A stretch of DNA of 44,491 nucleotides from Arenibacter nanhaiticus (GTDB taxonomy: Bacteria; Bacteroidota; Bacteroidia; Flavobacteriales; Flavobacteriaceae). This document shows positions 1 to 44,491 of the stretch, one piece after another. The position numbers were made by a program, and so were the translations under genes. The number at the start of each line of letters is the position of its first letter. Within the stretch, counting starts at the first letter, position 1. The notes below the pieces were generated by a model. That model ran no database searches. It worked only from the letters and a program-made list of their open reading frames with translations, and was not told the origin of the DNA. The stretch covers positions 1 through 44,491 of the forward strand of contig NZ_FQYX01000031.1 in assembly GCF_900141935.1 (NCBI RefSeq). The letters are read 5' to 3'.

Positions 1-256
1 CATAGGCAGGAAATTCAAAAGCGATTTGCACTACGGCTCTTTCCACTTCTTCCTCAATTCGATTCTTGAGGTTTGGCTTCCTTCTATTGAGTTCCCGTAG
101 TGCCAACTCACCTCCTTGGTCGTAGAGCTCTTTGAAACGATAAAAGCTATCTCTGCTATAACCAAAAAGCTTGCAGGCCTGAGATACGTTGCCCAATTGT
201 TCTGCTAACTGTAATAAACCTACCTTAGATTTAATTACCTTTGCTTCTGTATTCAT
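1..256 (-). CDS. IS481-family transposase, N-terminal part (cut by window edge)
   Basis: Reading leftward from the ATG at 254-256, 85 codons are open to the window edge. The peptide begins [20 protein letters not shown] and continues with a helix-turn-helix (residues about 25-45, containing [18 protein letters not shown]), then [19 protein letters not shown]. This is the typical N-terminus of Bacteroidota IS481-type transposases, which bind the element ends through this HTH and cut with a DDE catalytic domain. The DDE part lies outside the window, so I cannot say whether the gene is intact. The seen part has no stop or frameshift. The family call rests on recalled sequence resemblance. Confidence 0.85.
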
Positions 257-257
257 T

Positions 258-320
258 CTGACAGTTTTAAGGATTAATATTTGTTGTTTTGACTCTTTAA
301 ATATAATTCTTAACTGTCAG
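258..320. repeat. 9-bp inverted repeat upstream of the IS481 transposase
   Basis: CTGACAGTT (258-266) and AACTGTCAG (312-320) are perfect inverted copies, 45 bp apart, directly upstream of the transposase start. They could be transposase binding or terminal sequences, or an operator. The true end of the IS could not be fixed, because only one end is in the window and no target duplication is visible. Confidence 0.4.
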
Positions 321-541
321 ATTTTATCGTGGTTACTTCAGATAAAATATCCATGGACATTTTCAACGCACTGTTTTTTGCTTCCTCTCTGTAGGAATCT
401 GTCTCTAGAAAATTATCTACTTTTAATGCAGTTTTGATTTTATGGACACTGAGTGCGTTTTAGTGTTCGTGCTAGGCTTATAACAACCGTTTCTTAACAT
501 GCAGCTCCTGCATTTTTTGACATAAAAACAGTAGGTGTATA

Positions 542-946
542 CTAGAAACCCTCCAATATTTTTGTTGCCCTAACTTCTCTTCGTATCGTGATACGGTTCA
601 CGGGCCATACAAACCCATCAACATCCATATTGTTTTTAGAGGTATCTTCGTTATTTCTATAGCCCTTCGTGATCGAAGGATTTAACTTGGCTGCTATTTT
701 TAGAATTTGTCCAGCGGTCAATAGGAAGTTTTCTTTTCCCGAATAAGCGGCATCACCGATTTTATTTCTAAACTAGCTATTTATGGTGACCTAGCTACCA
801 TTAGGTTGCCACCCCCTATATACTTCTTAAGGTCTATTTTTCACTTAATTGAAGCCTGCATTAATTCCTCAACAATCAACTTCTTCATTTGTATAAAGGC
901 ATAGATTACTTTTGGTGCCTTTTCCTCTTCGCTTAATAATTCGCTT
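542..946 (-). pseudogene. Decayed IS1182-type transposase remnant
   Basis: On the minus strand, 760 to 542 reads without a stop as GDAAYSGKENFLL, then KIAAKLNPSITKGYR, then VWPVNRITIRREVRA, ending at a TAG at 542-544. IS1182/DUF772-type transposases carry GDxAYSGKEN, a KLNPxxxxGxR segment and a CPAGHMAIRKAR cysteine-motif segment in this order; here the cysteine of the last is replaced by Trp. A second coding-like piece at 841-946 (SELLSEEEKAPKVIYAFIQM, ending TGA at 841-843) lies upstream in another context and may belong to the same element. Stops separate the two pieces and no start is found. The rest of 257-1198 shows nothing further I can name. Confidence 0.6.
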
Positions 947-1198
947 AAATTTTAGGAACGATTTACCTTCACACTACAAAATTATCCTTTAACCAACCGC
1001 CACGAGAGAAATGGCCTCATTGAATATATTTTCAGGACCATCGTTCAGATTCATATACCTGTTTCCATCTAACTCGCAAATTGAAACAAACGGCGTTTAT
1101 TTAAAATTTTAGAATTGGGCAATATGCTGCAATAATATTCTACGGCAGTATGCGCATTTTTGGCAAACCATAGACAAGGATAAATTTTATTGCTCATT

Positions 1199-1630
1199 TT
1201 ATGCTGGGTTTGATTCTACGTACTTCTTAAAATTCTCCAGTATCGCTTGCCATCCCGCTCGTTGTTGTTCATCGGAATTGGTTCCTTCCGCATCAAATGT
1301 CTCACGAATAGTCACTTCATTTCCCTTAACAGAAAATTCAATTTTCACCCAGCGTCCATCCTCCATTTTATAAGTAATCAATTCTCTTTCGATTACTTTC
1401 TCGTAATTTCCATTGAAATCGAACCCCATACTTCCGTCCTTGGCTTCCATTCGCCACGAAAACGTACCTTTCGGTTTTAAATCATTTTCGGCTTTCGGAC
1501 AGCACCATTCGTCCGTCGCAAAATTCCAATTAGTGATATGTTCGGACTTTGTCCAATGGTTCCATACTTTATCTATGTTTGACTGGATTGTCGTTTGAAC
1601 AGTTATTGGTTTAAGATCTTTTGTATCCAT
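1199..1630 (-). CDS. SRPBCC/AHSA1-domain protein
   Basis: 143 residues, close to the usual length of single-domain AHSA1 (activator of Hsp90 ATPase homologue 1-like) members of the START/SRPBCC fold. It begins with the family signature of a charged strand followed by VWNHWTKSEHITNW (about 22-36), has the central GTFSWRMEAKDGSMGFDFNG beta segment (54-75), and ends with the C-terminal helix EQQRAGWQAILENFKKYVE. In bacteria these are cytosolic hydrophobic-ligand-binding proteins, often of unknown ligand, sometimes next to ArsR regulators; no such regulator is adjacent here. The gene stands alone with remnants on one side. Fold assignment is firm, function is not. Confidence 0.88.
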   Translation of the reverse strand: MDTKDLKPITVQTTIQSNIDKVWNHWTKSEHITNWNFATDEWCCPKAENDLKPKGTFSWRMEAKDGSMGFDFNGNYEKVIERELITYKMEDGRWVKIEFSVKGNEVTIRETFDAEGTNSDEQQRAGWQAILENFKKYVESNPA

Positions 1631-1951
1631 TTAGTTCGTTTTTTTATAATACACCCAAAGGCTCTAGCATCTGAGTCGAGTAATTTTCCTCATGGAGATG
1701 ATACCACTATTAAAGGTAAAAAAACAAGTGGAAAAATCCCACTACCCCAGAAATACACTTGTATGGGTATCAGCATCTGTTTTCTAGTCAAGCATGACTA
1801 TAATTTAACCCCTCGATTATTATTTGAAACGAATATATTTCCTACATGTAGGATCTAGGATACATAAACCTGATTTCTATTGATATTTAATCTTCTATTT
1901 ATGGCTATAAAACTTTTCTAAAACCATTATAGTATTTTAATAAATTACATT
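1631..1951. other. Intergenic stretch, no gene seen
   Basis: An 87-codon open frame at 1595-1858 on the plus strand lacks recognisable protein character and overlaps the 5' end of the AHSA1 gene, so I regard it as chance. The stretch presumably carries the promoter of the leftward AHSA1 gene and of the small rightward gene at 1952. No clear motif was found. Confidence 0.4.
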
Positions 1952-2116
1952 ATGATCGCAATAAGCTTCTTTCCCTACCTGAGTATAATTCTTTATCTTG
2001 GACTGATATTTGGATCAATTTATATGGTCTTTAAATGGGTCAATAAATTTATATCCTTGAAGCAAGAGCAAAATGACTTATTAAGAGATATCGTTAAGAA
2101 AATGGATGCCAAATAA
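1952..2116 (+). CDS. Small single-TM protein (54 aa)
   Basis: The ATG at 1952 opens 54 codons to TAA at 2114-2116. Residues 1-33 form a continuous hydrophobic segment (FFPYLSIILYLGLIFGSIY) and the rest is a charged amphipathic tail (KQEQNDLLRDIVKKMDAK). This layout of one N-terminal membrane helix and a short cytosolic helix is common among small Bacteroidota membrane proteins of unknown function. Codon use looks coding, with AT-rich third positions like its neighbours. The nearest genes run in the opposite direction. Coding status is likely but not proven; function unknown. Confidence 0.6.
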   Translation: MIAISFFPYLSIILYLGLIFGSIYMVFKWVNKFISLKQEQNDLLRDIVKKMDAK

Positions 2117-2265
2117 AATACCGTCCACCTTAATTTGGACTGGCGCCATCATCTTTCGGTAGTATTTAATGGCAAGTTCAACTTGAACTTATCGGTTTTT
2201 TATAACTAGAAATAAACTGTGCTTTCTAAGCTATTGGCTATAAATAGTAGTATAGTGCCTTATTT

Positions 2266-2775
2266 TTATTCCTCTTTCTTCAAAGGGGAATGATGTTCAT
2301 GGACAATCCTCCAGCCCTTTTTAGTATTTACAAATAACAAAGAGATTTGATCATTGACCACGACGAGATCTTCTCCGAATTTTAAATGGAAATCTGAGTG
2401 AAAGGTCATATTGGCCACTTGATCGTATACCGCAATTTTCATATCATTCATATCAAATTTCAATATTTCAGTAACCGAGCTAAATACATTCCTTTCAAAT
2501 TCTTCATTTTCAGTCCCACCGTTTCGTGCTTCTCCATTTTTAAATTCAGTAAACTTTGGGCCATATGCATGAAACGAGATGAGCCTGTCAAGATCACCAT
2601 CTTTAAGACTTTGAACAATACTATCCATCGTCCATTCTACCGCTTGTTGTGCATCTAGAAAATCATCGTTTACAAGATCTATTGGTGCTTCTTCTACTTT
2701 TTGTTCCTTTTCTTTACAGGAATAGTTTAAAACCCCAAAAAGAATAATCAACGTAAAAATAATTTTTGATTTCAT
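2266..2775 (-). CDS. NTF2-like (SnoaL/DUF4440-type) lipoprotein
   Basis: 169 residues with a signal peptide ending in a lipobox (LNYSC, Cys20), so an exported, lipid-anchored protein. The acidic linker (KEKEQKVEEAP) is followed by a helix AVEWTMDSIVQSLKDGDLDRLISFHA and a curved-sheet half ending LLFVNTKKGWRIVHEHHSP. This is the usual signature of NTF2-like domains of the SnoaL/DUF4440 group, in which W-R-I-x-H-x-H-x-S closes the fold. Such domains bind small ligands or act as enzymes; nothing here decides which. Length is normal for one domain plus signal. It is a single gene, with no operon partner on its strand nearby. Confidence 0.82.
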   Translation of the reverse strand: MKSKIIFTLIILFGVLNYSCKEKEQKVEEAPIDLVNDDFLDAQQAVEWTMDSIVQSLKDGDLDRLISFHAYGPKFTEFKNGEARNGGTENEEFERNVFSSVTEILKFDMNDMKIAVYDQVANMTFHSDFHLKFGEDLVVVNDQISLLFVNTKKGWRIVHEHHSPLKKEE

Positions 2776-3382
2776 AGGTAGCCATTTATTTTTTTGAGGT
2801 CATTCTTCGGCTGGGCTCAGTACAAGCATGTAATTGGCATAGCTAAATTCGTATTTGCTATCAGTTTACGTTCATGCTGATTTCATGATTTTCACTGTAC
2901 ATACATGCTTACTTACAATAAGTTATGTGTTTTATACAACCTATAGACCTCACTTTATACTAACTGCTAAGAATCATGTATAAACTGTCCGAACCGCCCC
3001 CTTTGTCATAAAACCAAATCACAAAACCTGCTTTATATCCGGCCGTTACGTCCATTATGGCTAATTAAAAGTTCCAATAACCAAGGCTACCCTATAAAAA
3101 TATTGAGCTAGGGATGATTGCCAAAAGAGAAAATATTACTGTTGAACCAAAACAGGAACTGAAATCAAATTTAGTTATAACTAGCAGGGAATCTTTAGAC
3201 AACAAAGAAATATTCTTATCAAAAAGACACACCGTATTGATACGGTACTAAAAGTTAATATGTGATTATTCCTGATCTAATCATTATATAAATCCGATAA
3301 TGGCTCTTAACTTTGTATTTTAAAAGAATATTCTCTCAAATTAGAGAAATTCAGTCAACTAAACCTTAAAAAAATAATACTT
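2776..3382. other. 607-bp intergenic stretch with one doubtful mini-ORF
   Basis: An ATG at 3114 opens 45 codons to TAA at 3249-3251 (starts MIAKRENITVEPKQ). It has coding-like composition but matches nothing I know, and may be a relic. A promoter-like -7 box for the next gene lies at 3308-3315. The rest, 2776-3110, shows no gene. Confidence 0.35.
3308..3315 (+). promoter_or_regulatory. Putative Bacteroidota -7 box (TAACTTTG)
   Basis: TAACTTTG fits the TAnnTTTG consensus recognised by the Bacteroidota primary sigma factor. It lies 67 bp before the ATG of the small membrane protein at 3383. No convincing -33 TTG partner is seen, so this is a moderate call. Confidence 0.4.
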
Positions 3383-3580
3383 ATGAATAAGACCATAAAA
3401 ATGATTTTGGTTATCGCTGGCACTGTGCTATTAGGATATGGAATATACACCTTTATTGTACCAGAAACCGTAGTGAGCATAGGGTCCTTAGATCTTATTA
3501 AAGCCCAAGATAACAACAACGCTTATATTGCCATTGGCCTGGGATTAGTAATACTCTTTTTAGGTTTATATAAAAAGTAA
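3383..3580 (+). CDS. Small two-TM membrane protein (65 aa)
   Basis: 65 residues: an N-terminal membrane helix (MILVIAGTVLLGYGIYTFIV, 7-26), a short polar hairpin (SLDLIKAQDNNN, about 36-47), and a second helix (AYIAIGLGLVILFLGLYKK). N-terminal positive charges suggest both ends in the cytoplasm. It resembles small DUF3185-like hairpin membrane proteins of Bacteroidota, but I do not recognise a named family with certainty. A -7 box at 3308 and the isolated position suggest its own transcript. Function unknown. Confidence 0.72.
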   Translation: MNKTIKMILVIAGTVLLGYGIYTFIVPETVVSIGSLDLIKAQDNNNAYIAIGLGLVILFLGLYKK

Positions 3581-3675
3581 ATAAAACGACAGGGATACCT
3601 TTGCGTGGTAACTTCAATTACATTGAAATACAAACAGCTATCCTATTACAGTATTTTTAGATTAGTGGTGAGTTT

Positions 3676-4353
3676 ATGAAGAAAACAGAAAAAGGCACCC
3701 AAAGAACAAAGAAACCTTGGCCTACAAAAGCTGCCATGGAACAGGTCTATGAAATGAAACTTTGGGGCGACAACAACGCTGATTTTTATTCAGGCGTAGG
3801 ATCACATGATCCTGAAATAGTACTTCCATATATAGAAGTAGTAACATCATTTTTATCATCCTTTAAAAGCCCTCTTACGGTATGTGATTTAGGGTGTGGC
3901 GATTTTAATGTAGGAAAAGAATTGGTACGGCATACGAAGAAATATGTTGCGGTCGATATCGTAAAGCCCCTAATTGCCCATAACCGAAAAAAATTTAAAG
4001 AAGAAAATTTAGAATTCCATTGTTTGGATATCGCAGTAGATAATTTGCCTTCCGGGGATTGCGCCATAATAAGACAGGTACTTCAACATCTGTCGAATAC
4101 TGAGGTTCAAAGTATCGTGAATAAATTAACTGATTTTAAATATGTTATTTTAACAGAACATGTGCCTGTAGGAGATTTTATACCCAATAAAGAGATTATT
4201 TCAGGACAAGGAATTAGACTCAAGAAACAAAGTGGTTTAAACCTATTAGCAGCACCCTTTAATTTTAAGATAAAAGACGAAAAACAATTATTGTCTGTTC
4301 CTTTAAATGATAATAAAGGAGTAATCATAACCACGCTTTATACAACTTCTTAA
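3676..4353 (+). CDS. Class I SAM-dependent methyltransferase
   Basis: 225 residues. Motif I is clear: VCDLGCGDFNVGKELV (residues about 69-84), followed by the acidic end of strand 2 (YVAVDIVKPLI) and a strand-4 region DCAIIRQVLQHLSNTEVQSIV, the usual position of motif post-I. The enzyme should move a methyl group from SAM in the cytosol; the acceptor is not predictable. The N-terminal 60 residues (RTKKPWPTKAAMEQVYEMKLWG) precede the Rossmann core, as in FkbM- or Methyltransf_25-like stand-alone enzymes. The gene follows the small membrane protein by 95 bp, probably a separate unit. Confidence 0.82.
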   Translation: MKKTEKGTQRTKKPWPTKAAMEQVYEMKLWGDNNADFYSGVGSHDPEIVLPYIEVVTSFLSSFKSPLTVCDLGCGDFNVGKELVRHTKKYVAVDIVKPLIAHNRKKFKEENLEFHCLDIAVDNLPSGDCAIIRQVLQHLSNTEVQSIVNKLTDFKYVILTEHVPVGDFIPNKEIISGQGIRLKKQSGLNLLAAPFNFKIKDEKQLLSVPLNDNKGVIITTLYTTS

Positions 4354-4710
4354 GTTCCCATAAATTGTCCCCTAGGGTGTATCCAAATATCTTTGAGTTC
4401 TACAACAACTTTTTATAGGTACACACCAAAATATAGTTATGATGCAGATCTGGACAGTACATATAACGATATTGATTTTGAAAGTATTAAAAGCACAAGT
4501 AAAACACTCGTGGTATTAATCCAATCTTGATGTAAAAGTAGACACTCTGGATTTTTTTGAAAATCTATAAAATCATGTGGTTAGGCCAGCAAAAATGGCT
4601 AAGTTTAAAAAAGACAGAATTGATTTTACAACTATTTTTTTCCTGATTAAGGTCTCTTAAATGAACTTTGGCAAACTTATATTTTTACCCCACACATATA
4701 ATAATACGAA
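4354..4710. other. Intergenic stretch with a possible gene relic
   Basis: On the plus strand, 4393-4530 can be read for 45 codons (including YTPKYSYDADLDSTYND and SKTLVVLIQS, then TGA). It looks coding in composition but starts only at TTG and is unknown to me, possibly the end of a vanished gene. The remainder to 4710 holds nothing recognised. Confidence 0.3.
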
Positions 4711-5169
4711 TCACTGTGCTGAAACTTCGGTTTTCTTTTTCATGAGTAGGCGCTCGTCATTATCTAAATAGTAGTTATCGGAGGCTGAAAACACTACAAA
4801 ACCTAGCTTTTTATAAATATGGAGGGCCGAAGCATTTTTGGGATGCACCGTCAAACAGATTTCTTTACAATGGTTGTTCTCTAAAAGCCCAATCAATTCT
4901 TCCGTTAATTTTTTGCCTATTTGCTTTCCTCTAGCTGCCGGACGTACACCAACAGACAATATCCAAGCTTGATTAGTATTCGCTGAAAGATTTCCCAAGA
5001 CATAGCCTAAAACTTCATCGCCCTCCTTGGCTATTAAAAAATAATCCTCGGAAATATCAAAAAGCTGTCTTAAAACAAATAGTGGATAACTTCCATCCTT
5101 AAAACACATTGTTTCAATTTCATGGACTACTTTTAAATCTTGTATTGTTGCTTTTGTTATCGTAATCAT
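4711..5169 (-). CDS. GNAT-family N-acetyltransferase (RimI-like)
   Basis: 152 residues covering one GNAT domain. The acetyl-CoA pyrophosphate loop is visible as VRPAARGKQIGKKL (about 78-91), matching the family pattern R/Q-x-x-G-x-G/A. It is preceded by strand 4 (AWILSVGV) and followed by KEICLTVHPKNASALHIYKKLGF, the classical motif B with the Tyr of the alpha4 region, as in RimI-type enzymes. It should transfer acetyl from acetyl-CoA to an amine in the cytosol. True RimI acetylates ribosomal protein S18, but this short sequence does not prove that substrate. Single gene, convergent to the methyltransferase. Confidence 0.85.
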   Translation of the reverse strand: MITITKATIQDLKVVHEIETMCFKDGSYPLFVLRQLFDISEDYFLIAKEGDEVLGYVLGNLSANTNQAWILSVGVRPAARGKQIGKKLTEELIGLLENNHCKEICLTVHPKNASALHIYKKLGFVVFSASDNYYLDNDERLLMKKKTEVSAQ

Positions 5170-5602
5170 GCCTTCTTTTATAGTAGCTCCCAGGGTCCTC
5201 TAATTTAAAAATCCATAGGAGTGAGATGTACAAAGGTAAAAAAATGCAAAACCTACATAGGAAATCTCCCTAATTATTCTAGTATCAACATAGTTTATTT
5301 ACCACGTTACGGAACAATAAATTCTTGCGACCCATTTAATTTAGAATTCAAGAGATAATGACCACTGCCCCATCCTTAACAACTCTTTAAACAATATATG
5401 ATACTGTATTTCCCTAAATTTCCTTCGCTCTTTCAGAAAGTGTCTTTTGACATGGGCGTCAAGACACCTTTTCCAAGCGTCGTGGACCGCCCCGTGTAAA
5501 AGGATTCCTCAAAGCAGAGGTAAATGAACGCTCCCCAGCACTGAATGTGGCTATCTTGAGCAGGACGGTGTTGTAAAAGGGGCTGTGCGAACCGTACTTC
5601 CC
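5170..5602. other. 433-bp intergenic stretch with a stem-loop
   Basis: Contains an imperfect hairpin near 5440-5468 (GTGTCTTTTGAC and GTCAAGACAC, two-base bulge). A GC-richer segment at 5455-5600 reads on neither strand as a protein. It might be the relic of a mobile element. No gene is called. Confidence 0.35.
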
Positions 5603-6712
5603 TTAGAGTTTATTCCATATATCGCGTATTAATTTTTCATACACAGTTGCATACTGCAGCATTCCATGATCGTTCGGATGGATATTATCTACAAACATAG
5701 CATCTACAAACCCTAAATCTTCTTTTTGTAAAAGATACACTTTAGTAAAGCCTTCTGCTTTCAGGGCATCAAAAGCCCTGCCCAAATCCTTATTAAGTTT
5801 TATGGTTTTACTATTATTATTTTGGTTGGTAAAATCGTCTGAAAATCCGAGATGAGCTGTTAGTATAACCGGAACTTCCGGTCTTTTTCCCTTTAACTTC
5901 TTCACGGCTTCTACAGCCAATTTATAGGTGTCATCCCTTTCTGGGGTTAAGTTGGGCAAACAGTCTAGGATATAAACTTTAGCATCAATTTCCGTCATTA
6001 AATCAATCAGTGCTGGCTCTAGCCTGCCATTTCCAGAAAACCCAAGATTAATTACCGGCCATTGTAATTTTCGTTCTAAAATATTCGTCCAAGCCATTCC
6101 TGGGCGAGAAGCACAGGCACCCTGACAAATAGAAGTGCCATAGGCAACAATGGGTTTCTCTATTCTTAATGGTAAGGCCTCAAAAAAGAATTCTTCTTCA
6201 ACGCCTATTTCTAAGTGATCTACTTCATTGTACAGGGGTAAGAACAACTGAAATTCTGTTCCATTTTTTATATAGGATGCCACATTTACATCAACCTTAA
6301 AGTTATAACTGCTTATGCTATCGATGCGATACGTTCCCCAAGGACGAAACCATTCCCCGTCCTTAGTTTTACCATACAAATCAAGGCCGCTTACCCCTGT
6401 TGCGGGCATATGTGGCATGGCAATAGCTCCTTTTAATTTGTATTTTACTCTAATATTATTGGCATTGCTTCGAAACCGTATTGATAATCCTGCAGATTGT
6501 TTGGACAATCTCCAAACGGCCTCTCTTAGCTTTTCCTCCGCTCTTTCGGGCAACCGATGGTAAATAGTTTTCTCTTGCTGAGGCCATGCTTGCCCCGCTA
6601 TAACGGGAAATTCGCTCTTGGCCGGATTCCACCATTTTAATTCCGTTATTTCTTGAGCAAAAGAAATATGGGCCAAAAATAGTATCAGCGATAGTAAGTG
6701 TATTTTTTTCAT
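5603..6712 (-). CDS. Secreted GxDLY / SGNH-hydrolase family esterase
   Basis: 369 residues with a signal peptide (residues 1-19, cleavage after SFA). The N-terminal beta domain carries GLDLY (109-113), the hallmark of the GxDLY module. The C-terminal SGNH domain has block I VAYGTSICQG (nucleophile Ser194), Gly226/Asn228 in NLGFSGNGRLE for the oxyanion hole, and the Asp342-His345 pair in VDNIHPNDHG. This two-part layout is standard for Bacteroidota SGNH_hydro_3-type enzymes, usually carbohydrate esterases or lipases outside the cytoplasm. It is co-directional with the sulfatase upstream (107-bp gap), which suggests joint action on a decorated glycan. Exact substrate unknown. Confidence 0.87.
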   Translation of the reverse strand: MKKIHLLSLILFLAHISFAQEITELKWWNPAKSEFPVIAGQAWPQQEKTIYHRLPERAEEKLREAVWRLSKQSAGLSIRFRSNANNIRVKYKLKGAIAMPHMPATGVSGLDLYGKTKDGEWFRPWGTYRIDSISSYNFKVDVNVASYIKNGTEFQLFLPLYNEVDHLEIGVEEEFFFEALPLRIEKPIVAYGTSICQGACASRPGMAWTNILERKLQWPVINLGFSGNGRLEPALIDLMTEIDAKVYILDCLPNLTPERDDTYKLAVEAVKKLKGKRPEVPVILTAHLGFSDDFTNQNNNSKTIKLNKDLGRAFDALKAEGFTKVYLLQKEDLGFVDAMFVDNIHPNDHGMLQYATVYEKLIRDIWNKL

Positions 6713-6819
6713 CGTTTTATATTGTTTTTAAAACTCCCATAGGTTTCCTCCTTTGATGTAAGCCTAGCATTCCCCTAGTACTTGCAAGCAACTGCTTCTA
6801 TATCTATATACTTGTCGTT

Positions 6820-8253
6820 TTATCGGACTAAGTTCTTTTGTAAGATTTGCTTTAATTCCAGCACCACATCTGGATATTTATCGGCTACATTATTGGTTTC
6901 CCCTTCCGTTGTGGTTTGATCGTACAGTTCTACAAAACCATCCTTATGAAGGGTCATCCGGTGTGTTTTGGTTCTTATGGAGCTCGCATCGTTAAAATAC
7001 GAAAGGGCAAAATGACCCTTGGCCGTCGGTTCTTCCAATATCGTTCTCAAGGATGCACCTTGGGCAAACTCTGGCACCTCAACGCCCGTTAAATCACATA
7101 GGGTCGGAAAGATATCGAGTGTCTGTATGATGGCTTCACTATTCGCCCCTGCGTGGGACATGCCAGGGTAGTGAATGATCAAGGGCGAATGCAATGACTC
7201 TTCGAACAAGCTGTGTTTTCCCCAAATAGCATGTTCTCCCAAGTGATACCCATGGTCTCCCCAAAGCACCACAATGGTGTTTTTATCGGCTCCGTTTCGT
7301 TTTAGTTCGGCCAGAATTTTTCCTACCTGGGCATCGGCATAACTCACCGCTGCCGCATAATGACGCCGTATTTCTTCGGCAAATTCTTTATCCGTATTGG
7401 GATCCTTGCCCCATAAATTGTATTGGTTAAATTCTCCGGAGGCATGCCATGTGGTCCTTCCCGTTGGTTTTTGAGGATGTTGTATTTCTGGAAGGACTAC
7501 CTCCTTGTATTGCTCCAAATACGATTTTGGCGCTCCAAAAGGCAGGTGAGGTTTTATGATACCTACTGCCATGAAAAACGGTTTGTCATTATCCGTGGCA
7601 AGCTCTTTCAATTGTGTCAAGGCCTCCTCGGTAATTGCCCCATCTGGATAAATGGCATCATCCCCTTCTTGGGCCTGAAAAACGGCCATATCCTTGGCGT
7701 TTTTTCGTATTTCGCCATATGCCAATCCGTGCATTGCCCCTCGTGGATGTTCCCATTGAGCGACAGGCATCAGTTGTTTGTCCCATGCCGCTGGCATTTC
7801 AATGATGGTACTGTCGTTCCAATTGGCACCACCCCTGCCGCCTGGGTGATGCGATACCTTGCCTACGGACACCGTGGTATATCCGTTTGTCCTGAACCAC
7901 TCGGGCATACTAGGTGTCACCTTATCCTTGCCTTTTGCTATTTTATCGGCTCGCTTAAAAAGTGCATTATTACCAGATGGCCCGTACAAACCTGTTAATA
8001 AGGTATAGCGAGAGGGACCACAACTAGGAGCATTTACATAGTGGTTCTGAAAAGAGACACCCTTTTTTGCCAAGGCGTCTATATGGGGAGAATGAATATA
8101 ATGTGCTCCAAAACTTTTAAGCTCAGGACGCAGATCGTCTACACAAATCAACAAAACATTCGGTTTTCGAACGCCTTCTGCTTCCCGGCAAGCGCTCATG
8201 AACAAAACACTCAAAAATGCGCCAAGAACGGGTAATAGGACTTCTTTTTTCAC
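6820..8253 (-). CDS. Formylglycine-dependent S1 sulfatase (iduronate-2-sulfatase-like)
   Basis: 477 residues. The maturation motif CxPxR is CGPSR (78-82), where Cys78 would be oxidised to formylglycine by an FGE/anSME enzyme. The metal site starts at DD39-40 ([19 protein letters not shown]). The second half contains [13 protein letters not shown] and [16 protein letters not shown], typical of iduronate-2-sulfatase-like S1 enzymes. N-terminal residues 5-22 form a signal sequence with Cys22 as a possible lipid anchor. Predicted role: removal of a sulfate ester from a sulfated polysaccharide in the periplasm or at the surface. The neighbouring esterase, phospholipase and dead GH20 fit a polymer-degrading block. 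The precise glycan is not predictable. Confidence 0.92.
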
Positions 8254-8447
8254 AAATTAAAGTTATGTTTCTTATGTTAATACTATGTATGTTTTTAAGG
8301 CATAAAGTTCCCCAGCTCTACCCTAGCATAGTTCGGGCTCCATTTTTTTATTTCTTCCTCACGTTGGAGTGGCTCTAATCGCTATCCAAAATAATTCTTA
8401 TCCGTTATTGGTACATCCCCCCATCATTGATACGAGTATTAAACAGC

Positions 8448-11000
8448 CTAGACATTTACCTCTCCCATCAATGGATCGCTTTTAGAGGGACGGCCCGTTT
8501 CTACCCTTCCGGCATACCGACGCTCAAATTCCTTATCCCCTTCTACTTGCAAGGTAAAATCGTACCAGCCATAACTGTTTTTAGTTTCAACTATAATGCT
8601 TTTTGTTTCTCCGGCTACAATGGTGACGTCCTGTCCTGGGGTATTATAGGCATTCCCAATCATTTTTAAACGAAGACTTCTATTGCTTTCCGAGTTTGTA
8701 ACTTGTATTTCGATATTCCCGTTCGGTTTTTTTATAAAGCCTCTGTTTCTTTGGTACTGTAGTTCTATTGCTATCTCCGGATCTTGTTGATCTCCCTTTA
8801 ACTCCCTATAAAACCCATTGGGCCCATAAACCCTCAAGTGGTATCGCTTGTCTTCAAAATGTTCCAAAGGCCATTGCGAAGAAATACTATCGCCGGCCCT
8901 CACGGCCTGAGACCAGGTTTGAACAGCTTCAAATTGCATTTCCCCTTCCTTATTTTTTTGCAAATAGTTCCCTGGCGCATATACATTAAACGGGGCACCC
9001 AAAGCCGCATTTCCAAAAAACTTATCTGCGGCAGTAAAGCTGATTTCGACATATTTTCTATCGCCCGTCAATCGGCCATCCACATATAATTCATAAGACA
9101 AGGGAGAAGAATCTCGGATACCAGGTTCTTGCCGGGGCATAAATCTGGTCCTAGGGTTTTGAACGGCTTCCTGAATTTCATCGGCCGTCAAGGCTTTAAA
9201 ATTAGAAGGTAAATCCTTAAAACTAGCATTGTATACCGTTTTCATAATTTCATTTCGCTCAATAAATTCTGGCAATTTTGTACCTTCCCCATCAAAGGTT
9301 CTGAAACTAGAGGTCAGATTTCCGCAAACGGTCCTTCTCCAGTCGCTGATATTAGTTTCCTTAATATGCTTACCCGTCTTTTTGCTTAAGAACTCTTCCA
9401 TAAACATTAAGGTGGAGGAAATATCACAAACCTCCGAATTTACCCAGCCTCCCTTGCTCCAAGGCGAAGCGATAACCATAGGTACTCGGTACCCAAGACC
9501 AACTGGACTTTCGCGGGCATTTTTTGGGGAAAGACCTTTTTTATCTAACTCTTCTTCCAAGGCGACATACTCTTCAGCGGTATCAATTCCTTTAGAAACT
9601 GCGGATTTTTGATCTGGCCTTGGTGCTACAAAGGGAGGCACATGGTCAAAATACCCATCGTTTTCATCATAGGTTAATATAAAAATGGTCTTCTTCCAAA
9701 TTTCCGGATTCTTGGTTAGAATATCCAGCACTTCAGAAACGTACCAAGCCCCGTACCATGGAGCGCTAGGATGATCGGAAAATTTTTGGGGCGCCACCAA
9801 CCAAGAAACAGTTGGCAATTGGTCCTTGTTGACGTCTTCCCGAAATTGATGTAGAATATCGCCTTTGGGAATTTTCACACTGCGTTCCTCTCCGTTTTCT
9901 GTATAGGATATGGTTTCCGTTTGGTGATAATTAGGATCCTTGCTATTGGTAGTAAACGCCCTTTGGTGCAGGTTCTTTTCATAATCGGAAAGTTTATCAA
10001 AATTTTCCATACTCCATCTTTGGAGTGTTTCCTTTGTTTTTAATAGTTCCCTTCTTTTCTTAACCAACACCTTTTTGGTTTCGCTATCAGAATCGTTAGG
10101 TTCTTGGCTTAATTGCTGCTCCAAGGCAAGGATTTCTTCGGGCAGCACTTTTTTCCGTTGCTCCAAATATTTCCGGTGTCCTTCGCTGTACCGGACATTG
10201 AACTGTGAAAACCATTCTAGGTTATTGTCGGTGAAATTAGCGAGCAATGACTCGTCTTCCCCAGATAGTTCCGTTTTTAAACTAATTTCATTTTGATATA
10301 CTTTCCATGGAATCCCGTGCTCTTCCAAGCGCTCGGGAAAAGTTTTCCAATGTACCTCTTTATTGTAGGATACCTCCGAATTTCGGACTAAAGGAGGCGA
10401 GGAAGGAGAGTCCCTTAATTTTCCACTCCAAAAGAAAAGTCTGTTCGAAGTGGTACCCGTTAAGGAGGAACAGAAATGTTGATCGAAAACAGTAAAAGAA
10501 TCGGCTAAAGAATAGTAAAACGGAATATCTTCCCTTGTATAATACCCCATTGTCAGCGGAATATGGGCATATTCCTTATTCCATGGCCTTTTTGCCTCTA
10601 ACCACTGATCGTACTTTCCATGGTTTCGAGCATCGACCTGATTCTCCCAAGAATGTGGCAAATCGCCCATCCAGGTAGCCTTGGTATCTTTTATATGAAG
10701 CCGAAAAGGCACATAAGTGTCCCCTGTTTTGTTGCTCTGTAACCAAACAGGAATCTTATTGGGCAAAGAAATAGCCCTGGGGTCGTTAAAACCCCTTACT
10801 CCTTGCAAACTTCCAAAACAGTGGTCAAAAGAACGATTTTCCTGCATCAAAAAGACTATATGCTCGGCATCGTGAAAGGTACTCCCCTTTGGAGGATCTA
10901 TACTTAGGGCTCTTTGGATAGATGGCGGCAAGGTCGTCATTAGACCGAACCCCCCACCTAACAATCCCGCTTTTTTTAAAAAATCTCTTCTATTATCCAT
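8448..11000 (-). CDS. Phosphocholine-specific phospholipase C (Tat-exported)
   Basis: 850 residues from the ATG at 10998-11000. A TTG ten codons further upstream keeps the frame open, but the ATG places the twin-arginine motif NRRDFLKKAGLLGG directly at the N-terminus, so I chose it. The phosphoesterase domain starts with HIVFLMQENRSFDHCFGSLQGVRG (metal-binding Glu/Asn) and continues to ILTYDENDGYFDHVPP and PWSKGGWVN. Two beta domains (DUF756 type, from about residue 650) close the protein, as in PlcH/PlcN. It would hydrolyse phosphatidylcholine or sphingomyelin outside the cytoplasm and release phosphocholine. A charged insert (KVLPEEILALEQQLSQEPND, about 290-330) is common in Bacteroidota homologues. 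Confidence 0.92.
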   Translation of the reverse strand: MDNRRDFLKKAGLLGGGFGLMTTLPPSIQRALSIDPPKGSTFHDAEHIVFLMQENRSFDHCFGSLQGVRGFNDPRAISLPNKIPVWLQSNKTGDTYVPFRLHIKDTKATWMGDLPHSWENQVDARNHGKYDQWLEAKRPWNKEYAHIPLTMGYYTREDIPFYYSLADSFTVFDQHFCSSLTGTTSNRLFFWSGKLRDSPSSPPLVRNSEVSYNKEVHWKTFPERLEEHGIPWKVYQNEISLKTELSGEDESLLANFTDNNLEWFSQFNVRYSEGHRKYLEQRKKVLPEEILALEQQLSQEPNDSDSETKKVLVKKRRELLKTKETLQRWSMENFDKLSDYEKNLHQRAFTTNSKDPNYHQTETISYTENGEERSVKIPKGDILHQFREDVNKDQLPTVSWLVAPQKFSDHPSAPWYGAWYVSEVLDILTKNPEIWKKTIFILTYDENDGYFDHVPPFVAPRPDQKSAVSKGIDTAEEYVALEEELDKKGLSPKNARESPVGLGYRVPMVIASPWSKGGWVNSEVCDISSTLMFMEEFLSKKTGKHIKETNISDWRRTVCGNLTSSFRTFDGEGTKLPEFIERNEIMKTVYNASFKDLPSNFKALTADEIQEAVQNPRTRFMPRQEPGIRDSSPLSYELYVDGRLTGDRKYVEISFTAADKFFGNAALGAPFNVYAPGNYLQKNKEGEMQFEAVQTWSQAVRAGDSISSQWPLEHFEDKRYHLRVYGPNGFYRELKGDQQDPEIAIELQYQRNRGFIKKPNGNIEIQVTNSESNRSLRLKMIGNAYNTPGQDVTIVAGETKSIIVETKNSYGWYDFTLQVEGDKEFERRYAGRVETGRPSKSDPLMGEVNV

Positions 11001-11587
11001 CTCTTTAGAATGTTTATTCCTTTTATACAATTCCTATAAACAAAAAACTTAGGAAAAAAAGTTTGCCAAAGATCAATTGGACCTATTACAGCATACTATT
11101 CTAACCTAAGTTGTTTACTTCTCAAAAGTATTCTTATTTGGCTTTCCTTATCGTAATTAGGGAAAATCCACATTATCTATTTATAAGCTCTTTTTCACTT
11201 CGCTCAAAATTAAATTAAACAACTATATTTCCAAGAGTAATATTACATTTATTTACTATTCACAATCCTTCCTATTATCATCTCCATCACAATGTCCGTA
11301 TTCCGCTTCCTTCAAAATGGTAAACATCTTTAAAATGAAAATTACATATAGCAATGGATTCTCCCTCAACTCCGTTCTAAAAATCTTCCAAAGGCCGCTC
11401 TAGCCCAACCACCTTATTCCTATTGGCTTAGGGATGCTCTGAAAGGGTATATTGTTGACATGTCGGAACCTCTTTTTAAACAAAAAGACCGCCCTATTAG
11501 AAGGCGGTTTATAGAATGTATTTAATTGCTATAAATCTATGTTTACACTAGTAATAATAGTGAATATGGCAGCACACCGGCAACTAT
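11001..11587. other. Intergenic stretch between phospholipase C and the GH20 relic
   Basis: 587 bp, AT-rich, with no ORF of note. It carries the hairpin at 11488-11508 near the GH20 end, and must hold the promoter of the leftward phospholipase C gene close to 11000-11100. No clear TAnnTTTG box was identified. Confidence 0.35.
11488..11508 (-). terminator. Hairpin terminator downstream of the GH20 relic
   Basis: ACCGCC (11488-11493) pairs with GGCGGT (11503-11508) around a 9-nt loop. On the minus strand the stem is followed by CTTTTTG, a short U-tract (11482-11487 on the plus strand are A-rich). It lies 80 bp past the GH20 stop and fits an intrinsic terminator for that former gene. Confidence 0.6.
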
Positions 11588-12941
11588 TTATTTCTTTGGC
11601 AATGCCTCTTCTAAAGGTGCAAAGTACATCCCTTGGTTTTTCCCATTCTCCATCGTAGTAGGAAGTGTCTTTAAAAAGGCATCAAAACCTTTTTGTACTG
11701 GTTGTGTACATCCCACTTCGGCATAGGCGGCAATCCTTGGAAAAGTCATAAAAGTCATGAAAGCCATATACCCACTGGCAGGAATCCATTCGTCCCCACA
11801 TTTGACAACCTATACCTACAATTCTATTGTGATATTCTGGGCTTAAATCCTTCGGAATAGGATCAAAATCGTAAGATCTTTTCAGGGAAATATTGTCATA
11901 GGAATAATCCAAATACGTTTCTGTATGCAGGGAATCTACAATAGTATACCCGTTTTCAGGGGCTTCAGTCATTGGTTTAATATCAGCTTTCCAAAAATGG
12001 ACCACTGATGATTTAGATAATTCCAATTCTGCAGCGGCACCTTTGTCTGCCTGATATTCGTGAACATTGGTCCCCAAAATCTCGTTCCATCCCATCATTT
12101 TTCTACCCATGCTCTCTATATAATTAGAAATTCTATTGGCAAATGCCACCTGAAATCACTACTGACCCCAAAATTAATAGGCACTTCTATTTCATTTCCT
12201 GAGGATCCCATCCAAGGGTAGGCCGCGATGGCAGCAGAAGAATGTCCGGCCATTTCTAATTCCTAGGTCCCACTTGGGTACTTGTTCTTTTAGAACCTAT
12301 TTCGACAGGTAAAGGGTACTTTTTAATTTCTATCCTCCATCCCTGTTTGTCTACCAAATGCCAATGAAAAATGTTCATTTTTAACCTTGCCATTTCATTC
12401 AGCAATTTTTTCAATTGCCCTTTGCCCTGAAAATATCATCCTTCATCTAGCATATAGGCTCTCCATCCAAAACGGGGAACATCTTTTATTTCTACATAAT
12501 TCACCAACTGCTTTCCATCTTCTAATACCACGAGTTGAGGTAACGTTTGAAGGCCAAAGAACAATCCTTGTTCATTAGAGGAGGTAATTTGAATACCATT
12601 TTTGTTCGCTACAAAGGTCTAAGCCCCTTCTGACTGCACTTCCTGATTATCTAATATAAGTTTTAAACTTGCCTTGTTTTACCTGTAGCAATCAGATTTC
12701 CTTTGACCTTAAATTCGTCTCCTAAAAGAGAGGCCACATCCTTTGTCAATTGCTCAAGGCTCTCAACATTGGCAAAAACCACTAATCCGTCATTTAGAAC
12801 GTACTCTCCCTTTTTTACGGTTACCTCATTAGGTTGTGGTATAACAGGAATAGAATTCGTTTGTCCAATACCGGAAACAGGTATTAAAAAGACCAAACTG
12901 AAAAGAAAAGTCAATAGTGTTTTTCCCTTTTTTGAAACATT
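11588..12941 (-). pseudogene. Beta-N-acetylhexosaminidase (GH20), multiply broken
   Basis: Pieces of one GH20 enzyme can be read leftward. There is a signal peptide and N-terminal domain (IPVIPQPNEVTVKKGEYVLN, near 12850), then FGWRAYMLDEG followed by an in-frame stop and NEMARLKMNIFHWHLVDKQG WRIEIKKYP, then AGHSSAAIAAYPWMGSSGNE, then NRISNYIESMGRKMMGWNEI and finally GCQMWG. After a one-base shift near 11797 the frame continues EWIPASGYMAFMTFMTFPRI to the stop at 11588. A further one-base defect lies in the A-run just after the ATG at 12941. The segment between INFGV and FANRIS is missing; in intact family members it holds the HxGGDE catalytic pair, so no activity is possible. Likely lost after the neighbouring sulfatase/esterase block was in use. 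Confidence 0.9.
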
Positions 12942-13157
12942 AATTGGTGATTGATAGTATATTCTTATTCCTTTCTGTAAAGCTTAGCATATTACCAAAT
13001 ACACGTAATATTTACGCTAATACTTATCAATTAAAAACCCATTCCCTTTAACTCTTCCAAAATTTTTCTTTTTTAAGAATAGTACAAGCTTTCAGCAACT
13101 TATATCACCCCTAATGTTCTATTCTTGCACTCCCCGCCTTCCTTCTATGTACTATCC

Positions 13158-15305
13158 TTACTTTTTTCGGAACCGTCTTGCTATTGTCACCCCTATTTCA
13201 TCAAGTTTTTCCAGGGGTTCTGTAAGGGCCGGATTCATTAAGTCTATTGGGGCAGTATCGGCAACACCGGCTTGTTTGGGATAGATAAGGATAAAACTAT
13301 TGTCCCGAAAATATTTATTTAAATACCCAGGTATTTTTTCCATGCTAGCTTGATACGACGGTTTATCCTTTCGGCTCATCACAAATATCAAATTATCATC
13401 TTTATGAAAATCCTTTGCTAGGATTAAAAATTCGTCCCAATTGTCAAACTGGTTGAATTCGCATTCCAGGGGATGCTTTAATTGTATTTCCTTTATATAT
13501 TTTAAGGTTGCCTCTGTGGCGTAAAAGACCAGTTTTGCACCAGAATTGCGCGATATATTCCACACTTTCACCAACCAAAAAGCAAAGCCCATTTCTTTCT
13601 CTGCTTTCTCTGGAACCAAAATAATATTTCTTTTTATAGTGCCAAATGGCTGGGTAGGTTTATAGATCAACGTGGTAGTATTGCATTTGGTCAGAATCCC
13701 CTCAGTCAAATTTCCCAAGAAAGAATCTGAGATCCCTTTTTTAATATGGAGGCCCAAAATTAAATCGGTGATCTTATGTTCTTTTACAACGCTCGATATT
13801 CCGTTCACAATATTCAGGTCGTACCGAAGCAGCTGGTGCAATAAATTATCTGTTGCCGAAGCTGTCACTGCCGCTTTATTCAATATTTTTCTAGCATTTT
13901 TTTCTGCCGCCCCATCGGCAGTATTGTTGCTTATTATACTGAGGGCATACAGACCTTCCTTGCTTTTTTTAGACTGTATGGTTACCCCTAAATTGATTAG
14001 CTCATCGGTGGTTTCGGTGTTGCTTATTGGGATAAGGATATTTTCATAATCGTCATTATCATCTAAATTGGTGTCCGAAACCTCTAAAAGGGCCATACTC
14101 TTGGCCCCTTTTTGTGCCACAAAAGACGCATGTGTACAGGTAAATAAGATCATTAAAATGGTACCGTTTAAAACGCTTTCACTCAGCAATCTAATAGGTT
14201 CCCCATCAGGGGTTTCCCCTACAATAATATTATACCCTATTAATACGGCCGCTAAGGTTGCTGCCGCTTGCGCATTGCTCAAACCAAAAATCAACCTTCT
14301 TTCGTCATTCGATAATTTATACGTTCTTTGGGTCAACCAAGCGGCTATAAATTTTGCAGAAGTAGCCACTAAAATCATTATACCGGCTACTTGAAGAGTT
14401 TCCCAATCTTTAAAAAACACCCGGTAATCTATGAGCATTCCTACTCCTATTAGAAAGAAGGGAATAAAAATAGCATTTCCAACAAAGTCTATCCTATTCA
14501 TCAAGGGAGAGGTATGGGGAATAAGCCTATTAAGGGCCAAACCTGTTAAAAAAGCCCCTATGATAGCTTCTATTCCGGCTAATTGCGCCAATACAGCTCC
14601 TAGAAACACCATCACCAGCACAAATATATATTGTGCCACATTATCATCGAACCGCTTAAAAAACCAACTCCCTATAATTGGAAAAAGAAACACCACGATA
14701 AGACCAAAAATGAGAACAGAAACAGATAATCGAAGCCAAAAGGCCGTATTTACCTCTCCGACAGACATGCCTACAATTACGGCCAGCACCAATAAAGCCA
14801 AGGTATCGGTTATCATAGTCCCGCCTACCGTAAGATTTACAGCCCTATTTTTAGCGACCCCCAATTTACTGATCAGGGGGTAAGCTATTAAGGTATGTGA
14901 TGCAAACATACTCGCCAATAAAATGGCACTGGGAATAGAAAAATTTAAAATATAAATACCCGTTAGGGTTCCTAAAACCATCGGAATCAAAAAAGTATAC
15001 GCCCCAAACACCAGGCTTTTTTTACTGTTTTTTTTAAAATCGCCCAGATCTATTTCCAATCCGGCAAGGAACATAATATATAAAAGTCCCGCCGTCCCCG
15101 AAAGAATAATACTGCTATCGCGTTCCATTAAAAAAAAGCCATTGGGCCCAATAACCGCACCGGCAATAATAAGTCCCAAAAGTGGGGGGATTTTTAATTT
15201 GTTCAGTAGGATGGGGGCAAATAATATAATGACCAGAATAAGAAGAAATTTCAATACCGGATCTGTTAGCGGCAAGCTGGGATCAAAGCTGTTTAAAAAT
15301 AACAT
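13158..15305 (-). CDS. CPA2-type cation/proton antiporter with C-terminal USP-like domain
   Basis: 715 residues. The first about 390 form 12 or so membrane helices with typical Na+/H+ exchanger (Kef/NhaS type) signatures: PPLLGLIIAGAVIGPNGF, MFLAGLEIDLGDFKK, LASMFASHTLIAYP, IEAIIGAFLTGLALNRLIPH and GLSNAQAAATLAAVLIGYN. The rest (about 420-715) is soluble and alternates strand and helix, with NILIPISNTET and a second half near NIILVPEKAEKE, resembling tandem universal stress protein domains that may gate the channel by nucleotide. No TrkA-N (KTN) glycine motif is visible. It should exchange Na+ or K+ for protons across the inner membrane. Transcribed alone, with long spacers on both sides. Confidence 0.88.
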   Translation of the reverse strand: MLFLNSFDPSLPLTDPVLKFLLILVIILFAPILLNKLKIPPLLGLIIAGAVIGPNGFFLMERDSSIILSGTAGLLYIMFLAGLEIDLGDFKKNSKKSLVFGAYTFLIPMVLGTLTGIYILNFSIPSAILLASMFASHTLIAYPLISKLGVAKNRAVNLTVGGTMITDTLALLVLAVIVGMSVGEVNTAFWLRLSVSVLIFGLIVVFLFPIIGSWFFKRFDDNVAQYIFVLVMVFLGAVLAQLAGIEAIIGAFLTGLALNRLIPHTSPLMNRIDFVGNAIFIPFFLIGVGMLIDYRVFFKDWETLQVAGIMILVATSAKFIAAWLTQRTYKLSNDERRLIFGLSNAQAAATLAAVLIGYNIIVGETPDGEPIRLLSESVLNGTILMILFTCTHASFVAQKGAKSMALLEVSDTNLDDNDDYENILIPISNTETTDELINLGVTIQSKKSKEGLYALSIISNNTADGAAEKNARKILNKAAVTASATDNLLHQLLRYDLNIVNGISSVVKEHKITDLILGLHIKKGISDSFLGNLTEGILTKCNTTTLIYKPTQPFGTIKRNIILVPEKAEKEMGFAFWLVKVWNISRNSGAKLVFYATEATLKYIKEIQLKHPLECEFNQFDNWDEFLILAKDFHKDDNLIFVMSRKDKPSYQASMEKIPGYLNKYFRDNSFILIYPKQAGVADTAPIDLMNPALTEPLEKLDEIGVTIARRFRKK

Positions 15306-15577
15306 ATAAGGTGATTTAGTAATTAATATAGCGCAATTCTTTGCCCTTTAGGGAACAAGTTGCTGTCTTACATTTCTTTTCAATCGCTCTTTGATTCCTA
15401 TGTAAGAACATCCTAATTGCCGGGCAATATACGTGAATTATGGACTCGTTTATTTTTTTTAAGAAAACATAAACGACCCCCTATACACTCTTATTATCAG
15501 CACCTTAAAACTGTTTAAAAGTGGTTTCAATACGACTTAAACGCAAATCATCTCCATGTCCCTATTAGCTTTATTAG

Positions 15578-15664
15578 TTTGGGCGTTCCCTCCTTCGTCG
15601 GGCGGGCCCTTGGCTATATCCCTTGCGCCGCTGCGGGGATGCCGCCGCGCTCCCTAACGCGGAA
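15578..15664 (+). repeat. 87-nt GC-rich interspersed repeat, copy A
   Basis: First of three equally long copies in this window. About 60 of 87 bases are G or C, against an AT-rich background. GCGTT (repeat positions 6-10) can pair with AACGC (79-83). Inside, GGC (35-37) plus ATCCC (41-45) pairs with GGGAT (59-63) plus GCC (64-66), leaving a TAT bulge. It differs from copy B at 5 positions and from copy C at 7, without indels. It sits between two leftward genes. Confidence 0.85.
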
Positions 15665-15742
15665 CTTCTTTCCATTGAGACCGTCGTATCTGTTCCCTAT
15701 TCCTTTTTCTTCTATCAACTTTTAATATTGCACCCAAAGGGA

Positions 15743-15780
15743 AAGCCCAATACAAAGAGGTGTTCCTTTGCATTGGGCTT
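15743..15780 (-). terminator. Hairpin downstream of the amidohydrolase gene
   Basis: Arms at 15743-15757 and 15766-15780 (AAGCCCAAT and ATTGGGCTT outside, CAAAG and CTTTG inside, one mismatch) form a 14-bp stem starting 25 bp after the stop at 15806. On the minus strand it is followed by TTTCCCTTT, a weak U-rich tail. Probable terminator of the MFS-amidohydrolase transcript. Confidence 0.6.
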
Positions 15781-15805
15781 ATAAGTAAGATTAGGACCAG
15801 ACGAC

Positions 15806-17227
15806 TTATTTTGTCTCCGCCGCCTTTAGTTTTACTGCTTCCAACATTTGGTCTAGAGCTGTTCTATCATAGTGAATCCCCTTGGCAATAACGGCATGTA
15901 TTCGCTGAGTATTCTGGATATCCTTCAGCGGATTGGCATTTAACAGCACAATATCTGCTTTTTTTCCTGAGGCTATTTTTCCATAATTATTTTTATGCAG
16001 GAAGTCGGGTGAATTTATGACCGATGCTTGTAGCGCCTCTAGAGGTGTTAGGCCATAGTGCACCAACAAGGCCAATTCCTGATGGATTCCTATTCCGGGG
16101 AAATTAAAAGAATTTAGGTATCCGGCATCGGTACCGGCCATAATCTTGACCCCGGCCTTTTGTAAAAGGGGTAAAATAGAGGCCGATTTCTCAAACACCT
16201 CGTGTCTTTTTGCGATAGCAGCTGCATCGTCCTGTGCCGCCCTATTTACACGCCATTCGTACGTACGTTGCAATCCCTTGCCTATATATTGCAGGTAAGG
16301 ATCGTTTTTATGATCGTTTTGATCTAGAAATACTACGGTATGACTACTGTTTAGGGTTGGGGTAACGGCAACACCTTTCCTGGCCATTTCTCTATAGGTA
16401 CGCATTGCTGCGGCGGTATCAAAATTTTCCAGTATATATTCATTCACGGCACGACCTCTAATTTCGCCTTTTTCAATACTTTTTGCCAGACTTTCTTCAT
16501 CTTTTACACCGGCTCTCCATGCGTAATAAATGTGCTCAACACCACTCAACCCGGCATCCATAACCTCCTGCAAGGTCAGTGCCCCAGGAGAATGACCTGT
16601 AATTTCCCAACCTCTTTTACGCACCTCTTTTAGGGCTTCCAAATAAAGTTGTGGCCTAAGGGTATTATCAGTGATTTTTACAAAATCGACTTTCAATGTT
16701 TCTAAAGAATCCAAGGCTTGAAACAATTCTGAACTCGATCCAATTTCCAAATCGCCAGGCCAAATAGAATTGATGCCTTCCAATTTGGGTCCTGAGGTAA
16801 ATATGGTAGGCCCGTTTAGACTGCCCTCGTTAATGGCATCACGCCATTCAATAACCTTGTCACTGATATCTCCGGCACAATCCCTTACGGTAGTAACCCC
16901 ATGCGCCAAATACAAGGGCAATAGGTTTTTGTTTTCTTCTACAATGTTATCGCCTCCAAAATGCACGTGCATATCCCATAGTCCGGGCATGGCAAAACGA
17001 TTTCCCCCATCGATGAGCCCGCTGGTTGTATAGTCCTTAACTTTCTTATTGGGAATCACAGCGAGGATCTTTTCGTCTTGAATTACAATGGCTCGGTCCT
17101 TCCGTATTTTTCCGGTTTGGATATCCATCACCTTAACGGAATGAATAATAAGGTCTGCGGTTTTATCTTGCGCCCTTGCGAAAGCAGCTGCAATAAGAAG
17201 TAATAAAGTACTTAAAATAGTTTTCAT
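15806..17227 (-). CDS. Secreted amidohydrolase (imidazolonepropionase-like)
   Basis: 473 residues with a signal peptide (1-19, AAAFARA/Q). Metal ligands of the amidohydrolase TIM barrel are visible: MPGLWDMHVHFGGDN (HxH at about 87-89), a lysine or equivalent region in VDFVKITDN, EITGHSPGAL with the next His, SGVEHIYYAW, and AGTDAGYL with the catalytic Asp. The C-terminal end (IASGKKADIVLLNANPLKDI) is typical of imidazolonepropionase-like and Xaa-Pro-dipeptidase-like members that carry signal peptides in Bacteroidota. Likely hydrolyses an amide or peptide-like bond in the periplasm. It starts 17 bp after the MFS gene, so the two are surely co-transcribed; the AraC protein upstream is a plausible regulator. 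Confidence 0.88.
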   Translation of the reverse strand: MKTILSTLLLLIAAAFARAQDKTADLIIHSVKVMDIQTGKIRKDRAIVIQDEKILAVIPNKKVKDYTTSGLIDGGNRFAMPGLWDMHVHFGGDNIVEENKNLLPLYLAHGVTTVRDCAGDISDKVIEWRDAINEGSLNGPTIFTSGPKLEGINSIWPGDLEIGSSSELFQALDSLETLKVDFVKITDNTLRPQLYLEALKEVRKRGWEITGHSPGALTLQEVMDAGLSGVEHIYYAWRAGVKDEESLAKSIEKGEIRGRAVNEYILENFDTAAAMRTYREMARKGVAVTPTLNSSHTVVFLDQNDHKNDPYLQYIGKGLQRTYEWRVNRAAQDDAAAIAKRHEVFEKSASILPLLQKAGVKIMAGTDAGYLNSFNFPGIGIHQELALLVHYGLTPLEALQASVINSPDFLHKNNYGKIASGKKADIVLLNANPLKDIQNTQRIHAVIAKGIHYDRTALDQMLEAVKLKAAETK

Positions 17228-17244
17228 ATATAATGTTTAGATGG

Positions 17245-18429
17245 TTATTTTCTTAGGTTGATCAACAAGGCGATAGCGACAAAAATAGCTCCTAGCACAC
17301 ATACGCCGGTCCAATGCCAATAGGTCCATGCCATGGCACCCAACAATGACCCTATAGACCCCCCGGCAAAGGAAGCAGAGATATAAATCGTATTTAGCCT
17401 ACTCCTTGCTTCGGGTACTAGGGCAAAAACTTTAGACTGATTGGATACATGGGTCACCTGCAGACCGATATCGAGCAAAACAACTCCCAGGATCAGGCCT
17501 AACCAGGAGGTTGCCGAGAAATCCATTACCACAAATGCCGATAAAACGGTAAAAATGCCAATTCTAATAGCGAATTGGGCGCCCTTTTTATCAATCCATT
17601 TCCCTGCCATTGGGGCTGCCAAAGCGCCGCAGGTACCAATAAGACCAAATAGCCCCACCATATCGCTTTTATAAAAGAACGGCTTGCCTTCGAGCAAAAA
17701 AACCAGTGTCGTCCAGAAAACACTAAAGGCCCCAAACATAAAAAAGCCAGTTATGGCAGCTGTTCGCAACACTGGGAGCTCTTTTATATATCCGACCATA
17801 GAACGCATTAGTCCGCCATAGCTGCCCAAAAATTCGGGTTCATTTTTTGGGAGTTTCCAATATAACAAGGCCATGAGCAATATCATTACCAAGGTCCCAA
17901 AATAAAATACTGTGCGCCAACCAAAGGCAGCTCCCATAAATCCGCTCAGTGTTCTCGATAATAAAATCCCTACCAAGAGTCCGCTCATCACCTGCCCCAG
18001 TACTTTCCCCCTATTCTTGTCATTGGCAAGACTTGCAGCCATGGGCAGTAACAATTGTGGTACTGCAGAAAAGAACCCTATACATAAACTAGCGGCCAGG
18101 AGTACGTGAAAATTACCCGCCATTGCTGCTGCAAAAAGGGCTAGGGCAGCACCAACGAGTTTTATTAGAATAAGTTTCTTGCGCTCTACTTTGTCGCCTA
18201 AGGGTACAATAAAAAACAAACCAAGGGTATAGCCCACCTGGGTGATGGTAGCAATCCAACTAACCCGTTGTTCGCTTACGTCAAAAGTCTCGGCGATTTG
18301 TATCAATAGGGGTTGGTTATAATATATATTGGCCACCACTACCCCACAGCTAACTGCCATCAGTAAAATTAACATCCCGCTCAGATTACTGCTAGATGCC
18401 GAAGCATCTATCTGTGCTACTTTCTGCAT
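17245..18429 (-). CDS. MFS transporter (YnfM/sugar-efflux-like)
   Basis: 394 residues with 12 predicted membrane helices. The loop 2-3 motif of the major facilitator family is present as PLGDKVERKKLILIK (about 76-90). The first helices read MLILLMAVSCGVVVANIYYN, followed by QPLLIQIAETFDVS and GYTLGLFFIVPLGD. NQPLL after helix 1 and the overall length place it among DHA1-type drug or metabolite exporters of the YnfM kind. It is sandwiched between AraC regulator (78 bp upstream) and amidohydrolase (17 bp downstream), suggesting uptake or efflux of the compound the hydrolase handles. Substrate not predictable. Confidence 0.88.
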   Translation of the reverse strand: MQKVAQIDASASSSNLSGMLILLMAVSCGVVVANIYYNQPLLIQIAETFDVSEQRVSWIATITQVGYTLGLFFIVPLGDKVERKKLILIKLVGAALALFAAAMAGNFHVLLAASLCIGFFSAVPQLLLPMAASLANDKNRGKVLGQVMSGLLVGILLSRTLSGFMGAAFGWRTVFYFGTLVMILLMALLYWKLPKNEPEFLGSYGGLMRSMVGYIKELPVLRTAAITGFFMFGAFSVFWTTLVFLLEGKPFFYKSDMVGLFGLIGTCGALAAPMAGKWIDKKGAQFAIRIGIFTVLSAFVVMDFSATSWLGLILGVVLLDIGLQVTHVSNQSKVFALVPEARSRLNTIYISASFAGGSIGSLLGAMAWTYWHWTGVCVLGAIFVAIALLINLRK

Positions 18430-18507
18430 TTGGAAAAATTTGGGCCAAAATTACAGATGTTTCCCTGGAATGAATGGTACTCACTATGGCAGTGAAGGTA
18501 CTATCAC

Positions 18508-19326
18508 TTACTGTTCCCTAAATGCTATTGGAGTAAGGTCTGTATATTTTTTAAAGAAGCGCGAAAAGTAAGAGGTGTCCTTAAATCCTAAGTCATAGGC
18601 TATTCCTTTAACATCCGTATCGGTCAGTGTAAGCAGGCGTTTCGCTTCTAGCAGCAGCCTTTCCCTAATATGATCCCCGGCAGATTGGTTGGTCATCGCA
18701 CTACAGACCTGAGTTAAATAACTAGCGTTCACATGAAGTTTGTCGGCATAAAACCCTACACTATGGTGTTCGGTATAATGCTCTTCTAGTTGCATTAGAA
18801 AACGGTTGAGGATGTGGTTCTTTACCGAGTCCTGATCCCCGGGATAGGCGTTGGTATGCCATTCCTGTAAAAGATGCAAAACAATTTGCAGCCTATGTTG
18901 AATGATACTGGTCGATGTCTCGTATTTAAAGGCTTGCAACTCGTGCAGCAATTGTGCGTTCTGAGCTTCATTGAGTTCCAAAAAAGAATTGGAGCGGGGC
19001 GAAAATAAAGGCCATAGATGTCCGTCAGAAAGCAGAATCTTATTGCTGAACATCAGTTGCCACCCACAGGTGTCGGCAGACATTCTCCATTCATGGGCCT
19101 GTCCTGGGGAGAGAAAAAAAACAACCTTCTCCTTTACTTCCAGTGGCCTAAAATCGATAGTATGGGTGCCACTGCCTTTGGTTATGAGAAGGATCATGAA
19201 AAAATCGTGCTTGTGTGCTGCCTCTATCACTGGCATATTAATGGGCCGATGATGAATAATATTAAATGCTTCCTTATCAATGGAAAGATTTACAATATCA
19301 CTCATGCCAATAATCGGTAGCCCCAT
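18508..19326 (-). CDS. AraC-family transcriptional regulator
   Basis: 272 residues. N-terminal cupin-like ligand domain (about 20-150; HKHDFFMILLITKGSGTHTI, then FLSPGQAHEW) and a C-terminal double helix-turn-helix (about 172-272). The latter shows the standard sequence features VGFYADKLHVNASYLTQVC, AKRLLTLTDTDVKGIAYDLG and FKDTSYFSRFFKKYTDLTP. The ATG at 19326 is the only good start. It lies 78 bp before the MFS gene on the same strand, so it probably controls the MFS-amidohydrolase pair in response to a small molecule, and may itself be part of that transcript. Confidence 0.92.
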   Translation of the reverse strand: MGLPIIGMSDIVNLSIDKEAFNIIHHRPINMPVIEAAHKHDFFMILLITKGSGTHTIDFRPLEVKEKVVFFLSPGQAHEWRMSADTCGWQLMFSNKILLSDGHLWPLFSPRSNSFLELNEAQNAQLLHELQAFKYETSTSIIQHRLQIVLHLLQEWHTNAYPGDQDSVKNHILNRFLMQLEEHYTEHHSVGFYADKLHVNASYLTQVCSAMTNQSAGDHIRERLLLEAKRLLTLTDTDVKGIAYDLGFKDTSYFSRFFKKYTDLTPIAFREQ

Positions 19327-19786
19327 AGATACAAAGATAAGGTATCGCCGTTAATTTTAATGGGAATTAAAGCTGGGCAGTATGAAGGCATGGGGGAGAG
19401 AGAAGGGTAAGTACCTTAGAAAATACTGGTCTGTCCGTCAAAATTGACACGCGATAAAAATTTAGGGCCAGCTGCCCCTTCTCCTACAAATTAATCTTCT
19501 TGTAGAATTTGTTTTTACTTACATATGAAATAAACCCATAAAAAAATTATTTTTTTTGGAATGTCACATAAAAAGTACTGTTTTTACTTACCTACACTCT
19601 ATATAGATAAGCATTAGCCCCTTAGAAATTTTTAAACGAAAGCCTTGTACTCCTAAATAGTATTGCATAGCCGTATTTTTTTATTTGTATGATTGTTACG
19701 ACATAAACATTATACTTTTTATAGAATAAAAATCCTACTTTTGATAAAAAAGGCAGCATTAAAAGCTAAACCTATACTTATCTACT
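19327..19786. other. Divergent regulatory region (AraC / LytTR)
   Basis: 460 bp between the leftward AraC gene and the rightward response regulator. Seen in it: an inverted repeat GTCAA-AA-TTGAC (19437-19448), a directly repeated 13-mer TGTTTTTACTTAC at 19510-19522 and 19579-19591, and a TACTTTTG -7 box at 19736-19743. The inverted repeat and the 13-mers are candidate regulator sites. Confidence 0.45.
19736..19743 (+). promoter_or_regulatory. Putative -7 box (TACTTTTG) of the LytTR operon
   Basis: TACTTTTG matches TAnnTTTG and ends 43 bp before the ATG at 19787. No TTG is seen at -33, so the promoter may need an activator. Confidence 0.45.
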
Positions 19787-20548
19787 ATGACAAAAATTGT
19801 AATCATCGATGACGAATTTATCGCCCGATCATTGTTGACAAATATGTTGAAAGAATATTTTCCGGAAGACTACACCATTGTCGGATCTTGTTCTTCAGTA
19901 AAAGATGGGGTGAAGGCTATTCAGGATTTTGACGCCGATTTAGTTTTTTTGGACATACAAATGCCCGAAGAATTTGGCTTTGAGCTTTTTAAATACTTTT
20001 CTAAAATTAATTTCGAAGTAATTTTTGTTACCGCCTATAGCCAGTATGCCATTCAGGCCATCCAGTGTAGCGCTTTAGATTATCTTTTAAAACCTATCGA
20101 TACGGATCTTTTTCGCAAAGCTATCCATAAATTTTTGGAAAACAGACCTAAAAAGATCCCTCAAGAAGAGCAGATGAAGGTTTTATTGGAACACTTGGAA
20201 AACGAAAGGAATACCAACAATCACCGAAGAATGGCATTCCCTACCTGCAACGGCGTCGAGTGCGTCCATACCAAGAATATTATATACTGCGAATCGGACG
20301 GGAATTATACCACAATTCAAATGACCAATGAAAATAATATATTGGTTTCAAAACCCTTGAAAACTGTAGAAGAATTACTTCCCGAAGCCTTGTTTAAAAG
20401 GGTCCATAAATCTTTTCTGATTAAAATGGATGCTGTAAAACGCTATAATAAAATGGATAAACTCGTAGAGTTAACGGATAATTTCACAATTCCGGTAGCA
20501 CATAGAAAAGAAGCCGAATTTTTAAAAGAGTTGTTTGGAAAAGATTAA
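19787..20548 (+). CDS. LytTR-family response regulator
   Basis: 253 residues. Receiver domain 1-120: acidic pair Asp8-Asp9, phospho-acceptor Asp56 in LVFLDIQMPE, Thr82 in FVTAYSQ, Lys102 in LKPID, all key residues present. The LytTR DNA-binding domain follows (about 150-250; VECVHTKNIIYCESDGNYTT, then FKRVHKSFLIKMDAVKRY). It is phosphorylated by the adjoining histidine kinase and binds short direct repeats as a dimer. The stop overlaps the kinase start by 14 bp, indicating translational coupling. The 13-mer direct repeats 200-280 bp upstream of the ATG may be its own binding sites, which is inference. Confidence 0.93.
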   Translation: MTKIVIIDDEFIARSLLTNMLKEYFPEDYTIVGSCSSVKDGVKAIQDFDADLVFLDIQMPEEFGFELFKYFSKINFEVIFVTAYSQYAIQAIQCSALDYLLKPIDTDLFRKAIHKFLENRPKKIPQEEQMKVLLEHLENERNTNNHRRMAFPTCNGVECVHTKNIIYCESDGNYTTIQMTNENNILVSKPLKTVEELLPEALFKRVHKSFLIKMDAVKRYNKMDKLVELTDNFTIPVAHRKEAEFLKELFGKD

Positions 20549-23498
20549 CCTTATATTCTTACTTTTATTTCAGTGGGTCTGTTTTGCACAAACCTATCCT
20601 TCTAAACATTATTCTGCGGAAGGCGAACTACCAAACAATACGGTACGGGCCTTATTTTTAGACCATCAGGATATTCTTTGGATTGCTACTAATAATGGGG
20701 TAGCGAAAAAACAAAACAATAATTTCAGCTATTTTTTTACCGAAGACGGCCTGGCCCTGAACAATACTTGGGCCATAGCACAAGACAGCCAAGACAATAT
20801 GTGGTTTGGCAGTTATGGCCGCGGCCTCAGTAGATTCGATGGTAAAAATTTTACTACCTATAGCAAAAAAGAGGGCCTTATCCATGACGAAATAACTAAA
20901 ATCCTCCATGTTAACGGGTTACTCTATGTAGGCACTAGCCATGGTATTTCTATTATAAATACCAAAACCATGGCTATACATTCTAAAACCCTGGAGAACT
21001 CCGATCAATTATTCAGAATCAGTGAATTCGTTGTTTATAAAGACCAGGTGTATGCTGTTTCTTATAGGTCTGGGACCTATAAAGTTGAATTGAACAATGA
21101 GCAAATGACCTTAACGCTCGCTAACGACCAACACTTTCTTTATGGCGCCCATATCGAAAACGATTCTATATTACTGAGCAACAAAGGTTTTTACCAGAAA
21201 CACCATCTTCAGGATTTTCTATCCCCTGCCAAACATCCCAGCCCTAAACCTTTGGGAACTTCTATCATTTGGGGTTACCAGAAAACAAAAAAAAACCGAC
21301 TCTTTGCTGCCGCTTGGGGCATATATGACAATACCGGGGGGGTGTATCAGATAGTAAAGGATTCTATGGTTTCCGTAACTACAAAAATGGGCATAGAAAG
21401 TCAAAACATTGTCTCCTTTGCTTATGATCCCGACTTGGAGAAACTCTATGTAGGAACTTTAGACAATGGTTTATATGAAATAGAACTTAACGAATCGGTT
21501 CTTTTTCATCCTAAAGAAAACGAAACCGTCCTGGGTTTTGCCCATACCGACCAAAGTAGGGCCATATTATATAATGACAAAATAGAGATTGCCACTAGGA
21601 CTATAACGCCCCGAGAATTAAAAAAATGGTCTCAACAATACGTGGCAACCCATAGCAATGCGCTTCCAAAGTACGAAGACTTTTTTTATGAGTTAAAATA
21701 TGATACCAAAGTAACTGATATTACACTATATTCCATTAAGAACCATCTGACCGATTATTGGATCAATACTTGTATCGGAATCTACCGTTTTGACAAGCAT
21801 GGCAATTTTTTAGCGTACCTCCCCTTACATACCTTAGAGTTCAACTTTACCCCGGCCAACCAACTTATAGAAACCCATCCCTATCATTCGTTGCGAATTT
21901 ACTCCAATCTAGACCCTTTAGAATACACGTTTTACCCCGAAGAAGATGTCCATACCCCTACCTTGGTGGTGGGCTCTTATAAAAGCGAAAACAAAACCTA
22001 TTTGCTTTCTGTTTTTACTGGCCTATTTACCTATGATCATAAATTTAAGTCCTATTATAATGAAGGGATTTGGAGCGAAAGCAATTTAAGGCACATCACA
22101 GCACTTGGGAATTATTTGGCAATATCCAATGAAGAAGGAGATGTCTATATCGTTGAAGATGGAAAGGAAAATTTTAAGGTCATAGAAAAAATACCTCGGG
22201 CAAAAATTCATGGAAACAACATTACTTTTCTAAAGAGTTACGGGAATAATTTATTGATAGGCACCGAAAAAGGATTGAACATTATCAATAATGGCAGTTT
22301 AATCTTTTTAGACCATGAACAGGGATTAAAACCACCCTTACTTTCGGCCCAACTCATAGATAACAACTTATACATTGGAAGCAAAAACGGATTTTACACC
22401 GTATTTCTTGATAGGTTTACGCACATGAACCCCATGATTACTGAAGTGCATCCTACTGTCATAACGGTCCGAGACAGCAGTTTCACCCTACCTGCTCGCA
22501 AAACTCACACAAACTTCCTTTTTGATCACGATCAGAATTCTATTCGAATAGCCTTTAAAACCAATAAGCACCCCTACCCCAACAAATTGCAGTATCAATA
22601 CAGATTGCACCCTTCAGAAGCATGGAGTAGTCCTTCTACAGAACCGGAATTGTTTTTTCCTTATTTGGAGCCTAACACTTACGATATAGCCGTTAAAATT
22701 ATCGATTCGAGTACCGGTATCCATACGGAAAAACAACTGCTAGGATTTGAAATATCGCCACCTTATTATAAAAAATGGTGGTTTACATGCCTTCTTGCCT
22801 TATTTTTCATAGGGGTGATTATTGCCTATTTCAAAAATGAAATACGAAAAAACAATCGTTTTGAACTCCAAAAAAGTCTGTTTCAAAAAAGGGTAGAAGA
22901 AACTAAAATGGAAGCCTTGTTGGCACAAATGAATCCACATTTTATTTTTAACACCTTAAATTCCATTCAACATTATATCGCTAGTAATGACAAAGAAATG
23001 GCCATACGATACCTTGGTAAATTTTCCCAATTGATCCGTACAAACTTAGACAACTCTACCCTTCCCTATATTAGCTTAGAAGATGAATTGGAGTATTTGA
23101 CCACGTATATTGAAATAGAAAATATACGGTATCAGAATAGGATTAAGGTAATCATTTCGGTTGCCGAAAATATTGATCTTCATTCCACAGAAATTCCGAC
23201 CATGATCTTACAACCCTTCGTAGAAAATGTTTTTGTACACGCTTTTCCAGAACGGATAAAAAATCCTACCCTTACTCTATCCATTGGGTATACCGATACC
23301 AAATTATTAGAATGTAAGGTCATTGACAACGGTATAGGCAAGCAAAGTAAAACAACTATGCCACTACATACCTCCAAAGGCCTGGCTTTAGTAAAAGAAC
23401 GATTAAAATTATTGGGCTATGATGTAGAAGCGACCCTTACCTTAAACTATAGCAGTAGCGGGACTCAAGTAACCGTATACCTAGACCCTGAGCGTTAA
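20535..23498 (+). CDS. Propeller-sensor histidine kinase (LytS/His_kinase type)
   Basis: 987 residues from a TTG at 20535; no ATG exists before the signal peptide (INLIFLLLFQWVCFAQ), so TTG is the likely start, inside the 3' end of the regulator gene. The periplasmic part has repeated two-component-regulator propeller blades (LFLDHQDILWIATNNGVAKK, NMWFGSYGRGLSRFDGKNF, LYVGTLDNGLYEIELN) and a Y_Y_Y domain (LQYQYRLHPSEAWSS). One membrane helix lies at about 748-766. The cytosolic kinase has the His_kinase motif MNPHFIFNTLNSIQHYI (His802) and an ATP-binding end (VIDNGIGK, KGLALVKERL). It senses an external ligand, possibly glycan- or surface-related, and phosphorylates the LytTR partner. Confidence 0.93.
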   Translation: MEKINLIFLLLFQWVCFAQTYPSKHYSAEGELPNNTVRALFLDHQDILWIATNNGVAKKQNNNFSYFFTEDGLALNNTWAIAQDSQDNMWFGSYGRGLSRFDGKNFTTYSKKEGLIHDEITKILHVNGLLYVGTSHGISIINTKTMAIHSKTLENSDQLFRISEFVVYKDQVYAVSYRSGTYKVELNNEQMTLTLANDQHFLYGAHIENDSILLSNKGFYQKHHLQDFLSPAKHPSPKPLGTSIIWGYQKTKKNRLFAAAWGIYDNTGGVYQIVKDSMVSVTTKMGIESQNIVSFAYDPDLEKLYVGTLDNGLYEIELNESVLFHPKENETVLGFAHTDQSRAILYNDKIEIATRTITPRELKKWSQQYVATHSNALPKYEDFFYELKYDTKVTDITLYSIKNHLTDYWINTCIGIYRFDKHGNFLAYLPLHTLEFNFTPANQLIETHPYHSLRIYSNLDPLEYTFYPEEDVHTPTLVVGSYKSENKTYLLSVFTGLFTYDHKFKSYYNEGIWSESNLRHITALGNYLAISNEEGDVYIVEDGKENFKVIEKIPRAKIHGNNITFLKSYGNNLLIGTEKGLNIINNGSLIFLDHEQGLKPPLLSAQLIDNNLYIGSKNGFYTVFLDRFTHMNPMITEVHPTVITVRDSSFTLPARKTHTNFLFDHDQNSIRIAFKTNKHPYPNKLQYQYRLHPSEAWSSPSTEPELFFPYLEPNTYDIAVKIIDSSTGIHTEKQLLGFEISPPYYKKWWFTCLLALFFIGVIIAYFKNEIRKNNRFELQKSLFQKRVEETKMEALLAQMNPHFIFNTLNSIQHYIASNDKEMAIRYLGKFSQLIRTNLDNSTLPYISLEDELEYLTTYIEIENIRYQNRIKVIISVAENIDLHSTEIPTMILQPFVENVFVHAFPERIKNPTLTLSIGYTDTKLLECKVIDNGIGKQSKTTMPLHTSKGLALVKERLKLLGYDVEATLTLNYSSSGTQVTVYLDPER

Positions 23499-23585
23499 TC
23501 CAAAAAAAACTTACGTTTATATATTTGGTCTTTTTAAGAGTAGAATGATTATTAAATTACGTTCAAATCTTAAAATTACATCATT

Positions 23586-23738
23586 ATGGCAACCTATAAA
23601 TGTGTGTCTTGTGGTCTTACCAGAAACGATTCTTTAATCTCAAAATTTACGACGCCACCTATGTGTGTGATTTCCCATCCCACGGCGGCGATGACCTCTC
23701 ATTCCTGGGCTAAAATTGCAAACGAAGATTATTATTAA
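23586..23738 (+). CDS. Tiny CxxC protein (50 aa)
   Basis: The ATG at 23586 opens 50 codons to TAA at 23736-23738. The peptide has one CxxC knuckle (YKCVSCGLT, residues 4-12) and a third Cys in PPMCVISH (about residue 32), with HSWAKIANEDYY at the end. This resembles small zinc-ribbon or rubredoxin-like fragments with three of four ligands; the fourth could be a histidine. Located 87 bp after the kinase stop in the same direction, so it may be read from the same transcript. Not recognised as a named family; coding status likely by codon pattern. Confidence 0.55.
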   Translation: MATYKCVSCGLTRNDSLISKFTTPPMCVISHPTAAMTSHSWAKIANEDYY

Positions 23739-23761
23739 TTCTACTACATTTCACTAGTCCA

Positions 23762-23896
23762 TTAGAGCACGACAGCATACCCTTTTTTATGCCCCGGCAG
23801 ATGAATACGTTTTTCATCGCAGTACCATTTCAGTGCTTCAATCAACTTAAAAACCATCGAGGCCTTTGTGCGTTTCAAATGTCGATTCGCCCGTAT
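23762..23896 (-). pseudogene. Coding relic with one frameshift, unknown family
   Basis: On the minus strand the end reads FKLIEALKWYCDEKRIHLPG, then HKKGYAVVL and TAA at 23762-23764. Upstream, in the neighbouring frame, NTGESTFETHKGLDGF meets a stop exactly where a five-base A-run (23849-23853, T on the reading strand) could carry a one-base error. Joined, the two halves look like one short protein end, but no start is found and I do not recognise it. It abuts the membrane protein relic that follows upstream on the same strand. Confidence 0.35.
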
Positions 23897-24281
23897 TCAG
23901 TTGACACTTATTATTAACAAGCTTCCAGGAAGGACTGCAATAGGCGAAAGTAGCCTTATAAGCGTTGGTTTTAATACTTCCGCACATTTTAGTGCATACT
24001 GATGGTGCATTTTTCGAGGCACAAAATACAGCACCAAGGAAGTTATTACCATTATACCTCCGAAGAGTTTAAAAGCCATGGGGTAAACTGAGGTATCTGC
24101 GTAGACTATCATGGCAATTGCCGGCAGCAAACGTTTACTGACCTCAGTATAATGAAATAGATCGGTACTTGCAGCTTTCTTTATGATTTTCCTGGCATTT
24201 TTAGGAGCTAAAACCATCAAAAAAACCAACCCCTATTAGGAATATCCCAAAAAGTACTACTATGCATTTTGCCATGATCAT
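23897..24281 (-). pseudogene. Small membrane protein gene with a homopolymer frameshift
   Basis: Two frames complement each other. From the ATG at 24281 (or 24275) the reading is MIMAKCIVVLFGIFLIGVGF. A run of seven A (24219-24225; T on the reading strand) then shifts, and the +1 frame continues MVLAPKNARKIIKKAASTDL, SVYPMAFKLFGGIMVITSLV, ending PGSLLIISVN at 23897. Together they make about 125 residues with three membrane segments. With six instead of seven bases the gene would be intact, so this is either a sequencing error or a recent loss. Family not recognised. If translation begins at the TTG at 24227-24229, only the C-terminal 110 residues are made. Confidence 0.55.
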
Positions 24282-24749
24282 CTTTTCTATTTTGATTCTT
24301 AAATATAATGAATAAGGAGTCATTAAGATGTTTTCTTTGTGCTATAGATATTGTCTCATTAGTATTTCTAGTGCTCATTTTTCCCAATAAACTTCCTTCT
24401 CACCAGCTTTTTGGGATGGATCCCTTTGCTGCTTCCTTTTTCCAATTGCCATAGCACATCAACCCTACTATTTTACGCGTTAGGGACCGCGGCGGCATCC
24501 CCGCAGCGCAGCAAGGGATATAGCCAAGGCCCCGCCCGACGAAGGAGGGAACGCCCAAAGTAGTATCCCAATGGGCTATATAAATTGTCATGGCCACACC
24601 TTTATTAAAAGCTTCGCCCCTATTAGCCGTCCTCTATTATTAAGTATCTGCTTCTAGCAAAACATCTCATAATTTCAGCGAATAGGAATGCGCTTTTCTC
24701 AAAAAAATCCCATAACTTTAGTTACCCCTGTCCTTTAATCAGCGTTTTT
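24282..24749. other. Divergent intergenic stretch with repeat copy B
   Basis: 468 bp between the leftward membrane relic and the rightward exonuclease gene. Apart from the 87-nt repeat at 24473-24559, nothing is recognised. A 65-codon open frame at 24400-24597 on the minus strand is created by the GC-rich repeat and is not counted as a gene. Confidence 0.5.
24473..24559 (-). repeat. 87-nt GC-rich interspersed repeat, copy B
   Basis: Reverse complement orientation relative to copies A and C, with the same length and the same stem partners. It differs from copy A at 5 positions and from C at 8. It lies in the divergent region 190 bp before the exonuclease ATG. Confidence 0.85.
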
Positions 24750-26114
24750 ATGTACTCCATCGTCGATATAGAAACTACAAGCAACGGTATCCAAGGCAAT
24801 AAGATTACGGAAATTTCTATTTTTAAGTTTGATGGTCGTGAAATCATCGAAGAATTTACTTCCTTGGTGAATCCGCAATGCCCTATCGCTACTTTTATCA
24901 CTGGATTAACTGGTATTGATAACGATATGGTCCGTCATGCTCCAAAGCTAGAGGACATCGCTACAAGGATTTTGGAAATTACACAGGATACCATTTTCGT
25001 TGCCCATAATGTGAATTTTGATTATCGTGTTATAAAACACGAATTTGAGACCATCGGTATTCCTTTCACCCGAAAAAAACTATGCACCGTACGGCTCTCC
25101 AGAAAATTAATTCCGGGGTATAATTCCTATAGTCTGGGAAAACTTTGTTCTTCCCTAAACATACCTTTAACCAACAGACATAGGGCCCGGGGCGATGCCC
25201 ATGCCACGGTACTTTTATTGCAACATTTATTACAGGCCAAGAATGCCGAAACGGTGTTTGATTCCTTTTTAAATGCCCGGTCTCAACAAGCCACCCTGCC
25301 ACCATCCCTGCCCATGGAGGTTTTTGATAAACTTCCCAATGTGCCCGGCGTCTATTATTTTAAAAACAACCAGGGCAAAATTATATATATAGGCAAAGCC
25401 ATCGATATAAAAAAAAGGGTCCTAGGGCATTTTTACCATAAGGCGAACAAAGAAATTCGCTTGTGCCAAGAAACCCATGATATCGGATTTGAATTATCGG
25501 GTAACGAATTAATTGCGCTTTTGATGGAATCTGCTGCCATTAAAAAACACTTTCCAAAATACAATCGGAGCCAAAAAAACAACGCTCAAGAATACGGTAT
25601 TTTTACCTATGAAGATAGAAATGGAATATTTCATTTGGCCTTTAACAAACTTAAATTAATCCCCAATCCATTGCTGAACTTTCCCAATATCACGGAGTGT
25701 AGGTTGTTTTTAGAACAACTGTGCCAAGACTTTGAACTTTGTCCTAAATATTGCCATTTGCAAGAAAACACAAGTAGTTGTTCGCATTACAAAATAAGCA
25801 GTTGTGCGGGCATCTGTAAAGGAGAGGAATCTATTTCTGAATACAACAAAAAGGTTATGGCAGCCATTGTTGGGATAACATCTAAGCTTCAAAATATTTG
25901 CATTAAAGAGAAAGGAAGGCATGCAGATGAGGAAGCCTTTGTCTTAATTTCCAACGGCTTGTATAAAGGCTATGGCTTTATACCGAAAGACCAATCGGTG
26001 CGGACCATTGAAGAATTGAATCTTTATATCGAACCTCAAAAAGACAATAAGGACATTAAAAACATCATTGCTACCTACTTGCGAAAATACCCATCCAAAA
26101 ATATTATGTTATAA
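24750..26114 (+). CDS. DnaQ-like 3'-5' exonuclease fused to a UvrC-type GIY-YIG nuclease
   Basis: 454 residues. The exonuclease domain (1-170) shows the DEDDh set: VDIETT (Asp6, Glu8), AHNVNFDYRVI (Asp95 region) and NRHRARGDAHATVLL (His and Asp). The GIY-YIG domain follows (about 192-275: NVPGVYYFKNNQGKIIYIGK, then RVLGHFYHK, and a Glu/Asn region LIALLMESAAIKKHFPKYN), as in the N-terminal nuclease of UvrC. A cysteine cluster region (ELCPKYCHLQENTSSCSHYK, then SSCAGICKGEE) precedes the end. This epsilon-UvrC-N fusion is known across Bacteroidota and others, probably acting in DNA repair or end processing. Stand-alone gene with its own upstream region. Confidence 0.9.
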   Translation: MYSIVDIETTSNGIQGNKITEISIFKFDGREIIEEFTSLVNPQCPIATFITGLTGIDNDMVRHAPKLEDIATRILEITQDTIFVAHNVNFDYRVIKHEFETIGIPFTRKKLCTVRLSRKLIPGYNSYSLGKLCSSLNIPLTNRHRARGDAHATVLLLQHLLQAKNAETVFDSFLNARSQQATLPPSLPMEVFDKLPNVPGVYYFKNNQGKIIYIGKAIDIKKRVLGHFYHKANKEIRLCQETHDIGFELSGNELIALLMESAAIKKHFPKYNRSQKNNAQEYGIFTYEDRNGIFHLAFNKLKLIPNPLLNFPNITECRLFLEQLCQDFELCPKYCHLQENTSSCSHYKISSCAGICKGEESISEYNKKVMAAIVGITSKLQNICIKEKGRHADEEAFVLISNGLYKGYGFIPKDQSVRTIEELNLYIEPQKDNKDIKNIIATYLRKYPSKNIML

Positions 26115-26158
26115 CTTTCTTGGTATGCGAATCACAAATATTCAGAGTGCTGGTCGCC

Positions 26159-26287
26159 TTATTTTTTCTTGTCACCGTACATTAACAACAGTACTACAGT
26201 TACCAATCCGACACATACGGCACCGAAAATAGCGATCATTATTATTCCGTTTCCCCAATTTACCAGCGGCAAGTAATTTACTATCAT
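26159..26287 (-). CDS. Small single-TM protein (42 aa)
   Basis: The ATG at 26285-26287 opens 42 codons to TAA at 26159-26161. Most of it is one hydrophobic helix (IIMIAIFGAVCVGLVTVVLL, 15-34) followed by MYGDKKK. The size and charge pattern are those of a genuine small Bacteroidota membrane protein. It converges on the exonuclease gene (44 bp between stops). Function unknown; a coding role is likely but unproven. Confidence 0.6.
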   Translation of the reverse strand: MIVNYLPLVNWGNGIIMIAIFGAVCVGLVTVVLLLMYGDKKK

Positions 26288-26636
26288 AGCGATCTTACTA
26301 AAAAATTATACCCGCTAAAGTATCAACACGGCTATCATAAAAATATGACAAAAATCATTTTTCCAATAAAAACAGAAATGACTGACTGAACGATACCCTT
26401 AGGAAGTATTTTTTCTGCTTACACGAATCGTAATTCACGAGACAAATGCCAAGCCAGCTCCTTTTCATTTCATGGTACCGACTGTTCTTAAAAGCAACCC
26501 AATTTTTAGGTTTTCAAAAATATACCGCAAAAAAAGCCCTCCAATTTTGATAAAAAAGGAGGGTTCATTGGCCTTTAGCCTGTTATCAGGATAAGGTACC
26601 CTTATGGGTACTTGTCCCTGTACTAATGATCAGCAT
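26288..26636. other. Intergenic stretch with a terminator
   Basis: 349 bp. The right part carries the terminator of the CstB-like gene at 26529-26563. The left part must contain the promoter of the small leftward gene at 26287. Nothing else seen. Confidence 0.5.
26529..26563 (-). terminator. Intrinsic terminator of the CstB-like gene
   Basis: On the minus strand CCCTCC (26558-26563) and GGAGGG (26537-26542) form a stem around a 15-nt loop, followed by C and seven T (26529-26535). Placed 74 bp behind the stop at 26637; textbook layout. Confidence 0.8.
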
Positions 26637-28046
26637 TTATAAGGTTGTTGGGCACACATATTCGGTGACGGGTACTTCTGCTTTTTTGATTGCGGCAAAG
26701 CCACCCCCAACATCAACTAGGTTATGGATACCTCTGCTTTTTAATATGGAAGCTGCAATTACAGATCTATACCCACCGGCGCAATGCACGTAGAAGGTCT
26801 CATCTTTGGGGAACTGCCCCATATGGTTATTTAAGAAATCTAAGGGCGTATTCTCGGCATCAATAACATGTTGGGACAAATATTCTGTTTCCTTTCGCAC
26901 GTCGAAAACCGGAATATTTTTATCGGATAAGGTTTCTTTTAGTTCTTCTGCAGGATAGGAGGTAATGGTATCATAATCTCTACCCGAAGTTTTCCAAGCT
27001 TCAAAACTTCCTTTTAGGTACCCAATAGTACCGTCGAAACCTACACGGGAGAGTCTAATTAAAGCCTCTTCTTCCCTCCCCTCTGGGGCCACCAATAAAA
27101 TCGTTTGGTTTACATTGGCTATCAAAGCTCCTACCCATGGTGCAAAACCACCATCCAGGCCAATAAAAATAGAACGTGGCACATAGCCCTTTACAAATTC
27201 GCTTTGGTGGCGCACATCCAATATCACCGCATCGGTAGCATTGGCTGCCTCTTCAAATTCTTCTGGTGTAAGGGCAGTGGTTCCTCTTTCGAGCACTTCG
27301 GCTATATCTTCATACCCTTCTTTGTTCATTTGAACATTCAATGGGAAGTATTTTGGAGGAGGCAACAATCCATCGGTCACCTCTTTTATAAACTCTTCCT
27401 TGGTCATATCTGCTCTCAGGGCATAGTTCATTTTTTTCTGGTTCCCCAAGGTATCCACTGTTTCTTTCATCATGTTCTTCCCACATGCAGAGCCTGCTCC
27501 ATGTGCGGGGTACACGATAACATCATCCGAGAGTGTCATTATTTTATTTCTAAGGCTTTCAAATAAGATCCCTGCCAACTCTTCCTGCGTCATATCGGCA
27601 GCTTTCTGGGCTAAATCTGGTCTCCCTACATCTCCTAAGAACAAGGTGTCCCCAGAAAATATCGCATGGTCCTTCCCGTTTTTGTCTTTTAACAAATAGG
27701 TAGTACTTTCCATGGTATGCCCAGGGGTATGCAATACTTTTATAGTAATATCCCCTAAAGGAAATTCCTGTCCGTCGGTGGCAATAATTGCGTCAAAAGA
27801 CGGATTAGCCAATGGTCCAAATACAATAGGCGCACCGGTTTCTTTGGATAAGGTTACATGCCCGCTGACGAAATCGGCATGAAAATGAGTTTCAAAAATA
27901 TACTTTACAACTGCCTTATCAGTTTTTACCCTTTCTAAATATGGTGTTATTTCCCGTAATGGATCTATAATAGCTACCTCTCCCTTACTTTCTATGTAAT
28001 AGGCACCTTGTGCTAAACAACCCGTATATATTTGTTCTATATTCAT
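26637..28046 (-). CDS. CstB-like persulfide dioxygenase-rhodanese fusion
   Basis: 469 residues in three parts. Residues 1-245 are a metallo-beta-lactamase fold with THFHADFVSGH (His54, His56, Asp58, His63), HTPGHTMEST and SGDTLFLGDVGRPDL, as in persulfide dioxygenases. Residues 255-360 are a rhodanese-like domain without an active Cys (LLVAPEGREEEA at the loop site), that is, a pseudo-rhodanese. Residues 365-469 are a rhodanese with an active-site loop VHCAGGYRSVIAAS. The same order is known for staphylococcal CstB, which turns persulfide and sulfite into thiosulfate. Paired with the SulP permease upstream (106 bp gap), so likely a sulfide or persulfide detoxification module. Confidence 0.87.
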   Translation of the reverse strand: MNIEQIYTGCLAQGAYYIESKGEVAIIDPLREITPYLERVKTDKAVVKYIFETHFHADFVSGHVTLSKETGAPIVFGPLANPSFDAIIATDGQEFPLGDITIKVLHTPGHTMESTTYLLKDKNGKDHAIFSGDTLFLGDVGRPDLAQKAADMTQEELAGILFESLRNKIMTLSDDVIVYPAHGAGSACGKNMMKETVDTLGNQKKMNYALRADMTKEEFIKEVTDGLLPPPKYFPLNVQMNKEGYEDIAEVLERGTTALTPEEFEEAANATDAVILDVRHQSEFVKGYVPRSIFIGLDGGFAPWVGALIANVNQTILLVAPEGREEEALIRLSRVGFDGTIGYLKGSFEAWKTSGRDYDTITSYPAEELKETLSDKNIPVFDVRKETEYLSQHVIDAENTPLDFLNNHMGQFPKDETFYVHCAGGYRSVIAASILKSRGIHNLVDVGGGFAAIKKAEVPVTEYVCPTTL

Positions 28047-28152
28047 ACTACTTACTTTTAATATTTATACTCGGGAATCAGATCCCTAAAAAAATCACTA
28101 CTTATTTTCTGTACACCAAAATTACAAGTTCTTTATTACTCTGTAAGTAACT

Positions 28153-29877
28153 TTAGTTGCTTAGGTTCTGGTGTGCTACTCTTTCCCATAACGAAGGGCC
28201 GGAATTAGGATCATCATGATAGGCCACCGCCTCTTTGATAGTGATGAAAAGATTTTCTTTTCCCAAATAATCAATCAGACCACTTCGGAATATTATATCC
28301 CTTGTCGGACCAATAGCCCCTGCTATATACAGGTGAAGGTTCTTTTTATGCATTTCTTCCAAAACACTCATCAGCATATTGGAGGCAGAATCGTCTATAT
28401 AATTAATGGCTTCGGCGTTTAATATCACTGCTCTAAGCGGCTCGCCTTTTGCTTGGATATACTTTAGCAACTTATTTTTAAAATATACCGAATTGCCAAA
28501 ATATAGTTGGGAATCGAACCGTACGACCAACAGGTCTTCGCGTATGATCACATCCTCGCCAAAACGGTTTATATTTTTATAATAATCAGAATCCTTAAGC
28601 TTCCCCAAAACGGCAAAATGGGGTTTAGAGGTCCTATACACCATCAATAATAAGGATAGGAGCGTCCCTATTAGGATCCCTTCGACGATCCCCATGGACA
28701 GCGTAAAGAAAAAGGTGATTAGCAGTACCATGAATTCATCTTTTCGGGCCTTCCACAGACTTTTAGGGTAACTAACATCTATTAGACTAAAAACAGAAAC
28801 CATTATAATAGACCCAAGGGCGGCATTGGGCAAATGATAAAATAAAGGGGTAAGATACAATAGGGTTAGTGCTACCATGGCCACGGAAATTATAGAAGCT
28901 ATGGTCGTTTTTGCCCCTGCCTCATAATTTATGGCCGATCTAGAAAAACTAGAGGTCACCGGATAGGCCTGAAAAAAAGACCCTACCATATTAGAGGTCC
29001 CCAAGGCTACTAATTCCTGATTTGGATCGATGGTTTCTAATTTGGCTTTTTCCTCTAGGGCCTTCCCTATGGATATAATTTCTAAATACCCCACCAAAGC
29101 CAAGGTTAAAGCAATGGGCCAAATATCATTAATCAGGGCCATATCAATAATAGGAAATTGGAAGGAAGGAAAACCAGAAGGCACTTTGCCCACTACCTCA
29201 ACCCCATAGGTTTCGAGCTCAAAATAATAAACCGTTAAAATACTGGCAACGACCACTATTAAAATGGCCGGGAATTTTTTAAACCACTTTTTACACAGTA
29301 CTATGGTAAATATCCCTACCAACCCAATCGCTAAATCGTAAAAATTGGTTTCCGGTATTTTTTGAAAGGCATGGAGCACCAATTCGTGGAATTTGCTGCT
29401 ATTCTCCATCTTTAAACCTAGCAAATGCTTTATCTGGCCAAAAATTATAATCAAGGCCGCAGCCGACGTAAAGCCGCTGATGACGGGTCTTGACATAAAA
29501 TTGACTAAAAAGCCCATCCTAAAAAGTCCCAAGACAAGCTGAAAAGCCCCTACCATAAAAGATAATAGTAAGGCCGTTACAATATAATTCTCTATTCCAA
29601 CAATGGCAAGGGTTCCCAATCCTGCCCCTACCAACAAAGAATCCATTGCCACAGGGCCGACGGCTACATTTCTAGAAGTTCCTAAAAAAGCATATACAAG
29701 CGCTGGCAACAAGGAGGCATAAAGCCCATAAACGGGCGGAAGCCCCGCAATCATGGCATAGGCCATTCCCTGTGGAATTAGGATAACCCCTACGGTAAAT
29801 CCGGCCACAACATCGTTTCCAAATTTGCGCTTATTGTATTTGGGAAGCCACTCCAAAAAAGGTAAAAACCTGCTCAT
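28153..29877 (-). CDS. SulP-family anion permease with STAS domain
   Basis: 574 residues. The membrane part (1-425) carries the SulP signature GVILIPQGMAYAMIAGLPPV (31-50) followed by YGLYASLLPALVYAFLGTSR, and about 11-12 helices. The C-terminal STAS domain (about 437-550) has NYIDDSASNMLMSVLEEMHK with the conserved Asp-Ser pair. SulP proteins move sulfate, bicarbonate or related oxyanions. Directly followed, on the same strand, by the CstB-like gene, which favours a sulfur oxyanion (sulfate, sulfite or thiosulfate) as substrate; this is inference from context. Upstream lies a short divergent region shared with the DUF1080 gene. Confidence 0.92.
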   Translation of the reverse strand: MSRFLPFLEWLPKYNKRKFGNDVVAGFTVGVILIPQGMAYAMIAGLPPVYGLYASLLPALVYAFLGTSRNVAVGPVAMDSLLVGAGLGTLAIVGIENYIVTALLLSFMVGAFQLVLGLFRMGFLVNFMSRPVISGFTSAAALIIIFGQIKHLLGLKMENSSKFHELVLHAFQKIPETNFYDLAIGLVGIFTIVLCKKWFKKFPAILIVVVASILTVYYFELETYGVEVVGKVPSGFPSFQFPIIDMALINDIWPIALTLALVGYLEIISIGKALEEKAKLETIDPNQELVALGTSNMVGSFFQAYPVTSSFSRSAINYEAGAKTTIASIISVAMVALTLLYLTPLFYHLPNAALGSIIMVSVFSLIDVSYPKSLWKARKDEFMVLLITFFFTLSMGIVEGILIGTLLSLLLMVYRTSKPHFAVLGKLKDSDYYKNINRFGEDVIIREDLLVVRFDSQLYFGNSVYFKNKLLKYIQAKGEPLRAVILNAEAINYIDDSASNMLMSVLEEMHKKNLHLYIAGAIGPTRDIIFRSGLIDYLGKENLFITIKEAVAYHDDPNSGPSLWERVAHQNLSN

Positions 29878-29989
29878 TCCCCAAAATTAGCATTTAATCC
29901 TTAAAGCAAAACCACTATCCTCATATAATTGTAGTCACCACGACACAAACCTTCTTTAAAAACAGAGAATTCATTCAAAAAAACTTTAC

Positions 29990-30012
29990 CTTGTAAGCTT
30001 GTTTTTTACAAG
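29990..30012 (+). promoter_or_regulatory. Hairpin in the 5' leader of the DUF1080 gene
   Basis: CTTGTAA (29990-29996) and TTACAAG (30006-30012) form a 7-bp stem with a 9-nt loop, ending 24 bp before the ATG. Could be an operator or a leader structure; function not known. Confidence 0.3.
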
Positions 30013-30036
30013 CCTTTAAACCTAAAAGAGACCACT

Positions 30037-30915
30037 ATGAAGAAGTTTTTTTCTATGGCACTTTACAGTGCCTGCCTTTTAATTTTATGTCAATGTACCA
30101 CCCTTAAACCGGTTGCCCAAGAGCAGAACGGAGAATGGGTACATATGTTTAACGGGAAGGATCTAAACGATTGGACCACCAAAATTCACCATTACGAAGT
30201 TGGCGATAATTACGGCGACACCTTTAGGGTAGAAGACAGTATTATAAAAGTGCGATACGACAAGTACGAAGGCGATTTTAACGAACGATATGGCCATTTA
30301 TATTATAACACCCCTTATTCGTATTACCATTTGGTGATAGAATATAGGTTTGTTGGAGAGTTACATCCTGGAGCACCTGGGTATACCATAAAAAATAGCG
30401 GGGTAATGTTTCATTCCCAAGACCCAAGAACCATGCTTAAAGAACAAGACTGGCCTATTTCTGTAGAAATGCAGTTTTTAGCCGGACTAGAAGAAGGTTC
30501 TCCCAGACCTACAGGAAATATGTGTTCGCCAGGGACCGATGTCGTTTATGAAGGTAAAATAGATCCTAGACATTGTATTAATTCTACCTCAAAAACCTAT
30601 TACGGCGATCAGTGGGTACGTGCCGAAGCCATTGTTTTGGGCGATTCTCTAGTGACCCATATTATTAATGGGGAAAAGGTTTTAGAGTATACCCAACCCC
30701 AAATTGGTGGTGGCGTGGCAAACGGCTATGACCCAGCGGTTAAAATTGATGGTACATTATTAAAGGAAGGATTTATTGCCTTGCAATCTGAAGGACAACC
30801 GATAGATTTTAGAATGGTGAAAATTAAAAACCTAAAAGGGTGTATGGACCCTAAAGCTATCAACTTCCATAAGGATTATATAAAATCGGATCCGGAAGCC
30901 TGTATCTACAAATAG
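30037..30915 (+). CDS. DUF1080 (3-keto-disaccharide hydrolase-type) lipoprotein
   Basis: 292 residues. The signal peptide ends in the lipobox LILCQC (Cys20), predicting a lipid-anchored protein. The body is one concanavalin-like beta-sandwich of the DUF1080 family, starting with the hallmark WVHMFNGKDLNDWTTKIHHY, then YYHLVIEYRFVGE, PISVEMQFLAGLEE and GFIALQSEGQPIDFRMVKIK. Some family members cleave 3-keto-glycosides; others are only annotated by domain. A short Cys-containing tail (GCMDPKAINFHKDYIKSDPE ACIYK) follows. Divergent from the SulP gene; single-gene unit closed by the hairpin at 30935. Confidence 0.88.
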   Translation: MKKFFSMALYSACLLILCQCTTLKPVAQEQNGEWVHMFNGKDLNDWTTKIHHYEVGDNYGDTFRVEDSIIKVRYDKYEGDFNERYGHLYYNTPYSYYHLVIEYRFVGELHPGAPGYTIKNSGVMFHSQDPRTMLKEQDWPISVEMQFLAGLEEGSPRPTGNMCSPGTDVVYEGKIDPRHCINSTSKTYYGDQWVRAEAIVLGDSLVTHIINGEKVLEYTQPQIGGGVANGYDPAVKIDGTLLKEGFIALQSEGQPIDFRMVKIKNLKGCMDPKAINFHKDYIKSDPEACIYK

Positions 30916-30934
30916 TCAAGACTATATAGAATTA

Positions 30935-30971
30935 ATAAGGGAGATGTCCTTCTTCGGAATATCTCCCTTAT
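30935..30971. terminator. Bidirectional hairpin terminator
   Basis: ATAAGGGAGAT (30935-30945) and ATCTCCCTTAT (30961-30971) pair perfectly over 11 bp around a 15-nt loop. The element stands between the stops of two converging genes (30915 and 31035). The U-tracts are poor on both sides. Confidence 0.65.
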
Positions 30972-31034
30972 CATAAAATCCTATCCAATAGATTCTTCAA
31001 TACAACAATGCGTTGTAATCTATTTCAAATAGCC

Positions 31035-31667
31035 TTATAAAAGCAACACCTTTATTTGGTTTCTGAACAACTTAATTTTCCCGTCATTTTCCATCTTCTT
31101 TAAAAGGCGAGACACCACTACCCTAGAAGTATTTAGATCGTTGGCAATCTCCTGATGGGTTGCGTATATTAAATCGTCTTGGGTTACTTTCGCCTTGTCC
31201 TGCAGGTGTTTTAATAGACGTTCGTCCATTTTTAAAAAGGCAAGGGTATCTATCGTTTCCAAAAGCTCTTTCATTCGCGCTTGGTAACTATCCAATATAA
31301 ATTTTTGCCAGCTTTTATATTTCCCCATCCATAGTTCCATATACTGCACTGGTATCATCAGTATTTCGGCATTGGTTTCTGCCACCGCCCTTATCTCACT
31401 CTTATTTCTTCCCAAGCAGCAAGAAAAGGTCATGGCACAGGTATCTCCTCTCTCTATAAAATACAGCAACAGCTCATCGCCTCCTTCATCTTCCCGTAAT
31501 ATTTTTATAGCCCCTTTTAATAATAAGGGCATATTGGTAACGGTGTCGCCTATAGCCATTAACACTTCACCTTGATTCACTTTTTTATAGAGCCCTACAG
31601 ACTTTATTTCTTCCAATAGTTCAGGTTCAAAAAGATACCCATAGTGATGTTCCAAGGCCTGTTGCAT
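31035..31667 (-). CDS. Crp/Fnr-family transcriptional regulator
   Basis: 210 residues: cyclic-nucleotide-binding-like beta-roll (about 25-115; VNQGEVLMAIGDTVTNMPLL, FIERGDTCAMTFSC), long dimer helix (YMELWMGKYKSWQKFILDSY), and a winged HTH with recognition helix (THQEIANDLNTSRVVVSRLL). The beta-roll has a CC pair (SCCLG), possibly redox- or sulfide-sensitive, but no full Fnr cysteine cluster. In Bacteroidota, such regulators often stand beside rhodanese/sulfur genes, which lie 5 kb away here. Starts 2 bp after the epimerase stop, so part of the same transcript as the next gene. Confidence 0.9.
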   Translation of the reverse strand: MQQALEHHYGYLFEPELLEEIKSVGLYKKVNQGEVLMAIGDTVTNMPLLLKGAIKILREDEGGDELLLYFIERGDTCAMTFSCCLGRNKSEIRAVAETNAEILMIPVQYMELWMGKYKSWQKFILDSYQARMKELLETIDTLAFLKMDERLLKHLQDKAKVTQDDLIYATHQEIANDLNTSRVVVSRLLKKMENDGKIKLFRNQIKVLLL

Positions 31668-31669
31668 AC

Positions 31670-32458
31670 CTATTTTTTTAATTTATTAGGTTGAAGATAT
31701 ACGGAAAACAACTTTTCTTTTTCTGTCAAAGTCTGAAATCCAGTATGCAGGTTTTCATGTGATGCCGCATAGGGATAAAAACTAATAGGCTCTATACAAA
31801 GCATATTAGGCACCTCTGTCCAAAGCATAAAATTTCCGAACCCTTCTGTTTTTATGTGGAGTTCTTCGGCATCGGACAAGGTCACTTCTTCGGTATCCAA
31901 AACTGCCAATGCTCTATTGCCGACCGCCAATATTTGGGGTAGATCTATACTTTTATCCTTTACCCGTACACTGGGGGTATCGGTATGCAATTTAAAAGCC
32001 GGGTGGTATCCTAACATAAATGGCATTTCTTGATCTCCGGAAACGGCAAAAGTAATTTTCAGTCCTTCTTCCGTTAATTCATAGCTTTTTTGAAACCTGA
32101 AATTATAGGGCCATGCCAATAATTCCTCGGTAGATTTAGCAGGGTATTTAGAATTCTGCACTTTTGTATTGGCGACATACGTTTTTTCCCAAACTGCTTT
32201 TTCTTCCGTTTGTGAAACCAGCTGATACTGTAATTCACGTAACAAACCGTGTTGATCTTGTACTGCTGCTCCCTTAGGAGTACTTACTTTAAAATCGGCC
32301 TCATTGGTCGGGCCTATAATTGGAAACATTTCCGTATCCGAACTTCGCCACCCCGGGCTTCCTTTTTGATGAATGTATTCATGGCCATCTACCGTATAGC
32401 CTACTAATTCCCCTGCATCAATCCTTGCGGTTTGGTTCAACCCTTTTAAGCTTATCAT
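31670..32458 (-). CDS. Aldose 1-epimerase-like (galactose mutarotase fold) protein
   Basis: 262 residues. The fold is shown by the opening GQTARIDAGE-like strand (LNQTARIDAGELVGYTVDGH), the segment EMFPIIGPTNEADF, and the catalytic-site region MPFMLGYHPAFKLHTDTPSV, where His of GYHPAF is the general acid, plus LCIEPISFYPYA. It belongs to the YeaD/Slr1438-like epimerase branch (DUF4432/aldose_epim), probably interconverting sugar anomers in the cytosol. It forms a tight pair with the Crp/Fnr gene (2-bp gap), which is odd for a metabolic enzyme and may just reflect a shared promoter. The ATG follows the cysteine synthase stop by 63 bp. Confidence 0.85.
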   Translation of the reverse strand: MISLKGLNQTARIDAGELVGYTVDGHEYIHQKGSPGWRSSDTEMFPIIGPTNEADFKVSTPKGAAVQDQHGLLRELQYQLVSQTEEKAVWEKTYVANTKVQNSKYPAKSTEELLAWPYNFRFQKSYELTEEGLKITFAVSGDQEMPFMLGYHPAFKLHTDTPSVRVKDKSIDLPQILAVGNRALAVLDTEEVTLSDAEELHIKTEGFGNFMLWTEVPNMLCIEPISFYPYAASHENLHTGFQTLTEKEKLFSVYLQPNKLKK

Positions 32459-32521
32459 TATTTTTTTATTTATTAGGTGTTCTTTGTCTTTTGGCTTTTA
32501 TAATTAGTTGTTGGTCTATAC

Positions 32522-33502
32522 TTATTTTATAAACCCTTTTTCTCTCATCCATTGGTCGTTGTACATTTTACCCACATAGCGGCTTCCATGGTCATGAAAC
32601 AAAACCACTACCACATCGTCTTTTGTAAAATGTTCTTTTAGCTGTAACAAGCCTTTCATGGCTGCTCCTGCCGAATTCCCCAAAAACATAGCTTCTTCCT
32701 TGGCCAAGCGTTGGGTATAAATGGCGGCATCTTTATCGGTTACTTTTGTAAAGCCGTCTATAATATCGAAGTGAACATTTTTAGGCAACATATCTTCCCC
32801 TATCCCTTCAGTGATATAAGGATAGATTTCATCCTTATCAAGAATTCCGGTTTCGTGATATTTCTTAAATACCGACCCATAGGTATCAATACCCCATACT
32901 TTAATATTCGGGTTCTTTTCTTTTAGAAAGGTCCCTACCCCGGAGATGGTCCCCCCAGTTCCGACACCCGCTACAAAGTGTGTAATTTTCCCTTCGGTCT
33001 GCTCCCAAATTTCGGGTCCGGTCGTTAAATAGTGGGCTTTAAAATTACCTGGATTATCGTATTGATTTACATACCATGAATTGGGGGTTTCCTTAGCCAG
33101 CCTCTTCCCGGTCGCATAGTAACTTCTAGGATCTTCTGGCGCCACATTGGTAGGACACACGTGTACTTCACTCCCCATAGCCTTAAGAATATCTACCTTT
33201 TCCTTGGACTGTTTATCACTGATCACGCAGATCATTTTATACCCTTTCACAACGGCCACAAGGGCCAATCCCATGCCTGTATTTCCCGAAGTACTTTCTA
33301 TGATGGTTCCTCCCGGTTTTAAGAGCCCTTCCTTTTCAGCATCTGCTATCATTTGCACCGCTATCCTGTCTTTTACCGAATTGCCAGGATTAAATGTCTC
33401 GTATTTGGCCAATACCAAACATGGCAGTTCCGAAGTAAGTTTGTTTAACTTTACTAAGGGCGTATTTCCTATGGTTTCTAAAATATTCTTAAAATATTTC
33501 AT
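32522..33502 (-). CDS. PLP-dependent cysteine synthase family protein
   Basis: 326 residues from the ATG at 33502; a TTG 3 codons further upstream is less likely. Fold type II PLP enzyme: ETIGNTPLVKLNKL, the lysine in FNPGNSVKDRIAVQM (Schiff base Lys), substrate loop IIESTSGNTGMGLALV, PLP phosphate glycine loop VAGVGTGGTISGVG and C-terminal FLGNSAGAAM. Members make cysteine from O-acetylserine and sulfide, or cystathionine from homocysteine. Upstream of the epimerase and Crp/Fnr genes on the same strand (63-bp gap to the epimerase). With CstB-like and SulP nearby, sulfur assimilation and detoxification are physically close. Confidence 0.9.
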   Translation of the reverse strand: MKYFKNILETIGNTPLVKLNKLTSELPCLVLAKYETFNPGNSVKDRIAVQMIADAEKEGLLKPGGTIIESTSGNTGMGLALVAVVKGYKMICVISDKQSKEKVDILKAMGSEVHVCPTNVAPEDPRSYYATGKRLAKETPNSWYVNQYDNPGNFKAHYLTTGPEIWEQTEGKITHFVAGVGTGGTISGVGTFLKEKNPNIKVWGIDTYGSVFKKYHETGILDKDEIYPYITEGIGEDMLPKNVHFDIIDGFTKVTDKDAAIYTQRLAKEEAMFLGNSAGAAMKGLLQLKEHFTKDDVVVVLFHDHGSRYVGKMYNDQWMREKGFIK

Positions 33503-33679
33503 AGGCTTCAAAGATACTAGTTTCAGGGTTCAAAAATAATGGCAGCGACTAAAAAACGGCTTCGTCCCTTCCTGAGAGATACTGGTTATGCCTACTTATT
33601 TTTACGGGTAGTCCCACCCCTTAAATCAGGACGGTTTTCCCTAATATTTACAGTTGTTAATTCTTACGACTTTAGCTAT

Positions 33680-34921
33680 CTATTCAAACTTAATGGCCTT
33701 TACTGGCGAAATTTTTGTTATGATGTAAGAAGGTACCAATAACATTAATAAGCAGAGCAACAAAACCCCAGCATTGAGTCCCAATACGGTCCACGGATCT
33801 GTATGCACAGGAATATAATCGATATAGTACTCTTCGGGATTTGGGAATTTAAACAATCTAAATTTGTTTTGGATCCCAATAACCCCCAGGCCAATAACAT
33901 TTCCAATCAGCAGTCCTATCCCTATCAGGTAGGTGGCATTATATAAAAATATTTTACGGATACTCCAGTTCGAAGCTCCCAAGGCTTTTAAAACACCTAT
34001 CATTTGGGTACGTTCTAGGATAAGCACTAAAAGGGCCGTAATCATATTGATCCCCCCCACGATTACCATGATCCCAATAATAAGGGCGATATTAAAATCG
34101 AAGAGACCTATCCATTCAAAAATCCTAAAATATTTATCCTTGATCGTCTGGGTATCTAGGTCCGAAAGTGTTTTCCCGTAAATTTCTTTTCCTTTTTCAT
34201 CAATATCATCAAAATTATCCAAGAATATCTCAAAATTACCCACCTCGTTTTCGGCCCATTTATTCATGCGCTGTATATGTCGAAGGTCTATAAAAATATA
34301 AGAGCTATCGAACTCCTCAAAACCACTATCATAGATACCGACGATGGTAAACTTCCGTTGATTGGGCATTTTTGACGGCTGGTCTTCCTTAATAAAAAAG
34401 GAAAAAAATGAATCCCCTGTTTTTAAATGCAGGCGGTTTGCCAAAATCCGCGAAATAAGCACCTCATCGTTGAGTGCGTCCGTATAATCGGGCAGCACGC
34501 CATCGACCAAAAACTCTTCAAAGACTTTCCAATTATAATCTTTTCCCACCCCCTTTGCGATGATCCCTTCAAAAGTGTCTTCGGTACGTATGATCCCTCC
34601 TTTACTGGCTACGGCCTGTATGTGGTTAATACCACTGACCGATTTAAATTCGGGATAAAAATCTTGCTCTATGGAAACTGGTACTACAGAGACATCGGAA
34701 GTATTATTATCGTAATTATAAATCTGGATATGGCCATTAAATGCGGCTATTTTTTCGCGTATTTTATGCTTTAGCCCAACGCCCGTTGCTATGGCGATCA
34801 ACATCATTATGACGCCAATAGAAATCGCTGCAATGGCTATTTTTATAATTGGCGCAGATATACTAACTTTATGCTCTTTGCCTCTGACCAGACGCTTGGC
34901 AATAAAAAATTCTAAATTCAA
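33680..34921 (-). CDS. FtsX-like ABC transporter permease (LolC/LolE type)
   Basis: 413 residues. Starts at a TTG (34919-34921), with no ATG upstream in frame; the family usually begins MNxEFFIAKRL, which this reading matches exactly (NLEFFIAKRLVRGKEHKVS). First membrane helix at about 22-50 (IIKIAIAAISIGVIMMLIAI), a large periplasmic MacB-like domain (about 60-260), and a three-helix FtsX core (about 270-410: IALIIGIMVIVGGINMITAL, LLVLILERTQMIGVLKALGA, with the typical R-T-x-x-I-G-x-x-K-A-L-G). Role: lipoprotein release from the inner membrane with a LolD ATPase, which is not in the window. Divergent to NamZ with only 3 bp between start codons. Confidence 0.9.
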   Translation of the reverse strand: MNLEFFIAKRLVRGKEHKVSISAPIIKIAIAAISIGVIMMLIAIATGVGLKHKIREKIAAFNGHIQIYNYDNNTSDVSVVPVSIEQDFYPEFKSVSGINHIQAVASKGGIIRTEDTFEGIIAKGVGKDYNWKVFEEFLVDGVLPDYTDALNDEVLISRILANRLHLKTGDSFFSFFIKEDQPSKMPNQRKFTIVGIYDSGFEEFDSSYIFIDLRHIQRMNKWAENEVGNFEIFLDNFDDIDEKGKEIYGKTLSDLDTQTIKDKYFRIFEWIGLFDFNIALIIGIMVIVGGINMITALLVLILERTQMIGVLKALGASNWSIRKIFLYNATYLIGIGLLIGNVIGLGVIGIQNKFRLFKFPNPEEYYIDYIPVHTDPWTVLGLNAGVLLLCLLMLLVPSYIITKISPVKAIKFE

Positions 34922-34924
34922 TTT

Positions 34925-36172
34925 ATGGCTATTTTATCCGTTTTCAAAAATACTGTTTTATTATTGTTTATTTCACTTTCTTATTGTGGAAACCCCGGTA
35001 CAAGCGACAAAAAAAGCCAGACTACGATCCTTTCCCAAGATGATACTATCTTGGAAAGCCCAATTCTTGTGGGGGCTAACCGTACGGAGAGTTACCTTCC
35101 CTTATTAAAGGGAAAGAAGGTGGCGGTGGTAGCCAACCAGACCAGTGTGATCTTTAAAAACAGCCCCACTGATCCATATACCCATATTGTAGATTCTCTT
35201 GTGGCCTCCGGAATAAGCATCAAGCAGGTTTTTGCCCCAGAACACGGATTCCGTGGCGAAGCCGATGCCGGAGAAAAAGTAACCGATGGGAAGGACGAAA
35301 AAACCGGATTGCCATTGATATCGCTCTACGGAAAAAACCGCAAGCCTACTAAGGCCCAATTGAAAGATATAGAGGTAGTCTTGTTCGATATACAGGACGT
35401 AGGCGTACGCTTTTATACCTATATTGCCACCATGCAACTGGTGATGGAAGCCTGTGCAGAAAATAATATTCCGGTGATTGTTTTAGACCGCCCTAATCCC
35501 AATGCACATTATGTAGATGGCCCCAGTATGGAAACCGAACACCAGGGCTTTTTAGGAATGACCAATATTCCGCTGGTGTACGGTATGACCATTGGCGAAT
35601 ATGCCAAAATGATCAACGAAGAAGGCTGGCTAGACCAACAATTAAAAGCCCAGCTTACCGTGGTAACCATGGAGAACTACGACCGTAACAAAGAGTACGT
35701 ACTTCCTATAAGGCCTTCCCCAAACCTACCTAACAATACCTCCATCTACCTATATCCTAGTTTAGGATTCTTTGAAGGAACCAATATTAATGCCGGCAGG
35801 GGAACGGAGTTTCAATTTCAACGCTACGGTGCCTCTTTTTTAGATCACAGCAAATATGATTTCACCTATACTCCCAAGCCTAATTTTGGATCAAAAGATC
35901 CTAAGGAAAAGGGCAAACTATGCTACGGGAAAGACTTGTCCAAAACCCCAAAATTAAATAAGGTAGATCTTAGTTACCTGTTGGACGCATATAAAAACAC
36001 CAAAGACAAGAGTCTGTTTTTTAATACTAGCGGATTTACCAAACATGCGGGAACTGCCGTTTTACAAAAACAAATTGAGGCCGGATTATCCGAAAAGGAG
36101 ATCAAGGCAAGCTGGCAAAAAGATATTGAAGCCTTTAAAAAAATAAGGGCCAAATATTTAATTTATGATTGA
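34925..36172 (+). CDS. namZ: NamZ-type exo-beta-N-acetylmuramidase (DUF1343), lipoprotein
   Basis: 415 residues with a signal peptide ending in lipobox LSYC (Cys21 region). The DUF1343 domain is complete: KGKKVAVVANQTSVIF, FAPEHGFRGEADAGEKVTDG, VVLFDIQDVGVRFYTYIATM, VIVLDRPNPNAHYVDGP, and NINAGRGTEFQFQRYGASF. Bacillus NamZ (YbbC) releases MurNAc from the non-reducing end of peptidoglycan fragments; Bacteroidota homologues are its closest relatives by sequence. Function in peptidoglycan recycling or scavenging is likely. Its 3' end overlaps the convergent sterol desaturase gene by 10 bp, and its ATG lies 3 bp from the FtsX start, so its promoter must lie inside the FtsX gene. Confidence 0.9.
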   Translation: MAILSVFKNTVLLLFISLSYCGNPGTSDKKSQTTILSQDDTILESPILVGANRTESYLPLLKGKKVAVVANQTSVIFKNSPTDPYTHIVDSLVASGISIKQVFAPEHGFRGEADAGEKVTDGKDEKTGLPLISLYGKNRKPTKAQLKDIEVVLFDIQDVGVRFYTYIATMQLVMEACAENNIPVIVLDRPNPNAHYVDGPSMETEHQGFLGMTNIPLVYGMTIGEYAKMINEEGWLDQQLKAQLTVVTMENYDRNKEYVLPIRPSPNLPNNTSIYLYPSLGFFEGTNINAGRGTEFQFQRYGASFLDHSKYDFTYTPKPNFGSKDPKEKGKLCYGKDLSKTPKLNKVDLSYLLDAYKNTKDKSLFFNTSGFTKHAGTAVLQKQIEAGLSEKEIKASWQKDIEAFKKIRAKYLIYD

Positions 36173-37014
36173 TTAGAAGAAGGCACCTCTACCTCCTGAT
36201 GCGAAATATATTTCCTAAGGGGAATTCTCAACAAGCTCAAAATGTTAGAATTCTCCTTTTCATTAGGGCAGGTATCTACCCCGTAAATAATTTTGTCGCT
36301 AGGAAGTTTTAAAAATGTCCCGAAGAGCCTATCCCAGACAGAAAAAATATTCCCGTAATTACTATCTGTATACGGCAATTTATAATGATGGTGAACTTTG
36401 TGCATGTCAGGAGACACGATGATCCAACTCAATACGGTGTCTAGTTTCTTGGGCAGGGAAATATTGGCATGGTTAAACTGTGAAAAAACCACCGAGAAGG
36501 CTTGGTAGATCATAATAATGGCCACCGGGGCTCCAACTATAAATGTTCCCAAGCAGGTAAAAGCAAAACGCAGCACACTTTCTCCAGGGTGATGCCTATT
36601 GGCTGTAGTAGTATCTACTTGGTGATCTGTATGGTGAATGATATGAAAGCCCCATAACACTTTCACCTTATGCGCTACCCAATGAGCCAGCCAAGCGCTG
36701 ATTAAATCTAAAAGCAGTACACCCAATAGTACTTTCGCCCATAGCGGCATTGGGGACAGCCATTGTAATACCCCAAAATTATTGGCAAGGGTCCAATCAC
36801 TGGTTTTTAACAACAAAAAAGCCAATGGAAAATTTACGAGAATGGTCGTCAGGGTAAAAAATATATTGATCCCCGCGTGCTTAAATTTCTTGTATTTAAG
36901 CTTAAACAAGGGAATCATGTATTCCAAGACCCAAAAAAATACGATCCCAGACACCAAAATAAGGCTCCTATGGGCCGGGGGTATGGTTTCAAAATAGTTA
37001 TAAAAAGCCTCCAT
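36163..37014 (-). CDS. Sterol desaturase / fatty acid hydroxylase family membrane enzyme
   Basis: 283 residues with four to five membrane helices. The di-iron histidine clusters are visible: HWVAHKVKVLWGFHIIHHTD (HxxxH then HxxHH) and NRHHPGE, then MHKVHHHYKLPYTDSNYGN near the C-terminus, the order typical for the fatty-acid hydroxylase superfamily. Enzymes of this group insert oxygen into lipids, carotenoids or sterols, using O2. In marine flavobacteria, carotenoid or lipid modification is a common guess. The stop lies inside NamZ (10-bp overlap). Single gene. Confidence 0.9.
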   Translation of the reverse strand: MEAFYNYFETIPPAHRSLILVSGIVFFWVLEYMIPLFKLKYKKFKHAGINIFFTLTTILVNFPLAFLLLKTSDWTLANNFGVLQWLSPMPLWAKVLLGVLLLDLISAWLAHWVAHKVKVLWGFHIIHHTDHQVDTTTANRHHPGESVLRFAFTCLGTFIVGAPVAIIMIYQAFSVVFSQFNHANISLPKKLDTVLSWIIVSPDMHKVHHHYKLPYTDSNYGNIFSVWDRLFGTFLKLPSDKIIYGVDTCPNEKENSNILSLLRIPLRKYISHQEVEVPSSNQS

Positions 37015-37139
37015 AAACGATTCAAGTTTTCGGAGATACCCCCGATCGCCATTAAAGGTACTAATTCTTCTTTATTCCGCGCGCTCCATTATTTACATGG
37101 CCTCATCGTTACTGTTCCCTTCGTCTAACAGCCTTCGCC

Positions 37140-37634
37140 TCACATGGGTAGCTTTTTTTTCATGGCCTCTACAATATTATAGGCAGCAGGGCATATGGCC
37201 ACGTTTTTCATGGTGAGGTTACTAATTTGCTGAAACTTTCTGCGATCGGTATGAGGAAATTCGCGGCAAGCTTTTGGACGCACCTCATAAATGGAGCAAT
37301 AATTATCGGCCCCTAAAAAGGTACAGGGCACACCCTGCAACACATAATCGTTGTCCTCATCGATACGCAGGTACTGATCGATAAATTTTTGAGGTTTAAG
37401 TTTAAAGTGTTTGGCTATCCTTTCTACATCTATATTGGTAAACAAGGGGCCGGTAGTTTTACAGCAATTGGCACATTGTAGGCAATCGGTTTTTTCAAAC
37501 TCAGCCTCGTGAAGCTCCTGCATCACATAATCCAAGTTCTTTGGCGGCTTCTTTTTTAGTTTGGCAAAATACTTTTTGTTTTCCGTTTGCTTTTCCTGAG
37601 CGCGCTTGGGCAGCTCCCTAATTACCTCATCCAT
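37140..37634 (-). CDS. YkgJ-family cysteine-cluster protein
   Basis: 164 residues from the ATG at 37632-37634; a longer open frame to 37850 would overlap the divergent methyltransferase gene and lacks family features, so it is rejected. Cysteines typical for CxxCxxCC proteins: DCLQCANCCKTTGPLF (about 66-81), VPCTFLGADNYCSIYEVRPK, ACREFPHTD and VAICPAAYN. The family (UPF0153) binds zinc or an Fe-S cluster; biochemical role unclear. The divergent partner is a methyltransferase gene 63 bp away, with a palindrome between. Confidence 0.9.
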   Translation of the reverse strand: MDEVIRELPKRAQEKQTENKKYFAKLKKKPPKNLDYVMQELHEAEFEKTDCLQCANCCKTTGPLFTNIDVERIAKHFKLKPQKFIDQYLRIDEDNDYVLQGVPCTFLGADNYCSIYEVRPKACREFPHTDRRKFQQISNLTMKNVAICPAAYNIVEAMKKKLPM

Positions 37635-37643
37635 TCTGCAATA

Positions 37644-37657
37644 AACTTTTAAAAGTT
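37644..37657. promoter_or_regulatory. 14-bp palindrome between divergent genes
   Basis: AACTTTTAAAAGTT is its own reverse complement and lies between the starts at 37634 and 37698. A candidate operator serving both genes; composition alone could produce AT-rich palindromes by chance. Confidence 0.35.
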
Positions 37658-37697
37658 CGCTAAAAGTCTCACATTTGCATGTAAAATACAAATTTAA

Positions 37698-38414
37698 ATG
37701 GAGAAGGATATTTTTGGCAAGGCCATAGCAGATTACCATGCGGGTAATTATTCCGAGGATATAAAGACCTATTCTTCGTTGGAAGAAGAAGATACGATAC
37801 CCCTGCCATACTTGTTTAGGGATTATAAAAAAATGCCTGTTGTAGAGCAAAAGGCCCTAAAATTGTGCAAAGGTACCGTCTTGGATATCGGATGCGGAGC
37901 GGGCAGCCATAGCCTTTACCTACAGAAAAACGGACTTCAGGTAACCGCCCTGGACCACTCTAAAGGCGCTATAGAAACCTGTATTAAAAGAGGCATTACG
38001 CAAACAGTATGCAGCGATATCTATGACTTTAAGGACCAAAAATTCGATACCCTATTAATGCTGATGAACGGTATAGGCATAGTGGGCAAGTTGCAGAATA
38101 TCGATGCCCTTTTTACGCATTTAAAGACCCTTCTAAAACCAAACGGACAGCTATTGTTAGATTCAAGCGATATCATTTATATGTTCGAAGAAGATGAGGA
38201 TGGAGGCTATTGGATTCCCGACAATACCAAATACTATGGCGAAGTAGATTTTGTGATGGAATACAAAGGCGAAAAAAGCGATTCCCTCCCATGGTTGTAC
38301 ATAGATTACAACACCTTACAACGAGCAGCAAATGCCAATAATTTAAACTGTGAACTGGTATACGAAGGCGAACATTACGACTATTTGGCAAAACTTACTC
38401 TGATAAAGGAATAG
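37698..38414 (+). CDS. Class I SAM-dependent methyltransferase
   Basis: 238 residues. Motif I is VLDIGCGAGSHSLYLQKNGL (about 60-79), motif II region VTALDHSKGAIETC, and motif post-I FDTLLMLMNGIGIVGKLQNI. N-terminal about 55 residues (MEKDIFGKAIADYHAGNYSE) resemble the family of small Methyltransf_25 proteins common in Flavobacteriia. The C-terminal half is a beta sheet (GQLLLDSSDIIYMF, YGEVDFVMEYKGE). Acceptor unknown. Divergently paired with the YkgJ protein; a shared control region is only 63 bp long. Confidence 0.87.
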   Translation: MEKDIFGKAIADYHAGNYSEDIKTYSSLEEEDTIPLPYLFRDYKKMPVVEQKALKLCKGTVLDIGCGAGSHSLYLQKNGLQVTALDHSKGAIETCIKRGITQTVCSDIYDFKDQKFDTLLMLMNGIGIVGKLQNIDALFTHLKTLLKPNGQLLLDSSDIIYMFEEDEDGGYWIPDNTKYYGEVDFVMEYKGEKSDSLPWLYIDYNTLQRAANANNLNCELVYEGEHYDYLAKLTLIKE

Positions 38415-38508
38415 GAAATAAAGCATAAACGTTTTATCTTATGCAAGTTTAGCACAGTAATTGAGACTATTTAAACTCAAATTAGGAATCTCCTTAAAAA
38501 ATATACAC

Positions 38509-39291
38509 ATGAAAAGATTCTCCTTGGTACTGCTCATTAGTTTTGTTTTCTTTTTAGCATGTTCTAAAGACACGATTAATGAACCGGTAGAAGTACAGAT
38601 AGATAGAACGGCAAACCTAAAAAATGCGGGAGATTCTGCCCGCGACTTTCTATCGAGCGAGAAATTCAAAAACTTGCTTATTGAAATTGGGTATGTGAAA
38701 GGCTTTAACCCTACCCAAGAAACCATCAATAATTTTACGGCCTTTTTGGGAGAGCGCATAAACAAGGATAAGATAGATTTTGTATTTAAGGAATTGCCGT
38801 CTTCCGGCAAGGACAGTCTCAGCATACAGGAGATCGTCGATTTGGAAAAGGAACATAGGAGCTTTTATAATGACGACGACACCCTGTCCTTATATATTTA
38901 TTTTTCGGACGCCCCATCGAGCGCCGATAAACCAGAAGAAGATTTGGTGACCTTGGGAGCCGTTTATAGAAACACCTCCATGGTCATTTACGAAGCTACC
39001 ATCCGTAATATCGCCAACAAAAGCATCCTTTTATCCAATACGACCGTAGAAACGGCCACGCTTCATCATGAGGCCGGCCATTTATTTGGTTTGGTAGATT
39101 TAGGGAGTCCGTCTGTGAACGACCATGCAGATCCGGAAGCCGATAGCCATTGCAATATAGATGGGTGTTTAATGCGTGCCGAGCTGGAATTTGGTAGTGG
39201 GATGCGAAAAATGCTAACGGCCAAAAACGGTGCTATTCCCAATTTTGGGGTAGAATGTTTAAGAGATTTAAAAGCGAACGGCGGCAAGTAA
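38509..39291 (+). CDS. Metzincin-like zinc metalloprotease lipoprotein
   Basis: 260 residues from the ATG at 38509; an upstream TTG at 38461 would only add 16 residues ahead of the signal peptide. Signal peptide with lipobox FFLAC (Cys18). The zinc-binding motif is HEAGHLFGLVD (His187, Glu188, His191, Asp197), an HExxHxxGxxD arrangement in which Asp replaces the usual third His, as in snapalysin-type metzincins. CNIDGCLMRAE near residue 220 could be the Met-turn. Family members in flavobacteria are annotated as membrane metalloproteases; substrate unknown. Located behind the methyltransferase (94 bp) and followed by repeat copy C. Confidence 0.82.
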   Translation: MKRFSLVLLISFVFFLACSKDTINEPVEVQIDRTANLKNAGDSARDFLSSEKFKNLLIEIGYVKGFNPTQETINNFTAFLGERINKDKIDFVFKELPSSGKDSLSIQEIVDLEKEHRSFYNDDDTLSLYIYFSDAPSSADKPEEDLVTLGAVYRNTSMVIYEATIRNIANKSILLSNTTVETATLHHEAGHLFGLVDLGSPSVNDHADPEADSHCNIDGCLMRAELEFGSGMRKMLTAKNGAIPNFGVECLRDLKANGGK

Positions 39292-39426
39292 TATTTTACG
39301 GATCGCTGTCAAAAGAATCACGAAAGCCCCCGGCTGTTCCTTTCACACTGGGGGCCTGTCAGCACAGGATGCGACCTGTCCTTAGAACATGGCTACGGGA
39401 AATACTTTACGGCTTTTGAATGAGGC

Positions 39427-39513
39427 TTTGGGCGTTCCCTCCTACGTCGGTCGGGCTCTTGGCTATATCCCTTGCTTCGCTGCGGGGATGCCGCCGCCAT
39501 CCCTAACGCGGAA
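39427..39513 (+). repeat. 87-nt GC-rich interspersed repeat, copy C
   Basis: Same orientation and exact length as copy A. The closing stem GCGTT/AACGC and inner stem ATCCC/GGGAT are unchanged. Substitutions against A are at repeat positions 18, 25, 31, 50, 51, 72 and 73, so the main stems are spared. Confidence 0.85.
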
Positions 39514-39682
39514 TAATGACAGCATCTACAAGTATATCCAGTAGTTAAGATAGCAATAGGATTGGACAGCCCTATTTAGAAATACGTATTATTAAAATGC
39601 ACCCTAGGTGTATGGATGCCATTTGATATAAGGAGCTAAGAAAAGAGTACATGCCCTACAACGGATCCAGCTTCTTATCAAG

Positions 39683-39733
39683 ACACATCAAAAAAAATAG
39701 CGGGGCTTGGCCCCGCTATTTTTTTTGATGTGT
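39683..39733. terminator. Bidirectional intrinsic terminator, perfect 23-bp stem
   Basis: Left arm 39683-39705 and right arm 39711-39733 are perfect complements, with loop CTTGG. TAGCGGGG/CCCCGCTA is the GC core, extended by A8/T8 on both flanks, so either strand yields a GC hairpin with an eight-U tract. It ends 12 bp behind the QueE stop and serves the leftward gene at least. Confidence 0.9.
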
Positions 39734-39744
39734 TTATAGTCCTT

Positions 39745-40377
39745 TTAAGGAATATTCAAATATTTATGGGTCTGCAAGGACACCTTCCATTTTGGATTTT
39801 TCATCACATAATCTACGATCCAAGGCGTAACCTTATCCTTTACGCTCCATTCTGGCTGAAGGTATAAAATACAATCTTTATTCGTTTTTGCTGCCTGTTC
39901 TTCGGCAAAAATAAAGTCGTGCTTATTATACACGATCATTTTTAGTTCGTGTGCCTTTTCATAGATAATGCCTTCTGGCAGCTTATTTTTTTTAGGCGAA
40001 AGACAGATCCAGTCCCATTGCCCAGAAAGCGGGTATGCCCCGGAGGTTTCTATATGTGTTTTTAGATTTTTCTCTTTTAAGGCCGTTGTTAAAGGCCCCA
40101 TATCCCAGGTCAAGGGTTCGCCCCCGGTAATTACAATGGTATCCGAATATTTAGCGGCATTGTTTACGATATGTTCTATGCCCGTTGGCGGATGCGTTTC
40201 TGCATTCCAGCTTTCCTTTACATCACACCAGTGGCATCCTACATCACAACCTCCTACACGAATAAAATACGCGGCCGTTCCTTTGTGGAATCCCTCGCCT
40301 TGGATGGTATAGAACTCCTCCATAAGAGGAAGCATAAGTCCTTTGTCTACCAACCCTAAAATTTCATCTTTTACCAT
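39745..40377 (-). CDS. queE: 7-carboxy-7-deazaguanine synthase (QueE)
   Basis: 210 residues from the ATG at 40375-40377; an in-frame GTG 11 codons upstream would overlap the promoter, so it is rejected. Radical SAM signature as the short form CDVGCHWCD (Cys44, Cys48, Cys51; CX3CX2C) right behind MEEFYTIQGEGFHKGTAAYF, the QueE hallmark. VITGGEPLTW is the SAM-binding GGEP motif. The enzyme contracts 6-carboxytetrahydropterin to CDG in queuosine and deazapurine synthesis. The other que genes are not in the window. It stands alone, closed by a strong terminator, with a -7 box three bases before the ATG. Confidence 0.93.
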   Translation of the reverse strand: MVKDEILGLVDKGLMLPLMEEFYTIQGEGFHKGTAAYFIRVGGCDVGCHWCDVKESWNAETHPPTGIEHIVNNAAKYSDTIVITGGEPLTWDMGPLTTALKEKNLKTHIETSGAYPLSGQWDWICLSPKKNKLPEGIIYEKAHELKMIVYNKHDFIFAEEQAAKTNKDCILYLQPEWSVKDKVTPWIVDYVMKNPKWKVSLQTHKYLNIP

Positions 40378-40380
40378 GCT

Positions 40381-40389
40381 GCAAAGATA
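40381..40389 (-). promoter_or_regulatory. -7 box of queE, near-leaderless
   Basis: On the minus strand TATCTTTGC (TAnnTTTG) ends three bases before the ATG, so transcription would start at or inside the beginning of the coding region. Seen directly; the use as promoter is inference. Confidence 0.5.
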
Positions 40390-40702
40390 GAAAATAGACC
40401 GCTGCGCCACTAGTATTTAGAAAAAAGATATTTTAAGCGCTTTTACCAAGATCCCAATGTAGGCTTAACCTTGGAAAACCTTATAAATCCAAGGAATTTT
40501 ATAAATAATAATCGCCCTATCCCACCAAGTTAAAATGCTAAAAATAATACCCCACTCTCCTTTATAATACCTGTCACTTCAATAAACAGACTCCAATCTT
40601 GTAAGATCACCCAAGTTTTTGGATATTTACCCTGTTCCTTATCTTCTGTAAAGAGGGAGGAAATGACACCTTAAAACCATTTCAATTTAATAAAAAACTA
40701 TC
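40390..40702. other. Intergenic region before the S9 peptidase
   Basis: 313 bp, AT-rich, with a 7-bp hairpin (CCTTGGA 40469-40475, TCCAAGG 40488-40494). It should contain the promoter of the rightward S9 gene; no clear -7 box was identified. No ORF. Confidence 0.4.
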
Positions 40703-43075
40703 ATGAGAAACCTTTGGTTCCTAAGCAGCATTCTTTTAATTAATCTTGCGGCTTGTTTTGCACAGGAAGAAAATAAATCTCCCTTATCGATAAAGGAAAT
40801 TATGCAAGGAGACGATTTTGTGGGACAGCTTCCTTCTAGTCCACAATGGTCCTTAAATGGCGAAACCCTATACTTTAAATGGAACCCCGAAAAAGCTTTC
40901 AGCGACTCCCTGTACGGTTATAATGTAAAGCAAGCTCGAATTGAAAAAACGGATTTTGAAACCGAATACGCCTTGCCTAGCCCTTGGGGAGTTTTTAACA
41001 AGGATCATTCCCTAAAGATATACGCCAAGCATGGCGATATTTTTATGGTCAACCTCAAGACCAATGCCATTACACAAATTACCGATACGGAAGCTTATGA
41101 GGGCAGCCCTCATTTCACCGATCATGGTTCCAAAGTGGCCTATGTAAAAGACAATAATATGTATACTTGGGATATTTCTAGTGGCACTACCTCACAGCTC
41201 ACCAAATTTAAGGCAAAGGCTACTGAAAAAAAGAAAAGCACTAAGGATGAATGGTTGTACAATGACCAATTGGAACTATTTGATGTACTGCGCAGCCGTA
41301 AGGCCAAAAAAGACGAGGCCGAGAAACTGAACAAGCGCTATGAGGCAAAAGCCCCCTTGCCCATAGACCCAGAAGGAAAATCGATCAGCAACCTAAAAAT
41401 AAGTCCAGACGGAAAATACATCACCTATTTAACCATCAAACATCCTACGGCAAAAGAAGGTACTATTGTTCCCCACTTCGTTACCGAATCGGGTTATACC
41501 GAAAACCAAAACACAAGGTCTAAGGTAGGTGACGAACCTAGCGAATACGAAATGTTTGTCTACGATATTGCCAACAGAAAGGTATATCCTGTGGCACTCG
41601 ACAATCTTGAAGGATTGGATTATGTGCCGGAATACACCAAGGATTACCCGGACAAACCTTATGAGAACAAGAATCGCATTGGCTATATCAGCGGCCCGGT
41701 GTGGAGCGAGGATGGCAAATATGGAGTTTTAGACATTAACACCAACGATTATAAGGATCGGTGGATAGTGCTTTTAAACCCCAGGGATGGTACGGTTAAA
41801 AACTTAGACCACCAGCACGATCAGGCTTGGATTGCAGGTCCTGGCATTGGCGGATATCGCGGTGGAGCATTAGGTTGGTTGCCAGATGACAAAACCATAT
41901 GGTTCCAGTCCGAAAAAACCGGCTACTCCCATCTGTATGTTATGGATGTAACGTCTAAAAAGGCCAAGGCCCTTACTTCCGGAAAATTTGAAATTTACAA
42001 TCCCGAGATTTCAAAAGACGGTTCTCGTTGGTATTTTACGGCCAATAAAAATCACCCTGGCGACCGTCAGTTTTACACCATGCCTATAGGAGGAGGGAAA
42101 CTTGTTCAACTGACCCAAATGACGGGAAACAATGAGGTGGTACTGTCACCGGACGAACGCAATATGGCCATTTTGTATTCCTATTCCAACAAACCAACGG
42201 AGCTTTTTCTACAGCCCAACCCTGTTGGCAACAATAGTAGGGAATCTGCCAAACAGCTCACCTTTTCCACAACCGAGGAATTTAAGGCATACAATTGGAG
42301 AGACCCAGAAATAATAACCTTTAAGGCCCAGGATGGCGAGGCGGTTCATGCGCGTTTATATCGTCCGAATGCGGAGGTAAAGAACAATGCTGCCATTATT
42401 TTTGTCCACGGTGCCGGGTATTTACAAAACGCCCATAAATGGTGGAGCTCGTATTTTAGGGAGTTTATGTTCCACAACCTTTTGGTAGATAACGGCTATA
42501 CCGTTTTAGATATCGATTACCGCGGCAGTGCCGGTTATGGTAGGGATTGGCGTACTGGCATCTACAGACACATGGGCGGAAAGGACCTTTCCGACCAAGT
42601 GGATGGGGCCCAGTATTTGGTAAATAATTTGGGGATCGACCAGGAGAAAGTAGGTATTTACGGAGGTTCTTACGGAGGATTCATCACCCTGATGGGTATG
42701 TTTACGGCTCCTGACACTTTTAAAGCAGGTGCGGCCATTAGATCTGTAGGAGACTGGGCGGCGTACAACCATGGATATACCGCTCGCATATTAAACACTC
42801 CTGCTACCGATAGTTTGGCGTTTAAAAGGAGTTCGCCCATTTATTTCGCAGACGGATTAAAAGGCGATCTATTGATCTTACACGGAATGGTCGATGACAA
42901 TGTACATTTTCAGGATATGGTAAGGCTGTCACAGCGATTGATAGAACTAGAAAAACACAATTGGGAAATGGCCCTCTACCCCGTAGAAAGACATGGTTTT
43001 GTAGAGCCTAGTAGCTGGACAGATGAATATACCCGTATCTATAAACTGTTCCAACAAAGTTTGCTCAAAGATTAA
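40703..43075 (+). CDS. S9-family prolyl oligopeptidase (dipeptidyl-peptidase IV-like)
   Basis: 790 residues with an N-terminal signal sequence (LLINLAACFAQ; cleavage behind FAQ or lipidation at Cys18). Residues about 50-530 form the beta-propeller (PQWSLNGETLYFKWNPEK, LKISPDGKYITYLTIKHPT, WLPDDKTIWFQSEKTGYSHL). The alpha/beta-hydrolase domain follows with VDIDYRGSAGYGRD-like text (VLDIDYRGSAGYGRDWRTG), nucleophile in YGGSYGGFITLMG (Ser656), Asp in LHGMVDDNVHF (about 731), and His in VERHGF (about 763). The enzyme removes dipeptides from peptides in the periplasm, aiding protein use. Single gene with its own promoter region. Confidence 0.93.
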   Translation: MRNLWFLSSILLINLAACFAQEENKSPLSIKEIMQGDDFVGQLPSSPQWSLNGETLYFKWNPEKAFSDSLYGYNVKQARIEKTDFETEYALPSPWGVFNKDHSLKIYAKHGDIFMVNLKTNAITQITDTEAYEGSPHFTDHGSKVAYVKDNNMYTWDISSGTTSQLTKFKAKATEKKKSTKDEWLYNDQLELFDVLRSRKAKKDEAEKLNKRYEAKAPLPIDPEGKSISNLKISPDGKYITYLTIKHPTAKEGTIVPHFVTESGYTENQNTRSKVGDEPSEYEMFVYDIANRKVYPVALDNLEGLDYVPEYTKDYPDKPYENKNRIGYISGPVWSEDGKYGVLDINTNDYKDRWIVLLNPRDGTVKNLDHQHDQAWIAGPGIGGYRGGALGWLPDDKTIWFQSEKTGYSHLYVMDVTSKKAKALTSGKFEIYNPEISKDGSRWYFTANKNHPGDRQFYTMPIGGGKLVQLTQMTGNNEVVLSPDERNMAILYSYSNKPTELFLQPNPVGNNSRESAKQLTFSTTEEFKAYNWRDPEIITFKAQDGEAVHARLYRPNAEVKNNAAIIFVHGAGYLQNAHKWWSSYFREFMFHNLLVDNGYTVLDIDYRGSAGYGRDWRTGIYRHMGGKDLSDQVDGAQYLVNNLGIDQEKVGIYGGSYGGFITLMGMFTAPDTFKAGAAIRSVGDWAAYNHGYTARILNTPATDSLAFKRSSPIYFADGLKGDLLILHGMVDDNVHFQDMVRLSQRLIELEKHNWEMALYPVERHGFVEPSSWTDEYTRIYKLFQQSLLKD

Positions 43076-43105
43076 AATCTACAGCAGCATATTCCCTTAG
43101 TCTTG

Positions 43106-43167
43106 TTTTACGGCCACCATCGCTACGCTGATGTTCGGCATCGGTAGCAAATACGCTGGCCGTAAAA
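43106..43167. repeat. 62-nt structured inverted repeat
   Basis: TTTTACGGCCA (43106-43116) and TGGCCGTAAAA (43157-43167) are perfect partners. The interior can fold further (GCTAC near 43121 with GTAGC near 43145). No U-tract follows on either strand, so it is not an ordinary terminator although it starts 30 bp behind the S9 stop. Nature unknown; a mobile-element end or an RNA structure is possible. Confidence 0.6.
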
Positions 43168-43239
43168 GAAGAGTGGCCAAGAGTATCCAGCCCACAAACG
43201 ACCTCTTTTAATTTGAAGCAGCGTTGGACAGTCTAGACA

Positions 43240-43277
43240 AGTACTCATAAACGACCAAGGGATTGCTTATGAGTACT
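43240..43277. repeat. 11-bp perfect inverted repeat, 16-nt loop
   Basis: AGTACTCATAA (43240-43250) and TTATGAGTACT (43267-43277). It lies about 105 bp before the ATG of the coiled-coil protein gene and could be an operator, a leader hairpin, or an element end. Confidence 0.5.
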
Positions 43278-43381
43278 TCAATATTTTTGTACGCATAAAC
43301 ACCTTATACTTGTTGTATATACGTACTTTTTCGATAAATTGCTTATGTTCACTAGTTGTAACAGATTTTGACCAATCGCCA

Positions 43382-44206
43382 ATGAAAGGAATAATAACAG
43401 CCATTCTAGATACCTCAAAAGATAGATTGAAAAATCCTTTTATTGGAGCATTTGCTATTTCTTGGATAGCAATCAATTGGAAACCGATTGTAACGTTTCT
43501 ATTTTCCAGCAAAACAGTAGAGAAGCGAATTGAACTGATTGAATTAAATTATGAATCGACTTGGAATATTCTTTTTTTACCGTTAATTATCGCAGGTATC
43601 TATATTATTGTCCTGCCATATTTAATGCTAATATTCGACCTGATTTCTAATAACGCTCTGAAAAAAAAAAAAAAAAAAAATCTTTTTGAACATAGATTTT
43701 ACGATATCCAAGGAAGAAAAAAATTAGCAATTGGAGAAAGTGAATTAGAGGACATCAAAGCGAACTACAGAGAAAAGTCAGACCTAAATAGAAAAATTGA
43801 ACAACTTAATAACAACATAGAAAAGAAAAACAAATTAATAGAAAATCTGCAATCCAAAGTAGAAACATTGAATAAAGATTATGAAAATCTAAAAAGATTT
43901 TCAACTGACTCAATGAATCTAAGTTTTACTCTTGAAGAAGAACGAGAACTTAACGAAGAATATGCAAAATTCCGAAAAGAGGATTACTCAGAATATTTTA
44001 CCGAAGTTGGTTCTGAAGTAAGCCAAAATAACTCAATACCTTCTAAAATTGACAAAATAATTATTGAGAAATACCTTTATGCTGATATTATTAAAAAGAT
44101 AATTGATAAAGAAGAACAATCTATCAATTATGTATTTACTGAGTCTATCCAAAATTTTGTGTTTTTGAAAAATAATTTCAAAATTCATAGGTTTAAAATA
44201 ATTTGA
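43382..44206 (+). CDS. AT-rich two-TM coiled-coil protein, unknown function
   Basis: 274 residues from the ATG at 43382; an upstream TTG frame to 43310 lacks the family look. Two membrane segments (IGAFAISWIAINWKPIVTFL at about 21-40, and LFLPLIIAGIYIIVLPYLML at about 62-81) are followed by a Lys run coded by twenty A (43661-43680), a basic linker, and a long coiled coil (about 125-185; KIEQLNNNIEKKNKLIENLQ). The acidic end is EEERELNEEYAKFRKEDYSE, then a C-terminal helix. Base use is far more AT-rich than in neighbouring genes, suggesting recent transfer. Not recognised. Its last codon touches the stop of the IS256 transposase coming from the other side, so its true C-terminus might have been changed by the insertion. 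Confidence 0.65.
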   Translation: MKGIITAILDTSKDRLKNPFIGAFAISWIAINWKPIVTFLFSSKTVEKRIELIELNYESTWNILFLPLIIAGIYIIVLPYLMLIFDLISNNALKKKKKKNLFEHRFYDIQGRKKLAIGESELEDIKANYREKSDLNRKIEQLNNNIEKKNKLIENLQSKVETLNKDYENLKRFSTDSMNLSFTLEEERELNEEYAKFRKEDYSEYFTEVGSEVSQNNSIPSKIDKIIIEKYLYADIIKKIIDKEEQSINYVFTESIQNFVFLKNNFKIHRFKII

Positions 44207-44491
44207 TTATAACCTATTTGGAAAACAAATATACAATTGATTGTAAATTTGCCCCCACTTAGATCTTGTTTTCTTCCATTTCTTACTGATGCTTTGAGCT
44301 GCTAAGTATATAGATTTAAGAGCTGCATCATCGTTAGGGAAGACCTTTTTATTGCGCGTATATTTTCTTAAACTGGCATTGAAGCTCTCAATAATGTTGG
44401 TCGTGTAGATGAGTTTCCTGATCTCTTTGGGATAGCTTAAAAAAGCCGTTAGGTTATCCCAGTTATTTTCCCAGGATTGAACGGCGGCTAG
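44207..44491 (-). CDS. IS256-family transposase, C-terminal part (cut by window edge)
   Basis: Ninety-four codons up to the stop at 44207-44209 are readable: SWENNWDNLTAFLSYPKEIR, then LIYTTNIIESFNASLRKYTR, NKKVFPNDDAALKSIYLAAQ and SKKWKKTRSKWGQIYNQLYI. TTNxIExxNxxLR with the catalytic Glu is the hallmark of mutator-type IS256 transposases. The N-terminal two thirds lie outside. Intact over the visible part. Confidence 0.9.
   Translation of the reverse strand, partial: LAAVQSWENNWDNLTAFLSYPKEIRKLIYTTNIIESFNASLRKYTRNKKVFPNDDAALKSIYLAAQSISKKWKKTRSKWGQIYNQLYICFPNRL

Follow-up and report, generated by a model that had tools for sequence, protein, structure and literature searches.

A GC-rich intergenic repeat of Arenibacter nanhaiticus, related to Flavo-1 (RF01705), that may be mobile structured DNA

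The REP/BIME elements of RAYT (TnpA_REP) transposases are extragenic and structured, have high and variable copy numbers, form inverted pairs of two types and lack target duplications; bacterial MITEs are short, non-coding, intergenic and present in many copies. A REP is a palindrome of 20-40 nt, according to the part of PMC3733652 available to us, and the accessible part of PMC6006769 describes TnpA_REP genes of subclass 2.6 in Bacteroidetes, with atypical flanking structures that have copies elsewhere in the genome. Flavo-1 is presented in the available portion of PMC2864571 as a probable, non-cis-regulatory RNA, and PMC9029176, in the portion at hand, ranks it among the most abundant bacterial sRNAs with no function given. 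Transcriptomics found its matches indistinctly sense and antisense to transcripts, many of them outside transcripts, with no consistent strand (from the accessible text of PMC9723704). Among open-licence papers we found none that calls Flavo-1 a mobile repeat. The family described here is a dispersed, extragenic, structured repeat that occurs in inverted pairs, as REP/BIME elements do, but its element is 78-95 nt long and branched. The reading we favour, with some reserve, is that it is a non-autonomous, REP/BIME-like mobile DNA repeat rather than an RNA gene.

The window, by which we mean the whole 44,491-nt stretch analysed, is contig C73 of the 4.36-Mb source genome (G000). An earlier note had pointed to three equal, GC-rich, intergenic repeats in AT-rich surroundings (copies A, B and C; Table 1), and that description holds. 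Coordinates and the length of 87 nt were verified; the copies differ by five (A-B), seven (A-C) and eight (B-C) substitutions with zero indels, and both the GCGTT/AACGC outer arms and the ATCCC/GGGAT inner arms are invariant across all three. Their G+C content is 69.0, 66.7 and 63.2% (A, B and C), against 39.6% for the window and 35-42% for the flanks (300+300 nt). Among the window repeats listed they are the longest (87-93 nt at 91-92%); none of the others shown exceeds 36 nt. The absence of a flanking transposase was likewise borne out: when nine window ORFs adjacent to the copies or in their vicinity were scanned with Pfam, zero transposase families emerged, the hits being to Na/H exchanger, amidohydrolase, histidine kinase, exonuclease with GIY-YIG, radical SAM, methyltransferase and S9 peptidase, with two ORFs matching no family. 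What stays constant is a core of 78 nt, GCGTT...AACGC, preceded by TTTGG, which leaves the final 4 nt of each 87-mer outside the constant part. Across 99 copies of the two types distinguished below, the two G at -2/-1 are kept in 99 and 98, and the three T in 87-92; the first base 3' of the core is A in 52 and G in 44, and the sequence beyond it is variable. The neighbourhood of copy A is conserved in the congener G012, the other congeners having too little conservation there for an empty-site comparison. A perfect 24-nt inverted repeat with a 3-nt loop (window 39683-39733), terminator-like and with A/T-rich inner arm parts, lies 170 nt behind copy C.

Table 1. Coordinates of the three window repeats and of the proposed structural parts of copy A
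Feature	Positions	Strand	Remarks
Copy A, type I	15578-15664	+	78-nt core 15583-15660, 5' TTTGG; shared with congener G012
Copy B, type I	24473-24559	-	core 24477-24554
Copy C, type I	39427-39513	+	core 39432-39509
Copy C, sub-threshold Flavo-1 match	39445-39518	-	25.0 bits against a cut-off of 42
Copy A, P1 5' arm GCGTT (outer helix)	15583-15587	+	constant in aligned copies; selection pattern contained the arm
Copy A, P1 3' arm AACGC (outer helix)	15656-15660	+	constant in aligned copies; selection pattern contained the arm
Copy A, P3 5' arm	15604-15609	+	two innermost pairs (columns 28-70, 29-69) co-vary between copies and orthologues
Copy A, P3 3' arm	15649-15654	+	partner of 15604-15609
Copy A, apical helix 5' arm (TATCCCTTGC)	15617-15626	+	
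Copy A, hypervariable 3-nt loop	15627-15629	+	14 distinct triplets among 91 copies
Copy A, apical helix 3' arm (GCGGGGATG)	15633-15641	+	

The three copies belong to a large family. The pattern GCGTTCCCT-N45-65-CCCTAACGC has 147 exact matches in G000, of which the first places were listed, and its reversed control has none; the number is far above chance. A related element adjoins some of these type I copies; the 3' pattern of this type II element is matched exactly at 40 places in G000. Type II shares the ends of type I and carries a long T6/A6 apical arm; the tip of this arm is different in almost all copies, with the pairing largely kept. Searched with the type II model, type I elements score E 1.1e-8 to 1.1e-16, and type II elements score E 3.5e-6 to 4.8e-12 with the type I model. 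Since each model recovers the other type at full length, the two types are homologous.

It is through type II that the connection to Flavo-1 appears. Four type II elements of G000 exceed the RF01705 cut-off of 42 bits (54.4, 54.1, 52.0 and 42.4), on the opposite strand. Type I stays below it: the whole window has zero matches at the RF01705 gathering threshold, copies A and B give no match at E<=10, copy C gives the sub-threshold match in Table 1, and another type I copy (L101) reaches 30.5 bits. RF01705 was detected in 40 of 60 relatives, above the cut-off in 36, and in none of 14 controls. Counts per genome are 51 in G000 (E<=0.001; 65 candidates scored), 55 in G012, 4-10 in the other 16 congeners and 0 to 32 in the remaining relatives. 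From these model and sequence comparisons, the window repeats are assigned to type I, a GC-rich subfamily that is a relative of Rfam Flavo-1. Their likeness to Flavo-1 has two parts, the passing scores of type II and the homology that the model searches show between the two types. They differ from it in being GC-rich, with a short apical helix, a hypervariable 3-nt loop and sub-cut-off scores, in folding better on the opposite strand, and in behaving like a mobile repeat. The earlier note had held that novelty would fall if a genome search gave these three copies alone or if they matched a named Rfam family: many genome copies exist, but the relation to Flavo-1 lowers the novelty.

The proposed fold was taken from the RNA minimum-energy structure of copy B and then tested on alignments of type I (A1, 39 of 81 distinct sequences, from 40 random draws with L118 omitted) and type II (A2, all 29). 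In the model an outer helix P1 (GCGTT/AACGC) would enclose P2 (CCC/GGG), P3 (GGG.CC/GG.CCC), a weak P4 and an apical helix (TATCCCTTGC/GCGGGGATG). The constancy of the ends is partly due to selection, since copies were picked by patterns containing both ends. In type I, 95.9% of cells pair across the 39 sequences; P4 is weak, its pair 32-66 being unpaired in 12 of them. The REP of a RAYT would have a GTAG- or CGTC-like tetranucleotide at the foot of a short palindrome; here CGTC is seen in all three window copies, but inside the P2 loop, and by eye in just 2 of 29 type II sequences.

The earlier note had held that a lack of compensatory changes in a larger alignment would weaken the RNA idea. 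Such changes are present: both sides are changed in 12 type I cells against 2.9 in shuffles (reached by 0 of 500), and type II covariation is 0.094 against 0.046 shuffled (0 of 500; slid versions <=0.070), values whose significance is overstated by the shuffling of related sequences. The type I covariation score on its own is not significant, being reached by 71 of 500 shuffles. When 15 type I elements of G000 are set against their G012 orthologues, there are 64 differences, mostly in the loop (columns 47-49, 18) and in columns 28, 29, 69 and 70 (18); both sides are changed at 28/70 in five pairs and at 29/69 in two, and several of these double changes keep or yield standard pairs (L006, L100, L101). 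Gene conversion from another copy could also give rise to paired double changes. Copies differ by 4.3 per 80 between orthologues and by 6.2 between paralogues, so they are not fully homogenised. Minimum free energies are no better than those of shuffles (z 0.01 to 0.93 for DNA, -0.82 to 0.44 for RNA), and RNAalifold, unaided, predicted not P1 but other base pairs at the foot, with a covariation term near zero (-0.27 and +0.22 kcal/mol). The support for the fold is comparative and the energies are uninformative.

Type I multiplied in one lineage. The type I covariance model R2 has at least 117 matches in each of G000 and G012 and 2-8 in the 16 other congeners searched, which points to a burst in that lineage; a match was found in 27 of 40 relatives. 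Of 123 G000 copies compared for presence in G012, 16 sites could be located, and the element is in both genomes at 15 of them, the remaining one (L130) being ambiguous; no clear absence in G012 was seen among the 16, a point against the mobile reading. Much of the burst therefore predates the split of the two. When the models were run on 788 kb of G012, all 47 listed rows of each search spanned the whole model, at least one element being listed twice among the 47 because the stretches overlap. Two copies from other congeners (L135, L136) share one neighbourhood, by inspection beside an ATP-synthase-epsilon-like gene. L083 and L084, 14 kb apart on contig C47 of G000, have similar 5' flanks (84 nt at 92%), pointing to a local duplication; they are the sole such pair among the type I copies examined.

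Gain or loss can be followed in a second genus, represented by G028 (32 Flavo-1 matches) and G053 (9). Four G028 elements in two stretches were compared: three are absent at the orthologous G053 place, and the fourth is unjudgeable. The gaps at the three empty sites are about 50 nt in G053 against 300 in G028, 60 against 530, and 71 against 195. At the first, a terminator-like hairpin stands behind the upstream gene in both genomes, and the G028 element starts right after its T-run. The absence in G053 could alternatively be a loss. Target-site duplications were not found (direct-repeat z -0.95 to 1.55). Several G028 copies (L329-L339) have a Flavo-1 apical arm with nested palindromes, for example CAGGCTGAGCCTGTCGAAGCCTG and GGCGGGAGCTTCGCTCCCGCC.

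The foremost alternative, in line with Rfam, is a structured RNA: a transcribed sRNA, or a 3'-UTR or intercistronic element of stability or processing. The compensatory changes speak for it, and so does a strand-specific excess: on the GCGTTCCC strand G-T cells outnumber A-C cells by 112 to 5 for type I and by 34 to 15 for type II, so that this strand folds better than Rfam's. The same excess counts against it in that the favoured strand is opposite to the one Rfam assigns. As to placement, which in this respect favours mobile DNA, 90 of the 94 copies examined in type I and 27 of the 29 in type II are clear of simple ORFs, and the others overlap ORFs of 99-109 aa; the intergenic position given in the earlier note is that of most copies examined. 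With a crude ORF caller, the 72 type I copies that have two neighbours comprise 32 in convergent, 34 in co-directional and 6 in divergent contexts, and 47 of the 72 have a gene 3' end on the element's 5' side, which favours an RNA. By inspection, a Flavo-1 copy stands in two genera (L143, L146) just before the start of a gene that we take to be SufS-like. A strongly kept fold could, moreover, reflect a selected function rather than mobility. Against an RNA stand the jumps in copy number between lineages within one genus and the lack of a consistent transcript strand in the accessible text of PMC9723704. Some elements would also sit behind a terminator: a strong hairpin lies just upstream of 6 of 16 G028 elements, against 6% of control stretches (whole-set p 0.13), with no such enrichment in G000 (7 of 94, control 12%) or in other genera (1 of 10 copies). 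On balance we consider a structured RNA unlikely.

The flanks, studied in 123 copies that form part of the genome total (94 type I, 29 type II), are asymmetric. Modules shared with other copies occur within 100 nt in 30 of 121 3' flanks (>=30 nt) and in 2 of 123 5' flanks, these two being one pair (Fisher p 1.7e-8). An identical 218-nt interior directly follows L033 (type I) and L109 (type II), and recurs behind L123 (type II; 210 nt at 99.5%). A contig end lies within 1.5 kb on the 3' side of 8 of 30 type II loci and on the 5' side of none. Because 5' flanks are nearly all unique, while shared modules, interiors and contig ends lie 3', the 5' side looks like the outside of a unit and the 3' side like its inside. 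Type I and type II also face each other. A type I partner lies within 1.2 kb in 10 of 30 type II loci (8 of 29 usable loci by pattern, plus L113 and L124 by model), where about 0.6 would be expected from type I density (Poisson 1e-9); all ten pairs are convergent and the other three arrangements were unseen. In 761 kb of G012, 4 of 12 type II elements have a convergent type I partner. These pairs and the shared 3' modules could reflect the longer intergenic DNA on the 3' side (medians 224 and 442 nt against 148 and 127 nt), where other repeats gather.

Such an architecture would also result from a MITE or composite transposon that a DDE transposase moves, the elements being its ends or remnants and the cargo lying between the convergent types. 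Convergent I/II units have inverted ends of about 13 bp (TTTGGGCGTTCCC), as bacterial MITEs might; the shared interiors fit, and contig ends on the 3' side alone are expected of a multicopy interior. One interior, between the convergent elements of L120 (554-1500; contig C36 of G000, about 280 kb), contains genes for a HigB toxin (PF09907) and for an HTH_3 protein, to judge from their families a toxin-antitoxin-like pair that may be cargo. Bacterial MITEs differ from the present family in the target duplication, which was not found here, and in the fold, which is branched here and more elaborate than an inverted end requires. No parent transposon was found. No transposase was recognised in six interiors, two of whose ORFs were scanned with Pfam; the longer interiors run into contig breaks. 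In 20 of 30 type II loci, furthermore, there is no type I partner within 1.2 kb, and since type I numbers 147 copies, most of them must be single. We judge this explanation distinctly improbable.

A retroposon, in which an RNA with a 3' A-run or a degenerate 7-nt tail is copied back into DNA, is very improbable. It is suggested by the 3' flanks of A-class type I copies, which open with at least five A in 20 of 54 cases, exactly seven in ten of these. This A-run was also considered as a terminator T-tract and rejected, there being no hairpin enrichment behind it (p 0.53). Degenerate 7-nt-like words (AACAAT, AGCAAT and others), which a retroposon could likewise account for, occur 3' of G-class type I and type II copies at 1.15 and 1.45 per 60 nt, the rate further away being 0.16; for A-class copies it is 0.33, often with an A-run instead. 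Similar tracts seen by eye behind Flavo-1 in other families (L144, L147) also occur at an element-free site, which tells against such an origin, as do the lack of truncated copies among the G012 model matches listed and of target-site duplications. Integron attC sites end in the reverse of GTT...AAC, and the present ends read GTT...AAC, so this candidate was rejected.

The mover expected of REP-like DNA was sought among Y1 transposases. The earlier note had offered non-autonomous elements or a structured RNA/REP-like repeat, to be checked by looking for a RAYT gene; high copy number, intergenic placement, structure and transposase-free neighbours bear it out as a description, and the REP/RAYT link is unsupported. 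A single Y1_Tnp gene was found in G000, in a search that left out eleven small contigs reading as N, where a further gene would be missed. Its motif, YIKNQEEHH (the Y-x-x-x-Q-x-x-H-H kind), fits subclass 1.2, not 2.6, as described in the available part of PMC6006769, and the element is absent from its flanks. Short similar sequences of another kind, AGATTCATC...GAGGACTT, bracket this gene (L061 1404-1447 and 1901-1930, contig C31). Four relatives with 13-23 Flavo-1 copies have no Y1 match, one of these genomes being 80% complete. Because the G000 flanks lack the element and Flavo-1-rich relatives lack a Y1 match, the RAYT hypothesis is unsupported; here the family departs from REP/BIME, as no RAYT gene flanked by the element was found and the element occurs in genomes without a Y1 match.

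Nor did wider scans, of 31 Y1 loci of the genus (out of 48 matches) and 20 from other genera (out of 30), reveal a cognate RAYT. In the genus the element was found in five stretches: L179, L193 and L194 are one orthologous locus, L165 lies more than 4 kb from the Y1 gene, and L170 has the element at 0.56 kb on one side. In the other genera, Flavo-1 at cut-off occurred in 0 of the 20 loci. Coordinates in six congeners had placed a RAYT about 1 kb from Flavo-1, a candidate rejected when the sequences read proved to be one locus whose RAYT has its own AGACCTGCAAGGTTT repeats. In G014 (L179), G003 (L193; a seventh congener) and G015 (L194) the order is element, membrane-protein gene (presumably of EI24/CysZ type), RAYT; G009, G011, G007 and G005 were treated as the same locus from coordinates alone. 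The RAYT-like gene of L179, L193 and L194 (NHYH, YINTNP) is preceded by a AGACCTGCAAGGTTT-AAAACCTTGTAGGTCT palindrome array, likely the cognate REP of that RAYT, and a further difference from the structures of subclass 2.6, for all that phylum, atypical structure and dispersed copies are shared. In G052 an Acido-Lenti-1 RNA (RF01687; L365 1875-1920; 39.4 bits, cut-off 37) adjoins a Y1 match (1501-1839) and may represent a REP belonging to this transposase instead of an sRNA. Replication-strand bias is not clear either (leading:lagging 19:13 for type I, 5:7 for type II), which counts against an IS200-like mechanism, as that might show one. That none of these genes qualifies as the mover counts against the mobile reading, though a mover may have been lost, or be hidden.

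The reading as a mobile DNA repeat rests on (i) high copy number and a lineage burst; (ii) full-length copies with a covarying fold; (iii) empty sites in a congener; (iv) intergenic preference; and (v) convergent pairs with unique 5' and shared 3' flanks. We propose that the single strand GCGTTCCC...AACGC would fold while the DNA is single-stranded, that an enzyme acting in trans would recognise the folded strand, and that the copy would be joined into a new intergenic, T-rich site without target duplication. More speculatively, and less likely than not, Flavo-1 might not be an sRNA family but belong to a new class of composite repeat, whose structured ends, turned outward, it would form: unique sequence 5', shared modules and small cargo 3', two end types that face each other, and spread by a folded single strand without a Y1 transposase.

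What is probably new here is a type I variant of a known family, together with the reinterpretation of Flavo-1 as a mobile structured DNA repeat. If that is correct, the annotation of Flavo-1 as an sRNA must change, and the strand puzzle of the F. psychrophilum transcriptome, as set out in the accessible part of PMC9723704, would receive a simple answer. Flavobacteriia would gain a REP/BIME-like system whose mover can be sought, and the burst in two congeners offers a direct place to seek it.
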